A DNA stretch of 64,000 nucleotides. It comes from an alpha proteobacterium BAL199. Its GTDB lineage: Bacteria > Pseudomonadota > Alphaproteobacteria > Thalassobaculales > Thalassobaculaceae. The stretch covers positions 1-64,000 of the forward strand of contig ABHC01000020.1 of NCBI GenBank assembly GCA_000171835.1. Reading direction: 5' to 3'. Shown here in pieces: positions 1 through 64,000 of the stretch (position 1 is its first letter; the number at the start of each line of letters is the position of its first letter). The notes under the pieces were generated by a model. It made no database searches. It was not told the origin of the DNA and saw only the letters and a list, made by a program, of their open reading frames with translations. The position numbers and the translations under genes were made by a program.

Positions 1-129
1 GAATATCGCCTCTTTTGAAATCCGAGTGGGTAGCGGCTGTCGAGCTGGGGCCTGACGACGGGCCTGCATCGATCCCTTTGTTCGACCGGCGAGACCATCC
101 CCTTGTCCCCCCCCTGCAACCCCCAGCGT

Positions 130-214
130 GCCAGGCGGGGATCGGCGGTCAAGGATGGCCGGAGGCCACCGCGCAGCGGCGCGAAGCGTCCTTGATGGCC
201 GATCCCCGCCTGGC
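130..214. repeat. Long hairpin in the ISL3 leader
   Basis: Bases 130-155 and 189-214 are complementary over 26 nt with a two-base mismatch, around a 33-nt loop. The structure lies between the IS end and the transposase start and is also present in copy 2 (about 3423-3507). It may occlude the transposase start when transcription enters from outside, or it may be a small palindromic repeat trapped in the element. The role is inferred. Confidence 0.75.
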
Positions 215-255
215 CATGCTGGGTGCAGGTGGGGCTCTGGAGGCGAGTGCGGGGC

Positions 256-1482
256 ATGCAGAACCAACTCTTCGAGGTGGCCTTGGGCATTGCCGAGCCG
301 TGGTACGTCAACGGCGTCGACTTCGACGCGGCCGAGAAGACCCTGACGATCGGTGTCGATTTCGTCGCCGGGACACGGTTTCCGGCGGCCGGCGTGGCAG
401 GCGTGCATCCGGTCCACGACACCCAGATCAAGCGCCTGCGGCATCTGAACTTCTTCCAGCACGAATGCTTCCTGGAGGTCAGAACGCCTCGCGTGAAGCT
501 GCCCGACGGGCGGGTCGTGCAGGTCGAGCCCGAGTGGTTCGGCAAGCTCGCCGGCTTCACCCTGCTGTTCGAGGCGCTGGTGCTGGCCATGGCCCGGCAG
601 ATGACCTTTGCCGCCGTGGCCAAGCTGGTCGGCCTGTCCTGGCATCGCGTCCATGCGATCTGTTCGCGCTATGTCGATCTCGCCCTGGCCGAGGCCGATC
701 TGTCGACGGTGACGGCGGTGGCGATCGACGAGACCTCCTGCCGGCGCGGCCACAACTACCTGACCATCGCCGCCGATATGGATGAGCGCAAGGTGGTGTT
801 CGTCACCGAAGGCAAGGACGCCAAAACCATCACCCACTTCGCCGAATACCTGGCCGAGCACAAAGCCATGCCCGAGCAGGTCCGCTCGGTGAGCATCGAC
901 ATGTCGCCGGCCTTCATCAAGGGCGTGGCCAGGCAGTTGCCCAACGCGCGCATCACCTTCGACAAATTCCACGTCGTCGCCCATGCGTCCGCCGCCGTCG
1001 ATCAGACCAGGCGCATCGAGCAGCGAACCGATCCGAGCCTCAAGGGGCTGCGCTGGAAGCTGCTCAAAGACCGCGACCGGCTGACTGACGAGGGCCGGGC
1101 CGACCTTGACGCGTTGATCGCTCAGGTCGCCACCAAACGCACGCCGCGCGCCTGGCTCTACCGTGAGAATTTGCGCGACATCCTCGAGCGCAAGCAGATC
1201 AACGTCGTCTCCGCCATGCTCAAGCAGTGGTGCACCAACGTCCTGCGTTCCAAGGTCGAGCCGATGAAAGACGTCGCCAGGATGATCCGTAGGCACTTCG
1301 ACGGCATCGTCGCCTGGACCCAGACCCGCCAGACCAACGGCTTCATCGAGGCGCTCAATGGCCTGTTTCAGGCCGCCAAACGCAAGGCCCGCGGCTACAC
1401 CCGGTTCGCCACCATGCGCACCGTACTCTTCCTCATCGCCGGAAAACTCGACTTCACCCGGATCAACCCGCAGGCCGCATAG
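256..1482 (+). CDS. ISL3-family transposase
   Basis: A DDE transposase of 408 residues, matching the length and motif layout of the ISL3 family. The first acidic residue sits in VAIDETSCRRGHNYL, the second in VSIDMSPAFIKG, and the glutamate in NGFIEALNGLFQAAKRKARG near the C-terminus. It catalyses cut-and-paste movement of its own element. I chose the ATG at 256; an in-frame GTG lies at 223. The frame is open throughout and both IS ends are present, so this copy could be active. It can be compared directly with the damaged inverted copy at 2346-3382, which has one base fewer after codon 9 and lacks the catalytic Glu region. Confidence 0.9.
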   Translation: MQNQLFEVALGIAEPWYVNGVDFDAAEKTLTIGVDFVAGTRFPAAGVAGVHPVHDTQIKRLRHLNFFQHECFLEVRTPRVKLPDGRVVQVEPEWFGKLAGFTLLFEALVLAMARQMTFAAVAKLVGLSWHRVHAICSRYVDLALAEADLSTVTAVAIDETSCRRGHNYLTIAADMDERKVVFVTEGKDAKTITHFAEYLAEHKAMPEQVRSVSIDMSPAFIKGVARQLPNARITFDKFHVVAHASAAVDQTRRIEQRTDPSLKGLRWKLLKDRDRLTDEGRADLDALIAQVATKRTPRAWLYRENLRDILERKQINVVSAMLKQWCTNVLRSKVEPMKDVARMIRRHFDGIVAWTQTRQTNGFIEALNGLFQAAKRKARGYTRFATMRTVLFLIAGKLDFTRINPQAA

Positions 1483-1529
1483 CCCACTCGAAATTCAAAA
1501 GAGCCTGTTCAGGAGCGCGAAGGTATAGT

Positions 1530-2345
1530 GGTGTTGTCACGTTAACTCGTCGAGTTAGCAAGTTGGCATGCCGGTCGTTGATCAAGCGGCATGTGCCGCG
1601 GATTTCCAAGCTTCGAACGCTTCGAGCCGATGGTAGCGAATGGTGAGGGCGGAACGACGGCGGGCTGGGACAGAGTAACGATTGCGGGTTGCGGATTGCA
1701 TAGACACGAAGCGTTGTAATCCACCCGGTGATCGGAAGCCTTGCATCACCCGCTCTCGTTTTCGGAAGGGCAAGTGGCTGTTCTCGGCGCGGTTATTGAG
1801 CCCCTTGTGTGACCAATGATCAAGGCCAGGCGCGACCTCGCGCTTGGCGGCCCCATATGAGCGCAGTTTGTCCGTAATGATCCTTTTGGGCACGAAGCCC
1901 CAACGTTTCATCAGCTTGATCAAAAGCCGCTTTGCAGCGCGCTTGTCTCGCTTCGATTGTAAGATTTCCTCAAGAACGACACCGTGTTGGTCGACGGCGC
2001 GCCACAGCCAGTATGACCGGCCCGCGATCTTCACGACGACTTCGTCCAGATGCCAAACATCACCAGGGCGAGGCTGCCGTCGCCGCAGAACGTGGGCGAT
2101 CCGGGGACCGAACTTGACGGTCCAGCGCCGGATCGTCTCATACGAAACGTCCACACCACGTTCCAGCATAAGCTCCTCGACCTCGCGCAGGCTCAAGTTG
2201 AACCGGGCGTAGAGCCAGACAACATGAGAAATGATCTGAGGCGGAAAGCGGTGGCGCTTGTAGCTGATTTTCTCTGTTTGCATCGACACCGCCTACGCCC
2301 GGATCATTGAACCCGCAACCTCAGGCACGTTAACGTGACAACACC
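1530..2345 (-). mobile_element. IS6-family insertion sequence, copy 1
   Basis: An 816-bp element with perfect inner ends GGTGTTGTCACGTTAAC and its inverse. The flanking octamers (ggtatagt left, cctacgga right) do not match, so there is no target duplication. To its right it cuts directly into ISL3 copy 2; to its left are only about 24 bp before the end of ISL3 copy 1. This fits an IS6-type adjacent deletion or replicative rearrangement rather than a simple insertion. Confidence 0.92.
1582..2289 (-). CDS. IS6-family transposase (copy 1)
   Basis: A 235-residue DDE transposase of the IS6/IS26 type. It has an N-terminal helix-turn-helix (about residues 20-60) and the catalytic triad in [16 protein letters not shown] and [10 protein letters not shown]6 enzymes make cointegrates by replicative transposition and can delete neighbouring DNA. 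The protein is identical to the ones at 16339-17046 and 38159-38866, which implies very recent amplification. The frame is intact and fills most of the 816-bp element. Confidence 0.95.
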   Translation of the reverse strand: MSMQTEKISYKRHRFPPQIISHVVWLYARFNLSLREVEELMLERGVDVSYETIRRWTVKFGPRIAHVLRRRQPRPGDVWHLDEVVVKIAGRSYWLWRAVDQHGVVLEEILQSKRDKRAAKRLLIKLMKRWGFVPKRIITDKLRSYGAAKREVAPGLDHWSHKGLNNRAENSHLPFRKRERVMQGFRSPGGLQRFVSMQSATRNRYSVPARRRSALTIRYHRLEAFEAWKSAAHAA

Positions 2346-3382
2346 CCTACGGATCATCCTGGCGACGTCTTTCATCGGCTCGACCTTGGAACGCAGGACG
2401 TTGGTGCACCACTGCTTGAGCATGGCGGAGACGACGTTGATCTGCTTGCGCTCGAGGATGTCGCGCAAATTCTCACGGTAGAGCCAGGCGCGCGGCGTGC
2501 GTTTGGTGGCGACCTGAGCGATCAACGCGTCAAGGTCGGCCCGGCCCTCGTCAGTCAGCCGGTCGCGGTCTTTGAGCAGCTTCCAGCGCAGCCCCTTGAG
2601 GCTCGGATCGGTTCGCTGCTCGATGCGCCTGGTCTGATCGACGGCGGCGGACGCATGGGCGACGACGTGGAATTTGTCGAAGGTGATGCGCGCGTTGGGC
2701 AACTGCCTGGCCACGCCCTTGATGAAGGCCGGCGACATGTCGATGCTCACCGAGCGGACCTGCTCGGGCATGGCTTTGTGCTCGGCCAGGTATTCGGCGA
2801 AGTGGGTGATGGTTTTGGCGTCCTTGCCTTCGGTGACGAACACCACCTTGCGCTCATCCATATCGGCGGCGATGGTCAGGTAGTTGTGGCCGCGCCGGCA
2901 GGAGGTCTCGTCGATCGCCACCGCCGTCACCGTCGACAGATCGGCCTCGGCCAGGGCGAGATCGACATAGCGCGAACAGATCGCATGGACGCGATGCCAG
3001 GACAGGCCGACCAGCTTGGCCACGGCGGCAAAGGTCATCTGCCGGGCCATGGCCAGCACCAGCGCCTCGAACAGCAGGGTGAAGCCGGCGAGCTTGCCGA
3101 ACCACTCGGGCTCGACCTGCACGACCCGCCCGTCGGGCAGCTTCACGCGAGGCGTTCTGACCTCCAGGAAGCATTCGTGCTGGAAGAAGTTCAGATGCCG
3201 CAGGCGCTTGATCTGGGTGTCGTGGACCGGATGCACGCCTGCCACGCCGGCCGCCGGAAACCGTGTCCCGGCGACGAAATCGACACCGATCGTCAGGGTC
3301 TTCTCGGCCGCGTCGAAGTCGACGCCGTTGACGTACCACGGCTCGGCAATGCCCAAGCCACCTCGAAGAGTTGGTTCTGCAT
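2346..3382 (-). pseudogene. ISL3 transposase, frameshifted and 3'-truncated
   Basis: Nearly the same sequence as the gene at 256-1482 but dead twice over. After codon 9 it has GTGGCTTGGGC where copy 1 has GTGGCCTTGGGC, a one-base deletion that throws the start out of frame. The 3' end is lost at the IS6 junction after MIRR, before the stretch that carries the catalytic glutamate. A reading frame through most of the remaining gene can be opened only from a TTG near the IS end. It may still supply a binding end for transposase made by copy 1. Confidence 0.88.
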
Positions 3383-3627
3383 GCCCCGCACTCGCCTCCA
3401 GAGCCCCACCTGCACCCAGCATGGCCAGGCGGGGATCGGCCATCAAGGACGCTTCGCGCCGCTGCGCGGTGGCCTCCGGCCATCCTTGACCGCCGATCCC
3501 CGCCTGGCCCCGCAGAAGGCAGGTCGGGACGAAGGGATGGTCTCGCCGGTCGAACAAAGGGATCGATGCAGGCCCGTCGTCAGGCCCCAGCTCGACAGCC
3601 GCTACCCACTCGGATTTCAAAAGAGGC
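2346..3627 (-). mobile_element. ISL3-family insertion sequence, copy 2, truncated by IS6
   Basis: Inverted relative to copy 1. The outer end (AAAAGAGGC at 3619-3627) is intact, but the element stops abruptly at the IS6 boundary at 2345/2346. About 66 transposase codons and the far inverted repeat are therefore gone. The missing piece is not present on the other side of the IS6 element, so it was deleted. Confidence 0.9.
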
Positions 3628-4777
3628 GATAAACCTTCCGGATCGTGTTCCCCGGCCGGGTAGGTGTGTCGGCGCGTGAAGCGCCGTTAAAGAGGTCGCG
3701 TTGCCGCGGTCGCCAGAGGTCAGGGTAGAGCGTATCGTGATAAGCCTCTTGAATAGGTATGCCAAATCCGCGGACACCTTCGGTTACCAGGAACCTCGGG
3801 TAGTTCTGCCTTGCCGCATCGTATACGGATTGCCCTGAAGTTATCGTCAATTTTGACGAGGAAAAAACTCTTTCGTAGATCAATTCACCATCAGGTTTGG
3901 TTCCTGCGAGATGAAAGCCATAGTATTCTATTAGATCCATCAAGGCTATTTGGTTATCATAAGTAGTAATATAGGTCAAATCATATTCGTTTGCTTGAGC
4001 AAACCAGAGAGCTTGTTTTAGAAGGAGTTCACCAATCTTCACTCCGCGTTTCTCTGGACGAACCTTAAAGGTGCATATTTTTAATATTTTGCCGGATTTA
4101 GTCGCCGCATCAGTATCACTGCCGAACTCATCCTTCCTTACAATCAGTCCTGCAAGCTCGTCGTCATCATAGACCACCCAGCAGGGGCGTCGCTGCTTGA
4201 CGCACTTGTGCCTCCACCATTCGTCAAAATCTGGATAACCATCGCGAAGGCTATCAAAGAAACTATCCTCGTGGTCGATAGTATGTGCTGCTACGTCGGC
4301 AACGTGGCGGACGGGAACTTGCTTTGGTTCGTAGGTCTGGACCAGAAGGTCAGTAGCATCACCAACGAAAAGAACTCGCCGTCCTAAATTGGCAGAATGT
4401 CTCTGCGCGCGTTCATGAAGCCCCTTATCTTGCGTGACAAGAAAATCGACGGCATCAATTTTTAGCGCGTGCAGAAGAATTGCATAAACTATGTCATTTT
4501 CACTATTCAGGCGGCCAAAATCAGCTTCCAGATCTACATTCGTCAGCCCTCGCCGTTTCGCAAGGATCCGATATTTCTCGATTTTACTGAGAGAGATTGA
4601 CCGTCGAGCCGCATCTTTGTCACGCGCAATGTCGTCGCGTGCGACTTCATGTACGAAGACGTCGACTTTGTGCTTCGCCGCGAGATTAGAGAATCTGGAA
4701 TACGCCGGCTGTACGGTGCGGTGATCTTCGAGGCCGATCAGAATATTCGTATCAATAAGATACGATTGCCGGCTCAT
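3617..4777 (-). CDS. PIN-GNAT fusion protein, probable toxin
   Basis: 386 residues. The N-terminal PIN-like nuclease domain (about 1-145) has the acidic residues D9 in LIDTNIL, D95 in SENDIVYAI and D117 in VTQDKGL. An acetyltransferase (GNAT) domain follows around 195-300, with the acetyl-CoA loop region near VRPEKRGVKIGELL. The start codon lies inside the 3' end of the upstream Xre-ASCH gene (26-bp overlap), the usual antidote-toxin layout, so a type II toxin acting on RNA and/or by acetylation is inferred. Its C-terminus has been altered: the last codons, encoding RLF and the TGA, lie in or at the end of ISL3 copy 2. AT content is higher than in neighbours, suggesting transfer. Confidence 0.78.
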   Translation of the reverse strand: MSRQSYLIDTNILIGLEDHRTVQPAYSRFSNLAAKHKVDVFVHEVARDDIARDKDAARRSISLSKIEKYRILAKRRGLTNVDLEADFGRLNSENDIVYAILLHALKIDAVDFLVTQDKGLHERAQRHSANLGRRVLFVGDATDLLVQTYEPKQVPVRHVADVAAHTIDHEDSFFDSLRDGYPDFDEWWRHKCVKQRRPCWVVYDDDELAGLIVRKDEFGSDTDAATKSGKILKICTFKVRPEKRGVKIGELLLKQALWFAQANEYDLTYITTYDNQIALMDLIEYYGFHLAGTKPDGELIYERVFSSSKLTITSGQSVYDAARQNYPRFLVTEGVRGFGIPIQEAYHDTLYPDLWRPRQRDLFNGASRADTPTRPGNTIRKVYRLF

Positions 4778-5543
4778 GCTTAAGTGCCCTTCGGAGATCG
4801 CGTTTTGCGTATGAGAATGATTGCGGTGGCTCGAAGCCAAATTGCTCTCTCAATTCAGCAAGTGGAATGGGACGAGAGAATGCGCGCACATCGTCGAATA
4901 GTAGTGCGAAGCCCCACTGCAGGCCATCAAAATACTTTTCAAAGTCATATTTTTCAATTAATGCGTTATTCTTGAATTCAGTCCAAATTTGCTGAACAGG
5001 AAGTTTTAGAACATCCTTGATTTCGACAGTTCCAACCATCGCACGTACGGGGGACGTTGAATATATGTACGCGATTGTTCCTGTGGGAGCGGAAACGGGG
5101 AAGCGTCGTCGCAACTCGACTGTCTTTTTACCTTCAAAAATCTTTTCGGAGTATTGAGGGCGGATCGACAAAACAACATCTCGTTGGGCTCGAAACGGCT
5201 CATCTCCTAGAAGTGGTAGTACTAATTGATCGTCATTTCCGTACTCAACATCGAACGCTTCGTGAATATGCAGGGCAATCGGGGCGTTCGCTGGGAATGC
5301 TGCGTCAATTCGCAGCGACGCGCCAAGCGATTCGACGTATTTTCGAACAGTCGAAAGATGTACATCGCCACCATTCTCGATCTTTGAAACAGCGGCTTGC
5401 TGAACATTTAAGCGCTCAGCCATCTCTGTCTGCGTGAGGCCCGACATTAGCCGCAGACGACGAAGCGCGGGGCCGACGCTTTGTGCATTGCCCGCGGACC
5501 TGAGCGCCGATGCCTGAATGATTTTCCCGGCCAGTTTTCCCAC
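4752..5543 (-). CDS. Xre-family HTH / ASCH-domain protein, probable antitoxin
   Basis: 263 residues. The Xre/Cro-type helix-turn-helix lies at about 24-78 (GLTQTEMAERL, then QQAAVSKIENG) and an ASCH domain at about 122-240 (VVLSIRPQYSEKIFEGKKTV). ASCH is a PUA-like, RNA- or nucleotide-binding fold. The gene precedes and overlaps the PIN-GNAT gene, so it probably neutralises that protein and represses the operon. The start is a GTG at 5543 with GGAG about eight bases upstream; the first ATG in frame would cut into the HTH. Base composition is more AT-rich than the transporter genes beside it, like its partner. Confidence 0.8.
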   Translation of the reverse strand: MGKLAGKIIQASALRSAGNAQSVGPALRRLRLMSGLTQTEMAERLNVQQAAVSKIENGGDVHLSTVRKYVESLGASLRIDAAFPANAPIALHIHEAFDVEYGNDDQLVLPLLGDEPFRAQRDVVLSIRPQYSEKIFEGKKTVELRRRFPVSAPTGTIAYIYSTSPVRAMVGTVEIKDVLKLPVQQIWTEFKNNALIEKYDFEKYFDGLQWGFALLFDDVRAFSRPIPLAELREQFGFEPPQSFSYAKRDLRRALKHEPAIVSY

Positions 5544-5636
5544 GCTCGGCGCTCCAAAGTCTCACGATGTCTTACATTCCATGGGTATTCCAAGCAAGGA
5601 ATATGCGATTGGCTCACTAATTGAGCCACGACCGAC

Positions 5637-7502
5637 TCACCCCTCCCTTGCGAAATGCTCCGGCCCGACCTCGACCAGCCGTGACGGCGGTGGCGCCCAG
5701 CCGAGCGGGCGGGTCGGGCTCTTGATCTCCTCGGTCATCAGGCCGCCGCGCTCCCTGCGTAGCGACGGGTCCGGCACCGGCACCGCCGCGATCAGGCGTT
5801 TCGTGTAAGGGTGCTGCGGGTTGTCGAGCACCGCCGCCCTGGGGCCGATCTCGACGATCTCGCCGAGATACATCACCGCGACCCGGTGGCTGATCCTCTC
5901 GACCACCGCGATGTCGTGGCTGATGAACAGGTAGGCGAGGCCCATCTCGGCCTGCAGCTCCATCATCAGGTTGATGACCTGGGCCTTGATCGAGACGTCG
6001 AGGGCCGAGACCGACTCGTCGGCCACCAGCACCTTCGGCTGCAGGGCCAGCGAGCGGGCGATGCAGATGCGCTGCCGCTGGCCGCCGGAGAACTCGTGCG
6101 GGAAGCGGATGGCGTGGTCCGGCTCGAGGCCGACCCGCTCCAGCAGGGCGGCAACCCGGCGGTCGGCCGCCGCCCCCTCGGCCAGGCCGTGCACCACGAT
6201 CGGCTCGCGCAGGGCGGCGCCGACGGTCTTGCGCGGGTTCAGGCTGCCATAGGGGTCCTGGAAGATCATCTGCAGCCGCCGGCGCACGGCGCGCAGGTCG
6301 GCCTTGCCGAGCTCCATCAGGTCCTGGCCCTCGAAGCGCACGGTGCCGGCGGTCGGCTCGACCAGCCGCAGGATCGAGCGGCCGGTGGTGGACTTGCCAC
6401 AGCCGCTCTCGCCGACCAGCGCCAGGGTCTCGCCGGCGCGCAAGGTGAACGACACGTCCTCGACCGCGTGCACGGCGCCGACCGGCCGGCCCAGCAGGCC
6501 GCCGCGCACCGCGAAGCGGGTGGTCAGGCCGGAAACCTCCAGGATCGGCGCGCCGCGGCGGTCGGGCTCGTCCTCGGGCTCGGCGGCGGCGGTGTCGCCG
6601 CCTTTCGTGAAGACTTCGCCGATCTCGCCCTCGCTGCGGCGCAGGTCGACATTCGGGAACCTGCGCGGCATCGCGTGGCCGCGCAGGCTGCCGAGCTTCG
6701 GCACCGCGGTCAGCAGCTGGCGGGTATAGGGGTGCTCGGGCGCCGCGAACAACCGCTCGGCGGTCGCCTCCTCGACCTTGTCGCCGCGCCACATCACCAC
6801 CACCCGGTCGGCGATCTCGGCGACCACGCCCATGTCGTGGGTGATGAACATCACCGACATGCCGATTTCGCGCTGCAGCTCGCGGATCAGGCCGAGGATC
6901 TGCGCCTGGATGGTGACGTCGAGCGCGGTGGTCGGCTCGTCGGCGATCAGCAGCTTCGGGCGGCAGGCCAGAGCGATGGCGATCATCACCCGCTGGCGCA
7001 TGCCGCCGGAGAAGGTGTGCGGGAACTCGCTGAAGCGCCGCGCGGCGTCGGGAATCCGCACCAGGTCGAACAGCCGCAGCGCCTCGCGGTCGGCGTCGGC
7101 CACCGTCATGCCGCGGTGCCGGCGCAGCGCCTCGGAGACCTGGAAGCCGACGGTCAGGACCGGGTTCAGGCTGGTCATCGGCTCCTGGAAGATCATGCCG
7201 ATCTCGCCGCCGCGCACGTCGCGCATGCGCTCCTCGGTCAGGTCCGGCAGGTTGCGGCCTTCCAGCTCGATGCGGCCCTGGATGCGGCCGTTGGCGGTCG
7301 GCACCAGCCGCATGATCGACAGCGCGGTCACGCTCTTGCCGGAGCCGGACTCGCCGACCACCGCCACGGTCTCGCGGGCGCCGATGTCGAACGACACGTC
7401 GTCGACCACGGTCTTCCACTCGCCGCCGACCCGGAACGACGTGGTCAGGCCGGCGACCCGCAGGACCGGCGCGGCGGCGGCGTCGGGCATCGGCACGCTC
7501 AT
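5637..7502 (-). CDS. Peptide/opine-type ABC transporter, fused dual ATPase
   Basis: 621 residues with two complete nucleotide-binding domains in tandem, as in GsiA or a DppD-DppF fusion. Domain 1 has Walker A GESGSGKS (50-57), signature FSGGMRQR and Walker B LLIADEPTTALD. Domain 2 has GESGCGKST, FSGGQRQR and VLVADESVSALD. Each domain ends with the HPYT(R/K) stretch typical of oligopeptide ATPases. It powers import through the two permeases encoded just upstream. The ATG at 7502 overlaps the permease stop as ATGA, showing translational coupling. Substrate is unknown; the oxidase genes nearby suggest an opine, modified amino acid or small peptide. Confidence 0.93.
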   Translation of the reverse strand: MSVPMPDAAAAPVLRVAGLTTSFRVGGEWKTVVDDVSFDIGARETVAVVGESGSGKSVTALSIMRLVPTANGRIQGRIELEGRNLPDLTEERMRDVRGGEIGMIFQEPMTSLNPVLTVGFQVSEALRRHRGMTVADADREALRLFDLVRIPDAARRFSEFPHTFSGGMRQRVMIAIALACRPKLLIADEPTTALDVTIQAQILGLIRELQREIGMSVMFITHDMGVVAEIADRVVVMWRGDKVEEATAERLFAAPEHPYTRQLLTAVPKLGSLRGHAMPRRFPNVDLRRSEGEIGEVFTKGGDTAAAEPEDEPDRRGAPILEVSGLTTRFAVRGGLLGRPVGAVHAVEDVSFTLRAGETLALVGESGCGKSTTGRSILRLVEPTAGTVRFEGQDLMELGKADLRAVRRRLQMIFQDPYGSLNPRKTVGAALREPIVVHGLAEGAAADRRVAALLERVGLEPDHAIRFPHEFSGGQRQRICIARSLALQPKVLVADESVSALDVSIKAQVINLMMELQAEMGLAYLFISHDIAVVERISHRVAVMYLGEIVEIGPRAAVLDNPQHPYTKRLIAAVPVPDPSLRRERGGLMTEEIKSPTRPLGWAPPPSRLVEVGPEHFAREG

Positions 7503-8422
7503 GACTCGCCCCGCAGCTTCGGGTCGATCGCGTCGCGCAGGCCGTCGCCCAGCAGGTTCAGGGCGAACACCACGATCAGGATCGCCAGACTGGGGAACAG
7601 CGCCAGCCAGAAGCTGTCCAGGATGTTCTCGAAGCCCTCGCGGATCATGCCGCCCCAGGTGGCGGTCGGCGGCGACACCCCGAGGCCGATGAAGGCCAGC
7701 GAGGCCTCGACCCGGATCGCGGTCGCCATCCACAGCGAGCCCATCACCAGGATCTCCGGCAGGATGTTCGGCAGGATGTGGCCCAGCATCAGGCGCAGGT
7801 CGGAATAGCCGAGCGAGCGGCCGGCCTCGACGAACTCGCGCTCCTTCACGGTCATGGTCGGGGCGCGGGCGATGCGGGCGAAGGGCGGGATCGCGGTCAG
7901 CGCGATGGCGATCACCAGGTTGGCGACACTGGGGCCCAGCATGGCGACCACGATCAGGCCGAGGATCAGCGACGGGAACGCCAGCAGCACGTCCATGGTC
8001 TGCATGATCAGGATGTCGGCGCGGCCGCCGTAGTAGCCGGCGATCAGCCCGATCGCCGAGCCGATCACCATGGCGATGGCGATCGCCAGCAGGCCGATCA
8101 CCAGCGAGATCCGGGCGCCCCAGATCAGCCGCGAGAGGATGTCGCGGCCGTAGTAGTCGGTGCCCATCCAATGCTCGGCGGTCGGCGGCTTCAGGCGGTA
8201 CAGGATGCTCTGGTCGAGCGGGTCGTGCGGGGCGATCCACGGCGCCAGGACGGCGATTACGCAGACCGCGGCGAACAGCCCGAGGCCGACCCAGGAGGTC
8301 TTGTTGGTGTTGAACGCGGCGATCAGGCCCTTCCAGGCGGCGACCGTAGTGGTCCGCCAGTAGGCGTGGCGCAGGTCCTGGTCGGGCAGGTCACGGTCGG
8401 GCAGGGGGGAAGCGGTGCTCAT
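7499..8422 (-). CDS. ABC transporter permease, DppC/GsiD type
   Basis: 307 residues. After a cytoplasmic N-terminus there is one membrane helix (about 45-65), a periplasmic stretch with MGTDYYGRDILSR that is typical of DppC-class permeases, and then about five further helices with the ATPase-coupling loop around EAGRSLGYSDLRLMLGHILP. It forms the inner-membrane channel with the DppB-type partner. ATGA overlaps join it to both neighbours (start with the upstream permease stop, stop with the ATPase start), so the three genes form one transcript. Confidence 0.93.
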   Translation of the reverse strand: MSTASPLPDRDLPDQDLRHAYWRTTTVAAWKGLIAAFNTNKTSWVGLGLFAAVCVIAVLAPWIAPHDPLDQSILYRLKPPTAEHWMGTDYYGRDILSRLIWGARISLVIGLLAIAIAMVIGSAIGLIAGYYGGRADILIMQTMDVLLAFPSLILGLIVVAMLGPSVANLVIAIALTAIPPFARIARAPTMTVKEREFVEAGRSLGYSDLRLMLGHILPNILPEILVMGSLWMATAIRVEASLAFIGLGVSPPTATWGGMIREGFENILDSFWLALFPSLAILIVVFALNLLGDGLRDAIDPKLRGES

Positions 8423-9360
8423 TTGTACTTCACCCGCGGGTCGATCAGGCCGTAGGTCAGGTCGGTGAGCAGGTTCACCACCACCACGATCAGCGTGTAG
8501 ATCACCATCATGCCCTGCAGCATGGTGTAGTCGCGCTGGTTCAGGGCGCCGACGATCAGCTTGCCGAGGCCCGGGCGGTTGAACACGATCTCGGTCAGCA
8601 CCGAGTTGCCGATCAGGATGCCGAGATAGAGGCCGACCACGGTGACCACCGGGATCATCGAGTTGCGCAGGCAGTGCCGCCAGATGATGGTGGCGAAGGC
8701 GATGCCCTTGGCCTGGGCGGTGCGCACGTAGTCCTGGCCCAGCACCTCCAGCATCGACGAGCGCGACACCCGGGTGATGTAGGCGGCCATGATCAGGCCG
8801 AGATTGATCGCCGGCAGCGCCAGGTCGCGCATGCGGTCGGCGAAGGTCGTGCCCTGGCCGGAGCTGATCACCGGGAACCAGTTCAGCTGGATCGCGAACA
8901 CCAGCAGCAGCAGCACCGCCGACACGAAGGCCGGGAACGACAGGCCGAGCAGCGAGGCGAGGCGGGTGACGTAGTCCGGCAGCTGGTTGCGCCGCACCGC
9001 CGACCACACCCCGAGCGGCACGCCGATGATCGCGCCCAGCACCAGCGACACGAAGGTCAGCTCCAGGGTGGCCGGCAGCACCTTCAGGATCTCGGCGATC
9101 ACCGGCCGGCCGGACACCATCGAGGTGCCCCAGTTGCCGGTCAGCACCCCGGCCATGAACTCGAGGTACTGCACGGGCAGCGGCCGGTCGAGGCCGAGCC
9201 GGGCGCGCAGCGCCTCGATCGCCTGCATGCTGGCCTGGTCGCCCAGGATCACCATGGCCGGGTCGCCCGGCAGGATCCGGACGATGAAGAACACGATGGT
9301 GAGCACCGCGAACAGCGTGACCACCGCGAAGCCGAGCCGCCTGAGGACGAAACCGCTCAT
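8419..9360 (-). CDS. ABC transporter permease, DppB/GsiC type
   Basis: 313 residues. The first membrane helix begins almost at the N-terminus (LGFAVVTLFAVLTIVFF), as in all DppB-type permeases, followed by the conserved RILPGDPA region and a coupling loop at DYVRTAQAKG. Pairs with the DppC-type protein. The 219-bp gap to the solute-binding protein gene is filled by an extragenic inverted repeat, which may lower expression of the membrane parts relative to the binding protein. Confidence 0.93.
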   Translation of the reverse strand: MSGFVLRRLGFAVVTLFAVLTIVFFIVRILPGDPAMVILGDQASMQAIEALRARLGLDRPLPVQYLEFMAGVLTGNWGTSMVSGRPVIAEILKVLPATLELTFVSLVLGAIIGVPLGVWSAVRRNQLPDYVTRLASLLGLSFPAFVSAVLLLLVFAIQLNWFPVISSGQGTTFADRMRDLALPAINLGLIMAAYITRVSRSSMLEVLGQDYVRTAQAKGIAFATIIWRHCLRNSMIPVVTVVGLYLGILIGNSVLTEIVFNRPGLGKLIVGALNQRDYTMLQGMMVIYTLIVVVVNLLTDLTYGLIDPRVKYK

Positions 9361-9397
9361 CCGCTCATCCCGGGTGTGTCCTCATGATTGCGCCCGT

Positions 9398-9560
9398 CGT
9401 TTCGTGGGTCCCGGCTCGGCCGCGCCGGGGCGGTGCGCCCGTCCGGAATGACGTGGGGCAGGGAACGGACCGTCGCCGTCCGCAGCCCTCTTCCCATTCG
9501 TCATTCCGGGCCGAGCCGCCGGAGGCGGAGCGGAGCCGGAACCCACCGGCCGCTCCGCGC
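9398..9560. repeat. Dispersed extragenic palindromic repeat
   Basis: Contains GTGGGTCCCGGCTC near the left, two facing copies of a GGAATGACG/CGTCATTCC core in the middle, and GAGCCGGAACCCAC at the right, so it can fold into a long stem. Related elements lie at 11277-11408 and 11753-11884. It sits between the binding-protein and permease genes of one operon. Confidence 0.7.
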
Positions 9561-9579
9561 TTCCGATCGATCCGGCGCG

Positions 9580-11118
9580 CTACTTGAACTGCGCCATCTC
9601 GGTGACCGGCGGGCTGAGGTTCAGCGAGCCCTTCACGTCGACGCCCAGGTCGAGGTTCGACTTCCAGGCCCACAGCTGCAGATTCTGGTAGACCGGCACC
9701 GCGCAGACCGCCGCCATGATCTTCTGCTGGGCGGTCTTCCACAGTTCGAGCTGCTTCTTCGGGTCGGGCTCGACCCGGGCGGCCTGGATCTCCTTATCCG
9801 CCACGTCGCAGTGCGAGAAGTTGGTCACCGCGGTCGGCGTGCCGACGGTCGAGGCGGAGTCGAAGAACTGGGTCAGGTACACGTCGGCGATCGGGAACCG
9901 CGCCGCCGAGTAGTGCACCACCTGGCTCAGGTCCTTGCGGATCTGGGCGTGGAAGGTGGCGTGCTCGACCGTGGTGATCTCCAGGTTGATGTTGGCCTCC
10001 TTGAGGAGCGCCTGCACCGCCTCGATGGTCGACAGCATGCCCGGCAGGGTGGTGTGGATCGCCTTGATGGTGACGCCGTCCGGGAAGCCGGCCTCGGCCA
10101 GCAGCGCCTTGGCCTTGGCGATGTCGAACGGGTACTGCGGGACGTCGTCGGTGTAGCCGAGATAGCCCTCGGGGACGACCGAGACCGACGGCCGGGTGAC
10201 CGCCTCGCCCTTGAACTTGACCATGGTGTCGCGGTCGATCGCATGGGCGACCGCCTGGCGGACCTTCAGGTTGTCGAGCGGCGGCATGGTCATGTTGAGG
10301 CTGAGCACCGACATCTCGCCGGGCTCCATCACCGCCACCGTGGTGTTCGGGATCTTGCTGATCCGCTCGACCCAGGTCTGGTCCTGCTTGCCGTAGATCA
10401 TGTCGATCTCGCCGGACTGGAAGGCCAGGTCGCGGCTCGCGTCCGACGGGATGTAGCGGTAGTAGATCTCCTTCAGCTTCGGCGCGCCGCGGAAATACGC
10501 GTCGTTGGCCACCAGCTTCACGTATTGCTGCGGCTGGTACTCGGCGAACATGAACGGGCCGGTGCCGATCGGCGTGCGCTCGTACTGCGCGCCCAGGTCC
10601 TCGACCGCGTCCTTACAGACCATGTTGCCGCCGTGATACGGCACCAGCAGGCCGAGCAGGCTCGGCACCGGGTTGGCGAGGGTGATCCTGACCTCGTACT
10701 TGCCGGTCGCCTCGACCGACTTCAGGGCCGCGTAGTCCTTCGAGAAGCTGGAACTGTCCTTGTTGGACGCCCGGTTGATCGAGAACACCGCGTCCTCGGC
10801 GTCGAACTCGCCGTACTTGCCGTGGCACTGCACGCCCTGGCGCAGCTTGAAGGTCCAGGTCAGCCCGTCCTCCGAGGCGGTCCAGCTCTCGGCCAGGTCC
10901 GGCTCGATGTCGCCCGGGCTGGCGCGCCCCGGCTTGATCCGCACCAGGCCGTTGAACATCCAGTGCAGCAGCCCCTTGTCGGGTGTGGTGGTCGCGAGGT
11001 GCGGGTCCAGCTTGCCGGCGTCGGCGGTCGCACTGCCGACGTTCAGCGTGGTGCCGGCGGCATGCGCCGTGCTGATCCCGGCCACCATCACGGCGGCCGT
11101 CAGTACCTGTCGTAGCAT
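9580..11118 (-). CDS. ABC transporter periplasmic solute-binding protein (SBP family 5)
   Basis: 512 residues, a normal length for the peptide/nickel/opine-binding family 5. A signal peptide (about 1-20, ending STAHA) directs it to the periplasm. Family hallmarks include the N-terminal LDPHLATTTPDKGLLHWMFNGLV region, PDLAESW, and VRQAVAHAIDRD. It captures substrate for the permease/ATPase genes downstream. The ligand cannot be told from sequence; flavin oxidase genes upstream suggest an opine-like or amino-acid-derived compound. The promoter region upstream carries the 23-bp tandem repeats at 11199-11276. Confidence 0.92.
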   Translation of the reverse strand: MLRQVLTAAVMVAGISTAHAAGTTLNVGSATADAGKLDPHLATTTPDKGLLHWMFNGLVRIKPGRASPGDIEPDLAESWTASEDGLTWTFKLRQGVQCHGKYGEFDAEDAVFSINRASNKDSSSFSKDYAALKSVEATGKYEVRITLANPVPSLLGLLVPYHGGNMVCKDAVEDLGAQYERTPIGTGPFMFAEYQPQQYVKLVANDAYFRGAPKLKEIYYRYIPSDASRDLAFQSGEIDMIYGKQDQTWVERISKIPNTTVAVMEPGEMSVLSLNMTMPPLDNLKVRQAVAHAIDRDTMVKFKGEAVTRPSVSVVPEGYLGYTDDVPQYPFDIAKAKALLAEAGFPDGVTIKAIHTTLPGMLSTIEAVQALLKEANINLEITTVEHATFHAQIRKDLSQVVHYSAARFPIADVYLTQFFDSASTVGTPTAVTNFSHCDVADKEIQAARVEPDPKKQLELWKTAQQKIMAAVCAVPVYQNLQLWAWKSNLDLGVDVKGSLNLSPPVTEMAQFK

Positions 11119-11198
11119 CGTGATGCCCCCTGTCGTGGATGAGAGTTCGGAATTTCTTGGTTAAGGGCATTAGACACCGGGGAGGGAGCGTGGGGCAA

Positions 11199-11276
11199 CG
11201 CCCGTCGGCCCATGGACCCATCGCCCGTCGGCCCATGGACCCATCGCCCGTCGGCCCATGGACCCATCGCCCGTCG
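11199..11276. repeat. 23-bp perfect tandem repeat, 3.4 copies
   Basis: The unit CGCCCGTCGGCCCATGGACC plus CAT is repeated without a mismatch at 11199, 11222 and 11245, with a partial fourth copy. It lies 80 bp upstream of the solute-binding protein start, in the 293-bp gap before the GIY-YIG gene. There are no spacers, so it is not a CRISPR array. Copy number is likely to vary between strains. Confidence 0.9.
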
Positions 11277-11408
11277 CGTGGATCCCGGCGCCGCCCCGGG
11301 TCAAGCACGCGACTCTCCGGGATGACGAATCGGGAGTGGCGATGGCCATCCCCTTCGTCATCCCGGAGGGGCTGCGACAGTAGCCGGCTCCGGGACCCAC
11401 CCGCCGCT
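11277..11408. repeat. Dispersed extragenic palindromic repeat
   Basis: GTGGATCCCGGCGCC at the left, facing TCCGGGATGACGA and TTCGTCATCCCGGA cores in the middle, and GGCTCCGGGACCCAC at the right. Same architecture as the elements at 9398 and 11753. It abuts the 3' end of the GIY-YIG gene. Confidence 0.75.
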
Positions 11409-11411
11409 CCG

Positions 11412-11714
11412 TCATTCAAGCCCGGCCAGCCCCGGAAACAGGTCGCCCCACTCCGGGTTGACCGCTTCGATCAAGGCAACTTTGTAGCGCCTCGGCCAGT
11501 CCTTCAGTCGCTTCTCGCGCCGGATAGCCGCGTGCATGTCGGGCAGGGGCTCGTACCAGACGAGCCGGCTCACGCGGTAGCGAGCGCAGAAGCCGGAGGG
11601 GTGCTCGCGATGGACCCAGACCCGCCTGATCAGATCGGCGGTGACACCGACATACAGGGTGCCGTCCCGCTTCGAGGCGAGAATGTAGACACAGGGGCGG
11701 AGCAGTCTCGACAT
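11412..11714 (-). CDS. Single-domain GIY-YIG nuclease family protein
   Basis: 100 residues, matching the small UvrC-N-like/YhbQ class. The GIY-YIG core is seen as CVYILASKRDGTLYVGVT (about 9-26), followed by LIRRVWVHREH with the conserved Arg and His, and an ERR/EKRLKDWPR-like helix that carries the usual Glu/Lys. The ATG at 11714 sits directly before this core; upstream in-frame sequence belongs to the repeat. The gene is tightly bracketed by two copies of the dispersed repeat (11277 and 11753), an arrangement common for these standalone nucleases. Biological role is not established for the family. Confidence 0.85.
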   Translation of the reverse strand: MSRLLRPCVYILASKRDGTLYVGVTADLIRRVWVHREHPSGFCARYRVSRLVWYEPLPDMHAAIRREKRLKDWPRRYKVALIEAVNPEWGDLFPGLAGLE

Positions 11715-11752
11715 GCGTCCCGATATGGACGGGCTGGAGTCGTTTCTGGCCC

Positions 11753-11884
11753 GTCGCTGCGTGGGTCCCGGAGCCGCCCGCTTGCGCGGACTCTCCGGGA
11801 TGACGAAACGAGAGTGGCGGTGACCTTCCCCTTCGTCATCCCGGACAGTCCGGGGCTTGACCCCGGGGGCGGCTCCGGGACCCA
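11753..11884. repeat. Dispersed extragenic palindromic repeat
   Basis: GCGTGGGTCCCGGAGCCGCC at the left, inner TCCGGGATGACGAAACG and CTTCGTCATCCCGGAC cores facing each other, and GGCGGCTCCGGGACCCAC at the right. Outer and inner arms are complementary. Third and best-conserved copy of the family in the window. Confidence 0.78.
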
Positions 11885-11903
11885 CGGGGCGCCGCCGCGG
11901 CGG

Positions 11904-13028
11904 TCAGGCGAACCGGTCGACCGCGAACGGGGTCAGGTCGAAGCCGTGGTTGCGACCCCGGGCGAGGTCGGCGACCACCTCGCCGATCAGCGGGCAGAGC
12001 GCGAAGCCGTGGCCGGAGAACGCGAAGGCGTGGATCAGGCCGGGCACCGTGCGGCTCGGCCCGAGCACCGGCAGGTCGTCGGCGGCGATGCCCTCGATGC
12101 CGCACCAGGTGCGGACCACCCGGGCGTCGGCCAAAATCGGGAACAGCCGCACGGCGTTGGCGAGGTTCTGGGTCACCCCGGCAAAGTCCAGGTCGCTGTC
12201 GCCGGTCGCCAGGTCGGCGCGGCCCTCGAAGCCGCCGCCGATCACCACGGTGCCGTGCTCGGACTGCTTGAGCGACAGCTTGCGGCCGTGGGTGCCGATC
12301 ACCGGTTTCACGAAGGCCCGCACCGGCTCGGTCACGGTCATCTGCAGGGCTACAGGGCGGACCTTCACGGCCTCGCCGACCGCGGCGGCCAGCCCGGTGC
12401 CCCAGGCGCCGGCGGCGTTGACGGCGACCCGGGCCCGCAGCTCGGCGCCGCCGGCCAGGGCGACGACCACACCGCCCGGCTCGGCGGTCACCGCCTCGGC
12501 CGGCGTGTTCTCGCGGATCGTCACGCCGAGCGACCGAGCGGTCCGGCGGAAGGCATGGACCGATCGCAGCGGGTCGGCGAAGCCGTCGTCCTCGACCACC
12601 AGCGCGCCCCGGCAGTGCCCGGCCAGGGACGGCACCCGGGCATACAGCGCGTCGCGGCCGATCAGCTTCTCGTGGCTCCAGCCGAGCGCCTTGGAGCGGG
12701 CCCGCCGCGCCTCCAGGCCGGCCATCGCCTCCTCGTCCTCGGCCACCCGGACCTGGCTGGACTCGGCGTAGCCGCAATGGTCGCCGAACAGCTCCGGCGC
12801 GCGGCGCCACAGCTCCAGGGCCCTGCGGGCCAGCGCGATCTCCGCCGGGTGGCGGTTCAGCGAGCGCACCCCGCCGGCGCTGGCGCTGGAGGCGTGGCGG
12901 CCGCAGGTCCTGGCCTCGACCAGGGTCACCGACAGCCCGGCGCGGGCGGCGGCCACCGCGGCCGACAGCCCGATCAGGCCGCCGCCGATCACGGCCAGGT
13001 CGACGCGGTCCGGTCCTGCGGCGGTCAT
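11904..13028 (-). CDS. FAD-dependent oxidoreductase, DAO family (HcnC/OoxB-like subunit)
   Basis: 374 residues. The N-terminal dinucleotide fold LAVIGGGLIGLSAA binds FAD, and a C-terminal GHGFALCPLIGEVVADL closes the flavin site, both typical of the DAO superfamily. In the order seen here (2Fe-2S protein, pyridine-nucleotide-disulphide oxidoreductase-like protein, DAO protein) it corresponds to the catalytic beta subunit of HcnABC cyanide synthases, opine oxidases and D-hydroxyproline dehydrogenases. It likely oxidises a C-N bond of an amino acid or opine. Its ATG at 13028 shares one base with the stop of the upstream gene. The association with a family-5 ABC importer favours catabolism over cyanide production. 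Confidence 0.85.
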   Translation of the reverse strand: MTAAGPDRVDLAVIGGGLIGLSAAVAAARAGLSVTLVEARTCGRHASSASAGGVRSLNRHPAEIALARRALELWRRAPELFGDHCGYAESSQVRVAEDEEAMAGLEARRARSKALGWSHEKLIGRDALYARVPSLAGHCRGALVVEDDGFADPLRSVHAFRRTARSLGVTIRENTPAEAVTAEPGGVVVALAGGAELRARVAVNAAGAWGTGLAAAVGEAVKVRPVALQMTVTEPVRAFVKPVIGTHGRKLSLKQSEHGTVVIGGGFEGRADLATGDSDLDFAGVTQNLANAVRLFPILADARVVRTWCGIEGIAADDLPVLGPSRTVPGLIHAFAFSGHGFALCPLIGEVVADLARGRNHGFDLTPFAVDRFA

Positions 13029-14437
13029 CACCATTCCTCCGGGTCGCGGGCGTCGGCAGCGGCGGCGAGCGTCGCGAAGGCCGCCATCGGCACCGGCTTC
13101 AGCGGCGGCCGGATCCGCAGGGCGCCGACCTCGGCGACCGTCCGGCCGGTCTCGCGGGCGACGACCTGCGACAGCAGCTGCCCGCACATCCGGCCCTGGC
13201 AGGCGCCCATGCCGCAGCGGGTCGCGGTCTTGGTGCGGTTCGGGCCATGCGCCCCGGCGGCGACGGCCTGCCGGATCCCGCCGGCGGTCACCTCCTCGCA
13301 GCGGCAGACCACGGTCGTGTCGGCGAGGCCGTCCGACGGGTCGCGCGGCGGGTACAGCGCGTCGATCAGCCGGCGGGCGGCGCCGAGCCGGGCGCGCTGC
13401 CGCAGCAGGGCGGCCGCCCGACTGCGGAACGCCTGCTCCGGCACCGAGCCGAGAGTCCGCAGCACGTCGAGCGCGGCCAGCCGGCCGGACACCAGGGCGA
13501 CGTCGGCGCCCGCGATCCCGGCGCCGTCGCCGGCGATCCAGATACCCGGCCGCGAGCTCCGGCCGAAGTCGTCCGCCACCGGCTCGAAGCAGCGCCGGTC
13601 GTCGCGCCACACGTGGTCGAGCCGCAGCAGCCGGGTGACCTGGGTGTTCGGCACCACCCCGTCATGCAGGCCGAGCAGGCGGCAGGGCAAGATGTGAGCG
13701 CCGCGGTCGTCGGCGAACCGGACCGCCTCGACCCGGCCGTCGCCGATCGCCGCCAGGTCGCGCACGCCGCGATACACCCTGAACCCCGACAGCGCGCGCC
13801 GTGCCAGCAGCAGGAGCCCGCGACCCAGGGTGACCGGATCGCCCAGCAGGGCCGTCGGAAACAGCCCGGCCAAGGCCGGGATGGAACCGGCGGGCGGCCC
13901 GACGTCCAGCACCGCCGACACGGTTCCGCCGGCCGCGGCGACCTGCGCCAGATAGAGCAGCGGCAGCGGCCCGTGCCCGGCGACCACCAGGCCGCCGCCG
14001 TCCCGGCCGGGCAGCAGCCCGCCGGTCTTCAGCGCGGTCTGCAGGGCGCCGACGCCGAGCACGCCGGGCAGGGTCCAGCCGGGGATTGGTACCGGCCGTT
14101 CCATCGCCCCGGTCGCCAGCACCAGCGCCCGCGCCCGGGTCCGGCCGAGCTCGCCCCGGCTCATCCAGGTCAGCGTCGGGCCATCGTCGTCGAAGGCGAC
14201 CTCCAGCAGCGTCGTGCCGGACCGAAGTTCGGCGCCGCCGGCACGGACCTGCCGGACGAGGTCCAGGCCGGTCCGGTCCTGGCCCCGCGCCTCCAGGTTG
14301 CGCCAGTCCTGGCCGCCGGGCGCCGGCTGCTCGTCGATCACGAGGGTGCGCAGGCCGCCGCCGGACGCCAGTGCCGCCGCCGCCAGCCCGGCCGGCCCGG
14401 CGCCGACGATCGCCAGGTCGACGCTGTCAGCCGTCAT
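13028..14437 (-). CDS. FAD/NAD(P)-binding oxidoreductase with BFD-like [2Fe-2S] domain (HcnB/OoxA-like)
   Basis: 469 residues. The N-terminal AIVGAGPAGLAAAALASG is an FAD-binding motif, and a second dinucleotide fold lies in the middle (LVVAGHGPLPLLYL). The C-terminal part (about 370-430) has VVCRCEEVT followed by CGMGACQGRMC, four cysteines in the pattern of BFD-like [2Fe-2S] domains. This is the alpha subunit of heterotrimeric HcnABC/opine oxidase/hydroxyproline dehydrogenase complexes. The ATG at 14437 overlaps the 3' end of the small 2Fe-2S gene, and the stop overlaps the DAO gene start, so the three subunits are co-translated. Confidence 0.85.
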   Translation of the reverse strand: MTADSVDLAIVGAGPAGLAAAALASGGGLRTLVIDEQPAPGGQDWRNLEARGQDRTGLDLVRQVRAGGAELRSGTTLLEVAFDDDGPTLTWMSRGELGRTRARALVLATGAMERPVPIPGWTLPGVLGVGALQTALKTGGLLPGRDGGGLVVAGHGPLPLLYLAQVAAAGGTVSAVLDVGPPAGSIPALAGLFPTALLGDPVTLGRGLLLLARRALSGFRVYRGVRDLAAIGDGRVEAVRFADDRGAHILPCRLLGLHDGVVPNTQVTRLLRLDHVWRDDRRCFEPVADDFGRSSRPGIWIAGDGAGIAGADVALVSGRLAALDVLRTLGSVPEQAFRSRAAALLRQRARLGAARRLIDALYPPRDPSDGLADTTVVCRCEEVTAGGIRQAVAAGAHGPNRTKTATRCGMGACQGRMCGQLLSQVVARETGRTVAEVGALRIRPPLKPVPMAAFATLAAAADARDPEEW

Positions 14438-14729
14438 GGCGCTGCTCCCCGGCAAGCGCGGTTCGCACCACCAGCCCCTCGCGGACCGGTTCCAGGCAGG
14501 CCTGGGCCTGGCGCCGGCCGTCGATCTCGCAAAGGCAGCCGAAGCACGTCCCGATCAGGCAGTAGGGCGCGACCGTATTGCCGGTCTTGCCGCTGGCGGC
14601 GAAGGCGGCGCGGCCGACCGCCAGCAGCGCGGTCGCGACGCTGTCGCCGGCGACCGCCGCGACCGGCTCGCCGTCGACCTCGATGGTCACCCGGGCGCCG
14701 GCCGGGGCCCTGCGCAGGAAGCTGTTCAT
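14427..14729 (-). CDS. Small (2Fe-2S)-binding protein (HcnA-like gamma subunit)
   Basis: 100 residues with a plant-ferredoxin-like cluster motif: cysteines in PYCLIGTCFGCLCEIDG and in QAQACLEP. This matches the short HcnA/OoxC-type electron-transfer subunit that passes electrons from the flavins. It is 11 bp downstream of the DAO-family gene at 14740 and overlaps the next gene by 11 bp. Its length is normal for the family. Confidence 0.85.
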   Translation of the reverse strand: MNSFLRRAPAGARVTIEVDGEPVAAVAGDSVATALLAVGRAAFAASGKTGNTVAPYCLIGTCFGCLCEIDGRRQAQACLEPVREGLVVRTALAGEQRHDG

Positions 14730-14739
14730 CCGATCGCCC

Positions 14740-15906
14740 TCATCCGTGCAGCGTCAGGCCGGCGTCGAGCCCGGCACCGCCGCCCTCGGCGAAGCGCGCC
14801 CGCCGGAACGCGTCGAGCGCCAGGCGCGGCGGGTCGCCGACCGCCAGGTCGCGCAGCAGCAGCGCGGTCATCGGCGCGATCCCGAAGCCGTGGCCCGAGA
14901 ACCCGGCGGCGATCACCAGGCCGGCGATCTCCGGGGTCCGCTCGATCACCGGCAGCGCGTCCGGGGTCAGATCGAGCAGGCCGGCCCAGACCCGGGCGAT
15001 CCGGGCCTCGCGGAACACCGGCAACGCGGCCGCGACCGTCTCGATGGTGCGCGCCACGCCGTCGACCGAGGGATTGACCGTCGGCACCGGATCGTCGTCC
15101 ATGGCGCCGTGCCAGTGCGTGGCGCCGCTGGTGACCCGCAGCCGGCCGTCGAGCTGCTGGCGGGCCGCGAAGTCGGCGTTGGCCGCCCCCAGCACCGGCT
15201 TCAGCAGCGGCGGCACAGGGTCGGTCTGCAGCACCGTCACCATCGGCACCCGCAGCGGCACGGTCAGGGCCAGCGGCGTCAGCAGGTCGTTGGCAAGCAC
15301 GCCGCCGGCGACCACGCAGGCGCCGCAGCCGATCCGCACCGCGTCGGTGACCACGCCGGTGACCCGGTCGCCCCGGACCTCGATCGAGCGCACCGCCTCG
15401 CCGAGCCGGAAGGTCGCGCCGTGACGCTCGGCGGCGGCCCGGTAGGCGGCGACCGTGGCCAGCGGGTCGGCATGGCCGTCGGTCGGGCAGAACGCGGCGG
15501 ACAGCACGGTCGGCGCGACCGCCGGGGCGACCGACCGCACCGCGTCGTTGCCGTCCAGATAGGTCAGGTCGAGCCCGGCCGCGCACTGGTCGTCGACCAG
15601 CCGCCGGATCACCCCGGTCTCGTCCTCGGTGCGGGCCAGCCGCAGGTTGCCGCCGCGGGTGTAGCCGGTGTCTGCGCCCAGCTCTTCCGCCAGGGCCGGC
15701 CACATCCCGACCGCGGCGCGCGCCAGCGGCAGCTCGGCCGGGTGCCGTCCGGACTGCCGCACCCCGGCCAGGGTCCAGCCGGACGCCATGGCGGCCGGCG
15801 CGTAGCGCTCGACCACCACCACCCGATGACCCTCGCGGGCGAGCTGCCAGGCGGTCGCGCAGCCGTTGATGCCGCCGCCGACGATCACAATATCCGGTGC
15901 GGTCAT
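14740..15906 (-). CDS. FAD-dependent oxidoreductase, DAO family (second)
   Basis: 388 residues beginning with [20 protein letters not shown], an FAD-binding fold, and ending with a [17 protein letters not shown] flavin-contact region, like sarcosine/glycine oxidases and opine oxidase beta subunits. It is first in the four-gene oxidase operon. It is a distant relative of the DAO protein at 11904-13028, so the operon may carry two alternative catalytic subunits for one HcnA/HcnB electron-transfer pair, or a second step of the pathway. The ATG at 15906 is chosen because it starts just before the FAD motif. Confidence 0.83.
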
Positions 15907-16061
15907 GGCGGCGTACACCTTGCTGGGCAGGATCGGATGGCGCCGGCACGGTGGCCGGAAAGCGGGGGTCGGAACACTACCGCACCTGCGCCCGGCGTGT
16001 TCAAGAGAGAACACCGCCTGCGGTCCGACGGGCAGCGCAACGCTTCACGCGAGGATGGAAA

Positions 16062-16286
16062 ATGGATGCGAGGATTTCCGGTGCCTGGCGGTCGGGCCGC
16101 GCATTGCTGGCCGGGTTGACGATGGCTGCCGCTGCCTTGTCCGCCCCGGCGGCGGCCGACGAGATCGGCGAGGTGAGCACCGCCTTCAAGCTGCTCGGCG
16201 CCAACCACAAGATCGTCGTGGAGGCCTTCGACGACCCGAAGGTGAAGGGCGTCTCCTGCTTCGTGTCGCGCGCAAAGACCGGCGGC
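16062..16286 (+). pseudogene. creA: CreA-family protein, 3' half lost to IS6
   Basis: The first 75 codons are intact: a signal peptide (about 1-33, ending APAAA) followed by [20 protein letters not shown] and [20 protein letters not shown], which match the start of CreA proteins (usually about 155 residues). CreA is a periplasmic protein of unknown function. The coding sequence stops exactly at the IS6 boundary (16286/16287) after TGG. Translation would continue into the IS to a stop at 16403. The missing half is not on the other side of the IS, so the IS6 event also deleted or moved DNA. Confidence 0.88.
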
Positions 16287-17102
16287 GGTGTTGTCACGTT
16301 AACTCGTCGAGTTAGCAAGTTGGCATGCCGGTCGTTGATCAAGCGGCATGTGCCGCGGATTTCCAAGCTTCGAACGCTTCGAGCCGATGGTAGCGAATGG
16401 TGAGGGCGGAACGACGGCGGGCTGGGACAGAGTAACGATTGCGGGTTGCGGATTGCATAGACACGAAGCGTTGTAATCCACCCGGTGATCGGAAGCCTTG
16501 CATCACCCGCTCTCGTTTTCGGAAGGGCAAGTGGCTGTTCTCGGCGCGGTTATTGAGCCCCTTGTGTGACCAATGATCAAGGCCAGGCGCGACCTCGCGC
16601 TTGGCGGCCCCATATGAGCGCAGTTTGTCCGTAATGATCCTTTTGGGCACGAAGCCCCAACGTTTCATCAGCTTGATCAAAAGCCGCTTTGCAGCGCGCT
16701 TGTCTCGCTTCGATTGTAAGATTTCCTCAAGAACGACACCGTGTTGGTCGACGGCGCGCCACAGCCAGTATGACCGGCCCGCGATCTTCACGACGACTTC
16801 GTCCAGATGCCAAACATCACCAGGGCGAGGCTGCCGTCGCCGCAGAACGTGGGCGATCCGGGGACCGAACTTGACGGTCCAGCGCCGGATCGTCTCATAC
16901 GAAACGTCCACACCACGTTCCAGCATAAGCTCCTCGACCTCGCGCAGGCTCAAGTTGAACCGGGCGTAGAGCCAGACAACATGAGAAATGATCTGAGGCG
17001 GAAAGCGGTGGCGCTTGTAGCTGATTTTCTCTGTTTGCATCGACACCGCCTACGCCCGGATCATTGAACCCGCAACCTCAGGCACGTTAACGTGACAACA
17101 CC
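16287..17102 (-). mobile_element. IS6-family insertion sequence, copy 2
   Basis: 816 bp, same ends and orientation as copy 1 at 1530-2345. Flanking octamers (ccggcggc left, cgatccgc right) differ, so no target duplication. It fuses a truncated creA gene to the middle of an IS5-family transposase gene, so both flanks are broken genes. Together with copy 1 it brackets 13.9 kb in direct orientation. Confidence 0.93.
16339..17046 (-). CDS. IS6-family transposase (copy 2)
   Basis: 235 residues, identical to the transposase at 1582-2289 including the N-terminal HTH and the Asp, Asp, Glu residues in [16 protein letters not shown] and NNRAENSH. The frame is intact. As one of three identical copies it makes this region prone to homologous recombination: deletion of 13.9-14.8 kb with copy 1, or inversion with copy 3. 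Confidence 0.95.
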
Positions 17103-17869
17103 CGATCCGCCATTTCCGCAACCGGCTGATCGAGACCGGCACCCTGAAGCGGGTGATGAAGGCGTTGGACTGGCAGCTGAAGAAGAAGGGCTACATCGCG
17201 ATGTCCGGGCAGATCGTCGATGCGAGCCTGGTGCCGGCGCCGAAGCAGCGCAACACCGAGGCGGAGAAGGCGGCGATCAAGGCGGGCAAATCGGCGACGG
17301 AGATCTGGCCGGATGAGCCGAACAAGGCGGCGCAGAAGGACGTCGATGCCCGCTGGACCCTGAAGATCGGCGGGAAGATGCGGTACAAGCCCGACGGAAC
17401 GCCGCTGCCACAGATCGCGACACCGGTCTTCGGCTACAAATCCCACATCAGCATCGACCGGCGGTACGGCTTTATACGGCAGGCGACGGTGACGTCGGCG
17501 GCAACGCCCGACGGGCGGCAGTTGAAGGTCCTGGTGACGACCGACAACCTCAGTTCCGAGGTGTGGGCCGACAGCGCCTATCGCTCGGCCGGGAACGAGA
17601 AGTGGCTGGTGGGCCGGATGTTGACCAGCCGGATCCATCGACGCAAACCGCCCGGCAGGTCGATGCCGTCGGCCACGGCCCAAGCCAATGCGAAGAAGTC
17701 GTCAGTTCGCGCCGCTGTGGAGCACGTGTTCGCCCATCAGAAGATGCGCTTCGGATTGTACATCCGCACCATCGGCCTGGCCCGCGCCGAGGCCAAACTG
17801 ACCCTGGCCAATCTGGCCTACAACTTCGACCGGCTGATTTTCCACGAGCGACGCGCTGCCATGGGGTGA
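17103..17869 (+). pseudogene. IS5-family transposase, 5'-truncated by IS6
   Basis: The reading frame enters directly from the IS6 boundary (IRHFRNRLIETGTLKRVM) and runs to a TGA at 17869, about 255 codons. The catalytic residues remain: Asp in GQIVDASLVPAP, Asp in VWADSAYRS and Glu in RAAVEHVFAHQK. The N-terminal region of about 70-100 residues and the left IS end are missing. The next 170 bp (17870-18043) hold non-coding sequence, probably the tail of this element or a further scrap; I cannot assign it. Confidence 0.85.
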
Positions 17870-18043
17870 CTCCGCCCAAAGCCCAAGAAATCGGCTCGGA
17901 TCATCAAGATCCGGGTCAAATCAGCGCGGCTATGCACGCCATTCAAGGACAGTCACCGACAAACCAACCGGTTCTTGCGGGTGTCCAGCTCGCTCGGAAC
18001 TTTCTCAGCTCCGCACTCATCGCAGCCATCATCACCCACTGGA

Positions 18044-18519
18044 TCAATTGAGTCCGGACCCTAGCGGAACTACGATTCCGTACTCGGCCGTGTGAGCTCG
18101 CAGGGCATTGATCAGGCCGGTCCGTTGCCGGATCAGCAGGTCCATCGCCCGATGCAGGGACAGCACACTCTGCTGCTCGATCGACTTCACTGGCGCGAAC
18201 AGCATGGTTGGCCGGGACACTGCCTCGCAGATCGCCTCAGCATCGGTCATGACGTTCTTTTGACGCTTCACATAGGGCTTCACGTAACTCGGCGGCATCA
18301 GCGGGACCTCATGACTCAGCGCACCGATCTCGCGGGCCCAGTGGTGTGCCGTTGCGCACGCCTCGATACCGACCAGACACGGCCCTACTCGCTCGAAGAA
18401 GGCAAGGACCTCGCAGCGGCGCAGCCTACGCCGGATGACGGCCGAACTCCGGCATCAACACCGTGAACCTGGAAGACACGCTTCGCGGTGTCCAACCCGA
18501 TGGTGATAATCTGGCCCAT
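18044..18519 (-). pseudogene. IS110-family transposase, frameshifted and 3'-truncated
   Basis: The N-terminal RuvC-like DEDD domain is recognisable: ATG at 18519, then QIITIGLDTAKRVFQVHGVD with the first Asp, a frameshift close to codon 25, then LVGIEACATAHHWAREIG with the Glu, and YVKPYVKRQKNVMTDAEAIC with the next Asp. The frame ends at 18044 after about 155 codons, where IS110 proteins normally run to 340 or so with a Ser-type C-terminal domain. The 150 bp upstream (18520-18670) look like the IS110 end region. Confidence 0.82.
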
Positions 18520-18672
18520 GGACGGTTCTCTTCAAGTGGCTCTTCGACAGCCAAACTATGGCACTCAGATGCCGGGAGCGGGGACCGTCCACCCCGTCAG
18601 GTCAGGTCGTCGCCATTCATGCTGGAAAAATCAACGGTCTGACGGTACACAACAATCAAGGGTCACAGTCTA

Positions 18673-19821
18673 GTGGATAAAATCCGACATTAGAATCCCG
18701 CTCAGGATTCCCGCGGGTTCGGTGGCGTGCGAGTCTGGGGCATGCGCACCGGGATCAGCTTCACCGTCAGTACCGCCGATCGCGCCCGCCTGGAGGCGAT
18801 CGTGGCGGACCGCAACAGCCCGCAAAAGCACGTCTGGCGCTGCCGGATCGTGCTGCTCACCGCCGCGGGCCTGGGCACCAACGCGATCATGCGCGAGGCC
18901 GGGGTCGCCAAGACGGCGGTCTGGCGCTGGCAGGAGCGCTTCGCCGCCGAAGGCGTGGACGGGCTGCTGCGGGACAAGACGCGCCCGTCGCGGATCCCGC
19001 CGCTGGACCCCTCGGTGGCCGAGCGCGTCGTCGCCCTGACCCTGACCGATCCGCCCGGCGAGACGACCCACTGGACCGCCGCAACGATGGCGGCACAGAC
19101 CGGCATCTCGGTTAGTTCGGTGCAGCGGATCTGGCGTGCTCACGGTTTGGCCCCGCATCGGATCCGGCAGTTCAAGCTCTCGAACGACCCGGAGTTCGTG
19201 ACCAAGCTGCGCGACGTGGTCGGGCTCTATGTCGACCCGCCGGCCCACGCCATCGTGCTCAGCGTCGACGAGAAGAGCCAGATCCAGGCGCTCGACCGCA
19301 CCCAGCCCGGCCTGCCGCTGAAGAAGGGCCGCGCCGGCACCATGACCCACGACTACAAGCGCCATGGCACCACCACCTTGTTCGCTGCCCTCAACGTGCT
19401 CGACGGCACCGTCATCGGCCGCAACATGCAGCGTCACCGCCACCAGGAGTTCATCCGCTTCCTCAACCACATCGAGGCCCAGGTTCCGGCCGGCAAGGTG
19501 ATCCACGCCGTCCTCGACAACTACGCCGCCCACAAGCACCCCAAGGTCCGCGCCTGGCTGCACCGCCATCCCCGCTGGACCTTCCACTTCGTGCCGACCT
19601 CATGTTCCTGGCTCAACGCCGTCGAAGGCTTCTTCGCCAGGCTCGCCAAGCGCCGCCTCAAGCGCGGCGTCTTCCGCTCTGTCGCCGACCTCCAGGCCGC
19701 CATCAACCGCTTCCTCGACGAGCACAACGCCTCAGATCCGAAGCCCTTCAACTGGACAGCCGATCCCGACAAAATCATCGCCGCCGTCAGGCGTGGGCAC
19801 CAAGTGTTGGATTCTATCCAC
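18673..19821 (+). mobile_element. IS630-family insertion sequence (complete)
   Basis: Terminal inverted repeats GTGGATAAAATCCGACA at the left and, read inward from the right, GTGGATAGAATCCAACA. Both ends are flanked by TA (18671-18672 and 19822-19823), the target duplication of IS630/Tc1 elements. This is the only element in the 16-22 kb cluster that is still complete. It lies between the IS110 scrap and the methyltransferase gene. Confidence 0.9.
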
Positions 19822-19824
19822 TAG
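18742..19824 (+). CDS. IS630-family transposase
   Basis: About 360 residues. N-terminal HTH domains (LGTNAIMREAGVAKTAVWRW and the winged region to about 130), then a DDE domain with Asp in VLSVDEKSQIQAL, Asp in HAVLDNYAAHKH and Glu in SWLNAVEGFFARL, all in the IS630 pattern. The start could also be the ATG at 18727. The stop codon is unusual: TAG is formed by the TA target duplication plus the first flanking base, so the element carries no stop of its own in this frame. Intact and probably functional. Confidence 0.9.
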   Translation: MRTGISFTVSTADRARLEAIVADRNSPQKHVWRCRIVLLTAAGLGTNAIMREAGVAKTAVWRWQERFAAEGVDGLLRDKTRPSRIPPLDPSVAERVVALTLTDPPGETTHWTAATMAAQTGISVSSVQRIWRAHGLAPHRIRQFKLSNDPEFVTKLRDVVGLYVDPPAHAIVLSVDEKSQIQALDRTQPGLPLKKGRAGTMTHDYKRHGTTTLFAALNVLDGTVIGRNMQRHRHQEFIRFLNHIEAQVPAGKVIHAVLDNYAAHKHPKVRAWLHRHPRWTFHFVPTSCSWLNAVEGFFARLAKRRLKRGVFRSVADLQAAINRFLDEHNASDPKPFNWTADPDKIIAAVRRGHQVLDSIH

Positions 19825-19860
19825 GTCGTCACCCAAGCGAGATCAACTCGGGGATTAAAG

Positions 19861-21126
19861 ATGGCAACCGATGTTCAATCTAGATACGAAATGTCTTTAA
19901 AAATCTACCAAGACTACCCTATGCCCATTCGATCAAAGAAAGACGACGAATCCGGAGCATATCGCCGCCCCGGAGACAACGAAACGATTATAAATGCGCT
20001 TTGTTTTGGTGGACAGCAGATATTCGGAAAGAACGCTAACCGACGCGTTCTTATCGCAGGCGGGGGAACCGGCGACTCTACGGTATTTTTTGCGAAAGTT
20101 TTTAAAGAATACGAAATGACTGGTGACATTGTTCATTTAGACCAAAGTGAATCTGCAAACGTTATTTGTCGGAATCGACTTAAAGAACTTGATCTAGATA
20201 ATGTTACATTTTCTAAATCGTCAATTTTTGAATTGAATACAAAAAAAGATGGTTACTTTGATTTTGTGAACTGTAATGGTGTTTTACATCACCTCGCGGA
20301 TCCTGACGAAGGCCTTCATCGTCTGTCATCGGTAACGCGGGACGGTGGGGCGCTAGGCATCTGGATCTACGCCAAATACGGCCGCGCAGGCTTGTACCAC
20401 ATACAAGCAACGATGGCCGACCTGCTGGGACAGCGCCCCATCGATTCTGCCGCAGTCGAGTTAGCGAAGGAGCTGCTGAACGAGCTGCCAAGTTCTTCAC
20501 TTGGAAAATTCGATTCCGCCGGGAATGTTCGAACCGTCAGCAAGCGAGATGTCCACGGTGAACAATATGTTGACCGTTTCCTCCATACACTCGATCAACC
20601 ATATTCCGCACGGGAAATGTTCGAGTTTGTCGAGCGTGCCAGCCTCATATTTTCAGGCTTTCAAGTTACAGAAGAAGCACTGCTATATGAACCTCTTCAT
20701 TTTGTAAAATCTCCTTTGATTCGAAAAGAACTCGAAAGAATGTCATTTAAGGACCGAAGTGAGGTCGCGGAACGGATACATTGCTCTTTGAATATGCATC
20801 GCATATTTGCTGTCAAAGGCGCTCGCCAAGACATCTTGAGTCGAGACACCGTCATGATGTGGCGTGCAAAAGCGAAGCCGAGAGAATTTGGTCCGGACGG
20901 GGCGGCAGCTATCGTTCTCGGCCCATATAAAATACCAATTCGGTTCTCTGGCGCTACGGTACAGCTTATGGAGGCTCTGGACGGTCAGACGTCGAACGGC
21001 GAGATAATCGATCGTCTCGGGCTCGATTCGCAGAAGTTGATTGCAGATGAAGATCTTGTGCGCAGCCTTATGCCCATCAATTTCTTAACAATCCGGGCGC
21101 CGATGCGATGCTTGGAACTGACTTGA
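19861..21126 (+). CDS. Class I SAM-dependent methyltransferase
   Basis: 421 residues. Motif I is VLIAGGGTGDST (about 63-74), followed by an acidic end of strand 2 (VHLDQSE) and FDFVNCNGVLHHLADPDEGL, typical of Rossmann-fold methyltransferases. The C-terminal 130 residues form an extra region that I do not recognise. The gene is clearly more AT-rich than its surroundings and has rare-looking codons (ATA, AAA, TTT), pointing to horizontal transfer. It is bracketed by IS630 on the left and IS3/IS21 scraps on the right. Substrate unknown; the N-terminal YEMSLKIYQDYPMPIR resembles methyltransferases acting on peptides or proteins only loosely. Confidence 0.75.
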   Translation: MATDVQSRYEMSLKIYQDYPMPIRSKKDDESGAYRRPGDNETIINALCFGGQQIFGKNANRRVLIAGGGTGDSTVFFAKVFKEYEMTGDIVHLDQSESANVICRNRLKELDLDNVTFSKSSIFELNTKKDGYFDFVNCNGVLHHLADPDEGLHRLSSVTRDGGALGIWIYAKYGRAGLYHIQATMADLLGQRPIDSAAVELAKELLNELPSSSLGKFDSAGNVRTVSKRDVHGEQYVDRFLHTLDQPYSAREMFEFVERASLIFSGFQVTEEALLYEPLHFVKSPLIRKELERMSFKDRSEVAERIHCSLNMHRIFAVKGARQDILSRDTVMMWRAKAKPREFGPDGAAAIVLGPYKIPIRFSGATVQLMEALDGQTSNGEIIDRLGLDSQKLIADEDLVRSLMPINFLTIRAPMRCLELT

Positions 21127-21144
21127 GCCCCGTGACGTCCTCGT

Positions 21145-21270
21145 TCATTGGGGGTGATCCTCCCCCATTGAATTGGTCCATCCTGAAGATTTGGAAGGAG
21201 GACCCGATCTGCTGATGAAGCGCTGCAAACCGGAGGAGATCGTCGGCAAGCTGTGGATCGGCGTGGAATA
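21145..21270 (+). mobile_element. IS3-family left-end remnant
   Basis: A GGGGGTGATCCTCCCCC hairpin, then a leader with GGAAGGAGGACC, then an ATG at 21214 and the start of an OrfA-like frame (MKRCKPEEIVGKLW) that ends after a few more codons at TAA (21268-21270). This is the usual beginning of an IS3-family OrfA; the rest is gone, replaced by the IS21 end. Confidence 0.6.
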
Positions 21271-21279
21271 AGGCCCCCG

Positions 21280-21906
21280 TTGATGGGGTGATCGGCGTCC
21301 AATCGGGACCCCTTTGACGAAGGGTTCCACAGTGCCTCCGGGTTGGCCGGAGGCGGATTGGGATGTTGGTCGTGGAGACGATTGCAAAGGTGCGCCGGGC
21401 GCATTTGGTTCAGGGCAAGCCGATCAAGGCGATCAGCCGTGAACTGAAGCTTTCTCGGAAGGTGATCCGGAAGATCCTGCGGTCTGGGGCGACGGCGTTC
21501 GAGTACGAGCGAACGGTTCAGCCGCTGCCGAAGATCGGCGCGGTCAAGGACACCCTGGACGAGCTGCTGGCCGTGAACGAGGCCAAGCCGGTCCGCGAGC
21601 GGCTGACGTTGATACGGATCTTCGAGGTGCTTCGCGGCGAGGGCTACGAGGGCGGCTACGATGCCGTGCGGCGCTACGCCCGCGTCTGGCGGAACGCGCG
21701 GCCAGCGGCTGTGGCGACGGCCTATGTGCCGCTGAGCTTCGCGCCGGGCGAGGCCTACCAGTTTGACTGGAGTCACGAGGTCGTGCTGCTCGGTGGTGTG
21801 ACCGTGAAGATCAAGGTCGCTCATGTCCGGCTCTGTCACAGCCGAATGCTGTTCGTGCGTGCCTATCCACGGGAGAGCCAGGAGATGGTGTTCGACGCCC
21901 ATGACC
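21280..21906 (+). pseudogene. IS21-family IstA transposase, 3'-truncated
   Basis: The IS left-end region (about 21280-21360) precedes an ATG at 21363. About 180 codons of IstA follow: HTH AISRELKLSRKVIRKIL, then AYQFDWSHEVV with the first catalytic Asp, and VRAYPRESQEMVFDAHD. The gene stops matching IstA at about 21906, where the sequence becomes the antisense of a PAS/GAF sensor gene. IstB and the right end are absent. IstA is normally about 400-500 residues. Confidence 0.85.
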
Positions 21907-23327
21907 CTGTACCGATCGTCGTCGATCGACTGCAGGATCGCCCCGCCATCGAGGCCGGTCATCTCAAGCGCCAGGTCGAGCGCCTCGGCGAGCCGTTCCG
22001 CCGGGTCCGTCGCGTCGGACCCCCCGATCTGCTGCAGCCGGTGCAGGGTTTCGGAGATCTGTTTTTGCCAGGTAATGTCGACCCGGAAGCCGACGATCTC
22101 GCCGTCCAGGGTCCGGCGCTCCCAGATGCGGGCCCAGCGGCCGTCGGGAAGCCGCTGTTCGATCGGGCCCTGCGGGTTGCGGTGAAGCTCCAACCGGTCG
22201 CGAATCCAGGCCTCCGGTCCCTCCGGGTGCACCAGTGCCTGGGGGTACTGGCCGGTTTCGACGCCGTAGCGGATCCCGTCCTCGAATCGGGTTCCGACTT
22301 TGATCACCGAGGCGCTGGTTCGGTACATGTCGATGTAGGTCTGGTTGAACAGCACCAGCCGATCGTCGGTGTCGAACAGCGCGAAGCCGTCGGGTAGTGC
22401 CTCGATGGCGCTGAGCAGCCGGTTGCGGGCCTCCTCCTCCCGGCGCTGCGCCTCGGTCCGCAGTTGCACCGCCTCCTCGAGCTGGCGCTGCTGCCTCTCG
22501 AGAACGGTCTGGCTCTCGGCCATTTCGGTAACGTCCGCCAGAATCACCACCAGCCGGTCGGTCGCCCGGCTGGCACTCACCTGAAAGACCTGATCGCCGT
22601 TCGGGCGGTAGTCGATGGTGAACCGCTCGGGGTCGCCGCCCGCCCAGATCCGGCAATAGCGAGGAAAGGTGGTCGTCCGGGTTCGCGGGTAGCGGGCGAC
22701 CATGCCGCTGCCGGTCAGATCGGCCGGAGTGGTTCCGAGAATCTCGGCGGCGCGCTGGTTGGCGATCACCACGGTGAAATCCTCGATCGAACCGTCGTCG
22801 GCGAACGCCGGCCGCATCAGCATGATCCCGTCGAGGCTGTTTTCCATCAACGCGTCGAAGGCGTCGGACTTGTTGTCCAGCGGGGCGTTGTAGCAGACGA
22901 TCTGCGCCTGCCCGTCGGGGCCCAGAACCGGCAGGATCAGCCGCTCCCATGACAGCACCGCCTGGGCGTGACCGGCAAGATGGACGGTGTAGATCGGGCG
23001 CCGGGTCTGCAGGCAGGCGGCGTACTTGTCCCGGAAGAAACGACCGACTTCGCTGTTGAAGTCGCGGGTCGACTGACCGGTCATGTCGAATCCGGAACGT
23101 CGCGCGATATTGGCTCCGTAGTAGCGGTAGCGAAATTCGCCGTCGGCTTCCGGAACCAGCACCATCAGGTTTCCGCGGATCAGCGGCCGGGTGTCCGGGG
23201 CGAACCGGTCGCCCTCCGGCAGTCCGAGGTCGGGGGCCGATGCCGACCAATCGCCATACAAGCCACGGATCGTGCGGTTTTCGACCAGCCGGTCGATCCC
23301 CTCGGTGATCTCGGTGTGTATGACCAT
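21906..23327 (-). pseudogene. PAS/GAF sensor protein, 3' end replaced by IS21 remnant
   Basis: About 474 native codons remain. An N-terminal region (1-150) resembles a PAS-like sensor found in alphaproteobacteria (GDWSASAPDLGLP, YRYYGANIARRSGFDMTG). Two PAS domains follow: ALMENSLDGIMLM, and AIEALPDGFALFDTDDRLVL with its PAC part RLPDGRWARIWERRT. The beginning of a GAF domain comes last (LDGGAILQSIDDDRYR). The output domain, probably histidine kinase or GGDEF, is missing. Past 21906 the frame continues through antisense IS21 and IS3 sequence to 20985, giving a meaningless tail. An active product is unlikely. Confidence 0.85.
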
Positions 23328-23545
23328 GCGTCGCCTTCGTCACCCTTGTGTCGGCGTCATCACGCCGGCCGGCGATGCCGGTGGCAGCCGGTGCGCGTCC
23401 TCGACCGGCATTGGCCGATCGAGACGCCTGACCCTCGGTCGCTGCCGCAGTCTATTGCCATGCGGGGCAGGTGGATAGCCGGCGCGGCTTGTCCCGGGCC
23501 GGCGATGTCTGGCGTGCGTCCGCCGAACCGGCCATTGTTCCCGGC

Positions 23546-24859
23546 ATGACGATCGATTCACGCCTGCACGATCCGGAGTCCGGGGCCGTTCCGCGAACCT
23601 TGGCGGCGCGCACCCTGGCGGCGATCCGCTGGGTGGCCCTGGCCGGGCAGGTGGTGACGTTGCTGGTGGTGCACCTCGTCTTCGGCTTTCCCCTGCCGCT
23701 GGCACTGGCGCTGGCCATCGTCGGCGCCTCGGCGGTGCTCAACCTCACCCTGTTGCGCCGGCGGCCGGGCCGCGACCGGCTGAACGAGCGCGAAGCGGCG
23801 TTCTACCTCGGCTTCGACATTCTTCAGTTGGCGGCCCTGCTGTTCGTGACCGGCGGGCTGGGCAATCCCTTCGCCCTGCTGCTGCTGGCCCCGGTCACCG
23901 TGTCGGCGACCATCCTGAGCCGGCGCTCGACCATTCATCTGTGCCTGGTGGCGCTGGTCTGCGCCTCGGCGCTGGCGTTCGCCCATCTGCCGCTGCCGTG
24001 GGCGGCGGAGGACTTTCACCTGCCGCCGATCTACACCGCCGGGCTCTGGGTGGCGTTGGTGGTCGCCCTGGTGTTCAACGCCGCCTACGCCTGGTGGGTG
24101 GCGGAAGAAGCGCGGCGGATCTCGGCGGCGCTGGGGGCGACCCAGGCGGCGCTGGCCCGGCAGCAGCGGCTGGCGGCGGTCGGAGCCCTGGCGGCGGCGG
24201 CGGCCCATGAGCTTGGCAGCCCCCTGAGCACCATCGCGGTGGTGGCGCGCGAACTGGTGCGCGACCTGCCGGCCGACAGCGACGTCGCCGAGGATGCGCG
24301 GCTGTTGCTGTCGGAGAGTCAGCGCTGCCGCGACATCCTGGCCAGCCTGGCGCGGCGGTCGGAGCCCGACACCCCGTCGTCGTTCGCCGAGCTGCCGTTC
24401 GATGCGCTGGTGGAACAAGCGGCCGATCCGCACCAGCGCGACGGCGTGACCGTGATCATCGAGGCCCACGGTCCCGACGGCGCGCCGGTCCCGGCGCGCC
24501 CGCCGACGGTCCGGCCGACCCCGGAACTGCTACACGGCCTGGGGTCGATCATTCAGAACGCGGTGCAGTTCGCCGTCGCCACCGTCGAGGTGACGGTGTC
24601 CTGGGAGGACGACGGGGCGGTCGCGGTCGAGGTCGAGGACGACGGGCCGGGCTTCGCGCCCTCGGTGCTGTCGCGGTTGGGCGAGCCCTATGTGTCGACC
24701 CGCAGCGGGCGCGACGGGCACATGGGGCTCGGCCTGTTCATCGCCCGGACCCTGCTGGAGCGAACCGGCGCGGAGGTCGGATTCGCCAACCGCGTCGACG
24801 GCGGGGCCCGCGTCGACGTGCGCTGGCCGGCGGGAATCCGGGTGGAAGCGTCCCGGTGA
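23546..24859 (+). CDS. regB: Redox-sensing histidine kinase RegB/PrrB/ActS
   Basis: 437 residues. Six predicted membrane helices (about 30-190) include the ubiquinone-sensing heptapeptide GGLGNPF. The H-box AAAAHELGSPLSTIAVVARE carries the phosphorylated His. Cys in SESQRCRDILASL is the conserved redox-active cysteine of RegB. The ATP-binding part has IIQNAVQF (N box), VEDDGPGFA (G1) and GHMGLGLFIA (G2). It autophosphorylates in response to quinone redox state and signals to RegA, encoded 79 bp downstream, controlling photosynthesis, respiration, carbon or nitrogen fixation genes depending on species. The start at ATG 23546 places the first helix near residue 30, as in homologues. Confidence 0.93.
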   Translation: MTIDSRLHDPESGAVPRTLAARTLAAIRWVALAGQVVTLLVVHLVFGFPLPLALALAIVGASAVLNLTLLRRRPGRDRLNEREAAFYLGFDILQLAALLFVTGGLGNPFALLLLAPVTVSATILSRRSTIHLCLVALVCASALAFAHLPLPWAAEDFHLPPIYTAGLWVALVVALVFNAAYAWWVAEEARRISAALGATQAALARQQRLAAVGALAAAAAHELGSPLSTIAVVARELVRDLPADSDVAEDARLLLSESQRCRDILASLARRSEPDTPSSFAELPFDALVEQAADPHQRDGVTVIIEAHGPDGAPVPARPPTVRPTPELLHGLGSIIQNAVQFAVATVEVTVSWEDDGAVAVEVEDDGPGFAPSVLSRLGEPYVSTRSGRDGHMGLGLFIARTLLERTGAEVGFANRVDGGARVDVRWPAGIRVEASR

Positions 24860-24938
24860 CTTCCGGCCGTTTTGCCGCGATCATGCCGAAAGACTTGATC
24901 CGAGGCGGCAATCGGGACATGTGAAGGGGGAAATGCTG

Positions 24939-25514
24939 ATGTCCGATCACACACCCGAACCGTCGCCGGTGGCCCTGCCGTCCGGAGCCGACCCGTCGCT
25001 GCTGATCGTCGACGACGACGGCCCGCTGCGTACCCGGCTGTCGCGCGCCATGGAACGCCGCGGCTTCACGGTGACCGCGGTGGAAAGCGTGCGCGAGGGA
25101 CGGGCCGCGGCCCGGGCCAACCCGCCGGCCTACGCGATCATCGATCTTCGGCTCGCCGACGGCAGCGGGCTCGACGTGGTGACGGCGCTGCGCGAGGCGC
25201 GGCCGGATGCCCGCATCGTCATGCTCACCGGCTACGGAAACATCGCTACGGCGGTGGCCGCGGTCAAAGCCGGCGCCATCGACTACCTGCCGAAGCCGGC
25301 CGACGCCGACGCGATCTCGGCCGCCTTGCTCGACCACGCCGACGCATTGCCGCCGCCGCCGGAGAACCCGATGTCGGCCGACCGGGTGCGCTGGGAGCAC
25401 ATCCAGCGGGTCTACGAGCAGTGCGAGCGCAACGTGTCGGAGACCGCCCGCCGGCTGCGAATGCACCGGCGCACCCTTCAGCGCATCCTCGCCAAGCACG
25501 CGCCGCGCGGTTAG
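24939..25514 (+). CDS. regA: Response regulator RegA/PrrA/ActR
   Basis: 191 residues. The receiver domain has the acidic pair in LLIVDDDGPLR, phospho-acceptor Asp in YAIIDLRLADGSG, Thr in MLTGYGNIATA and Lys in DYLPKPAD. After a short proline linker (ALPPPPENPMSADRVRWEHI) comes a Fis-type HTH at the C-terminus, SETARRLRMHRRTLQRIL, which is nearly invariant in RegA proteins. Two in-frame ATGs (24933, 24939) follow GAAGGGGG; the second has the better spacing. With regB it forms the global redox two-component system. Confidence 0.94.
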   Translation: MSDHTPEPSPVALPSGADPSLLIVDDDGPLRTRLSRAMERRGFTVTAVESVREGRAAARANPPAYAIIDLRLADGSGLDVVTALREARPDARIVMLTGYGNIATAVAAVKAGAIDYLPKPADADAISAALLDHADALPPPPENPMSADRVRWEHIQRVYEQCERNVSETARRLRMHRRTLQRILAKHAPRG

Positions 25515-25536
25515 CCGCCGGCCGGTCGGCCGGGCG

Positions 25537-26964
25537 CTATTCCCAGCCGAGCGCCTCGATCAGGTCGGCGACCACGTGGGTCTGCACCAGGTTCATCCGA
25601 TTGCCCGAGCGCGGGTAGGCCACGGCGGTGACCAGGATCATGTCGTCGGCCTGCAGTTCGCCGGCCCGCCAGACATCTTCCAGGCAGCGGGTGATGTGGT
25701 CGGTGCTGGTCTTGGTGAACGGCACGTCGGCGAAATGCCCCTTGGTGCCCGCCAGAAGATTGAACCGGCGGGCCATGCGGCGATCGTTGGTGACCGCCAG
25801 GATCGGCTGTTTCGGCCGGGTCGAGGCCACCACCCGGGCGGCGTAGCCTGACAGGGTGACCACCACGATCTTGGTGATCGGCAACTCGGTGGCGATCAGC
25901 GCCACGGCGTTGCGCATGGCGTTCGGAATGCCGCGCGGCCCCTGGCCGTCGCTCGGCCCCGCGTTGCCGGTCTCGTAGATGTAGGTTTCCGCCGCGTCGG
26001 CCACCGCCCGCATGGTGCGCACTGCCTCCAGCGGGAACAGACCCGCCGCGGTCTCGCCCGACAGCATGGTCGCCGACGCGCCGTCGAGCACCGCGTTGGT
26101 GATGTCCGACACCTCGGCCTTCGACGGGTACGGGTTGGTGATCATCGAGTGCAGCATTTCCGTTGCGACGATCACCGGCTTCGAATGGTCCCTGGCGCTC
26201 AGCAGGATTCGCTTCTGTTCGAGGGCCAGCGTGTCGAGACGGGTCTCCACCGACAGGTCGCCGCGATCGATCATGATCGCGTCCGCCGCGTCGATGACCT
26301 CGTCGCGGTTGGCGAGGCCGGCGGCGTTCTCGATCTTGGCGACGATGCCGGGGCCGTCGGCGCCGCAGAGCGTCCGGAACGCCCGGACATGGGCCGCCGA
26401 CTCGACAAAACTCAGGCCGATGAAGTCGATCTCGTGCTGCCGGGCGAACGCGATCATCGTGTGGTCCCGTTCGGTCACCAGTTCCATGTCGAGCCGGACC
26501 TGCGGGACGTTGATGCCCTTGCGGCTCTTGAGGGTTCCGGCGACCTCGGCGATGCAGACGATGTCGCGCCCGGTGACCGAGTCGACGCGGAACTTCAGGG
26601 TGCCGTCGTCGGCCAGGATGGTGTCGCCCGGGCTCAGGCGCTCGTGCAGGAATGCCCACGACACCGGCACCTTGGCCCGCCCGTCATGGGACGTGTCGGT
26701 GGTCAGCACCAGGGTGTCGCCGGCTTCGAAACTCGGCTCGTGCGCCAGGGCGGTGGTGCGGATCTTCTTGCCGGGGATGTCCATCAGGATCGGCACTTCC
26801 GGGGCGACCGAGCGGATCAGGCGGATCGCCTCGGCGTGCCACTCCAGGTCCGCGTGACTGGCGTTCAGCCGGGCCACCGACATGCCGGCGTCGAGCAATT
26901 GCATCAACGTGGCCCGGTCGCAGCTCGACGGGCCGATGGTGGCGACGATCCGGGTCAGGCTCAT
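25537..26964 (-). CDS. pyk: Pyruvate kinase
   Basis: 475 residues, normal length. It begins with TRIVATIGPSS and has substrate and metal sites in VARLNASHAD, KIENAAGLANRDEVIDAADA, MIDRGDLSVE and VATEMLHSMI, with a C-terminal allosteric-type domain. It converts phosphoenolpyruvate and ADP to pyruvate and ATP. The motif IDRGDLS differs from the common (V/A)ARGDLG, so this is a divergent branch. Its ATG overlaps the sat stop as ATGA, so it is the last gene of the sulfate-activation operon, an uncommon partnership. One possibility is that it supplies ATP locally or is an isoenzyme regulated with sulfation. Confidence 0.9.
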   Translation of the reverse strand: MSLTRIVATIGPSSCDRATLMQLLDAGMSVARLNASHADLEWHAEAIRLIRSVAPEVPILMDIPGKKIRTTALAHEPSFEAGDTLVLTTDTSHDGRAKVPVSWAFLHERLSPGDTILADDGTLKFRVDSVTGRDIVCIAEVAGTLKSRKGINVPQVRLDMELVTERDHTMIAFARQHEIDFIGLSFVESAAHVRAFRTLCGADGPGIVAKIENAAGLANRDEVIDAADAIMIDRGDLSVETRLDTLALEQKRILLSARDHSKPVIVATEMLHSMITNPYPSKAEVSDITNAVLDGASATMLSGETAAGLFPLEAVRTMRAVADAAETYIYETGNAGPSDGQGPRGIPNAMRNAVALIATELPITKIVVVTLSGYAARVVASTRPKQPILAVTNDRRMARRFNLLAGTKGHFADVPFTKTSTDHITRCLEDVWRAGELQADDMILVTAVAYPRSGNRMNLVQTHVVADLIEALGWE

Positions 26965-28043
26965 GCGTCGGGTTCTCCGATGAAAAGGGGGATTCCGGCC
27001 AGGCCGTCGACCACTTCGGGGCGGATGATGCGCGGGTCGGGCGTCGCGCCCTCCGCGAGAATGCCGCGGATCCGGGTGCCGCTGACCTCGATGACGTCGT
27101 CGGTGCCGATCAGGTGGGCGGGGCAAGTGCGCTCGGTCACGATGGCCTGGCAGAACTGGCTGTAGAACGGCCCGGCCAGACGCAGGACCTCGATCCCCAG
27201 TTCGCCGTCGAACTGTCGCGTCAACGCGTGCGCGTCGTACAGCCCATAGAAATCGCCGACCCCGGCATGGTCGCGCCCGACCACGAAGTGCGTGCACCCG
27301 TAGTTGCGCCGCACGATCGCGTGGAACACCGCCTCGCGCGGACCGGCGTAGCGCATCGCGGTCGACAGGACCCCCAGCAGGACCCTCCCCGACGGGTAGA
27401 AGCGTTCGATCAGGGTCCGGTACCCGGTCAGGATGGCCTGCGGGGTGTAGTCGCCCGGCTTCTTGCGGCCGACCAGGGGCTGGACGAACAGGCCGTCGGC
27501 GATCTCCAGGGCGATCCGCTGCAAGTATTCGTGGGCCCGGTGGGGAACGTTGCGGGTCTGGAAGCCGACAACTGTTCCCCAGCCGCGCTCGCGAAACACC
27601 GCTTTGGTCTGGTCAGGGGTCAGTTCGAACGGCGAGAAGTCGAAGTCGGCCCGCTCGAGCAGCGTCACCCGCCCGCCGACGAACCGGTCGCCCTGGCTCA
27701 GGAAGTGGGCGACGCCGGGATGCTTGGGGCTGTCTGTGCCGTAGACCTTGCGGGCGATCTCGGGTTTGTCGCAGCCGAACACCGAGTCGGCGAGCAGCCG
27801 GCCGACGCTGCGTCCCTGGTAGCGGAGATCCAGGGAATCCCCCGCCCGGATCCGAGTGGCGACGTCGGCGTCGACATCGAGGACCACCGGCAGCGGAAAC
27901 GGCGTTCCGTCCGGGAGCCGCATGGTGTCGACGACCGAACGGAACGCCTCCTCGGCCATGAACCCGTCGAGCGGAGCGAACGCCCCGAGCCCGATCTTCT
28001 CCAGCTCGAGGTACTGATCGTCGGTCAGGGCGAGCGCGATCAC
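26961..28043 (-). CDS. sat: Sulfate adenylyltransferase (monomeric Sat type)
   Basis: 360 residues. It makes adenosine 5'-phosphosulfate from ATP and sulfate. Active-site motifs of the Sat/ATPS family are visible: GFQTRNVPHRAHEYL (QxRN and HxxH), QPLVGRKKPGDY in place of the usual HPLVG loop, and VGRDHAGVGDFYG. An N-terminal PUA-like domain leads with GLGAFAPLDGFM. The GTG start at 28043 overlaps the cysC stop as GTGA. The protein lacks a fused kinase domain, and the neighbouring cysC supplies it. The altered first His of the HPLVG loop is worth noting but occurs in a variable position. Confidence 0.9.
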   Translation of the reverse strand: MIALALTDDQYLELEKIGLGAFAPLDGFMAEEAFRSVVDTMRLPDGTPFPLPVVLDVDADVATRIRAGDSLDLRYQGRSVGRLLADSVFGCDKPEIARKVYGTDSPKHPGVAHFLSQGDRFVGGRVTLLERADFDFSPFELTPDQTKAVFRERGWGTVVGFQTRNVPHRAHEYLQRIALEIADGLFVQPLVGRKKPGDYTPQAILTGYRTLIERFYPSGRVLLGVLSTAMRYAGPREAVFHAIVRRNYGCTHFVVGRDHAGVGDFYGLYDAHALTRQFDGELGIEVLRLAGPFYSQFCQAIVTERTCPAHLIGTDDVIEVSGTRIRGILAEGATPDPRIIRPEVVDGLAGIPLFIGEPDA

Positions 28044-28558
28044 GGCCGAATATCCGCCGGGCCGCACCAGACCGCCATGACCGCTTTCGCCACCCGATCG
28101 GGCGCCTCCCCAAGGTCCGCGTCGACGGTCAGGTCCGGTGTCGGCGGGGCATTCCAGGGGATATCGACGCCGACCACGTGCTTCGTTGCGTTGCCGTACA
28201 GGCCCTTCGAATCGCGCCGGCGCAGCAGGTCCAGAGACGCTTTCATGTACACCTCGGTATAGCCCGGCAGGTTCTCGCGGTTCCAGGCAAGCAGATCGTC
28301 GGCGGCGTAGAGCGCGGCAACCAGGACATGCAGGCCCTGGCCGGACAGGAGCTGCGCCAACCCCTGGATACGCCCGATCTGCACCCGCCGAGAGTCGATG
28401 TCGTAGGCCAGCGAGGCGCCGAAGGCGGCGCGCAGCGCGTCGCCGTCCAGCAGCACCAGCTCCGGCACGCTCGGCTTGAGCCGGTGCCAGAGCGCTTGGC
28501 ACAATGTCGTCTTTCCGGACCCCGACAGCCCGGTCACCCAAAGTACCGATCCTGCCAT
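28040..28558 (-). CDS. cysC: Adenylyl-sulfate kinase (CysC)
   Basis: 172 residues. P-loop GLSGSGKTT (about 9-17), then LLDGDALRAAFG and the LPGYTEVYMKASLDLLRRRDSKGLY stretch (shown here only as a region) that is typical of APS kinases. It phosphorylates APS to PAPS, the sulfuryl donor for sulfotransferases. The ATG at 28558 lies 10 bp after the sulfotransferase stop and an alternative ATG at 28588 overlaps that gene. Located between the sulfotransferase and sat genes in one operon, it provides PAPS for sulfation rather than for assimilation through reduction. Confidence 0.92.
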   Translation of the reverse strand: MAGSVLWVTGLSGSGKTTLCQALWHRLKPSVPELVLLDGDALRAAFGASLAYDIDSRRVQIGRIQGLAQLLSGQGLHVLVAALYAADDLLAWNRENLPGYTEVYMKASLDLLRRRDSKGLYGNATKHVVGVDIPWNAPPTPDLTVDADLGEAPDRVAKAVMAVWCGPADIRP

Positions 28559-28568
28559 GGTGCCCCGT

Positions 28569-30122
28569 TCAGCTGCTGGCCGTTTCATAGCGATGGTCGA
28601 ACATCCGGAAATCCACGTCGGGGTAGTTCTTGTAGACTTGCCGCGCCAGCGCGATCAGGTCGGCCGGCACCATGTCGTAACCGACGTCGAACGGCAATCG
28701 TGTGCCGCGCGCCGGGTTGAAATTGGCTTTCATGGGCGAACGGGCGGCCCGATCGGTTGCCGCCGCGACGGCCGCCGGGTCGATCGGTGCGCCGTTCTCC
28801 GACAGGAACCGGGTGATGATCGCCGCGGTGTCGGTCACCAGGTCGCGGTGATCGACCAGCATGGCGCGGACCCGCCGGCCCTGGGCCGCACGGTACCAGC
28901 CCACGTAGAAGTCCAGTAGATCCTTGAAGCTTTCCAGGAAGATGACGTTGATCTGCTCATCGTCGGCCAGCCCGCCAAAATGCTGATCCGCGGAGTAGTT
29001 CCTGTGGACCCGCCAGTCACGCAGGCTGATCAGGGTGTCGAAGACGTTGCGGATGGAGATCAGCGGCATGATGTCGAACTCATTGAAGATCGATATCGAC
29101 ATCGGCGTCGATTTGCCGTGCTGATGCACGACGCATGGGCTGGAAAACGCATCGAGAAAGAATTCGATCTCGATGTCGTGGCCGGAGGTCTGGTGTTGGC
29201 TCAGGTTGACGATCGGGTATCCGAACATCTCGGAGACGATGTTGGCAACGAACAGCGAGGCGGATTTCGGCGCGCCGAGAACGTAGAACTGCTGCGCGCG
29301 TTCCGGGACGGCGTTTGTCGGAAAGAACACGGATCGCCCCAGCCGCCGATTGGTGAGGTAGCCGGCGAGGACGGCGGACGCGAGAGACACCAGCCGGTCG
29401 GTGCCGGATCGGTCCATGATGGTGATCGCGTCTCCGACCTTGCCCTTCTGCAGCATGTTCAGGATGAACTGATGCCGAACCTCCGGTGTTCGCGCATACG
29501 ACAGGAGCAGCGTGATGCTGCGGCGCACCGATTTGTCCGCCAGATCCGGATCGACGGCTCCCAGGGCGGCGGCGGTCATTCGACTCAGCCAGACCCGGGT
29601 GTTCAGGCCGATCTGCCAAAGCTGGCATAGGATCTCCAGGGACTTCGGATGCTCCACCGCTTGGCAGGCCGACGCCGCAACCGCCACGGCGTGGATCTCT
29701 TCCACCGGTGTCAGGGTGCGCGCCTGGGCCACGCAGGCAACCACCCGGCGCAGAAGTCGAAGCGTCTGCGCCGCATCGCCGCCGTGGATACCGGGGTTGG
29801 CGAGCGACAACCAGGCTCGCCCCTCCCCGGGTGACAGGACGCACTCGCGTCTCAACAGGGCTCGGGCCAGGAGCCAGGCGCCGAGGCGTGCCGCGATCTC
29901 GGCCGCGTTGTGCAGTTCAGCGGTATTCCAGGCACTCTCATTGACGATCTGATACTGATAGACCATCAGCAATTGCGGGTCGTTGGCTGACACCGCAGCG
30001 CTCCGTTCCGCCAACAGCCAGTTCAGACGGTCGGCGGAAGATCGCGCCGGGCGTCCAGGTGGCAAGGGCCGTTCGTCTCTGCCGTTCACCTCGAAGTTTC
30101 CTGCATTCCTCTGCTTCTCCAC
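28569..30122 (-). CDS. Sulfotransferase-like protein with helical N-terminal repeats
   Basis: 517 residues. The N-terminal half (about 30-270) is rich in short helical repeats resembling TPRs (LARALLRRECVLSPGEGRAW). The C-terminal half has a P-loop-like sulfotransferase start FYVLGAPKSASLFVANIVSE, matching the 5'-phosphosulfate-binding loop GxPKSxS, and a downstream ISIRNVFDTLISLRDW similar to the 3'-phosphate-binding R..D..S region. It ends with YKNYPDVDFRMFD. As first gene of the operon with cysC and sat, it very probably uses PAPS; acceptor unknown (polysaccharide, lipid or protein). The start is a GTG at 30122 and is uncertain. It has a divergent larger relative at 30274. Confidence 0.75.
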   Translation of the reverse strand: MEKQRNAGNFEVNGRDERPLPPGRPARSSADRLNWLLAERSAAVSANDPQLLMVYQYQIVNESAWNTAELHNAAEIAARLGAWLLARALLRRECVLSPGEGRAWLSLANPGIHGGDAAQTLRLLRRVVACVAQARTLTPVEEIHAVAVAASACQAVEHPKSLEILCQLWQIGLNTRVWLSRMTAAALGAVDPDLADKSVRRSITLLLSYARTPEVRHQFILNMLQKGKVGDAITIMDRSGTDRLVSLASAVLAGYLTNRRLGRSVFFPTNAVPERAQQFYVLGAPKSASLFVANIVSEMFGYPIVNLSQHQTSGHDIEIEFFLDAFSSPCVVHQHGKSTPMSISIFNEFDIMPLISIRNVFDTLISLRDWRVHRNYSADQHFGGLADDEQINVIFLESFKDLLDFYVGWYRAAQGRRVRAMLVDHRDLVTDTAAIITRFLSENGAPIDPAAVAAATDRAARSPMKANFNPARGTRLPFDVGYDMVPADLIALARQVYKNYPDVDFRMFDHRYETASS

Positions 30123-30273
30123 TTCCGATGCCCCAGAGCCCCCGGCTTGCCCAGCATCCTATGGCGAGGTTCGACGGCCAACGCTATTGTCTTCGAACGG
30201 AGCGGCACGACGCAATGTCCGGGGAGCGCGCGGCATAGTGAAGGATGACGGCCGACTCCCGGGTGTGCTTCGA

Positions 30274-32442
30274 ATGCCCGGCGACCCCCGAGCGGCAGCG
30301 GCCTGCCGGGACAATTCGTCAGCCCCGCGCCGCACGCGGGAACGCTGGGCGAGCCGATTGGTGTGCCTGGAGCCCGGATCGCTCGACGCCTGGGAAGGCT
30401 GGATCGACCTGCAGTCCGATCGCCAGCCGGTCGACCGGGACCTGCTGACGTCCTACATAGCGATGACCCGCCGCGGGACGGAGGCCGACATCCTGCGGTT
30501 CCTGGACGCCTCCGAGAGCGCCGTGGCGGACAGGGCGGAGCGGCTGACGGTTCTTCTCGCGGCGCTGCTGCCGGATCGTCTCAAGCGGTACGCGGGGCAG
30601 CCGGTCGACCTTCGGACCACCGTGCTGGCGGCGTTGATCGGCCGGCTGACCCGCAAGCGGGCGCTGCGCCTGCTGCAACTGGACGGCCAGTCACCGTACA
30701 ACGCGCTCTACAGCGCCATTGTCCTGATGAGCCGGTTGCGGAAGGAACAAAAGGCCGGCTGCTGCCGGGCGTTGTCGGAGACCATCCTCGACGGCTTCGC
30801 CGACCGGCCGGTCGGCACGGTCCACGTCGTCGTGGGCGAAGCGGCGACGCCCTCGCGCCGCGTCGCCGAACGGGCCGCCACCGCCCTGGGACTGCCGCTT
30901 CGGGTCGTTGACGGGCCGGATTGGTTCAAGCAGTCGGTCGGATTGCGGCGGTTTCTGGAGAACGCGACCTCCGACGCCGTGATCTACACCGAATCCCCGC
31001 CGACCTTGCTCGCCCAGGCCCTGTTCGTCGGCCTGGCGCAGCGGATCGTGATGCTGACGCGCCGGGACCGGCCGGTCGGCGCGTCGCCCGGCTTCACCCC
31101 GATCGACGACCTGGCCCAGGCAACCGTGGACCTATCCACGATTCCGGCCGAGAGCCGTTTGCTGTCGGACATAACCGCCTACGAGTGGTACCTCGGCCGG
31201 CGGGATGCGGAATGGCGCGAGGTCGCGGGCTGGGTCGGCCCGTCGCGGTGTCTGGTGATCGAGCTGGATACCGCCGGGACCGAGGATACGGTGGACCGCG
31301 CGGTCGGGTTCCTGGCGAGCGGCAGCGTGTCGGCACCGCCGGCGCCGGCGCCCGGGGCGACGGTCGAACCCACCGGCGGGGTGCCGTCCGGGTTGTTGCG
31401 CGCCTGCGCGGCCGTGCGCGCCGGCGGCGGCAGTCTGGCCGGCCTGCGGATTCGATCGCCGTCTGACGACGGATCCCGGGACGACGTCGATGCGGACCCG
31501 GTCCCGGAGATGGAAGCCGACTTCCGCGACGCCTTGAACGAACGGCGCTACGACGACGCGGTCGGCATTGCCCGGCAATGGAACGCCGGTCCGATGTCCC
31601 GACTGTGCACGGCGTTGCGCTACGGCCCGGTGGCGAGTCCGGCCCATGTCGCGTTGCTGCGCGAGGTGTTTCCGGGACGTCGGCCGGCGCCGAAGCTGTT
31701 TCTGTTCGGGCCGCCGAAGAGCCAGGCCGTGCATTTCGCCCGGGCGGCGGCGCAGGCGACCGGCTGGCCGATGACCAATTTGGCCAGGGAGGCGGTGGTC
31801 GGCTGGGACGGCTACGCCACGGTTCAGCCCGAGGAGTTCATCAGGTTCTACGACCGGCCGCTGGTCGTCTGGTCGCACAACCCGGCGTCGCCCCTGGTGG
31901 TGACCCTGCTGCGGGCCTACGGTTTCCAGGCTCACGTGAGTGTCGGAACGGTCTGGGACGAATTGATCCGGGAGTGGCGGACCTGGGGGTCCGAGGACGA
32001 CCTGCGATCCGGGCGGATCTATGCGACGGCTCCCTCCGCCAAGGACGGGCACGCCTGGGACGTGTTCCTGCGGGGGTTCGCCCGGTATGTCCGATACTAT
32101 GTCGGCTGGTCGCGGGCGGTCGGCCAGGGGCTGATCCGGGGATCGGTGATGCGTTTCGACACGGCCTTCGCGCAGCGCGAGGCGATCGTGCGCGGGCTGG
32201 CGACGGCGGCGGGAGCCGCCCTGTCGGACGATCGGTTGCACGAGGCGTTCAGAAAGGCGGAGGAACCGTCGCTGGAGACGCGCCACGCCGACCACCCGGT
32301 CCTGGGAAGCCCGATCCGCGACGGGGTCGGGTACGCCGTGTTTCCGCCGGAGATTCAGGAATTGGCGGTTCACACCTACCGGCTGCACCCGGACATCGAT
32401 TTCACGCTCATCGACCCGCGCAATCCGTTCCTGTCGCCGTAA
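30274..32442 (+). CDS. Large sulfotransferase-related protein
   Basis: About 722 residues, divergently transcribed from the sulfotransferase operon. The C-terminal part (about 465-720) parallels the protein at 28569-30122: FLFGPPKSQAVHFARAAAQA against YVLGAPKSASLFVANIVSE, RYYVGWSRA against FYVGWYRA, and YRLHPDIDFTLID against YKNYPDVDFRMFD. It begins with repeats such as LVCLEPGSLDAWEGW that look TPR-like. The PAPS loop is less canonical (GPPKSQA) than in the partner, so it may have another role. I chose ATG 30274; GTG 30238 is possible. The middle 300 residues are not recognised. Confidence 0.6.
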   Translation: MPGDPRAAAACRDNSSAPRRTRERWASRLVCLEPGSLDAWEGWIDLQSDRQPVDRDLLTSYIAMTRRGTEADILRFLDASESAVADRAERLTVLLAALLPDRLKRYAGQPVDLRTTVLAALIGRLTRKRALRLLQLDGQSPYNALYSAIVLMSRLRKEQKAGCCRALSETILDGFADRPVGTVHVVVGEAATPSRRVAERAATALGLPLRVVDGPDWFKQSVGLRRFLENATSDAVIYTESPPTLLAQALFVGLAQRIVMLTRRDRPVGASPGFTPIDDLAQATVDLSTIPAESRLLSDITAYEWYLGRRDAEWREVAGWVGPSRCLVIELDTAGTEDTVDRAVGFLASGSVSAPPAPAPGATVEPTGGVPSGLLRACAAVRAGGGSLAGLRIRSPSDDGSRDDVDADPVPEMEADFRDALNERRYDDAVGIARQWNAGPMSRLCTALRYGPVASPAHVALLREVFPGRRPAPKLFLFGPPKSQAVHFARAAAQATGWPMTNLAREAVVGWDGYATVQPEEFIRFYDRPLVVWSHNPASPLVVTLLRAYGFQAHVSVGTVWDELIREWRTWGSEDDLRSGRIYATAPSAKDGHAWDVFLRGFARYVRYYVGWSRAVGQGLIRGSVMRFDTAFAQREAIVRGLATAAGAALSDDRLHEAFRKAEEPSLETRHADHPVLGSPIRDGVGYAVFPPEIQELAVHTYRLHPDIDFTLIDPRNPFLSP

Positions 32443-32486
32443 GCCCGCCGCCGACCCCCGGGGGGGGCGTGGCGCCGGGCGCGGCG

Positions 32487-33725
32487 TCAGATCCGGGCTT
32501 CGCTGGTGAGCAGCTTGTCGATGTAGCGGCCCTGATACATCGTGATGCCCAGGGACTGGCCGAAACGCACCGCTTCGTCGGAATCGCAGCGCGCCAGTAT
32601 GATGCGCGCCCGACCGCAACGGTCGATGTGCTCCTTCAACTCCGAGGTCCGGTTGCCGGACAGATCGTCGGCCATGTCCGGCGACCAGATCAGCTTGACC
32701 AGGTCGAGGCCGAGGCGCTCGCGGTCGATGAACTGCAGCGTCAGGTGGTTGAGCCCGTCCAGGCAGATCCGGTAGCCGCGTTCGCGCATGAAGTCGCGGG
32801 CGAACATGTAGGCGCCCATGTCGCCGAAGATGTCGATCTTCTGCAGCTCGATGACCACGGTGCCGCGGGCGATCGCCTTCAGCGAGGAGTCGAAGTTGAG
32901 GAACGGCGGCGACAGGATCGTGCCGACGTTCAGGTTGATGCTGAACGAACTGGCGATCGAGCTGTCGTCGTTGCGCACCAGCATCGACAGCATCCGGCTG
33001 TCCAGGGTCTGGGTCAGGTGCTGGAACAGCCAGAGGTTCGAGGCCAGGTCGAACTCGGGCAGCACCGATTGCTGGAGATCGGCGATCGAGATTTACAGCT
33101 CGCGGAACACCGGCTGCGGCGCGGAGCTTCCCGGGGTGATCGCGCAGATCGCCTGCCGGCGCATCAGGTTCGACAGATCGGCCCGGCGCAGGAAGTTCTC
33201 GAGCTTGCCGAGCTGCTCGGGATCGAGCGCCTTGCGCGATCCCTTGGCCTTCTGGGCGCCCTGGTCGCTGGCGACCGCCAGCCGGGCCTTGCGCTCGCGT
33301 TCGCGGTGCATGGACTTGACGATGTCCAGCAACTCGTCGAACTGGTTCTCGACGTTGTACCAGGTGCAGAACCGCGCCAGGTCCTCCTCTTCGTCGCCCT
33401 GGCTCAGCGGATCCTCGCTGAACAGGTAGCGCACCTTCATGATCGCGGCGTCGATGTCCTCGATCGCCGCGTCCTTGCAGATGAAGAACAGATCCGAGTT
33501 CGACAGCACGAAGATCTGGCCTTCGTAGTTGTTGACCATGCCTTCAAAGGTCGCCGCCGCGATCCGGATGTGATGATCCTGGCGATTCTGCGGGCGCAGA
33601 CGCGACAGGTGCACGTGCACCGCCATGCGTCCCGCGAGGTTGCGCCCCAGCCGCTGCAGGTAGTCGAGCAGGAGATACTCCTGGCTCGGGCCCCGCGACC
33701 GGTTTTGAACTTGACTGATCGCCAT
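32487..33725 (-). pseudogene. Degenerate EAL-domain protein interrupted by an in-frame TAA
   Basis: One continuous frame of 412 codons with a TAA at codon 211 (33093-33095) and no frameshift. The N-terminal half begins MAISQVQNRSRGPSQEYLLL and is not recognised. The second half has the fold of an EAL domain (INLNVGTILSPPFLNF, VIELQKIDIFGD, GITMYQGRYID), but the EAL signature is replaced by REL next to the stop and the DDFGTG loop by LDGLNHLT. It therefore looks like a non-catalytic c-di-GMP-related domain. A single base change from a tyrosine codon (TAT or TAC) would explain the stop. It could also be a sequencing error. Restart at a Val or Met after the stop is conceivable. Confidence 0.75.
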
Positions 33726-33993
33726 GGATCTCCCGTCCGTCGAAGCGATTGTGTCGGCGTGACGGCGCTCCCCACCCGCGCCGTAAACCACGCTATCACC
33801 GCCCCGTGTCCGCGTAAACGAGCCGGATGGGAGTTGGCAAATAATTGCAAATCGAGATAAAATCCAGAAAAATCAAAGACACCACACGCAAAACTGGTCC
33901 TTATGTCTCAAATAATCCAAAAAATTAAGTATTCTTCAATAAGTTAGTTGGATATATTAAACTCGAAACTCAGTTGAGTGAGCAACGGTCGCC
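33726..33993. promoter_or_regulatory. AT-rich divergent intergenic region
   Basis: A 268-bp gap between two divergent damaged genes. Bases 33835-33970 are strikingly AT-rich with A and T runs, in contrast to everything around. This is the natural place for two back-to-back promoters or for H-NS-like silencing, but I see no clear -35/-10 pair that I would commit to. Confidence 0.4.
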
Positions 33994-35397
33994 TTGATGA
34001 TACGCCCCGATCAAACCCCAGGGTGTCGTCACCGGCGCGGGTCCCACCGGGTCGGCCTGCGGATGGCGGCGGCCTGTTGCGGCATCGTGCTCGGCGTCGG
34101 CGTCGCCGGAACGGCGGCGGCGCAATCCGACGAGGCCGAGGCCGCCTCGGTCGAGCGCCGGGTGCGCCTTGACTATGAGAGCTACGGGCTGTCGCTCGAT
34201 CCCCTGGAACGCTCCGGCCGGTCGACCGGCACCTCGCCGGTGTACGCTTTCACCCGGCTGGAAGTCGCGGGCGGCCATGACAGCAACGTCCGGTGAACCG
34301 CGACGGGCGCAACGGCGAGCGCCTTCACCGTCACCCGCCCGGGCGTTTCGCTGCAATGGGATGGCGAGAACCACCGTTCGGCGCTGACCGGCCAGGCGGC
34401 GATCGGCCGCTACGGATCGTCGAGCGGCGACGACTATGAGGACCTGGAACTCGGGCTGCTGAGCCGCATCGAGCTCGACGAGGATCTTGGCCTGACGCTG
34501 TCGGGCTACATCGGCCGGTTCCATGTCGATCGCGGCTCCGACCTGGATCTTGGCCCGGCCTTCGGTACCCAGACCTACCGGACCTACGCAGCGGGCGCCG
34601 AGCTGCAGTCGGCGATGCTGCCGGACAACCCGATGTCGGGAACGCTGCGGTCGATCTGGTACCGGTTCGACGACGCCGACACCGTCGATCGCAGCGCGCT
34701 GGATCGCTGGATCGGCATCGGCAACGCCCGGCTCGGCTTCGCCAGGCTCGGCGAGGTGTCGTTCTTCGTGCAGCCCGGGGTGCAGCGGGTCGACTACGCG
34801 GACAACGCCGCCGGCAACCCTGACTCCACCCGGCTCGACCTGTCGCTGGGCGCGCTGTACGCCGGCGGCGACGTCACCCAGCTGTCCGGCTACATCGGGG
34901 CGTCGCGCCGGAGCTTCGATCAGTCCGGACTCGACCCCGAACTATCCGCCCTGGTCGGGGTCGACGCGCTCTGGAACGCAACCGACCTGATGACCGTCAG
35001 GGGCAAGCTGTCATTGTCGAACGAGGATTCCGAGCTGTCGTCGGCCAGCAGCGTGACCAAGACCACGCTCGGCGTCGGAGTCGACTACGAGGTGCTGGAA
35101 AACGTGATCTTCGGATCCGACATCGGGTGGACCACCCAGCGCTACCAGGGATCCGTCGCCGACGAGCGCTTGCTGGAGGCCGGGTTCGACGTTCGCTATC
35201 TGCTGAACGAGTACGCGTATTTCGGCGCCGGGGTGTCGTGGGAAGACCAGACCTCCGACGATCCGAACGAGGAATACCGGGCGACCGTCGCGACCCTGCG
35301 GTTCGGCTTGAAGCTGTGCTGCCTGGTCGATCATTCGATGGAGGGCCGGGACGGCCGCTGGCTGCGACAGGGAGTGATAGGCAATGTGTTTCGCTGA
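33994..35397 (+). pseudogene. Outer-membrane beta-barrel protein interrupted by an in-frame TGA
   Basis: 467 codons in one frame with TGA at codon 101 (34294-34296). A long signal peptide (about 1-43, ending GTAAA) is followed by VYAFTRLEVAGGHDSNVR, stop, then TATGATASAFTVTRPG and repeated amphipathic strands of alternating hydrophobic and polar residues with many Tyr and Trp (LGLTLSGYIGRFHVDRG, VSFFVQPGVQRVDYADN, AYFGAGVSWEDQ). This resembles the porin-like outer-membrane proteins in exopolysaccharide loci (BBP2_2 type). CGA to TGA is the simplest change. A fragment starting at ATG 34615 would lack export. The 3' end overlaps a lipoprotein start. Confidence 0.75.
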
Positions 35398-35511
35398 CCG
35401 TCGTCCGACCGGCTGGACCCGGCGCGCCCGGACCGCGGTTGCGGCGGTCCTCGTGCTGACCGGGCTGCTCGGCTGCGCCGGCGAGCCGCTGCCGCCGGAG
35501 CCGTCGCCGTC
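35384..35511 (+). pseudogene. Lipoprotein N-terminal fragment
   Basis: Starts at ATG 35384 inside the 3' end of the beta-barrel gene. It has a charged N-terminus (DRRPTGWTRRAR), a hydrophobic segment and a lipobox LTGLLGC, followed by AGEPLPPEPSP. At about 35511 the sequence turns into antisense of a phage terminase scrap, and the frame then runs to a stop at 35629 with no sense. The gene was therefore cut by the prophage-derived DNA. Its original function cannot be told. Confidence 0.6.
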
Positions 35512-35650
35512 GCGCTCCTCCCAGGTCTCCGCCAGCTTGGTGTTGACCCAGACCTTGAGGCGGACCGGGTCCTCCTTGGCGGCGGCATGCTCGGCGGCGA
35601 TCTCTGCCCACGACACCCACGGGCTGTAAAGGCTGGAAAGATGATAGCCA
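35512..35650 (-). pseudogene. Phage terminase large subunit (GpA-type) fragment
   Basis: About 45 codons on the minus strand (GYHLSSLYSPWVSWAEIAAE, then KVWVNTKLAETWEE) match a conserved part of GpA-family terminase large subunits, close to the nuclease domain. Nothing of the remaining ~600 residues is present. It is wedged between the broken lipoprotein gene and the DUF3489 gene, marking a prophage scar. Confidence 0.7.
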
Positions 35651-35886
35651 GCCGTTCGCCCGTCGCCCGGAGCGGTCGCACCCGCGCAGACAGCAAGCAG
35701 GCACGGCTGATCAGTATGCTGAAGCTGCCCGAGGGCGCCAGCGTCGCCGAGATCGTCGCAGCGTTCGGCTGGCAGCCACACACGGTACGCGGCGCCATCG
35801 CGGGCGCGCTCAAGAAGAAGCTCGGGCTCAACGTCACCTCCGAGAAGGAAGATCAGCGCGGACGAGTCTACCGCATCGCCGACTGA
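35641..35886 (+). CDS. DUF3489-domain protein
   Basis: 81 residues. The core SKQARLISMLKLPEGASVAE followed by GWQPHTVRGAIAG and LKKKLGLNVTSEKED matches DUF3489, a small winged-helix-like domain frequent in alphaproteobacterial phages and mobile regions. The ATG at 35641 begins at the join with the terminase scrap, so the natural N-terminus may have been altered. Function of the family is unknown, DNA binding is plausible. Confidence 0.75.
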   Translation: MIASRSPVARSGRTRADSKQARLISMLKLPEGASVAEIVAAFGWQPHTVRGAIAGALKKKLGLNVTSEKEDQRGRVYRIAD

Positions 35887-36021
35887 CGGATCCCGCCATA
35901 CGATGCGCGCCGCCGCCCAAACGGGCGGCGGTGTCGCGTTCGGGCAATCGGTCGAGTTCGACCGTCCGTAGCTGCGAAGCTATACTGTGCCCATGATCCG
36001 ATCATCCCGCTGCGGGTCGTC

Positions 36022-36471
36022 ATGAAGTCGACGAAGCTATCGGTCCCCCGCGTCGAACTGATCGCCGCCTTGGACGCCATGAGCCGCCATCGCCGCCGCC
36101 GCTTCATCTCGGTGCTGCCGGTCTGGCTGCTGTTCGTGGCCGAGACCGGCGAACTGGTTCTCCAGGAGGACAAGGGGCTCGTTCACACACGCCTGCCGGC
36201 GCAAGGCGATTGGCCTGCCGCTGGCGCGACCGTCGACCTCTATATGCTGCGCGGCGCCGCCAGGAACGTCGCCGACGGCGAGATCGAACTGCATGTCGTC
36301 GCCGAGGGCGTCCTGGTGCCGACCGACCGTGGCTATGTGAGACTGAACCTGCTTGCCTTTGGCCCCACCGGCATCCGGTCGAGACCTCCAGACACTGTTG
36401 GCGCCGAACGTCGGCTCGGGGTCGAGGATCTGCCGTTGTTCAGGTGGGCGGCGACACGCCACGCCGTCTGA
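36022..36471 (+). CDS. Hypothetical protein
   Basis: 149 residues, not recognised. It begins MKSTKLSVPRVELIAALDAM, followed by an Arg-rich patch (SRHRRRRF), then a short hydrophobic stretch SVLPVWLLFVAETGELV and several beta-rich segments (VDLYMLRGAARNVADGEIEL). No signal peptide or clear membrane helix. Located between the DUF3489 gene and the convergent ParB-methyltransferase, so probably phage-derived or accessory. Codon use resembles the host, and the frame is open without alternatives. Confidence 0.5.
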   Translation: MKSTKLSVPRVELIAALDAMSRHRRRRFISVLPVWLLFVAETGELVLQEDKGLVHTRLPAQGDWPAAGATVDLYMLRGAARNVADGEIELHVVAEGVLVPTDRGYVRLNLLAFGPTGIRSRPPDTVGAERRLGVEDLPLFRWAATRHAV

Positions 36472-36495
36472 GGTTCAGCTGGGTCGATCACGCCG

Positions 36496-37809
36496 TCATC
36501 CGGCATCGGTGTCGTCGTCCCGACCGAGCCGCTCCGCCTTCACCTCGCCGAAACAGCGCCCGTCACCATCGAGTACGGCATCGCCGCCGGTCTCCGCCTG
36601 CCAGCGCTCCACGGCGACATCGACATAGGCCGGGCTGATCTCCATCGCGTAAACGCGCCGGCCGTTGGCCTCGCCCGCCATGATCTGCGAGCCGGAGCCT
36701 GAGAACGGCTCGTAGCAGAGCCCGCCGCGCGCCACGTGCTGGCGCATCGGGATCCCGAAGGCGTCGAGCGGCTTCGGCGTCGGATGGTCGGGCCGCTCGT
36801 CTCTAGCGAAGCTCGGCAGCGCCCACGTGGATGCCAGCGTTTCCTCGGCGACCTTCGGCGGGCGGTTCGGACGGCGCCAGCCCATGAAACACGGCTCGTG
36901 CTTCCAGAGGTAATGCGACCGGGTCAGGACGCCGCGGTCCTTCACCCAGATGATCTGCTGGTGCACGAAGGCGCCGGCCTTCTCCCAGCATGCCTCCAGC
37001 ATCGCCTGGCGGCGCGAAGCGTGCCAGCAGTACCAAGCCGCGTCCTCGGTGATGGCTTCCGCGACCGCGGCAGCAATGAAGCCGTCGTAGAGGTCGGAGC
37101 CCTGGCTGCTGTCGTCCCACGTCACGCCGTAGGAGTGCGACCAGTCTTTGTTCCGCGTCGGATGGTTCGAGCCGTCGTAGTCGACCAGGTAAGGCGGGTC
37201 GGTCGCGAACAGCGCCGCCCGCTCGCCGTTCATCAGGTGCTGCACGTCCTCGGGCTTCGTGCTGTCGCCGCAAAGCAGCCGATGGTCGCCGAGGATCCAG
37301 AGGTCGCCTGTCCGCGATACCGGATTGCGCGGCGGCTCCGGCACCACGACCGGCGGCGGACCAGGCTCCGATGCCGTTCCGTCGCCATCGGCGAGCGCGA
37401 GCAGGCGATCCAGCTCGCCATCCTCAAAGCCGACCAGCGACAGGTCGAAGTCTTCTGCCGCCAGGTCCTGCAGTTCGTCGGCGAGCAGTGCTTCGTCCCA
37501 GCCGCCGAGTTCCGTCAACCGGTTGTCAGCAATCCGGTAGGCCCGGCGCTGCGCCGGCGTCAGATGCTCCAGAACGATGACGGGCACCGCGTCGAGGCCG
37601 AGCTTGCGCGCCGCCAGCACCCGGCCGTGGCCGGCGATGATCTCGCCGTTGTCGGCGACCAGCACCGGGACGGTCCAGCCGAACTCCGCCATGCTGCCGG
37701 CGATCTTCGTCACCTGACCGTCGTCGTGAATCCTGGCGTTGCGGGCATAGGGCAGCAGCCGTCCGATCGGCCAGGACGCAACCTGGTCGGGCGCGAAGCT
37801 GAGCGACAT
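36496..37809 (-). CDS. ParB-like domain / site-specific DNA methyltransferase fusion
   Basis: 437 residues. An N-terminal ParB/Srx-like nuclease or NTP-binding domain (about 10-110) shows LLPYARNARIHDD, EIIAGHGRVLAARKLG and RAYRIADNRLTELGGWD. The C-terminal part is an N6/N4 DNA methyltransferase of the beta-type order, with the catalytic DPPYLVDYDG (about 208), then KHEPCFMGWRR and CYEPFSGSGSQIMAGE as the SAM-binding loop. Such fusions are common next to terminases of alphaproteobacterial prophages, where they protect or mark phage DNA. The terminase scrap at 35512 supports that origin. A ladder of decamers lies just upstream of its start. Confidence 0.88.
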   Translation of the reverse strand: MSLSFAPDQVASWPIGRLLPYARNARIHDDGQVTKIAGSMAEFGWTVPVLVADNGEIIAGHGRVLAARKLGLDAVPVIVLEHLTPAQRRAYRIADNRLTELGGWDEALLADELQDLAAEDFDLSLVGFEDGELDRLLALADGDGTASEPGPPPVVVPEPPRNPVSRTGDLWILGDHRLLCGDSTKPEDVQHLMNGERAALFATDPPYLVDYDGSNHPTRNKDWSHSYGVTWDDSSQGSDLYDGFIAAAVAEAITEDAAWYCWHASRRQAMLEACWEKAGAFVHQQIIWVKDRGVLTRSHYLWKHEPCFMGWRRPNRPPKVAEETLASTWALPSFARDERPDHPTPKPLDAFGIPMRQHVARGGLCYEPFSGSGSQIMAGEANGRRVYAMEISPAYVDVAVERWQAETGGDAVLDGDGRCFGEVKAERLGRDDDTDAG

Positions 37810-37848
37810 GATGGCAAAGACCTCGGTCGAGCGGAGGGTGGATGCCGG

Positions 37849-37964
37849 GGTGGCTTCCAGGTGGAGTCCACGAGGTGGATTCCAGGTGGACTCCGGAAGC
37901 CACCCTGAAGTCCAGTTTAGTCCATTGATATCACGTGGATATTCTGGCTCGGCGGGTGGCTTCC
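37849..37964. repeat. Decamer repeat cluster GGTGGNNTCC upstream of the methyltransferase
   Basis: Six copies of a decamer with consensus GGTGGNNTCC: direct at 37849, 37860, 37874, 37885 and 37955, and inverted (GGAAGCCACC) at 37895. Four direct copies are spaced 11-14 bp apart, close to one helical turn, and pairs form palindromes such as GTGGAGTCCAC. They lie 40-155 bp upstream of the ParB-methyltransferase start. This looks like an operator ladder or iterons. The remaining stretch to 38102 holds no gene I can support. Confidence 0.65.
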
Positions 37965-38102
37965 AAATGGATTGGCCTCCCAGATTTTGGCTCTGACGCT
38001 AGCGATCCGTTGCGGTGGGCGCGGTTCCGAGGCGGGAGCCGCCGAGGTAATCGCGCGATGGCCTGGCGGCGTTCGCGGCCGCCAAGGCTGTGTCGATTAG
38101 CG

Positions 38103-38918
38103 GGTGTTGTCACGTTAACGTGCCTGAGGTTGCGGGTTCAATGATCCGGGCGTAGGCGGTGTCGATGCAAACAGAGAAAATCAGCTACAAGCGCCACCGC
38201 TTTCCGCCTCAGATCATTTCTCATGTTGTCTGGCTCTACGCCCGGTTCAACTTGAGCCTGCGCGAGGTCGAGGAGCTTATGCTGGAACGTGGTGTGGACG
38301 TTTCGTATGAGACGATCCGGCGCTGGACCGTCAAGTTCGGTCCCCGGATCGCCCACGTTCTGCGGCGACGGCAGCCTCGCCCTGGTGATGTTTGGCATCT
38401 GGACGAAGTCGTCGTGAAGATCGCGGGCCGGTCATACTGGCTGTGGCGCGCCGTCGACCAACACGGTGTCGTTCTTGAGGAAATCTTACAATCGAAGCGA
38501 GACAAGCGCGCTGCAAAGCGGCTTTTGATCAAGCTGATGAAACGTTGGGGCTTCGTGCCCAAAAGGATCATTACGGACAAACTGCGCTCATATGGGGCCG
38601 CCAAGCGCGAGGTCGCGCCTGGCCTTGATCATTGGTCACACAAGGGGCTCAATAACCGCGCCGAGAACAGCCACTTGCCCTTCCGAAAACGAGAGCGGGT
38701 GATGCAAGGCTTCCGATCACCGGGTGGATTACAACGCTTCGTGTCTATGCAATCCGCAACCCGCAATCGTTACTCTGTCCCAGCCCGCCGTCGTTCCGCC
38801 CTCACCATTCGCTACCATCGGCTCGAAGCGTTCGAAGCTTGGAAATCCGCGGCACATGCCGCTTGATCAACGACCGGCATGCCAACTTGCTAACTCGACG
38901 AGTTAACGTGACAACACC
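38103..38918 (+). mobile_element. IS6-family insertion sequence, copy 3 (inverted)
   Basis: 816 bp, same ends as copies 1 and 2 but opposite orientation. Flanking octamers gattagcg and gttccgtg do not match. Its left flank is the end of the prophage scar, and its right flank is the last 44 codons of a CheZ-like gene, so again both sides are broken or anonymous DNA. Confidence 0.93.
38159..38866 (+). CDS. IS6-family transposase (copy 3)
   Basis: 235 residues, identical to the two other IS6 transposases in the window, with an HTH at about 20-60 and the triad in [16 protein letters not shown] and NNRAENSH. Being inverted with respect to copies 1 and 2, recombination with either would flip 21-37 kb containing regB-regA, the sulfation operon and the transporter block. 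Confidence 0.95.
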   Translation: MSMQTEKISYKRHRFPPQIISHVVWLYARFNLSLREVEELMLERGVDVSYETIRRWTVKFGPRIAHVLRRRQPRPGDVWHLDEVVVKIAGRSYWLWRAVDQHGVVLEEILQSKRDKRAAKRLLIKLMKRWGFVPKRIITDKLRSYGAAKREVAPGLDHWSHKGLNNRAENSHLPFRKRERVMQGFRSPGGLQRFVSMQSATRNRYSVPARRRSALTIRYHRLEAFEAWKSAAHAA

Positions 38919-38919
38919 G

Positions 38920-39051
38920 TTCCGTGACCTGCCGTTGCCGGACGAAGAGGTGAGCGACGATGAGGTTCACGAAGAGGCTGAACTGCTGAACGGCCCGGCG
39001 CTCGGCGGGAAGGGGCTCAGCCAGGACGACATCGACGCCCTGTTCGACTGA
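38920..39051 (+). pseudogene. CheZ-like C-terminal fragment
   Basis: 44 codons enter from the IS6 boundary with no start codon of their own: FRDLPLPDEEVSDDEVHEEA, then LLNGPALGGKGLSQDDIDAL and a TGA. An acidic linker followed by a NGP...Q.D.D.L C-terminal helix is the arrangement of the CheY-binding tail of CheZ phosphatases. The rest of the gene is missing from the window. A FliM-type N-terminal peptide has a similar SQ.(D/E)IDAL motif, but there it is at the N-terminus, not before a stop. Confidence 0.5.
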
Positions 39052-39077
39052 CGTCGCCGCAGCAGTCGTTCGAGCTG

Positions 39078-40541
39078 TCAGCGCAAAGTCAGACGATCCA
39101 CCGGCGCGTAATCGTCGCTGAGAAGCACAGCGGTAGCGACGCCGGGAACGCTGTCCAGCACGGTCCAGGTACGATTACCCGGTGCGGTCTCGCTGATCGG
39201 TGATCGGTCCATTGGGTCGTTCGAGGCCAGTACCGCGAAGGTCGATCGACCACCGTGCCGGGTTTCCGCATCCGACGACACCCAGACCGCCACGTTCGGG
39301 AACACCTGTTCCAAGGTGCGGACGAGGGCCGCGAGGAAACGCGGATGCTGTGCCCAGTCGTGCGCGTTGATGGCATAGACCCCGGCCTCGGTCAGATGGG
39401 CGCGGACCTGTCGGTGGAACTCCACGCTGACCAGATGCGCCGGCATGGTGTGACCGGAATACGCATCGGAGAAAACCAGATCGTACCGGTCGGCCGTTCG
39501 GCGCAGGATCGAGCGCGCGTCGTCATCGTGAATTCGAATGCGGTCATGGTCCCGACGGAAGCCGATCGTCTTGGCGAACGCGGTAACGGCTGGGTCGATC
39601 TCGGCGACCGTGGCCACCATATTCGGCCAGCGCTCGACCCATCGCATCGGCAGCGAGTAGCCGCCTCCGCCGATGAAAAAGGCGGTCCAGTCCGCGCCCG
39701 GCGGGTGGCGGCGGTCCGCCCAGGCATCGAGAAAGGCATGCGGATTGATGGCGAGACGTGTCGACCCGTCGGTCGGTTCCACGCTCTGAATCCAGCCATC
39801 CATGAACAGGCCATGACTTGGGAAGCCGGCCCAGTTGGTGGTGTCGACGTCATTCAGGCAGAAGTAGCGGCTCTCGACTGTGCAGTACCGCGGTACCACC
39901 AGGGCAAGGCCGGCTTCGGCGAGGATGACCAGAAGCGCGCAACCCCCGATGATCGGAGCGGTCAGCCCGCGCAGGTACAGCGCAGCGGCAATAACTTCGG
40001 CGCCAGCGACCAGCGCCAGCGAGCCGATCGATCCGATCCATTGCAGCAGGATGAAGCCGGCCAGCCCGGTACCGACGATGGCACCGGCGGCACCCAGGGC
40101 GAACATCCGGCCAATGACCGCCCCGGGATGCGTTGGTGCCTCGGCCACTGCAAGCGCGGTCAGGATCGGTGTGACGGCTCCGGCAAGCAGGCTTGGCGCC
40201 AGAAAACAGGTGGCTGCGACCGTCACCGTGGCAGCCATCCAACCGATCCCGGCGGCCTCGGCTACGGCATGCACCGGGCCGATCAGCAGGATCGGCACCG
40301 GCGTTATGGCGGCGGTCGCGACCAGCAAGGCGAATACCCGACGCCTAGCCTGATCCGGCCCGCAATCCGCCAGACGCCCGCCGATCCAGTGCCCGACGCT
40401 GAGACCGGCCAGCACGGTGGTGATCACCGCGGTCCAGCTGAATACCGTCATGCCGACCAGCGGGGCCATCATGCGCGCGGCGACGATCTCGACGACCATG
40501 GACCCGGCCGAGACGATCACCATGGCGATGGCGTGGCGCAT
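39078..40541 (-). CDS. Membrane-bound spermidine-synthase-like protein (fused transporter-like N-terminus)
   Basis: 487 residues. The N-terminal half (about 1-215) has six to eight membrane helices like the 'fused MFS/spermidine synthase' family. The C-terminal half is a Rossmann fold with WTAFFIGGGGYSLP, ATVAEIDPAVTAFA, DLVFSDAYSGH and YAINAHDW, matching spermidine synthases in layout (GGGxY, E.D, D..DA). The substrate of such bacterial fusions is generally not known; aminopropyl or methyl transfer from a SAM-like donor is likely. It is divergent from the two peptide genes at 40624 and 40942 with only about 80 bp between, so co-regulation with that cluster is possible. Confidence 0.85.
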   Translation of the reverse strand: MRHAIAMVIVSAGSMVVEIVAARMMAPLVGMTVFSWTAVITTVLAGLSVGHWIGGRLADCGPDQARRRVFALLVATAAITPVPILLIGPVHAVAEAAGIGWMAATVTVAATCFLAPSLLAGAVTPILTALAVAEAPTHPGAVIGRMFALGAAGAIVGTGLAGFILLQWIGSIGSLALVAGAEVIAAALYLRGLTAPIIGGCALLVILAEAGLALVVPRYCTVESRYFCLNDVDTTNWAGFPSHGLFMDGWIQSVEPTDGSTRLAINPHAFLDAWADRRHPPGADWTAFFIGGGGYSLPMRWVERWPNMVATVAEIDPAVTAFAKTIGFRRDHDRIRIHDDDARSILRRTADRYDLVFSDAYSGHTMPAHLVSVEFHRQVRAHLTEAGVYAINAHDWAQHPRFLAALVRTLEQVFPNVAVWVSSDAETRHGGRSTFAVLASNDPMDRSPISETAPGNRTWTVLDSVPGVATAVLLSDDYAPVDRLTLR

Positions 40542-40623
40542 TTCCGACTCCAGACGATGCTCTTGTTGAATTACCCGATGTTCCCATTAAATTAAAATAT
40601 TGATTTGTCTCAGGGAAATGATG

Positions 40624-40821
40624 ATGCGGATGGGCATGCAGGAACCAACCAACACGCAAACCGAGAGTACCAAGACACTGCAAAGCGCCGAGCGGAGGCG
40701 GGCGTTGGTTCGATTGGGATTGGCCGTGGGAGCGGCGTATATCGCGCCGACGGTGCTGTCGATCGACCGCAGCGCCTGGGCTATGGGTCCATCCTGCGCC
40801 AAGAACCCCAAGGGCTGCTGA
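40624..40821 (+). CDS. Small peptide 1, candidate precursor (paralogue of peptide 2)
   Basis: 65 residues when started at ATG 40624, the ATG best spaced after AGGGA at 40612; other ATGs at 40618, 40621, 40630 and 40636 are possible. The N-terminal 23 residues are polar. Then come a twin-arginine-like start (RRRALVRLGL), a hydrophobic stretch to APTVLS, and a C-terminal tail SIDRSAWAMGPSCAKNPKGC with two Cys, one being the last residue. From residue 24 to the end it matches peptide 2 at 34 of 42 positions with no gap. A modified-peptide precursor, or a Tat-targeted or membrane-anchored small protein, are the two readings. No function is known to me. Confidence 0.75.
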   Translation: MRMGMQEPTNTQTESTKTLQSAERRRALVRLGLAVGAAYIAPTVLSIDRSAWAMGPSCAKNPKGC

Positions 40822-40941
40822 CCGGCCAAGCGTCATTCCGACCCTGAATCTGGCCGCTATCCTAAGGTCGAAAACGAGTTCATGATTGTGTCCACCGTTG
40901 TTGACGAGAGTCGGTTCCGTCCGCTTCTGAAGGATACGCCA

Positions 40942-41139
40942 ATGATCGTCGCGAAACCGCCGCTAGCAGTTCAGAAGTCTATCGATGGTCAGCTTGATGC
41001 GCCGAACGACCGTCGGCGCGCTTTGGTGCGTCTTGGTCTGGCGATTGGAGGGGTCTATGTCGCTCCGACCATCCTGTCGATCGATCGAAAGGCATGGGCA
41101 ATGGGACCATCCTGTGCGGTGAACCCGAAGAATTGCTGA
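40942..41139 (+). CDS. Small peptide 2, candidate precursor (paralogue of peptide 1)
   Basis: 65 residues from ATG 40942, seven bases after AAGGA; an in-frame ATG at 40882 lacks a good ribosome site. Its length equals that of peptide 1. The first 23 residues are unrelated, but RRRALVRLGL, APTILSIDRKAWAMGPSCA and the final NPKNC align without gaps. The invariant elements are the Arg triplet, the tail IDR.AWAMGPSCA.NPK.C and the terminal Cys. The next gene (HprK-like) starts within its last 46 bp in another frame, so the two are translationally linked. Duplicate precursors with variable leaders and a constant core would be unusual for a RiPP, where the reverse is normal. Confidence 0.78.
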   Translation: MIVAKPPLAVQKSIDGQLDAPNDRRRALVRLGLAIGGVYVAPTILSIDRKAWAMGPSCAVNPKNC

Positions 41140-41984
41140 ACGATCGTACTGGCGCATTGCGAACAGCCGCTGGCCTGGTTCAGCGCCCGCTGCCTATCCC
41201 AGTTGATATCGTGCAAGCACTGACTCTGGCGGCGCCTGGGTGGGCGAGGATCATTGCCGATGGTGACGACATCTCGGTGGAGCCGGAGGGGGCCGGTCTG
41301 CGCGTTCGAGCCAACGGCATTGACCAACTTGCCGACGACGCCTGGGAGGCCGCGCACTGGGTTCTGGCCGGAGCAATCGCGGCTCGGGTCGAGGCGACGC
41401 CCGGTGCGCTGGTCCTGAACGCCGGGGCCGCCCTGCTTGCCGACGCGGCGGTGGTGTTCGCCGGCGAAAGCCACGCGGGTAAGAGTTCGGTGGCGCTGCA
41501 CCTGGCGGCCTCCGGTGTTCCTTTGCTCGGCGACGACCGGCTGATCCTCGGGACCGAAACCGACCTGCCGACCGCCGCCGGGCTCGGCCTAGCGCGCAAA
41601 GTTCGCACGCCGCTGCCCGACGACTTCAGCGAGAGCGCTTGTCGACTGGCGGCCGGCACCCGAGCCGGGCACGGCGGCGGCGCCGATGTTCTGGCCTGGG
41701 ACCCGGCGATCGATCGTCCCGCTGGCACCACGGCTGCCATAGCTCGCATTGTGTTGCTGCGCCGTGATCCTGAAGTGCGGGCGCCGCGCCTCGTCGGCCT
41801 TGGCGCAGCCGAGGCGGTGGCGCGACTGCTGCCGCTGTGCGGCCGCCACGCCGGATCGGCGGTGGCCTTGCTTGAATCTGTGACGCGGCTGGTCCGATCC
41901 GTCCCGGTCCTGCGCCTGGAGGCGCCGAATGCGGCGACCGCTGCCGAGTGCCTGATCGACGGGTCGGGTGCGGGGTCGTCATGA
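41094..41984 (+). CDS. HprK-like serine kinase (HPr-kinase-related protein)
   Basis: 296 residues from ATG 41094, which overlaps the peptide 2 gene; a start slightly downstream is possible. Central P-loop FAGESHAGKSSVALHLA, followed by LLGDDRLIL, the acidic segment seen in HPr kinase C-terminal domains; the N-terminal HPr kinase domain is absent. The family known as HprK-related kinases is found with PqqD-like proteins and presumably phosphorylates a peptide or protein other than HPr. It is the first of three overlapping genes (ATGA to pqqD-like), directly after two small peptides that are candidate substrates: each has a conserved Ser in the tail. Confidence 0.82.
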   Translation: MGNGTILCGEPEELLNDRTGALRTAAGLVQRPLPIPVDIVQALTLAAPGWARIIADGDDISVEPEGAGLRVRANGIDQLADDAWEAAHWVLAGAIAARVEATPGALVLNAGAALLADAAVVFAGESHAGKSSVALHLAASGVPLLGDDRLILGTETDLPTAAGLGLARKVRTPLPDDFSESACRLAAGTRAGHGGGADVLAWDPAIDRPAGTTAAIARIVLLRRDPEVRAPRLVGLGAAEAVARLLPLCGRHAGSAVALLESVTRLVRSVPVLRLEAPNAATAAECLIDGSGAGSS

Positions 41985-42253
41985 TCCGGTGGCGGCGCCA
42001 CCCGGAGGCACAGGCGACCGAGCTTGACGGCGAGGCGTTCCTGGTTCGCCGGGACCGCGATGCGATCCTGCACCTGAACCCGACGGCCACCGCGCTGTGG
42101 CGGGCGCTTGATGAGCCTACCAGTCGGGATGAGTTGGTCGATGTTTTCGCCTTGGCGTACCCGGAGGAACCGGCCGACCGGCTGACGGGGGACCTTGATC
42201 GGGCACTCGCGGCGCTGGTGGCGGACGGCATGGTGACGACCGACGATGAATGA
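41981..42253 (+). CDS. PqqD-like peptide-binding protein (RRE)
   Basis: 90 residues. ATELDGEAFLVRRDRDAILH, then LNPTATALWRALDEPTSRDE and VFALAYPEE are the classic PqqD-family pattern (three beta strands, LN..a..iW, helices). PqqD folds act as RiPP recognition elements that bind leader peptides and deliver them to modifying enzymes. Its ATG overlaps the kinase stop as ATGA, and its 3' end overlaps the next gene by 8 bp. In this operon it would present one or both small peptides to the kinase or nucleotidyltransferase. Confidence 0.88.
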   Translation: MIRWRRHPEAQATELDGEAFLVRRDRDAILHLNPTATALWRALDEPTSRDELVDVFALAYPEEPADRLTGDLDRALAALVADGMVTTDDE

Positions 42254-43277
42254 GCCGGAGCGAGGGGACGGACCCTTCATCGCCTACTGGCGGCTGGCTC
42301 TCGGTCTGCCGGGGGAACTGGACCGGTTGGTTGCCGACGCTGCGGTGGAGCGCCTAGCGATATGGTTGGGGCGCAGCCTGGCACGGTTTCCGGTCGAGCA
42401 CATGGTGGCGGCGGGCGCGTCCGAAGCTGCCGAAGCAGCGTTCCGCCGGTTGTCCCTGGCGCGCCAGACCGCGACGGTCAATGCCCTGCGGGCCCGGGGC
42501 CTGCGAATCCTGCCGATAAAAGGGTACAGCTCCGCGAGATTCTACGACCCGCCCTGGAAGCGAATTCTCGGTGATCTGGACCTGCTGGTGCGGCCGTCAG
42601 AGCTCACTGCGCTGGTCCACGAACTGGGCGCAATGGGTTTCCAGGCCGTGCCTTCGCCCCAGGGGGCGCTTGGTGTCACCTCGGATGTCAGCTTCCACCC
42701 GATGGTTTCGGCCGATGGCTTGGTGTCCGTCGATATCCACACCGCGCTTGACGCGTTTCCGCTGTCGTCGGTGCTTGGTGCCGACGCGGTCTTCGGTGAC
42801 GCAGACACCACGGGTCTCGGGCTTGCGCCGCATCATGCGGTCATTGCTGCACTATCCAATTTGGCCAAGGAACGGTTCGGTCCCTATTCGGTACGGCACC
42901 TGTTGGATCTTGGACGGCTGGCCTTGCAGGAGACCGTCGATTGGCCGGCGGTCGACCGGATCGTCGTGGCAGCCGGCCTCGGTCCGGCGCATGCCACCGC
43001 CCTTGGGGCGCTCCTCCGGGTCGGAGTGCCGTCCGGACGGTTGCCTGCCGGGATCGACCCGGCGTTCGGGCCGGCGATCCGGTTGGCGCGCGCGCTGGGC
43101 CACCTTCGCTTGGACCAGCCGAGCCGGTTGGCGAAAATCGTCCGGGAACTGACGTGGTGCTACACGCCGGGCACAATCGTTCGAATCTGGTGGTTCCGGA
43201 TCGCCGGGCTGCTGCGGCCGCGGTCCGGCATGCCGCCTGGAGCCAATGCCGTGGGACCGGACCGGCAGACTCGATGA
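42246..43277 (+). CDS. Nucleotidyltransferase-family protein (NTP_transf_5 type)
   Basis: 343 residues. The nucleotidyltransferase core is seen in LRILPIKGYSSARFY, then LGDLDLLVRPSE, where GDLDLLV carries the two metal-binding Asp residues, and later VSVDIHTALD with another acidic residue. The C-terminal 150 residues are mostly helical (HHAVIAALSNLAKERFG, VRHLLDLGRLAL). Family members occur in polysaccharide and RiPP-type clusters with PqqD and HprK relatives, and one proposed role is nucleotidyl transfer to a peptide or to a phosphorylated residue. It is the last gene of the peptide operon; a tRNA-Gly lies antisense 20 bp downstream. Confidence 0.82.
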   Translation: MNEPERGDGPFIAYWRLALGLPGELDRLVADAAVERLAIWLGRSLARFPVEHMVAAGASEAAEAAFRRLSLARQTATVNALRARGLRILPIKGYSSARFYDPPWKRILGDLDLLVRPSELTALVHELGAMGFQAVPSPQGALGVTSDVSFHPMVSADGLVSVDIHTALDAFPLSSVLGADAVFGDADTTGLGLAPHHAVIAALSNLAKERFGPYSVRHLLDLGRLALQETVDWPAVDRIVVAAGLGPAHATALGALLRVGVPSGRLPAGIDPAFGPAIRLARALGHLRLDQPSRLAKIVRELTWCYTPGTIVRIWWFRIAGLLRPRSGMPPGANAVGPDRQTR

Positions 43278-43297
43278 TTCTTGGCGGAGGTGGGGAG

Positions 43298-43371
43298 TGG
43301 AGCGGGCGACCGGGATCGAACCGGCATAAACAGCTTGGAAGGCTGTTGTTCTACCATTGAACTACGCCCGC
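43298..43371 (-). tRNA. tRNA-Gly (anticodon UCC)
   Basis: Acceptor stem GCGGGCG pairs with CGCCCGC; the D arm, anticodon loop with CTTCCAA (anticodon TCC) and T arm GGTTCGATCC are all recognisable, and CCA is encoded. Reads GGA codons and GGG by wobble. Lies on the minus strand just after the peptide operon. Confidence 0.93.
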
Positions 43372-43495
43372 AACGGCCGCGCACTCTACTCAAGACGATG
43401 CCGGATTGCCAGCGCCGAGCGCACTGTCAATCGCGTCAATCGGTCGCTCGTGCTATCACCCTCTGGCGAACCCCGACAGCGTCGAGGAAGCGATC

Positions 43496-43735
43496 GTGAG
43501 CGATCAACCGGCCGTCCCGGCCGACACTCAACCAATCCATCCGGACATTGACTGGCAGGCGTCGCTGCTGGCCGCCAAGGTGCTGCGCCGGGTGATGACC
43601 CTGGCCCAGGCGTGCGATGAACTGGCGGCGTGGCAGGCCGACGCGGGAGGCAAAAGCGGGGAGTGGCGGGCGGTCGAGCCGCGCGCCCTGATTATCACCC
43701 ACATGATGAACAGCCTGCTGTCGCGCGGCTATTGA
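43496..43735 (+). CDS. Small hypothetical protein
   Basis: 79 residues from a GTG at 43496, or longer from ATG 43406. It contains WQASLLAAKVLRRVMTLAQA, a mostly helical stretch, and ends AVEPRALIITHMMNSLLSRGY. No known domain recognised. The context, between a tRNA gene and a cytochrome gene, gives no clue. The reading frame has host-like third-position GC, which favours a real gene. Confidence 0.5.
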   Translation: MSDQPAVPADTQPIHPDIDWQASLLAAKVLRRVMTLAQACDELAAWQADAGGKSGEWRAVEPRALIITHMMNSLLSRGY

Positions 43736-43832
43736 GACGGCTGGTCGCATGTCCTTCGGGCGGGGCGGCGGTCATGATCGCGGCTTCTGTTTGCCAAATG
43801 ACCGAGACGCCTCGCTTCGGAAGGATGCCCTG

Positions 43833-44234
43833 ATGACGAAAGCCCGATGGAGCGCACCGGCTCTTGCCGCCTGCGCGCTGACGATCTTCGCGGTTGCCGG
43901 GACCGCGCACGCCGACGGTGATTCAGCCGCCGGCAAGACGGTGTTCCGCAAATGCGTGGCCTGCCACACCGTTCAAGCCAACAAGCACCGCATCGGCCCA
44001 AGTTTGGCGGGGATCGCCGGTCGGACCGCCGGGACTTCGGAAGGGTTCAAGTTCTCCGATGCGATGAAGGCGTTCGGAGCTGATGGCAAGATCTGGGACG
44101 ATGCAACCCTCGATGCCTATCTGGCCGATCCCAAGGGAGTGGTCAAAGGCACCAAGATGGCGTTCGCCGGTCTGAAGGATGCCCAGGACCGTGCCGACGT
44201 GATCGCCTATCTGAAGGCCGCCAACGGCGAGTAG
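43833..44234 (+). CDS. Class I cytochrome c, periplasmic
   Basis: 133 residues. Signal peptide about 1-27 (ending AGTAHA), then the heme-binding motif KCVACH at about 41-46, the GPSLAGIAGR loop, and an axial methionine in GTKMAFAG, all in the order of cytochrome c2/c552 proteins. It carries electrons in the periplasm between the bc1 complex and an oxidase or other partner. Start chosen at ATG 43833 because the preceding in-frame residues are not signal-like. Ribosome site GGAAGGA precedes by about ten bases. Confidence 0.92.
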   Translation: MTKARWSAPALAACALTIFAVAGTAHADGDSAAGKTVFRKCVACHTVQANKHRIGPSLAGIAGRTAGTSEGFKFSDAMKAFGADGKIWDDATLDAYLADPKGVVKGTKMAFAGLKDAQDRADVIAYLKAANGE

Positions 44235-44271
44235 GCTGGCTGTCAGTGCGACGCACAGACTGGAGGAAGCC

Positions 44272-44691
44272 ATGGATCCGCGCACGGGCACCGAAGCCCT
44301 GATCCACCGTTACTATGAGGCGTTCAACCGAGGCGATGCCGAGGGCATGGCATCCTGCCTTGCCGACGACGTGGCGCATGACGTCAACCAGGGCGCCCGC
44401 CGTAGCGGCGTCGGTGCGTTCCGGGAGTTCTGCGCCCACATGGCGCGCTGCTACCGGGAGCGGCTGGACGGGTTGGTGATCCTGGCAACCGAAGATGGCA
44501 GCCGGGCCGCCGCCGAGTTCATGGTCAACGGTGCGTATCTTGCCACTGACGCCGGACTGCCACCCGCCAAAGGTCAGACCTACCGATTGCCGGCGGGCGC
44601 GTTCTTTGAGGTCCGCGACGGCCGGATCGCCCGGGTCACCACCTACTACAACCTGCCGGACTGGATCGCGCAGGTCGGTGGGGCCGCATGA
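44272..44691 (+). CDS. SnoaL/NTF2-like protein (ketosteroid-isomerase-related)
   Basis: 139 residues, a single SnoaL-like cone-shaped domain: EALIHRYYEAFNRGDAEGMA at the start, VAHDVNQGARRSGVGAF, and ending FFEVRDGRIARVTTYYNLPD. The TIGRFAM 'ketosteroid isomerase-related protein' group has this shape; substrate is unknown and often not an isomerase. It overlaps the next gene by four bases (ATGA), so the two are co-expressed. Confidence 0.82.
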   Translation: MDPRTGTEALIHRYYEAFNRGDAEGMASCLADDVAHDVNQGARRSGVGAFREFCAHMARCYRERLDGLVILATEDGSRAAAEFMVNGAYLATDAGLPPAKGQTYRLPAGAFFEVRDGRIARVTTYYNLPDWIAQVGGAA

Positions 44692-45302
44692 CACTCCGGC
44701 TTGAGGTGTTGACGCAGGGGCTGGCGCTCGAACGGCTGCTGGAGCCGCTGGCCGACCTGCGGATCGCGGTGTTCCGGGACTGGCCGTATCTGTACGACGG
44801 CAACCGGGAGTATGAGGCTTGGTATCTCGGCAAGTTCGCGGCAGCCGACAGTGCGGTCCTGGTCGCGGCGTTCGACGGCGATGCGCTGGTCGGCGCGTCC
44901 ACCGGGCTACCGATGTCGGCGGAGCATTCGGCGTTCGGCGCACCGTTCGAGGAGCGCGGCTACGCGATCGAGCGGCTGTTCTACGGGGCCGAGACGATCC
45001 TGCTGCCCGCGTATCGCGGGCGCGGCCTGTACCGCCAGTTTTTCCAACGGCGCGAGGCGCACGCGCGGGCGCTCGGCCGGTTCGAGCATCTGGCGTTCTG
45101 TGGCGTGGTGCGGCCGGACAATCACCCCCTCAGGCCGTCTGACGCGGTGCCGCTCGATCCGGTCTGGCGGCGTTTCGGCTACGTCCGGATGGACGGGGTG
45201 ACGGCGACATTCGCCTGGAAAGACATCGACCAGGACCACAAGACCGACAAACCGATGCAGTTCTGGATCAGAGCGTTGGCATCGGAGCTGGCTGCCGGCT
45301 AA
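44688..45302 (+). CDS. GNAT-family N-acetyltransferase
   Basis: 204 residues. The pattern LVAAFDGDALVGASTGLPMS, then ETILLPAYRGRGLYRQFFQ with the acetyl-CoA pyrophosphate-binding R-G-R-G-L, followed by LAFCGVVRPDNHPL is GNAT-like. The acceptor is unknown. Its start overlaps the SnoaL-like gene and its stop overlaps the convergent lyase gene by four bases. This GNAT plus SnoaL pairing is recurrent in alphaproteobacteria but unassigned. Confidence 0.85.
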   Translation: MTLRLEVLTQGLALERLLEPLADLRIAVFRDWPYLYDGNREYEAWYLGKFAAADSAVLVAAFDGDALVGASTGLPMSAEHSAFGAPFEERGYAIERLFYGAETILLPAYRGRGLYRQFFQRREAHARALGRFEHLAFCGVVRPDNHPLRPSDAVPLDPVWRRFGYVRMDGVTATFAWKDIDQDHKTDKPMQFWIRALASELAAG

Positions 45303-46183
45303 GCCGCGTTGCCGTGCAGGGCGCTGATCTGGTCGGCAAGCGCCAGGATTCGCTCGGCCTCGGCAACGTGCAGCCCCTCCACCAGCTTGCCGTCGACCAG
45401 CAGGACGCCTTTGCCCTGGGCCGCCACTTCGGCGTGGGCGGCGGTAATCTTGCGGGCCCAGGCCAGATGCTCGGCCGTCGGCGAGAACACGTCGTTGGCG
45501 GCGGCGATGGTCTTGGGATGGATCAGGGTCTTGCCGTCGAATCCGAGTTCCACACCCTGCCGGCACGACGCGGCGAAGCCCTCGTCATCGCCGAGATCGA
45601 GGTAAACCCCGTCAAGGATCGCCAGATCGTGGGCGCGCGCCGCCAGCAGGCACAGGCCGAGCGCCGTCATGAACGGCAGCCGATCGGGGGTGTGCAGGCA
45701 GTGCAGGTCCTTGGCGAGATCGGAGGTGCCCATCACCATGCCGGCCAGGCGCGGGGTCGCGGCGGCAATCTCGGTAGCGGCCAGCACGCCGCGCGGTGTC
45801 TCCATCATGCACCACAGCGCCAAACAGTCCGGCGCGCCATGGGCCGCCAGCACCGCTTCGGCACGGCGCACGGTGTCGGCGCTTTCGACCTTCGGCAGCA
45901 GCACGGCGTCGAATGGCTGGCCGGCGGCGAACGCCAGATCGGCGTAGCCCCAGGCGGTGTCCGGTCCGTTGACCCGCAGCACCAGTTCGCGACCGCCGTA
46001 GCCGCCGGTCAGCAGCGCGCCGGCGATGGTTTCGCGCGCGGTCTCCTTGGCATCGGGAGCGACTGCATCTTCCAGGTCGACGATGATCACGTCGCAGGGC
46101 AGGTCGCGCGCCTTCTCCAGTGCCCGCGGGTTGGAACCGGGCATGTACAGGGCGGAGCGGCGCGGGCGGATCGGGGCGGACAT
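45299..46183 (-). CDS. HpcH/HpaI aldolase-citrate lyase family protein (CitE-like)
   Basis: 294 residues, TIM barrel. RPRRSALYMPGSNPRALEKA, then VIIVDLEDAVAPDAKETARE with the metal-binding Asp/Glu, VLLPKVESADTV and GFDGKTLIHPKTIAAAND are characteristic of the CitE-like branch (malyl-CoA lyase, (3S)-malyl-CoA thioesterase, citramalyl-CoA lyase). Acts on a CoA ester such as malyl- or methylmalyl-CoA; exact substrate not resolvable by eye. Monocistronic on the minus strand, convergent with the GNAT gene. Confidence 0.88.
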   Translation of the reverse strand: MSAPIRPRRSALYMPGSNPRALEKARDLPCDVIIVDLEDAVAPDAKETARETIAGALLTGGYGGRELVLRVNGPDTAWGYADLAFAAGQPFDAVLLPKVESADTVRRAEAVLAAHGAPDCLALWCMMETPRGVLAATEIAAATPRLAGMVMGTSDLAKDLHCLHTPDRLPFMTALGLCLLAARAHDLAILDGVYLDLGDDEGFAASCRQGVELGFDGKTLIHPKTIAAANDVFSPTAEHLAWARKITAAHAEVAAQGKGVLLVDGKLVEGLHVAEAERILALADQISALHGNAA

Positions 46184-46359
46184 CGGCGTTCTCTGGTCGG
46201 ATTTCGGCGGCGCAGCCTACTCGCGGGCCGCGGCCTTCGGAAGAGGGCGAGCATGAGGAAATGCGCCTTTCGGTTGCTCCGGGCAAGCCTGAATCAGAAG
46301 CCTTCGATCGGCTGCGGAACCGAGTGGCGTCGGCGCTTTGGCGGGCTATAGTCGCGGCC

Positions 46360-47178
46360 ATGCCGATCCTTGCCGTCTCATCGCATGTCGCCGTCGGACA
46401 CGTGGGCAACGCCGCCGCGGTGCCCGCGCTGGAACGCCTGGGCCACCCGGTCTGGCGGGTCGACACCGTGTCGTTCTCGAACCATCCCGGGCACGGCCAC
46501 CACACCGGCACCGTCCGGCCGGAGCCTGAGATCCGCGACCTGCTCCAGGGGATCGGTCAGCACACCGGGTGGCGCGGTTGCGCCGGGGTCTATTCGGGCT
46601 ATCTCGGCGAGGCCGCCGGCGCTCAGGCAATCGCCGACGCGGTTGATGCCGCCCGGTCGATCGAGCCGGAGCTGGTTTATGTCTGCGATCCGGTGATCGG
46701 CGACAACGGCCGGGTGTTCGTGCGCGAGGGCGTCGAAAAGGCGGTCCGCGAGCGGCTGGTACCGCGAGCGAACGCGGTCACCCCGAACGCTTTCGAGCTG
46801 CAGCGGCTGTCCGGCCACCGGGTCGAGGGTGTGCAGGACGCCCAGGCCGCTGCGGTGGCCATTCTGGAATGGGGGCCGGACATCGTGGTCGGCACCGGCA
46901 TTCCGGACGGTGACGACCTGGCGATCGTGCTGGTCACGGTCGAATCGAATCACGTGATCCGCACGCCGCGCCGTAATCGGGCGTTCTTCGGGACCGGCGA
47001 CCTGTTTTCGGCGCTGTTCCTGGCACACTACCTCGACGGACGCGATCCGCAACGGGCCCTGGCCCGCAGCGTCGCTGGCCTCGACGTGGCGACGGCTGCG
47101 ACGCAGGCTGCCGGAACCGTCGATCTGGCGCTTATCCCGAATCTGGACGCCATTGTGCACGCCGACCGGCCAGACTGA
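46360..47178 (+). CDS. pdxY: Pyridoxal kinase
   Basis: 272 residues. ILAVSSHVAVGHVGNAAAVP at the start, the pyridoxal-site stretch VDTVSFSNHPGHG, YVCDPVIGDNGRVFV, TPNAFELQRLSG and the anion-hole motif FFGTGDLFSALF are those of PdxY/PdxK ribokinase-fold kinases. It phosphorylates pyridoxal to PLP in vitamin B6 salvage. Start at ATG 46360 immediately before the core. It lies 23 bp upstream of tryptophan dioxygenase, whose downstream pathway uses PLP enzymes (kynureninase), so co-expression makes sense. Confidence 0.92.
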   Translation: MPILAVSSHVAVGHVGNAAAVPALERLGHPVWRVDTVSFSNHPGHGHHTGTVRPEPEIRDLLQGIGQHTGWRGCAGVYSGYLGEAAGAQAIADAVDAARSIEPELVYVCDPVIGDNGRVFVREGVEKAVRERLVPRANAVTPNAFELQRLSGHRVEGVQDAQAAAVAILEWGPDIVVGTGIPDGDDLAIVLVTVESNHVIRTPRRNRAFFGTGDLFSALFLAHYLDGRDPQRALARSVAGLDVATAATQAAGTVDLALIPNLDAIVHADRPD

Positions 47179-47201
47179 GCGACGACCATAGGAGGGACTC
47201 G

Positions 47202-48038
47202 ATGGCCAAGGGCACCGATCGCCCGGCAACCCTTGCCAAGCGGCGCAGCTACGCCGATTTCCTGGAACTCGACACCCTGCTGGGTTTGCAGCACTCGTTC
47301 GCCGACAGCGACGACGACTTGCTGCACAACGAACTGCTGTTCGTGATCATCCACCAGGCCGACGAGCTGTGGCTGAAACTGCTGATCCACGAGACCCGGC
47401 TGGCCCGCTCCCAGATCGCTGCCGACCGGATCGCCCAGACCCCGAAGGTGCTGACCCGGATGCGCCGGGTGTTGGAACAGCTCTCGCACGCCTGGGACGT
47501 GCTCTCGACCATGACTCCGGTCGACTACCTGACGTTCCGCGACCGGCTGGGCAGCGGATCCGGCCTGCAGTCGGCGCAATACCGCGAGTTCGAGTTCCTG
47601 CTGGGCGGCCGCGACCGCTCGAAGGTCGACCTGCACCGTGACCGGCCGACGGTTGCCGGACGGCTGGAGGCGACCCTGGCCGAGCCGAGCCTGTACGACG
47701 AGGTGCTGCGGCTGCTGGCGCGCCGTGGCTTTGCGATTCCGCAGCAATGCCGCGATCGGGACTGGACGATCGAGCACCAGCCGAGTGCCGAGGTCCGTGC
47801 CGCCTGGGTGCAGCTGTACCGGAACGTCGAGGCGCACTGGGATCTGTACGAGCTGGCCGAGAAGCTGGTCGACCTGGAGCACATGCTCGACATCTGGCGC
47901 CACCACCATGCCTCGACCGTGGAGCGGGTGATCGGCTTCAAGCAGGGGACCGGCGGGACGTCGGGCGTCGGCTACCTGCGCCAAGCGGTGTTCCGCCGCT
48001 TCTTCCCCGACCTGTGGGAATGCCGCACGGAGCTTTAG
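47202..48038 (+). CDS. kynA: Tryptophan 2,3-dioxygenase
   Basis: 278 residues, the usual length of bacterial TDO. HNELLFVIIHQADELWLKLL with the substrate-binding FxxxH and Arg/Glu region, then SGLQSAQYREFEFLLG and WRHHHASTVERVIGFKQGTG with the heme-ligand His are diagnostic. It opens the indole ring of L-tryptophan to N-formylkynurenine, the first step of the kynurenine pathway. Co-transcribed with pdxY; kynureninase and formamidase are not in the window. An AGGAGGGA ribosome site precedes the ATG. Confidence 0.95.
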   Translation: MAKGTDRPATLAKRRSYADFLELDTLLGLQHSFADSDDDLLHNELLFVIIHQADELWLKLLIHETRLARSQIAADRIAQTPKVLTRMRRVLEQLSHAWDVLSTMTPVDYLTFRDRLGSGSGLQSAQYREFEFLLGGRDRSKVDLHRDRPTVAGRLEATLAEPSLYDEVLRLLARRGFAIPQQCRDRDWTIEHQPSAEVRAAWVQLYRNVEAHWDLYELAEKLVDLEHMLDIWRHHHASTVERVIGFKQGTGGTSGVGYLRQAVFRRFFPDLWECRTEL

Positions 48039-48047
48039 TTGGAAACA

Positions 48048-48109
48048 TCCCCACCGCCGTCATCCGGGTCGCCGCAAGCAGCGCCCAGGATGACGGCTGA
48101 GGGTGGGGA
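48048..48109. terminator. Bidirectional hairpin between convergent kynA and asd
   Basis: TCCCCACCGCCGTCATCC and GGATGACGGCTGAGGGTGGGGA form an interrupted stem of 18 bp with a short insertion on one arm, centred between the two stops. It also resembles the local CGTCATCC-type extragenic repeat. No T-run, so Rho may assist. Confidence 0.65.
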
Positions 48110-48123
48110 GAGTCGGCCGGGCT

Positions 48124-49149
48124 CTACGCCGCCTTCTTCAGGTGCCGGGCGATCAGTTCCTCGGCGATCTGCACGGCGTTCAGCGCGGCACCCTTGCGCA
48201 GATTGTCGGACACGCACCAGAACACCAGACCGTTCTTCACGGTCGGGTCCTTGCGGATCCGGCTGATGTAGACGGCGTCCTCGCCGGCGCTCTCGACCGG
48301 GGTGACGTAGCCTTCGTCGGCGCGGTGGTCGATGACGATCAGGCCCGGGAAGCCCTGCATCGCGGCGCGGGCCGATTTGGCGTCGATCGGCTTCTTGGTC
48401 TCGATGAACACCGCTTCGGAATGGCCAACGAACACCGGCACCCGGACGCAGGTCGCAACCACGTCGATGTCCGGATCGAGGATCTTCTTGGTCTCGACCG
48501 ACATCTTCCACTCTTCCTTGGTGAACCCGTCGTCCATGAAGACGTCGATGTGCGGGATCACGTTGAAGGCGATCTGCTTGGTGAAATTCTCTTTCTCGAT
48601 CGGGTCGTTCACGAATACGGCGCGGGTCTGATTGAACAACTCGTCCATACCGTCCTTGCCGGCGCCGGAGACCGACTGGTAGGTCGAGACCACCACCCGG
48701 GTGATGCCGAACTTGTCGTGCAGCGGCTTCAGCGCGACCACCAGCTGGGCGGTCGAGCAGTTCGGATTGGCGATGATGTTCTTGCGGTCGTAGCGGGCCA
48801 GCGCACCGGGGTTCACCTCCGGCACGACCAGCGGCACGTCCGGATCCATGCGGAACGCCGAGCTGTTATCGATCACCACACAGCCGGCCGCGCCGGCCTT
48901 CGGGGCGTATTCCTTGCTGACGTCGCCGCCGGCGGAGAACAGCGCGATGTCGGTGGTCGAGAAGTCGTACTTGGAGAGATCCTGGATGGTCAGGACCTTC
49001 TCGTCGCCATAGGACACCTGGCCGCCGGCCGACCGGCCGGACGCCAGCGCGATGATCTCGTCGACCGGGAATTTCCGCTCGGACAGGGTGGTCAGCATTT
49101 CGCGTCCCACCGCCCCGGTCGCTCCGACGACTGCAACTTTGTAGCCCAT
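48124..49149 (-). CDS. asd: Aspartate-semialdehyde dehydrogenase
   Basis: 341 residues. NADP-binding KVAVVGATGAVGREML at the N-terminus, catalytic Cys in IIANPNCSTAQLVVAL (about 130-135), and the His-containing CVRVPVFVGHSEAV with the substrate Arg. Reduces aspartyl phosphate to aspartate semialdehyde for lysine, threonine, methionine and diaminopimelate; dapF later in the window is part of the same overall pathway. Monocistronic. Confidence 0.95.
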   Translation of the reverse strand: MGYKVAVVGATGAVGREMLTTLSERKFPVDEIIALASGRSAGGQVSYGDEKVLTIQDLSKYDFSTTDIALFSAGGDVSKEYAPKAGAAGCVVIDNSSAFRMDPDVPLVVPEVNPGALARYDRKNIIANPNCSTAQLVVALKPLHDKFGITRVVVSTYQSVSGAGKDGMDELFNQTRAVFVNDPIEKENFTKQIAFNVIPHIDVFMDDGFTKEEWKMSVETKKILDPDIDVVATCVRVPVFVGHSEAVFIETKKPIDAKSARAAMQGFPGLIVIDHRADEGYVTPVESAGEDAVYISRIRKDPTVKNGLVFWCVSDNLRKGAALNAVQIAEELIARHLKKAA

Positions 49150-49242
49150 GATCTCAACTCCTGTGGCACGCCCGGCATGCGTCTCCGCGGGGTTTAGGTC
49201 CCCCAGGCGCCGCGTGCAAGCGTTCGACAGGAGGACCGACCC

Positions 49243-49389
49243 TTAGAAGGTGGTTTTGCCGAGCTTCGTGGTGGTGGTGGCGAACGCGCCGCAGCGCAGG
49301 CAGGGCGAGGACGCGGCGGCGCGAACGGCGCCGTCGGCGTACGTGCGGATCCCGGAACGGATGTCCATCTCGACCATAATCGCGTTCAT
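49243..49389 (-). CDS. Possible small CxxC protein
   Basis: 48 residues if it starts at ATG 49389. It contains DIRSGIRTYADGAVRAAASS and CLRCGAFATTTTKLGK with one CxxC pair. Not recognised. Divergent from the PAS protein at 49500. It could be real, but length and lack of family support make it uncertain. Confidence 0.35.
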   Translation of the reverse strand: MNAIMVEMDIRSGIRTYADGAVRAAASSPCLRCGAFATTTTKLGKTTF

Positions 49390-49499
49390 ACGCCAATTCC
49401 CGTCGACTGAAAATGGAGATTTCTCGTATCGGGCGGTCAAGTGTTGCAAACTGTTGGCCAACCTTGAAGCTACCGACCAACCGAAGGGCTTGGCGCATC

Positions 49500-50087
49500 A
49501 TGCAGGGTGGCGACAACCTCGCGGGAGGCAGTGCACGACCGTATGGCGAAGTGCTGGTCCGGTCGGTCGAACTGAACCTGCACACCGAACTGCGCCAGTA
49601 TCCCGATCTGCTCGACATGTTGGCATACTGGAACCGTCGGCGCGGCCAGAAGCGCTTCCCCGGTCGTGGCGACATCGATCCGGTCGAGATCCCGCAGTTC
49701 TTGCCGCGCATCATGCTGGCCGACGTCCGCCGCGACCCTATGGATTTTCACTACCGTCTGGTTGGGACCGGGATCTGCGACGTCCATTGGTTCGACTTCA
49801 CGCATTTGACGCCGCGTGAGTTGGAACCGCCGGAATATGCCCAACTGGTGTGGGACGACTATGTCGCGATCGTTGGCCGCGGCGAACCTGTCGCCCACGT
49901 CGTGATCTTCGAGAGCGCACGCAAGATCCGCTACTACGCCCGCATCGTGCTGCCGTTGGCGGCCGATGGCGAGACCATCGACATGCTGATGATCGTCGAC
50001 AGCCGCGAGCAGAACACCAGCGAGCTCAAGGAAATGTTCGAGGCGGTATCGGCGCACACCCCGCCGCTGGACGCGTCCCCGATCTGA
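49500..50087 (+). CDS. PAS-fold protein (PAS_5/DUF1488-like sensor without output)
   Basis: 195 residues. The layout DLLDMLAYWNRRRGQKRFPG, IPQFLPRIMLADVRRDPMDF, YRLVGTGICDVHWFDFTHLT and RYYARIVLPLAADGETIDML follows the PAS_5 family of alphaproteobacteria: a compact PAS sensor of around 170 residues with no transmitter domain. A similar N-terminal sensor region was seen in the broken PAS/GAF gene at 21906-23327 (FRYRYYGANIARR). Ligand and partner unknown. Confidence 0.75.
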   Translation: MQGGDNLAGGSARPYGEVLVRSVELNLHTELRQYPDLLDMLAYWNRRRGQKRFPGRGDIDPVEIPQFLPRIMLADVRRDPMDFHYRLVGTGICDVHWFDFTHLTPRELEPPEYAQLVWDDYVAIVGRGEPVAHVVIFESARKIRYYARIVLPLAADGETIDMLMIVDSREQNTSELKEMFEAVSAHTPPLDASPI

Positions 50088-50117
50088 TGCGGGTCGGCGC
50101 CGGCGCCGGTGGCCGGG

Positions 50118-51236
50118 TCAGCCGGCCGCGAGCTTGTCTAGTTCCTTCAGGATACTGTCGGTCATGGTGGTGGTCGACACCTTGGCCATGCCGGGCTGCA
50201 TGATGTCGCCGGTGCGGATGCCACCGGACAGCACGTTGTCGATGGCCTTCTCGATCAGGTCGGCGTCCTCGCTCATGTCGAACGAGTAGCGCAGCAGCAT
50301 CGCGAACGACAGCAGCTCGGCGATCGGGTTGGCCGAACCCTTGCCGGCGATGTCCGGTGCCGAGCCGTGCACGGGCTCGTACAGGGCGTGGCGCCGACCG
50401 GTGGTCGGATCCTCGGCACCCAGCGAGGCCGACGGCAGCATGCCGAGCGAGCCGGTCAGCATCGCTGCGCAATCCGACAGGATGTCGCCGAACAGGTTGT
50501 CGGTGACGATCACGTCGAACTGCTTGGGGTTGCGGACCAACTGCATGGCGCAGTTGTCGGCGAACATGTTCTCGTACTCGAGACCCTTGCCCTCGGCCTT
50601 GTGCAGGTCGGTCATGACCTGGCGCCAGAGCACACCCGACATCATCACGTTGGCCTTCTCGACCGAGGTCACCTTGCCGCGGCGCTTGCGGGCGAGGTCG
50701 AAGGCGACCCGGCCGATGCGCTCGATCTCCGGGGTGGTGTAGGCCTGGGTGTCAAAGCCGCGCTTGCCGCCGCCCGGCAGGTCTTCGATGCCGCGCGGCT
50801 CGCAGAAGTACACGCCGCCGGTCAGCTCACGCAGGATCATGATGTCCAGTCCGGCCACCAGTTCCTTCTTCAGCGAGGAGTTGTCCGCCATCGACGCGAA
50901 CACCATGGCCGGACGCAAATTGGCGAACAGGTCCATTTCCTTGCGCAGGCGCAGCAGGCCACGCTCCGGCTTCTTCTCGAACGGCAGGTCGTCGTATTTC
51001 GGGCCGCCGACCGCGCCGAACAGCACGGCGTCGGCATCGACCGCGTCGGCCATGGTCTCATCGGTCAGCGGGGTTCCGCTGGCGTCGTAGGCCGCCCCAC
51101 CGACCAGGCCTTCCTGGACGTCGAACGAGACGGAACGCTTCTTCGCCATCCAGTCGACGACGCGCAAGGTTTCGCGAACCACCTCGGGGCCGATGCCGTC
51201 ACCCGGCAGTACGAGCAGTTTCTTGTTGGACGCCAT
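50118..51236 (-). CDS. leuB: 3-isopropylmalate dehydrogenase
   Basis: 372 residues. [37 protein letters not shown], the LeuB-specific [13 protein letters not shown], and the metal-binding Asp residues in [16 protein letters not shown] and [12 protein letters not shown] are present. Oxidatively decarboxylates 3-isopropylmalate to 2-ketoisocaproate in leucine biosynthesis. 133 bp downstream of leuD; this gap holds nothing I recognise. Confidence 0.96.
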
Positions 51237-51368
51237 GACGCTCCTTGGTCCCCCGAGGCTGGTTCGTGAATGAGCGTTTGCTTATCCGAACCGCCGAGGC
51301 GTAGCAAATGGGTTGAATCGATTGAGGGCCGGACAGGCAGCCGGCTGGATGGCCGACCGCTCGTCTGG

Positions 51369-51974
51369 TCAGGCCCAGGGCTGATCGCGCTTCCGCTTCT
51401 CTTCGAAATCGGTAATCCCGCTCTCGCGCTTCATGGTGAGGCCGATGTCGTCGAGTCCGTTCAGCAGGCAATCCTTGCGGTGCGGGTCGATCTCGAACGT
51501 CACGCTCTCGCCGTTCGGCCGGCCAATCGTCTGGTGCTCCAGATCGATCTCCAGCACCGCGTTGGAACCCTTGGCGGCGTCGTCCATCAACTCGCGCAGC
51601 TGCTGCTTGGTCACCTTGATCGGCAGAATGCCGTTCTTGAAGCAGTTGTTGTAGAAGATGTCGGCGAAGCTGGTGCTGATCACGCAGCGGATGCCGAAGT
51701 CGAGCAGCGCCCACGGGGCGTGCTCGCGGCTCGATCCGCAGCCGAAATTGTCGTCGGCCACCAGGATCTGGGCGTTGCGGTACTGCGGCTTGTTGAGCGC
51801 GAACTCCGGCTTCTCGTTGCCGTTGTCGTCATACCGCATCTCGGCGAACAGGTGCTTGCCGAGCCCGGTGCGCTTGATGGTCTTCAGGTACTGCTTTGGA
51901 ATGATCATATCGGTATCGATGTTGATCATGTCGAGCGGTGCGGCGGTACCGCGAAGCTGGTTGAACTTGTCCAT
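51369..51974 (-). CDS. leuD: 3-isopropylmalate dehydratase small subunit
   Basis: 201 residues, swivelling domain: [18 protein letters not shown] and the loop [20 protein letters not shown] are LeuD hallmarks. With LeuC it isomerises 2-isopropylmalate to 3-isopropylmalate. The ATG at 51974 lies 23 bp after the leuC stop with a GGGAGAAAA ribosome site; same operon. Confidence 0.96.
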
Positions 51975-51997
51975 CCGTTTTCTCCCGATCCCGTCGT

Positions 51998-53407
<1,410 letters not shown>

Positions 53408-53597
53408 GGCTGCGTGTTCCCTCCTGAACCCGGTCGCGCGCCCGGTCGGCGCGGCCGTGCTTCGTGTGTTCCGAACGCGGGACATTACAAAGATGCAGCC
53501 GCCGCGCAAACCGCGAAACGCGCAAGAGGGCTTTGCGCGGGGGAATCGGCCGGGTGAAGCGGCGTCGGTTGGCGAAGCGGGCGGCGTGGCTCGGGGG

Positions 53598-53969
53598 TCA
53601 GTCGGTCGGCGGCTCCATGAAGCTGGCCGGCGGGACCCAGGTTTCGGGCCGGAACCGGTTGGCCCAGCGGCACATGTCCTGGAGAACCGGCAGCAATCCG
53701 CGGCCCATCGGGGTCAGGGTGTACTCGAAGCGGACCGGCCGCTCCTGGTAGGGCGCCTTCGCCACCAGACCTGCAGCCTCCATACCGGCGAGCCGGTCGG
53801 TCAGGACGTTGGTGGTGATGCGCTCCGGCGACGCCAGGAACTCGGCGAACCGCCGCTTGCCGGTCAGCATGTCGCGCAGGATGACAAGGGTCCAGCGATC
53901 CCCGACGATATCCAGCGTCGTCGCGATCGGGCAGCCGGACCGAGGGCCGCGTTTTGAAGCAGAGTTCAT
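53598..53969 (-). CDS. HxlR-family transcriptional regulator
   Basis: About 123 residues from ATG 53969 (131 from 53993). Winged helix: [20 protein letters not shown] with the N-terminal Cys typical of HxlR/YodB sensors, then [20 protein letters not shown] and the wing [19 protein letters not shown]. Such regulators respond to aldehydes, quinones or disulphide stress. Divergent from the GFA-family gene, whose relatives handle formaldehyde-glutathione adducts, so it likely represses that gene and itself through the 80-bp shared promoter region. Confidence 0.88.
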
Positions 53970-54050
53970 GAGCCAGTGACTTGTTGATTGCAATTAACAA
54001 GCGTCTATCGTATCGTGGCAACCATCAGTCAACAAACCCCGAGGGAGGAA

Positions 54051-54494
54051 ATGATGTCATCGAAACTGACCGGTGGATGCCTGTGCGGGGCGGTACGCTA
54101 CCACAGTCCTGCCGAACCGGTCCTTGCGGCTCACTGCCATTGCGACGATTGCCGGCGAAGCAGCGGCACCGGCCACTGCACCCACGTGGTCATGCCCGAA
54201 TCCGGCTTCACGGTGACCGGCGAGGTGCGCTTTTTCGATCGGCCGGCGGACAGCGGCAGCATGGTCGGCCGCGGCTTTTGCCCGGCGTGCGGTTCGCCGA
54301 TCTACTCGACCAACAGCATGATGCCCGACAAGGTGTTCATCCGGGCGTCCAGCCTCGACGACCCCGAAGCCGCCAAGCCGGCCATGACGGTGTACGCCAG
54401 CCGCGCCCCGTCCTGGGATCCGATCGATCCGGCGCTTCCGGCGTTCCCAGAGATGCCGACAGGCGGGCCGAAGGCGGCCATCCCGGCGGCCTGA
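54051..54494 (+). CDS. GFA-family protein (Gfa-like zinc-binding)
   Basis: 147 residues. Zinc-binding cysteines in GGCLCGAVRYH, HCHCDDCRRSSG and GFCPACGSPIYS match the glutathione-dependent formaldehyde-activating (GFA/CENP-V) fold. Substrates of the family's many members are mostly unknown. Start at ATG 54051 (second ATG 54054) after GGGAGGA. Divergent from an HxlR regulator; shortly upstream of the rplS terminator. Confidence 0.9.
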   Translation: MMSSKLTGGCLCGAVRYHSPAEPVLAAHCHCDDCRRSSGTGHCTHVVMPESGFTVTGEVRFFDRPADSGSMVGRGFCPACGSPIYSTNSMMPDKVFIRASSLDDPEAAKPAMTVYASRAPSWDPIDPALPAFPEMPTGGPKAAIPAA

Positions 54495-54526
54495 GCGGAA
54501 AGCGCGGAACCAGTTCAAGCACACAA

Positions 54527-54558
54527 ATGCGCCCCCGGAAGCGGACCTCCGGGGGCGC
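54527..54558 (-). terminator. Terminator of the ffh-rpsP-rimM-trmD-rplS operon
   Basis: On the minus strand GCGCCCCCGGA, an 8-base loop and TCCGGGGGCGC, followed by ATTTGTGTG. An 11-bp GC stem 25 bp downstream of the rplS stop. On the plus strand it also follows the GFA gene, so it can serve both. Confidence 0.85.
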
Positions 54559-54584
54559 AATTCATTCAGCCGCAAGGTCTCGGC

Positions 54585-55070
54585 TCAGGCCTCGGCCTGC
54601 TCCGCCGCGGCTGCCTGCTTGGCGGCTGCCTGCTCGGCCTGGTTGGCCTGACGGACGGCCTTCTGCTCGAGCGCGATGGCGCGGTCCTTGGCGGCCGCCT
54701 TGCCGGCGACACCGGTGGTCTTCTCGGCGATACGGGCCGACTTACCGGTCAGGCCGCGCAGATAGTAGAGCTTGGCGCGCCGCACCTTGCCGCGCCGGAT
54801 AAGCTCGACGCCGGCGATCCGCGGCGAATACAGCGGGAATACCCGCTCCACGCCCTCACCGTAGGAGATCTTGCGGACGGTGAACGAGGAGTTCATGCCG
54901 TCGCTGCGGCGGGCGATGCAGACGCCTTCGAACGCCTGGATGCGCTCGCGCGTACCTTCGACGACCTTGACGTCGATCCGCACCGTGTCACCGGGGCCGA
55001 AATCCGGGAAAGTCCGGTCGGCCGACAGAGCGGCCATCTGCTCGCTCTCGAGCTGTTCGATGATGTTCAT
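54585..55070 (-). CDS. rplS: 50S ribosomal protein L19
   Basis: 161 residues. [40 protein letters not shown], and the [20 protein letters not shown] core. A C-terminal Ala/Gln/Lys/Glu-rich tail of about 40 residues exceeds the E. coli length (115) but is common in alphaproteobacteria. ATG overlaps the trmD stop as ATGA. Confidence 0.97.
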
Positions 55071-55831
55071 GGCGTGGTCTCCGTGTCCTCGTCGTCGGCC
55101 GCGGCAACGGCCCGTTCCAGTCTGGCGCGGTGGCGGGCCCAGAGATCGGGGCGCCGTTCCCGCGTGATCCGTTCCGCTTCCCGGCGCCGCCACGCTTTCA
55201 CGTTGGCATGGTGGCCGCTGGTCAGCACCTCGGGGACGGTCATACCGTTCCATTCCCGAGGCTGCGTGTAGAGGGGGTACTCAAGCAGCCCCTCTTCGAA
55301 ACTCTCTTCGGCGAGTGTCTCCGCCGCGCCGAGCACTCCCGGTAGCAGGCGGATCGCCGCATCCATCACCGTGATCGCCGCCGGCTCTCCACCGGAGAGC
55401 ACGAAGTCCCCGAGGCTCATCTCCTCGAGGCCGCGGGCGGCAATCACCCGTTCATCCAATCCCTCGTAGCGCCCGCATAACAGAACCACTCCCGGTTCCG
55501 CCGCCAGCGCCTTGGCCCGTGCCTGATCGAACCGTCGGCCGCGCGGACTGAGATAAATCCGCGGTCCGGGCCGGTCCTCGATCGAGGCAAGTGCCGCATC
55601 GACGACGTCCGGTCGCATGACCATACCGGCGCCCCCACCGAACGGGGTGTCGTCGACGGAGCGGTGCTTATCGCGCGCGAACTCCCGGATGTCCAGCGCT
55701 TTCAGCGTCCAGATCCCGGCCGCCAGCGCCTTGCCGGCGAGCGAGACGCCGAGCGGACCCGGAAACATCTCCGGGAACAGCGTCAGCACCGTTGCGTGCC
55801 ACGGTTCGCCTCTGGTCTCCGCCTCGTTCAT
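55067..55831 (-). CDS. trmD: tRNA (guanine37-N1)-methyltransferase
   Basis: 254 residues, SPOUT trefoil-knot enzyme. [49 protein letters not shown] (knot) and [14 protein letters not shown] are diagnostic. It makes m1G37 in tRNAs with a G at 36, preventing +1 frameshifts. It overlaps rplS and is 7 bp from rimM. Confidence 0.97.
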
Positions 55832-55837
55832 CGGCGA

Positions 55838-56380
55838 TCACTCCGCCCGATCCTGAGCCAGATCCTCGGGCCCTTCGTCGGGCGACTCCTCCGGCGGATC
55901 GACCACCATCCGGCCGCCGGCCAGGTCCACTTCGGGAACCATGGCCAAAGTGAACGGCAGCATGTGCTGTCCGCCGCTGGCGTCCACGTACTCCACTAGG
56001 TCGCCGGCCCCGAAATCGTGGACCGAGGTCACCCGGCCCAAGGTCTCGCCACCGACCGACACCACCGACAAGCCGATCAGGTCGGCGTGGTAGAAGGCGC
56101 CTTCCTCCGGCTCCGGCAACACCGCTCTGGCGACATACAACCGGGTCCCGCGCAACGCTTCGGCAGCGTTGCGGTCCGATACCCCGTCGATCCGCACGAT
56201 GACCGTATCCTTGTGGCGACCGGTGACCGACAGCTTGAACCGACGGTCGCCGCGCTCGTCCTCGACGGGGCCATACGCCGCCACGTCGTCGGGGTTCTCG
56301 GTGAAGGGCTTCACCTTCACCTGACCCCGCACGCCGTGCGCGCCGGCTACCGCCCCAAGACAGACCCGATCGACCACCAC
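55838..56380 (-). CDS. rimM: Ribosome maturation factor RimM
   Basis: 180 residues. VCLGAVAGAHGVRGQVKVKP start and the PRC-barrel part with GAFYHADLIGLSVVS, FGAGDLVEYVDASG and the C-terminal MLPFTLAMVPEVDL. Helps mature the 30S head. A 22-bp gap separates it from rpsP. Confidence 0.96.
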   Translation of the reverse strand: MVVDRVCLGAVAGAHGVRGQVKVKPFTENPDDVAAYGPVEDERGDRRFKLSVTGRHKDTVIVRIDGVSDRNAAEALRGTRLYVARAVLPEPEEGAFYHADLIGLSVVSVGGETLGRVTSVHDFGAGDLVEYVDASGGQHMLPFTLAMVPEVDLAGGRMVVDPPEESPDEGPEDLAQDRAE

Positions 56381-56402
56381 CGGCCTCCGACGCGTTCCGC
56401 GA

Positions 56403-56846
56403 TCAGGCTTCGGCTTCCGCCGGAGCCTCTTCTGCCGGTGCGGCTGCAGCCGCGGCAGCGGCCTCGGCGGCCTTGGCGGCTTCGGCCTCGGCAGCCTCGA
56501 CGGCCTGTTTCGCCTTGGTGGCCGCTTCGGCTTCGCGCTCGGCGCGCTTCTTGCCCGGAGCCGACTTCTTCGGCTGCTCGCCGAACTTGAACGGCTCCAT
56601 CAGGCCGGCTTGGCCGAGCAGCTTGTGCAGGCGGTCGGTCGGACGGGCGCCGACACCCAGCCAATGCTGGATGCGCTCGGCGTTCAGCACGACGCGATCG
56701 GCGTGGCCCTGCGGCAGCATCGGGTTGTAGGTGCCGACCTTCTCGACGAAGCGGCCGTCGCGCGGGCTGGTCGCCTCGGCGATGACGATCCGGTAGAACG
56801 GCCGCTTCTTGGCGCCACCACGGGCCAGACGGATGCGGAGAGACAT
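56403..56846 (-). CDS. rpsP: 30S ribosomal protein S16
   Basis: 147 residues. [20 protein letters not shown], then [15 protein letters not shown] and [20 protein letters not shown]. After about residue 95 comes a Lys/Ala/Glu-rich low-complexity tail ending [10 protein letters not shown], longer than E. coli S16 (82) but usual for alphaproteobacteria. Confidence 0.97.
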
Positions 56847-56914
56847 GAGGTAGTCCTTTCGGCTTCTTGATCAGTGAGTAGGGTATGCGGTTCGTCGTTC
56901 GTGATCCGGCGCGC

Positions 56915-58402
56915 CTATTTGCGCTTGCCGGGAAATCCGGGGGGCAGGCCGCCCAGGCCGGGCAGGCGCATTCCGCCACCGCCGAGACCCGGCATTCCGC
57001 CTCCGGGCATCGGGGGCAGTCCGCCGCCCATGCCGCCGCCTTGCGGAGGTGCCGGCATCCCGCCGCCGCCGCCGAACAGTCCGGCGAGCGCTCCCTTGCC
57101 GCCCATCTTGCCGACCTGCTTCATCATCCGCGCCATGTCCTGGTGCTGCTTCAGCACCCGGTTGACGTCCTGCACCTGGGTGCCGGAGCCGGCGGCGATG
57201 CGCTTGCGCCGCGAGGCGTTCAGGATCTTCGGGTTGCGCCGCTCCTCGCGGGTCATCGAGGAGATCACGGCTTCCTGGCGCTTCAGCATCTTGTCGTCGA
57301 CGTTGGCGCCGGCCATCTGCTTCTGCAATTTACCGACCCCGGGCAGCATTCCCATGATGCCGCCGAGCCCGCCGAGCTTGCGGACCTGCTTCAGCTGGGC
57401 CGCCATGTCGTCGAGGGTGAAGCTGCCGCGCATCATGCGCTCGGCGGTCTTCTGGGCCTCCTCGGCGTCGATCGTCTCGGCCGCCTTCTCGACCAGGCTG
57501 ACCACGTCGCCCATGCCGAGGATGCGGCCGGCAAGCCGCTCGGGATGGAAATCCTCGATGTCGTCGACCTTTTCGCCGACGCCCAGCATCTTGATCGGCA
57601 TGCCGGTGACGCCGCGCATCGACAGCGCTGCACCGCCGCGGCTGTCGCCGTCGACCCGGGTCAGCACGATGCCGGTGATCCCGACCCGCTCGTGGAAATT
57701 GGTGGCGGTGGTGACCGCGTCCTGGCCGGTCAGCGCATCGGCGACCAGCAGCACCTCGTGCGGGTTGACCGCGTCGCGCACCGCGCGCACCTCGGCCATC
57801 AGGCCTTCGTCGATCGAGGTGCGGCCGGCGGTGTCCAGGATGACGACGTCGTAGCCTTGCAGGCGGCCGGCGGTCATGGCCCGCTTGGCGATCGCCGCTG
57901 GGGTCTCGCCGTTGATGATCGGCAGGGTCGCGACCCCGACCTGCTCGCCGAGAATCCGGAGCTGTTCGCGGGCTGCCGGGCGGGTGACGTCGAGCGACGC
58001 CATCAGCACCTTCTTGCGGTCGCGCTCGCGCAGCCGCTTGGCGATCTTGGCGGTGGTGGTGGTCTTGCCGCCGCCCTGCAGGCCAACCATCAGGATCGGT
58101 ACCGGGGCCGGCGCGTTCAGGTTGATCGCCTGGCTGTCCGAGCCGAGCATGTCCACGAGTTCGTCGTGGACGATCTTGACCACCATCTGGCCCGGCGTGA
58201 CCGAGCGCAGCACCTCGCGGCCGATGGCGCGCTCGCGCACCCGGTCGACGAAGGTCTTGACCACCGGCAGGGCGACGTCGGCCTCGAGCAGGGCGACCCG
58301 CACCTCGCGCATGGCGGCCGTGACGTCGGCCTCGCTCAGCGCTCCGCGCTTGCGCAGCCGGTCAAAGACCGATCCCAGTCGTTCGCTCAGTCCTTCAAAC
58401 AC
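56915..58402 (-). CDS. ffh: Signal recognition particle protein Ffh
   Basis: 495 residues from a GTG at 58402 that aligns with the usual first residue (FEGLSERLGSVFDRL). An ATG at 58480 would add a 26-residue N-terminal extension. NG domain: MVGLQGGGKTTTTAK, ILDTAGRTSIDE, LTRVDGDSRGGAA. Methionine-rich M domain with MGMLPGVGKLQKQMAG, SMTREERRNPKILNASRRKR and a Gly/Pro/Met-rich tail. Binds signal sequences with 4.5S RNA (not in the window) and docks to FtsY, encoded at the right edge. First gene of the operon with rpsP, rimM, trmD, rplS. Confidence 0.95.
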   Translation of the reverse strand: MFEGLSERLGSVFDRLRKRGALSEADVTAAMREVRVALLEADVALPVVKTFVDRVRERAIGREVLRSVTPGQMVVKIVHDELVDMLGSDSQAINLNAPAPVPILMVGLQGGGKTTTTAKIAKRLRERDRKKVLMASLDVTRPAAREQLRILGEQVGVATLPIINGETPAAIAKRAMTAGRLQGYDVVILDTAGRTSIDEGLMAEVRAVRDAVNPHEVLLVADALTGQDAVTTATNFHERVGITGIVLTRVDGDSRGGAALSMRGVTGMPIKMLGVGEKVDDIEDFHPERLAGRILGMGDVVSLVEKAAETIDAEEAQKTAERMMRGSFTLDDMAAQLKQVRKLGGLGGIMGMLPGVGKLQKQMAGANVDDKMLKRQEAVISSMTREERRNPKILNASRRKRIAAGSGTQVQDVNRVLKQHQDMARMMKQVGKMGGKGALAGLFGGGGGMPAPPQGGGMGGGLPPMPGGGMPGLGGGGMRLPGLGGLPPGFPGKRK

Positions 58403-58569
58403 ACCGTCGCTCCAAACGAAAACACGCCCGTGCTCGAACCCTCGAGGACGGACGGAACCCGTTAAGGTCTCAGCAGCCATAGCTTTGCCGAGGAGGCGGG
58501 TTATACGCGCGCCGCCTCGGAGGGTCAAGGAAAGGCCGACTCGGGCGGCGTGCCGCCCCCCGTTCGGAC

Positions 58570-59229
58570 TCAGTCGCGGTCCGGCGCGCCGAGCGGAAAC
58601 AGCGGGCGGTAGGGCCGGGCCTCGTCGACGGCCCGGGCGAAGGACGGTCTGGACAGAAGCCGCTGCCGGTAGGCGCGGAGATTGGCGAAGCGCTCGTCGA
58701 TCGGATGGCTCCAGTCGGCATAGAACAAGGACGGGGCGGCCGCGCAGTCGGCCAGGGTGAACCGGTCGCCGCACGCCCATTCGCGTTGCGCCATCAGGTG
58801 GTCAAGCCAGCCATAGGCGGTGTCCAGCATCCGGAGGGCGTCCGCGACGCCGTGCGGGTCACGCTTGTCTTCATCGCGGATGCTGTCGAACACGAGCTTC
58901 TGTTGCGGGGTCGAGACGTAGTTGTCGAACACCCGATCCATCATCCGCACATCCAGTGCCGCCTTCGGATCCTGCGGCACCAGCCGGATGGATCCCGGGT
59001 AGTGAAGGTCGAGATGCTCGACGATGATGCTCGCCTCCAGGATCGTGCGGTCGCCATCGACCAGGATCGGGAATCGCTGAAGCGGCCACAGCGCCTGGAA
59101 CTCGGTATACGTCTGGACGTCATCGGGACCGAGCATGCGAAACTGGAATGGGGTGTCGTTCTCGTAGAAGGCGATCAGGGCTTTCTGGCAGTACGACGAC
59201 AACGGATGGGCGTAGAGCATCAAGGCCAC
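58570..59229 (-). CDS. Glutathione S-transferase family protein
   Basis: 219 residues. Thioredoxin-fold N-terminus (MLYAHPLSSYCQKALIAFYE, then RFPILVDGDRTILEASIIVE with the Pro and the Glu-Ala-Ser glutathione site) and an all-helical C-terminus (CGDRFTLADCAAAPSLFYAD with the N-capping box). A serine at the position of the usual catalytic Ser/Tyr is available near residue 11-12. Substrate unknown. The 90-bp gap to ffh shows no terminator that I would call. Confidence 0.88.
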   Translation of the reverse strand: MALMLYAHPLSSYCQKALIAFYENDTPFQFRMLGPDDVQTYTEFQALWPLQRFPILVDGDRTILEASIIVEHLDLHYPGSIRLVPQDPKAALDVRMMDRVFDNYVSTPQQKLVFDSIRDEDKRDPHGVADALRMLDTAYGWLDHLMAQREWACGDRFTLADCAAAPSLFYADWSHPIDERFANLRAYRQRLLSRPSFARAVDEARPYRPLFPLGAPDRD

Positions 59230-59389
59230 GACGGTCTCCTGTAGGGTCTTGCTGACCTAGCGGCCATTGACAATTAAAGAGTTGATATCAACTTATTTGA
59301 ATAACAGCAATGCCAAACCGGCGGGATCATCCGGGAAAAGCTGCTCGCCGAGGAAGCAGGTAACCGACGCTCGCGCTAGCCGGGCGCTA

Positions 59390-59722
59390 TCAGGCGCCGC
59401 GCTCGATCTCGGCAATGATCTGGTGGTTCCGCTCGCGCGCCAAGCCGGGGATCAGGAACAGGTCGACCACCCACCAGATCGCCGGGAGGGCCAGGATGAT
59501 GAAGCCGATGTAGATGACCGACAGCACGGTGCCGACGACCCAAAGGGCCAGGAGAATTAGCCCGCTGGTGACGTAGCCGAGATAGAACCGGTGGGCGCCG
59601 AGCCAACCCAGGAAGAACCACAGCAGATAGGCGATCAAGGTCGACTTCTTGTTGGCCTCGAACCGCATCAGGCGGCCGGCTTCATCCATCCGGCCATCGC
59701 CGGTTCCGCTGCTCTCGGTCAT
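59390..59722 (-). CDS. TM2-domain membrane protein
   Basis: 110 residues. After a polar N-terminus, KKSTLIAYLLWFFLGWLGAH followed by RFYLGY is the TM2 hallmark (hydrophobic helix, G.hG.HrFYlG), and a second helix region LILLALWVVGTVLSVIYIGF and IILALPAIWWVVDLFLIPGL. Function of TM2 proteins in bacteria is unknown. The 160 bp upstream of the neighbouring GST gene hold nothing recognised. Confidence 0.85.
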   Translation of the reverse strand: MTESSGTGDGRMDEAGRLMRFEANKKSTLIAYLLWFFLGWLGAHRFYLGYVTSGLILLALWVVGTVLSVIYIGFIILALPAIWWVVDLFLIPGLARERNHQIIAEIERGA

Positions 59723-59822
59723 CGTCGATTCCCCCTCATTGGTCGCTGTCGAGCAGGATACGTGATTCGTACGACCTATGGGAGAGCCAGGACCGGCGCC
59801 GTAGCGCTGGTCCTGTAGCCGA

Positions 59823-60881
59823 TCAGGCCGCGAAGTCGGCCTCGGTCATGCCGATCTCCAGCCCGGCCTGACGCATCTCGCCCCAGGTGTTGTCGTCGAT
59901 CCAGATGCCCTTGGCGGCGCGCTCGGCCATCGCCTCGCGCTCCGGGTCGCCGGGGAAGCGGACCTTGTCGAACCCGACCGCCGTCTTGGACGACGAGACG
60001 TGCTCGACCAACTGGTCGATCTCGGAGCGGAACGGGATGTCGGCGCCGAAGCCCTTGGGGTCGATCACGATCATCAGCATGTTGTTGCAGATCGTGTTCT
60101 GGTCCATCAGCTCTTCGCGAGCGGTGCCGCCGCCGGTCAGGCCGGCCGCCAGGATCTCGCAGATCATCGCAAGCCCGTAGCCCTTGTGCTGGCCGAAGCT
60201 CAGCATCGCGCCGTACGGCTCCTCGAAGATCACCTTGGGGTCGTCGGTCGGCAGTCCGTCCGGCCCGACCAGCGCGTCGGCCGGGGTCTTCTTGCCGGCG
60301 TAGTAGGCGACCCGCACCTTGCCCTGGGCGACCCGCGAGGTCGCCATGTCGAGCACGATCATCGGGGTCTTGTCGGTCGCCGGGATCGCCGTGCAGTACG
60401 GGTTGGTCGAGTAGCGCGCCTCGAACCCGCCATACGGTGCCACATAGGGCCGGTGCCCGGTGGTGTTGACATAGTGAATCGAGATCAGGCCGGCCTCGGC
60501 GCACATCTCGCCCCACGCGCCGATACGGCCCATGTGGTGGGTCCGGCGCAGCCCGACGATGGCGGCCCCCTTCTCCTTGGCGCGGGCGATCGCCATCTCG
60601 GTGGCTTCCCGGCACACCGTTTGGCCGTAGCCCATGTTGCCGTCGAGCAGCAGGTAGACGCCGTTGTCGGTGATCACCGACGGCCGGACACCGAGATTCA
60701 TGGTGCCGGCGCGGGCGTGCTTCATGTAGCGCGGGGCCAGCCCGACGCCGTGGCTGTCGTGGCCCATCAGGTTGGCCTGGACCAGATTGGTCGCAACGGT
60801 CTCGGCTTCGGCCAGATCGCTGCCCGCGCCCTGGATCATGCGCGTGACGATGCCGGTCAAGCGCTCGTGCCCGATGATCAT
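59823..60881 (-). CDS. Ldh-family oxidoreductase (malate/L-lactate/ureidoglycolate dehydrogenase type)
   Basis: 352 residues, the NAD-dependent type 2 malate/lactate dehydrogenase fold. DSHGVGLAPRYMKHARAG, NGVYLLLDGNMGYGQTVCRE, IVGLRRTHHMGRIGAWGEM with the catalytic His, and GYGLAMICEILAAGLTGGGT fit the YlbC/ComC/Ldh_2 group. Reduces a 2-oxoacid or an imino acid; members include 2,3-diketo-gulonate reductase and delta1-piperideine-2-carboxylate reductase, so substrate stays open. Divergent from dapF with about 90 bp between. Confidence 0.9.
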   Translation of the reverse strand: MIIGHERLTGIVTRMIQGAGSDLAEAETVATNLVQANLMGHDSHGVGLAPRYMKHARAGTMNLGVRPSVITDNGVYLLLDGNMGYGQTVCREATEMAIARAKEKGAAIVGLRRTHHMGRIGAWGEMCAEAGLISIHYVNTTGHRPYVAPYGGFEARYSTNPYCTAIPATDKTPMIVLDMATSRVAQGKVRVAYYAGKKTPADALVGPDGLPTDDPKVIFEEPYGAMLSFGQHKGYGLAMICEILAAGLTGGGTAREELMDQNTICNNMLMIVIDPKGFGADIPFRSEIDQLVEHVSSSKTAVGFDKVRFPGDPEREAMAERAAKGIWIDDNTWGEMRQAGLEIGMTEADFAA

Positions 60882-60970
60882 CGGTTTGTGTCTCCCTTGG
60901 ATGCCGCGTTATTCGGGTGGGTCTTCGGAGTGGTTGCGCAGAAGCCTACACCCTCTCTATATCTGCCGTC

Positions 60971-61807
60971 ATGAGTGGTTTGGCCTTCACCAAGATGCAC
61001 GGCCTCGGCAACGACTTCGTCGTGGTCGACGGGCGGGTGCACCCGGCGACGTTGTCCGAGGTCCAGTACCGGGCGGTCGGCGACCGGCGGCGCGGCGTGG
61101 GCTACGACCAGTTCCTGACGATCCTGCCGGCGCGCAACGGCGGTACCGCCTACATGGCGATCCACAACCCGGATGGCACCGAGGCCCAGGCCTGCGGCAA
61201 CGGCACGCGCTGCGTCGCCGCCGTGCTGATGGGCGAGACCGGGCAGAGCGAAGTGGCGATCGAAACGATCGCCGGTCGGCTGATCTGCACCGACGCCGGC
61301 GACGGCCGGGTGACGGTCGACATGGGGCCGGCCAACCTTGACTGGCGCGCGATTCCGTTGGCGTCCGATACCGACACGCTGTCGGTGACCGTGCCCGAGG
61401 CGGGCACCTTCGGCCCGGCGACCGCCGTTAACATGGGCAACCCGCACGCGGTGTTCTTCGTGCCGGACGCCGAGGCGGTCGATTTGAGCACCGTCGGCCC
61501 GCGCATCGAGCACAGCGCAGTGTTTCCCGAGCGGGCGAACATCGAGTTCGTGACCGTTCTGGCCCGCGACCGCCTGCGCATGCGGGTGTGGGAACGCAGC
61601 GCCGGCATCACCCAGGCCTGCGGCTCCGGCGCCTGCGCGGCGTTGGTGGCGGCGGTCCGGCGCGGCCTGACCGAGCGGCGGGCCACCGTCGTTCTGGACG
61701 GCGGGCCGCTGGAGATCTTCTGGCGTTCGGACGGGCATGTTGAAATGACCGGGCCGGTGGCGACGAGTTTTGCGGGGACCCTTGATGACAGGCTCCTGGC
61801 CGGTTGA
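60971..61807 (+). CDS. dapF: Diaminopimelate epimerase
   Basis: 278 residues. LAFTKMHGLGNDFVVVDGR start, first catalytic Cys in NPDGTEAQACGNGTRC, second in TQACGSGACAALVAAV. Epimerises LL- to meso-diaminopimelate for lysine and peptidoglycan. ATG 60971 chosen because it directly precedes the conserved start. First of a likely dapF-2H-mtaB-ftsY cluster; dapF-mtaB-ftsY is a common alphaproteobacterial order. Confidence 0.96.
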   Translation: MSGLAFTKMHGLGNDFVVVDGRVHPATLSEVQYRAVGDRRRGVGYDQFLTILPARNGGTAYMAIHNPDGTEAQACGNGTRCVAAVLMGETGQSEVAIETIAGRLICTDAGDGRVTVDMGPANLDWRAIPLASDTDTLSVTVPEAGTFGPATAVNMGNPHAVFFVPDAEAVDLSTVGPRIEHSAVFPERANIEFVTVLARDRLRMRVWERSAGITQACGSGACAALVAAVRRGLTERRATVVLDGGPLEIFWRSDGHVEMTGPVATSFAGTLDDRLLAG

Positions 61808-61838
61808 TGGCGGCCGCAAAGGCGGGCGGGCAACGACA

Positions 61839-62372
61839 ATGTCTTTAAGTGTTCTGGCCCGGCCGCGGCTGACGGCGGCCGATGCGGCCTGGGTACGGGT
61901 GCTGCGCGACCGGCACGCCAGCGGGCTGGACGCCCCGGAAATCGGACCGCATGTGACGCTGGTGTTTCCAACGGAATCGACCGACGCCACCACTGCCACA
62001 GGGCATCTCGCGGTGGTGGCCGGCGAGACAGCTGCTTTCTCCCTGGCGTTCCGCTGCGCGCTGCCGGTGCTCGATCCGCAATCCGGCGGCACCTACATCT
62101 ATCTGGTTCCGGACGAAGGGTTCTCTACCCTGGTTCGGTTGCACGACCGGCTGTACTCCGGGCCGTTCGCCGACGCCCTGAACCTGGACATCCCCTACAT
62201 CCCGCACATCACCCTCGGGCGGATCGCCGAGGCCAAGCTGGCGCGGGCGCTGGCCGACGATCTGAACAGCCAGGAGCCGGAAATCCAGGCTCGCCTGGAG
62301 ACCGTGGAGCTGTTCCATCTGGACCGGAAAGGCCCGGCCCGGCGGCTTGCGGAGATCGCCCTGCGGGGCTGA
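61839..62372 (+). CDS. 2H phosphoesterase superfamily protein (2'-5' RNA ligase-like)
   Basis: 177 residues. Two HxT motifs, GPHVTLVFPTE (about 39-49) and IPHITLGRIAEA (about 127-138), in the spacing of 2H phosphoesterases such as LigT and CPDases. Hydrolyses or ligates 2',5'- or cyclic phosphate bonds, real substrate unknown. It sits between dapF and mtaB, a spot more often without this gene. Confidence 0.85.
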   Translation: MSLSVLARPRLTAADAAWVRVLRDRHASGLDAPEIGPHVTLVFPTESTDATTATGHLAVVAGETAAFSLAFRCALPVLDPQSGGTYIYLVPDEGFSTLVRLHDRLYSGPFADALNLDIPYIPHITLGRIAEAKLARALADDLNSQEPEIQARLETVELFHLDRKGPARRLAEIALRG

Positions 62373-62435
62373 CCCGACGGTGCTGCGGCCGGCGAAGGGC
62401 TTGCATTCGCCCGTCGGCGCGGGCATCTACCGGCC

Positions 62436-63728
62436 ATGACCCACGAATCGCCTCAGCAGGCACCCGGCGCCAACCGGGTCGAGACCTTCGGCTGTCGGCT
62501 GAACGCCTACGAGTCCGAGGTGATCCGCGGGCATCTGGACGCCGCTGGCAAGTCCGGCACCATCGTGGTCAACACCTGCGCCGTCACTTCCGAAGCCGAA
62601 CGCCAGGCCCGCCAGTCGATCCGCCGGCTGGCGCGCGAGAATCCAGGTGCCGAGATCGTGGTCACCGGCTGCGCCGCGCAGATCGATCCGGCGCGCTACG
62701 CCGCGATCGACGGCGTGACCCGGGTTGTCGGCAACGAAGAGAAGATGCAGGCCGGCACCTGGAGCGACACCGCGCCGCCGGCTATCCACGTCACCGATAT
62801 CATGGAAGTGCGCGAGACCGCCGCGCACCTGGTCTCAGAGTTCGACGGCCGCGCCCGCGCGTTCGTCCAGGTCCAGCAGGGCTGCGACCACCGCTGCACC
62901 TTCTGCATCATCCCTTACGGGCGCGGCAACAGCCGCTCGGTGCCGATCGGCGCCATCGTCGAGCAGGTCCGCGCCCTGGCGGCCGGCGGCTATCGCGAGA
63001 TCGTACTGACCGGGGTCGACGTCACCTCCTTCGGCGGCGACCTGCCGGGCCGGCCCTCGCTGGGCCAGATGATGCGCCGGCTGCTGGCCCTGGTGCCGGA
63101 GCTGGAGCGGCTGCGGCTGTCCTCGGTCGATCCGGTGGAGATCGACGAGGATCTGTTCCGGCTGATCGCCGACGAGCCCCGGCTGATGCCGCATCTGCAT
63201 CTGTCGCTGCAGGCCGGCGACGACATGGTGTTGAAGCGCATGAAGCGCCGGCACCTGCGCGACGACGTGTTCCGGCTGGTGGAGCGGGTGCGGGCGCTGC
63301 GCCCCGGCACCGCGTTCGGCGCCGACGTGATCGCCGGCTTCCCGACCGAAAGCGACGCGATGTTCGAGAACACCGCGGCATTGCTGACCGACCTCGGCAT
63401 CCAGCATCTGCACGTGTTTCCGTATTCGCCGCGGCCCGGCACGCCGGCCGCCCGGATGCCGCAGGTGCCCGGTGACATCCGCAAGGCGCGGGCCGCCCGG
63501 CTGCGGGATATCGGTGCCGCCAACCTCGAGTCCTGGACGGCCGGGCTGGTCGGACGAGACGACCGGGTGCTGATCGAGGTCGACGGGGCCGGTCGGGGCG
63601 AGAGCTTCGCGCCGATCGTGCTGGAGGCCGGGCCAGCTGTGGCGGCTGGTACGGTGGTGCCGGTAACGCTGCTCGGCGTCGAGGGCGGGCGGCTGATCGG
63701 CCGGCCGTGGATCCGCGCCGCCGCATGA
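62436..63728 (+). CDS. mtaB: tRNA t6A37 C2-methylthiotransferase MtaB
   Basis: 430 residues. N-terminal UPF0004 domain with ETFGCRLNAYESEVIRGHLD, VVNTCAVTSEAERQARQS and VVTGCAAQIDP, giving three Cys for one [4Fe-4S] cluster. Radical SAM motif CDHRCTFC (about 151) for the other. C-terminal TRAM domain ends LLGVEGGRLIGRPWI. The CRLN in place of CQMN and short length separate MtaB from MiaB and RimO. Converts t6A37 to ms2t6A37 in tRNAs. It is 10 bp upstream of ftsY. Confidence 0.95.
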   Translation: MTHESPQQAPGANRVETFGCRLNAYESEVIRGHLDAAGKSGTIVVNTCAVTSEAERQARQSIRRLARENPGAEIVVTGCAAQIDPARYAAIDGVTRVVGNEEKMQAGTWSDTAPPAIHVTDIMEVRETAAHLVSEFDGRARAFVQVQQGCDHRCTFCIIPYGRGNSRSVPIGAIVEQVRALAAGGYREIVLTGVDVTSFGGDLPGRPSLGQMMRRLLALVPELERLRLSSVDPVEIDEDLFRLIADEPRLMPHLHLSLQAGDDMVLKRMKRRHLRDDVFRLVERVRALRPGTAFGADVIAGFPTESDAMFENTAALLTDLGIQHLHVFPYSPRPGTPAARMPQVPGDIRKARAARLRDIGAANLESWTAGLVGRDDRVLIEVDGAGRGESFAPIVLEAGPAVAAGTVVPVTLLGVEGGRLIGRPWIRAAA

Positions 63729-63738
63729 GGATGTCCGA

Positions 63739-64000
63739 ATGAGTGCCGAGCCCGCGTCGCCGGAACGCAAGGGCTGGTTCGCCCGGCTGCGCGATGGATT
63801 GGCGAAGTCGTCGCGCCGGCTGGCCGACGGCATCACCAGTCTGTTCGTCAAGCGCCGGCTGGATGCGGCCACGCTGGAGGAACTCGAAGACCTGCTGATC
63901 ACCGCCGATCTCGGGGTCGAGACCGCGGCGAAGCTCACGGCCAACCTAGCCCGCGAGAAATTCGACAAGGAGGTCACCGGCGATGAGGTGCGTGCGGCGT
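63739..64000 (+). CDS. ftsY: Signal recognition particle receptor FtsY (5' part)
   Basis: First 87 codons only; the gene runs off the window. KGWFARLRDGLAKSSRRLAD and GITSLFVKRRLDAATLEELE, then LLITADLGVETAAKLTANLA match the N domain start of FtsY. The acidic A domain seen in E. coli is nearly absent, as usual in alphaproteobacteria. With Ffh (56915-58402) it targets membrane proteins. An ATG at 63731 runs immediately into a stop and is not used. Confidence 0.93.
   Translation, partial: MSAEPASPERKGWFARLRDGLAKSSRRLADGITSLFVKRRLDAATLEELEDLLITADLGVETAAKLTANLAREKFDKEVTGDEVRAA

Follow-up and report, generated by a model that had tools for sequence, protein, structure and literature searches.

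The nearest known kind of system to the one described here is that of the linear polyphosphorylated peptides, or LPPs (lppAKBSDN of P. alginolyticus; PMC13381572), which likewise combines an HprK-like kinase, a discrete RRE and an NTP-transferase with a linear precursor and has no macrolactam cyclase. The LPP leader carries a YxxPxV[L] motif (published RRE motif, [Y/W]xxPx[L/V/I/F/A]), and mutation showed that Asp70 and Asn33 of the RRE LppB hold its Tyr and Pro. The kinase LppK phosphorylates core S3, which lies 18 residues after leader Tyr-16, and does not accept Thr, and a signal-peptidase-I-like enzyme removes the leader (PMC13381572). LPPs were reported as Bacillota-only and with a SipW-like peptidase and an MsbA-like exporter (PMC13381572), whereas the present system is alphaproteobacterial, has a Tat-like leader with AxA and no exporter beside the operon, and often has its peptide unlinked.

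An HprK-like tailoring kinase, an NTP-transferase and an RRE also act on a precursor Ser in the paeninodin and pseudomycoidin systems (PadeK, PsmK, PsmN), where the NTP-transferase homologue PsmN adds a hexose to phospho-Ser. Unlike the locus studied here, these are lasso systems with a B2 protease and a cyclase, a C-terminal Ser and, in the paeninodin type, a WxxP leader. In the PqqA/PqqD pair, a PqqD-fold protein binds a peptide leader, as we propose below, but the PqqA-like core and radical SAM enzyme of that system were not seen beside our operon. The HPr-rel-A families (TIGR04352/TIGR04353) share the idea of an HprK-related kinase working with a PqqD-family peptide chaperone. The initial annotation had drawn a link to this grouping, and formal membership fails the curated cut-offs, with the kinase at 15.4 bits against 200 and the RRE at 17.7 against 35.

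The window analyzed, a 64,000-nucleotide stretch of the alpha proteobacterium BAL199 (contig ABHC01000020.1), encodes two small peptides followed by a kinase, an RRE and a nucleotidyltransferase (Table 1). The unit is taken as these five genes, established by computation, because it is flanked upstream by a divergent MFS/spermidine-synthase gene and downstream by a tRNA-Gly gene. Re-reading the sequence bore out that pepA and pepB match at 34 of 42 positions from residue 24 to the end, both finish on Cys, and have unrelated N-terminal 23 residues. The coordinates likewise agree with the overlaps described at first, ATGA between the kinase stop and the RRE start (41981-41984) and 8 bp between the RRE and NTP_transf_5 genes (42246-42253). 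Both peptides have 65 residues from the chosen ATG, but the equal length, given as exact in the initial annotation, is probably incidental, because it hinges on the choice of start and relatives span 61 to 80 residues. The pepA gene opens with ATG ATG ATG in tandem. The kinase gene had been placed as starting inside pepB; the ATG at 41094 is doubtful, and the gene may instead start at TTG 41133, which overlaps the pepB stop (TTGCTGA) and is kept in two same-genus relatives.

Table 1. Features of the five-gene unit (window coordinates)
Feature	Position	Strand	Remarks
pepA, precursor peptide, 65 aa	40624..40821	+	MRMGMQEPTNTQTESTKTLQSAERRRALVRLGLAVGAAYIAPTVLSIDRSAWA/MGPSCAKNPKGC; the slash marks the proposed cleavage
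pepA leader	40693..40782	+	Tat-like RR (24-25), Y39-x-A-P42-x-V44 RRE-binding motif, predicted signal-peptidase-I site A51-W-A53
pepA Ser57 of GPSC, proposed phosphate acceptor	40792..40794	+	18 residues past Y39; compare Y-16 to S3 in LppA
pepB, precursor peptide, 65 aa, pepA paralogue	40942..41139	+	
pepB leader	41011..41100	+	R24-R25, Y39-x-A-P42 and A51-W-A53, as in pepA
pepB Ser57 of GPSC, proposed phosphate acceptor	41110..41112	+	Proposed by sequence comparison with LppA
HprK-like kinase	41133..41984	+	Frame open from ATG 41094; P-loop GESHAGKS, DD motif
Discrete RRE (PqqD fold), 90 aa	41981..42253	+	PqqD profile E=2.2e-11
NTP_transf_5 nucleotidyltransferase	42246..43277	+	Profile E=1.5e-19; DxD in GDLDLLV

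The peptide ORFs are not chance: other genomes of the genus encode both of them, at a dN much lower than dS (for example, dN 0.09 and dS 0.86-0.95), and the gene order is kept in the family-level relatives that have a peptide. Searches of Pfam, NCBIfam, PHROGs and PADLOC returned no family for either of them; a TOM6p match (E 0.09) fell under its cut-off and was taken as chance. The window also holds three copies of one 235-aa transposase, IS6-like by appearance, at 1582-2289(-), 16339-17046(-) and 38159-38866(+), one of them close to the operon.

The folds of the RRE and of the kinase were both established computationally. The RRE profile matched TbiB1 (4e-10), LppB (9x8z; 2e-7) and TfuB1 (2e-4), and with TbiB1 and TfuB1 among its best matches it is a discrete B1-type RRE. 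Its predicted structure (pLDDT 91) gave a TM score of 0.78 to the TbiB1-leader complex. Against the RRE profile, PqqD structures scored far below lasso RREs. The pocket known from LppB is conserved: the equivalent of the Tyr holder Asp70 is Asp in 44 of 46 RREs, and that of Asn33, at the Pro kink, is N in 22 and D in 22 of the 46. A discrete RRE with the Tyr-binding Asp and Pro-kink Asn and an HprK-like kinase in the gene set, both criteria for LPPs, are thus found here. The NTP_transf_5 protein keeps its DxD, and a search of solved structures by sequence found no relative of it.

The AlphaFold2 model of the kinase (pLDDT 92.7) has the HprK/P and PEPCK folds (VIA Z about 13.5), the HPr kinase profile matches at E=1.4e-6, and GKS and DD are invariant in the alignment. 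Its activity is not certain, because the His that precedes the P-loop in HPr kinases is replaced by Asn. The fold alone would also suit an HPr(Ser) kinase that acts on HPr and has nothing to do with the peptides, but the protein scores only 14-25 bits against curated HprK cut-offs of 200 and more, and it shares an operon and a genomic distribution with RRE and peptide; we regard such a role as very improbable. Elsewhere in the same genome (L168 7311-10218; G000:C65:16000-32000) is a second, divergent system with a PqqD-HprK fusion (HprK_rel_A 90 bits, under the cut-off of 200), an NTP_transf_5 gene and a small peptide with another type of leader, RRNFLASCGKYAVVTPAAVTLL. Peptides of this second type also occur near a kinase match in genomes G107 and G189.

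Because HprK, RRE and NTP-transferase accompany paeninodin and pseudomycoidin, a lasso-type system whose cyclase and protease are encoded at a distance from the operon was considered. The B2 protease (PF13471) is absent from this entire genome and from 16 of 20 genomes with the system, and no lasso genes, an asparagine-synthetase-like cyclase included, were seen beside the operon. The genome search largely refutes a lasso origin, which we hold to be highly improbable, and the view that this is not a standard lasso, thiopeptide or sactipeptide set stands.

The conserved part of the peptides was wider than the tail on which the initial annotation had focused. The C-terminal Cys tail is common to the nearest relatives only and was dropped as a family signature; what is constant is RR-x13-YxAPx[VIL], followed by AxA and a short core. 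In the window peptides, residues 23-39 make up a twin-arginine segment of Tat-like type, with the invariant Y39xAP42. The RR lies exactly 15 residues before YxxPx[VIL] in all 53 distinct family peptides that matched our search expression, in which P was obligatory, the RR-Y spacing was free and Y or F was permitted (only Y occurred). Two family sequences fell outside the expression, the first because of an insertion of two residues and the second because its start is broken.

Past the Pro, the window leader reads xIDRxAxA, and of the LPP consensus YxxPxVLxHQxIxFETxxS the family shares only YxxPx[VIL], without HQxIxFET. No SipW/archaeal-type signal peptidase was found in this genome, and in none of 20 system genomes did a protein exceed the TIGR02228 cut-off. 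The system therefore fails two defining features of LPPs, the leader past YxxP and the SipW-like peptidase. The original claim of an undescribed kind of system nevertheless no longer holds wholly, since the Bacillota LPPs (PMC13381572, May 2026) use the same enzyme trio on linear YxxP precursors. In literature on HPr-rel-A, HprK with PqqD, Tat with RiPPs and alphaproteobacterial RiPP kinases, we found no account of the system itself.

The cores vary across the family, from GPSC...C to PSPC and Ser-rich repeats, and some carry Thr (TPCPPP) in place of Ser, a point against Ser phosphorylation as the common route, given the preference of LppK. In both window peptides Ser57 stands at +18 from Tyr39, the register of the LPPs. 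In 36 of the 53 family peptides the first Ser that follows the AxA region is at +17 to +19 from the leader Tyr, so that the fit to a +18 register is good but not strict. Two loci (L061 7944-8748 and L064 7867-9077) encode tandem family peptides whose cores (PSPC...RRRRRCKKKKKK) are extremely basic; HldE, MmcB-like and TPR-methyltransferase genes lie nearby. The same type of peptide, here with SRPSYSRPS repeats, also occurs in a second class of the phylum, where four genomes from a single family encode it immediately ahead of a kinase-RRE fusion. These long (Y)SRPSYSRPDYSRP repeat peptides (L163, L164, L165 and L166) raise multiple phosphorylation of the repeats as a possibility.

The genome-wide distribution of the peptide and the kinase carries most of the argument. 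In an order-level search the peptide was present in 8 of 36 genomes, and all seven genomes other than our own show the kinase-RRE-NTP_transf_5 order directly downstream. Among 387 sampled alphaproteobacterial genomes, profile A1 found the peptide in 35, spread over 16 families, a breadth that is independent of the Fisher values that follow. A kinase profile built from linked loci only was next applied to these 387 genomes, with E <= 1e-40 taken as a strong match, and again returned 35 genomes. The two sets share 33 genomes (Fisher 5e-43), and among the 18 peptide genomes in which the peptide lies away from the kinase, 16 have the kinase elsewhere, compared with 2 of the 352 genomes in which no peptide was detected (Fisher 5e-24); both values overstate the significance, because related genomes are not independent, and the search scored few candidates per genome. 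The RRE adjoins 15 of these 16 unlinked kinases. The co-occurrence check proposed with the initial annotation was thus strongly positive.

A few genomes depart from this pattern. Family f83 has the kinase without an adjoining RRE, and in 3 of 3 genomes an RRE lies some 27-30 kb away on that contig. Of the two kinase-positive genomes among the 352, G167 does encode a peptide next to its kinase, a diverged one that the profile missed, while G189 has a kinase without this peptide type, a second-type peptide being found near its C12 kinase. The peptide is present in G131 and G349, where neither kinase nor RRE was found, and G287 has peptide and kinase, with no RRE found. The NTP_transf_5 gene is absent within the examined regions of many loci. 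Occurrence of the same peptides without these genes, named at the outset as an argument against their being substrates, is seen only as unlinked genes, and the kinase is missing from just 2 of the 35 peptide genomes.

The Tat-like character of the leader had been put forward as another such argument. It does look Tat-like: S, T, D or N precedes the RR in 41 of the 53 family peptides, and a hydrophobic stretch and AxA follow it. With the curated Tat models the segment is below cut-off or gives no match (TIGR01409, 14.3 against 16.7 bits, in one relative only), and TatC was found in 10 of 10 genomes tested, 9 of which have the system. The TatC match of one small system-carrying genome is in two separate pieces (G283:C14:445-1081), through frameshift or decay. 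Tat export is no contradiction to the peptides being substrates, because the segment resembles an RRE leader as well as a Tat signal, the latter reading being motif-based.

The peptides could still be ordinary Tat-exported small proteins, for electron transfer or metal binding, that adjoin kinase and RRE by accident, with YxAP a mere part of the signal. The residues before RR would suit this, as would the many family members that adjoin HldE/MmcB and not the kinase, but it does not account for unlinked peptides tracking the kinase or for the kept RRE pocket. Among the called neighbourhood genes, 42 have twin-arginine-like N-termini; 23 of these have Y and P at the leader places and 19 do not, one of the latter being the family member with the insertion, and Y-x-x-P is thus absent from other nearby twin-arginine N-termini. 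We consider this explanation quite unlikely. That the peptides are substrates of an RRE-guided HprK-type kinase, as first suggested, is likely, since they track the kinase even where unlinked and leader motif and RRE pocket are both kept.

Several genes recur near the system (HldE, MmcB, RegBA and an ABC-2 transporter), but none is constant and they were therefore left outside it. RegBA suggests an alternative in which the peptide, once phosphorylated by kinase and RRE, would serve in signalling or sensing, for instance in RegB/RegA redox control, and no secreted natural product is made. The kinase-RRE pair adjoins RegB/RegA-like genes in several families, and a RegB-like gene and its next gene are located at 23471-25514 of the window, about 16 kb upstream. 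However, the neighbourhood varies between families, the RegBA link may be inherited synteny, and an exported product would suit the conservation of AxA and the variability of the cores. A signalling module is accordingly judged unlikely.

Our preferred reading is that pepA and pepB are probably precursors of a linear, phosphorylated, RiPP-like exported peptide made by an RRE-guided kinase route. We infer that the YxAPTVL segment of the leader would join the RRE as an additional beta-strand and that the RRE would present the core to the HprK-like kinase, which would place one or more phosphates on the Ser of GPSC. The NTP_transf_5 enzyme might attach another moiety to the phosphate, either a hexose or a nucleotidyl group by analogy with PsmN. 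The modified peptide would be exported by Tat via the same N-terminal twin-arginine segment, and the housekeeping signal peptidase I would cut after AWA to free a Cys...Cys peptide of about 12 residues. Such an export route would explain why no peptidase or exporter stands beside the operon and, with no dedicated protease or transporter needed, would allow the precursors to be encoded at a distance from the modifying enzymes. The wider proposal has about an even chance of being right: an RRE-binding leader built into a Tat signal, with cytoplasmic modification, Tat export of the modified peptide and maturation by signal peptidase I, in a widespread and unreported proteobacterial class of phosphopeptide RiPPs.

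If true, linear phosphorylated RiPPs, at present a Bacillota family known from one paper, would extend to Proteobacteria. Their precursors would have been missed so far because they look like anonymous Tat-signal peptides and are often not encoded near the enzymes that act on them. Two fields, RiPP maturation and Tat export, would be brought together by a leader that serves at once as RRE ligand and as Tat signal.
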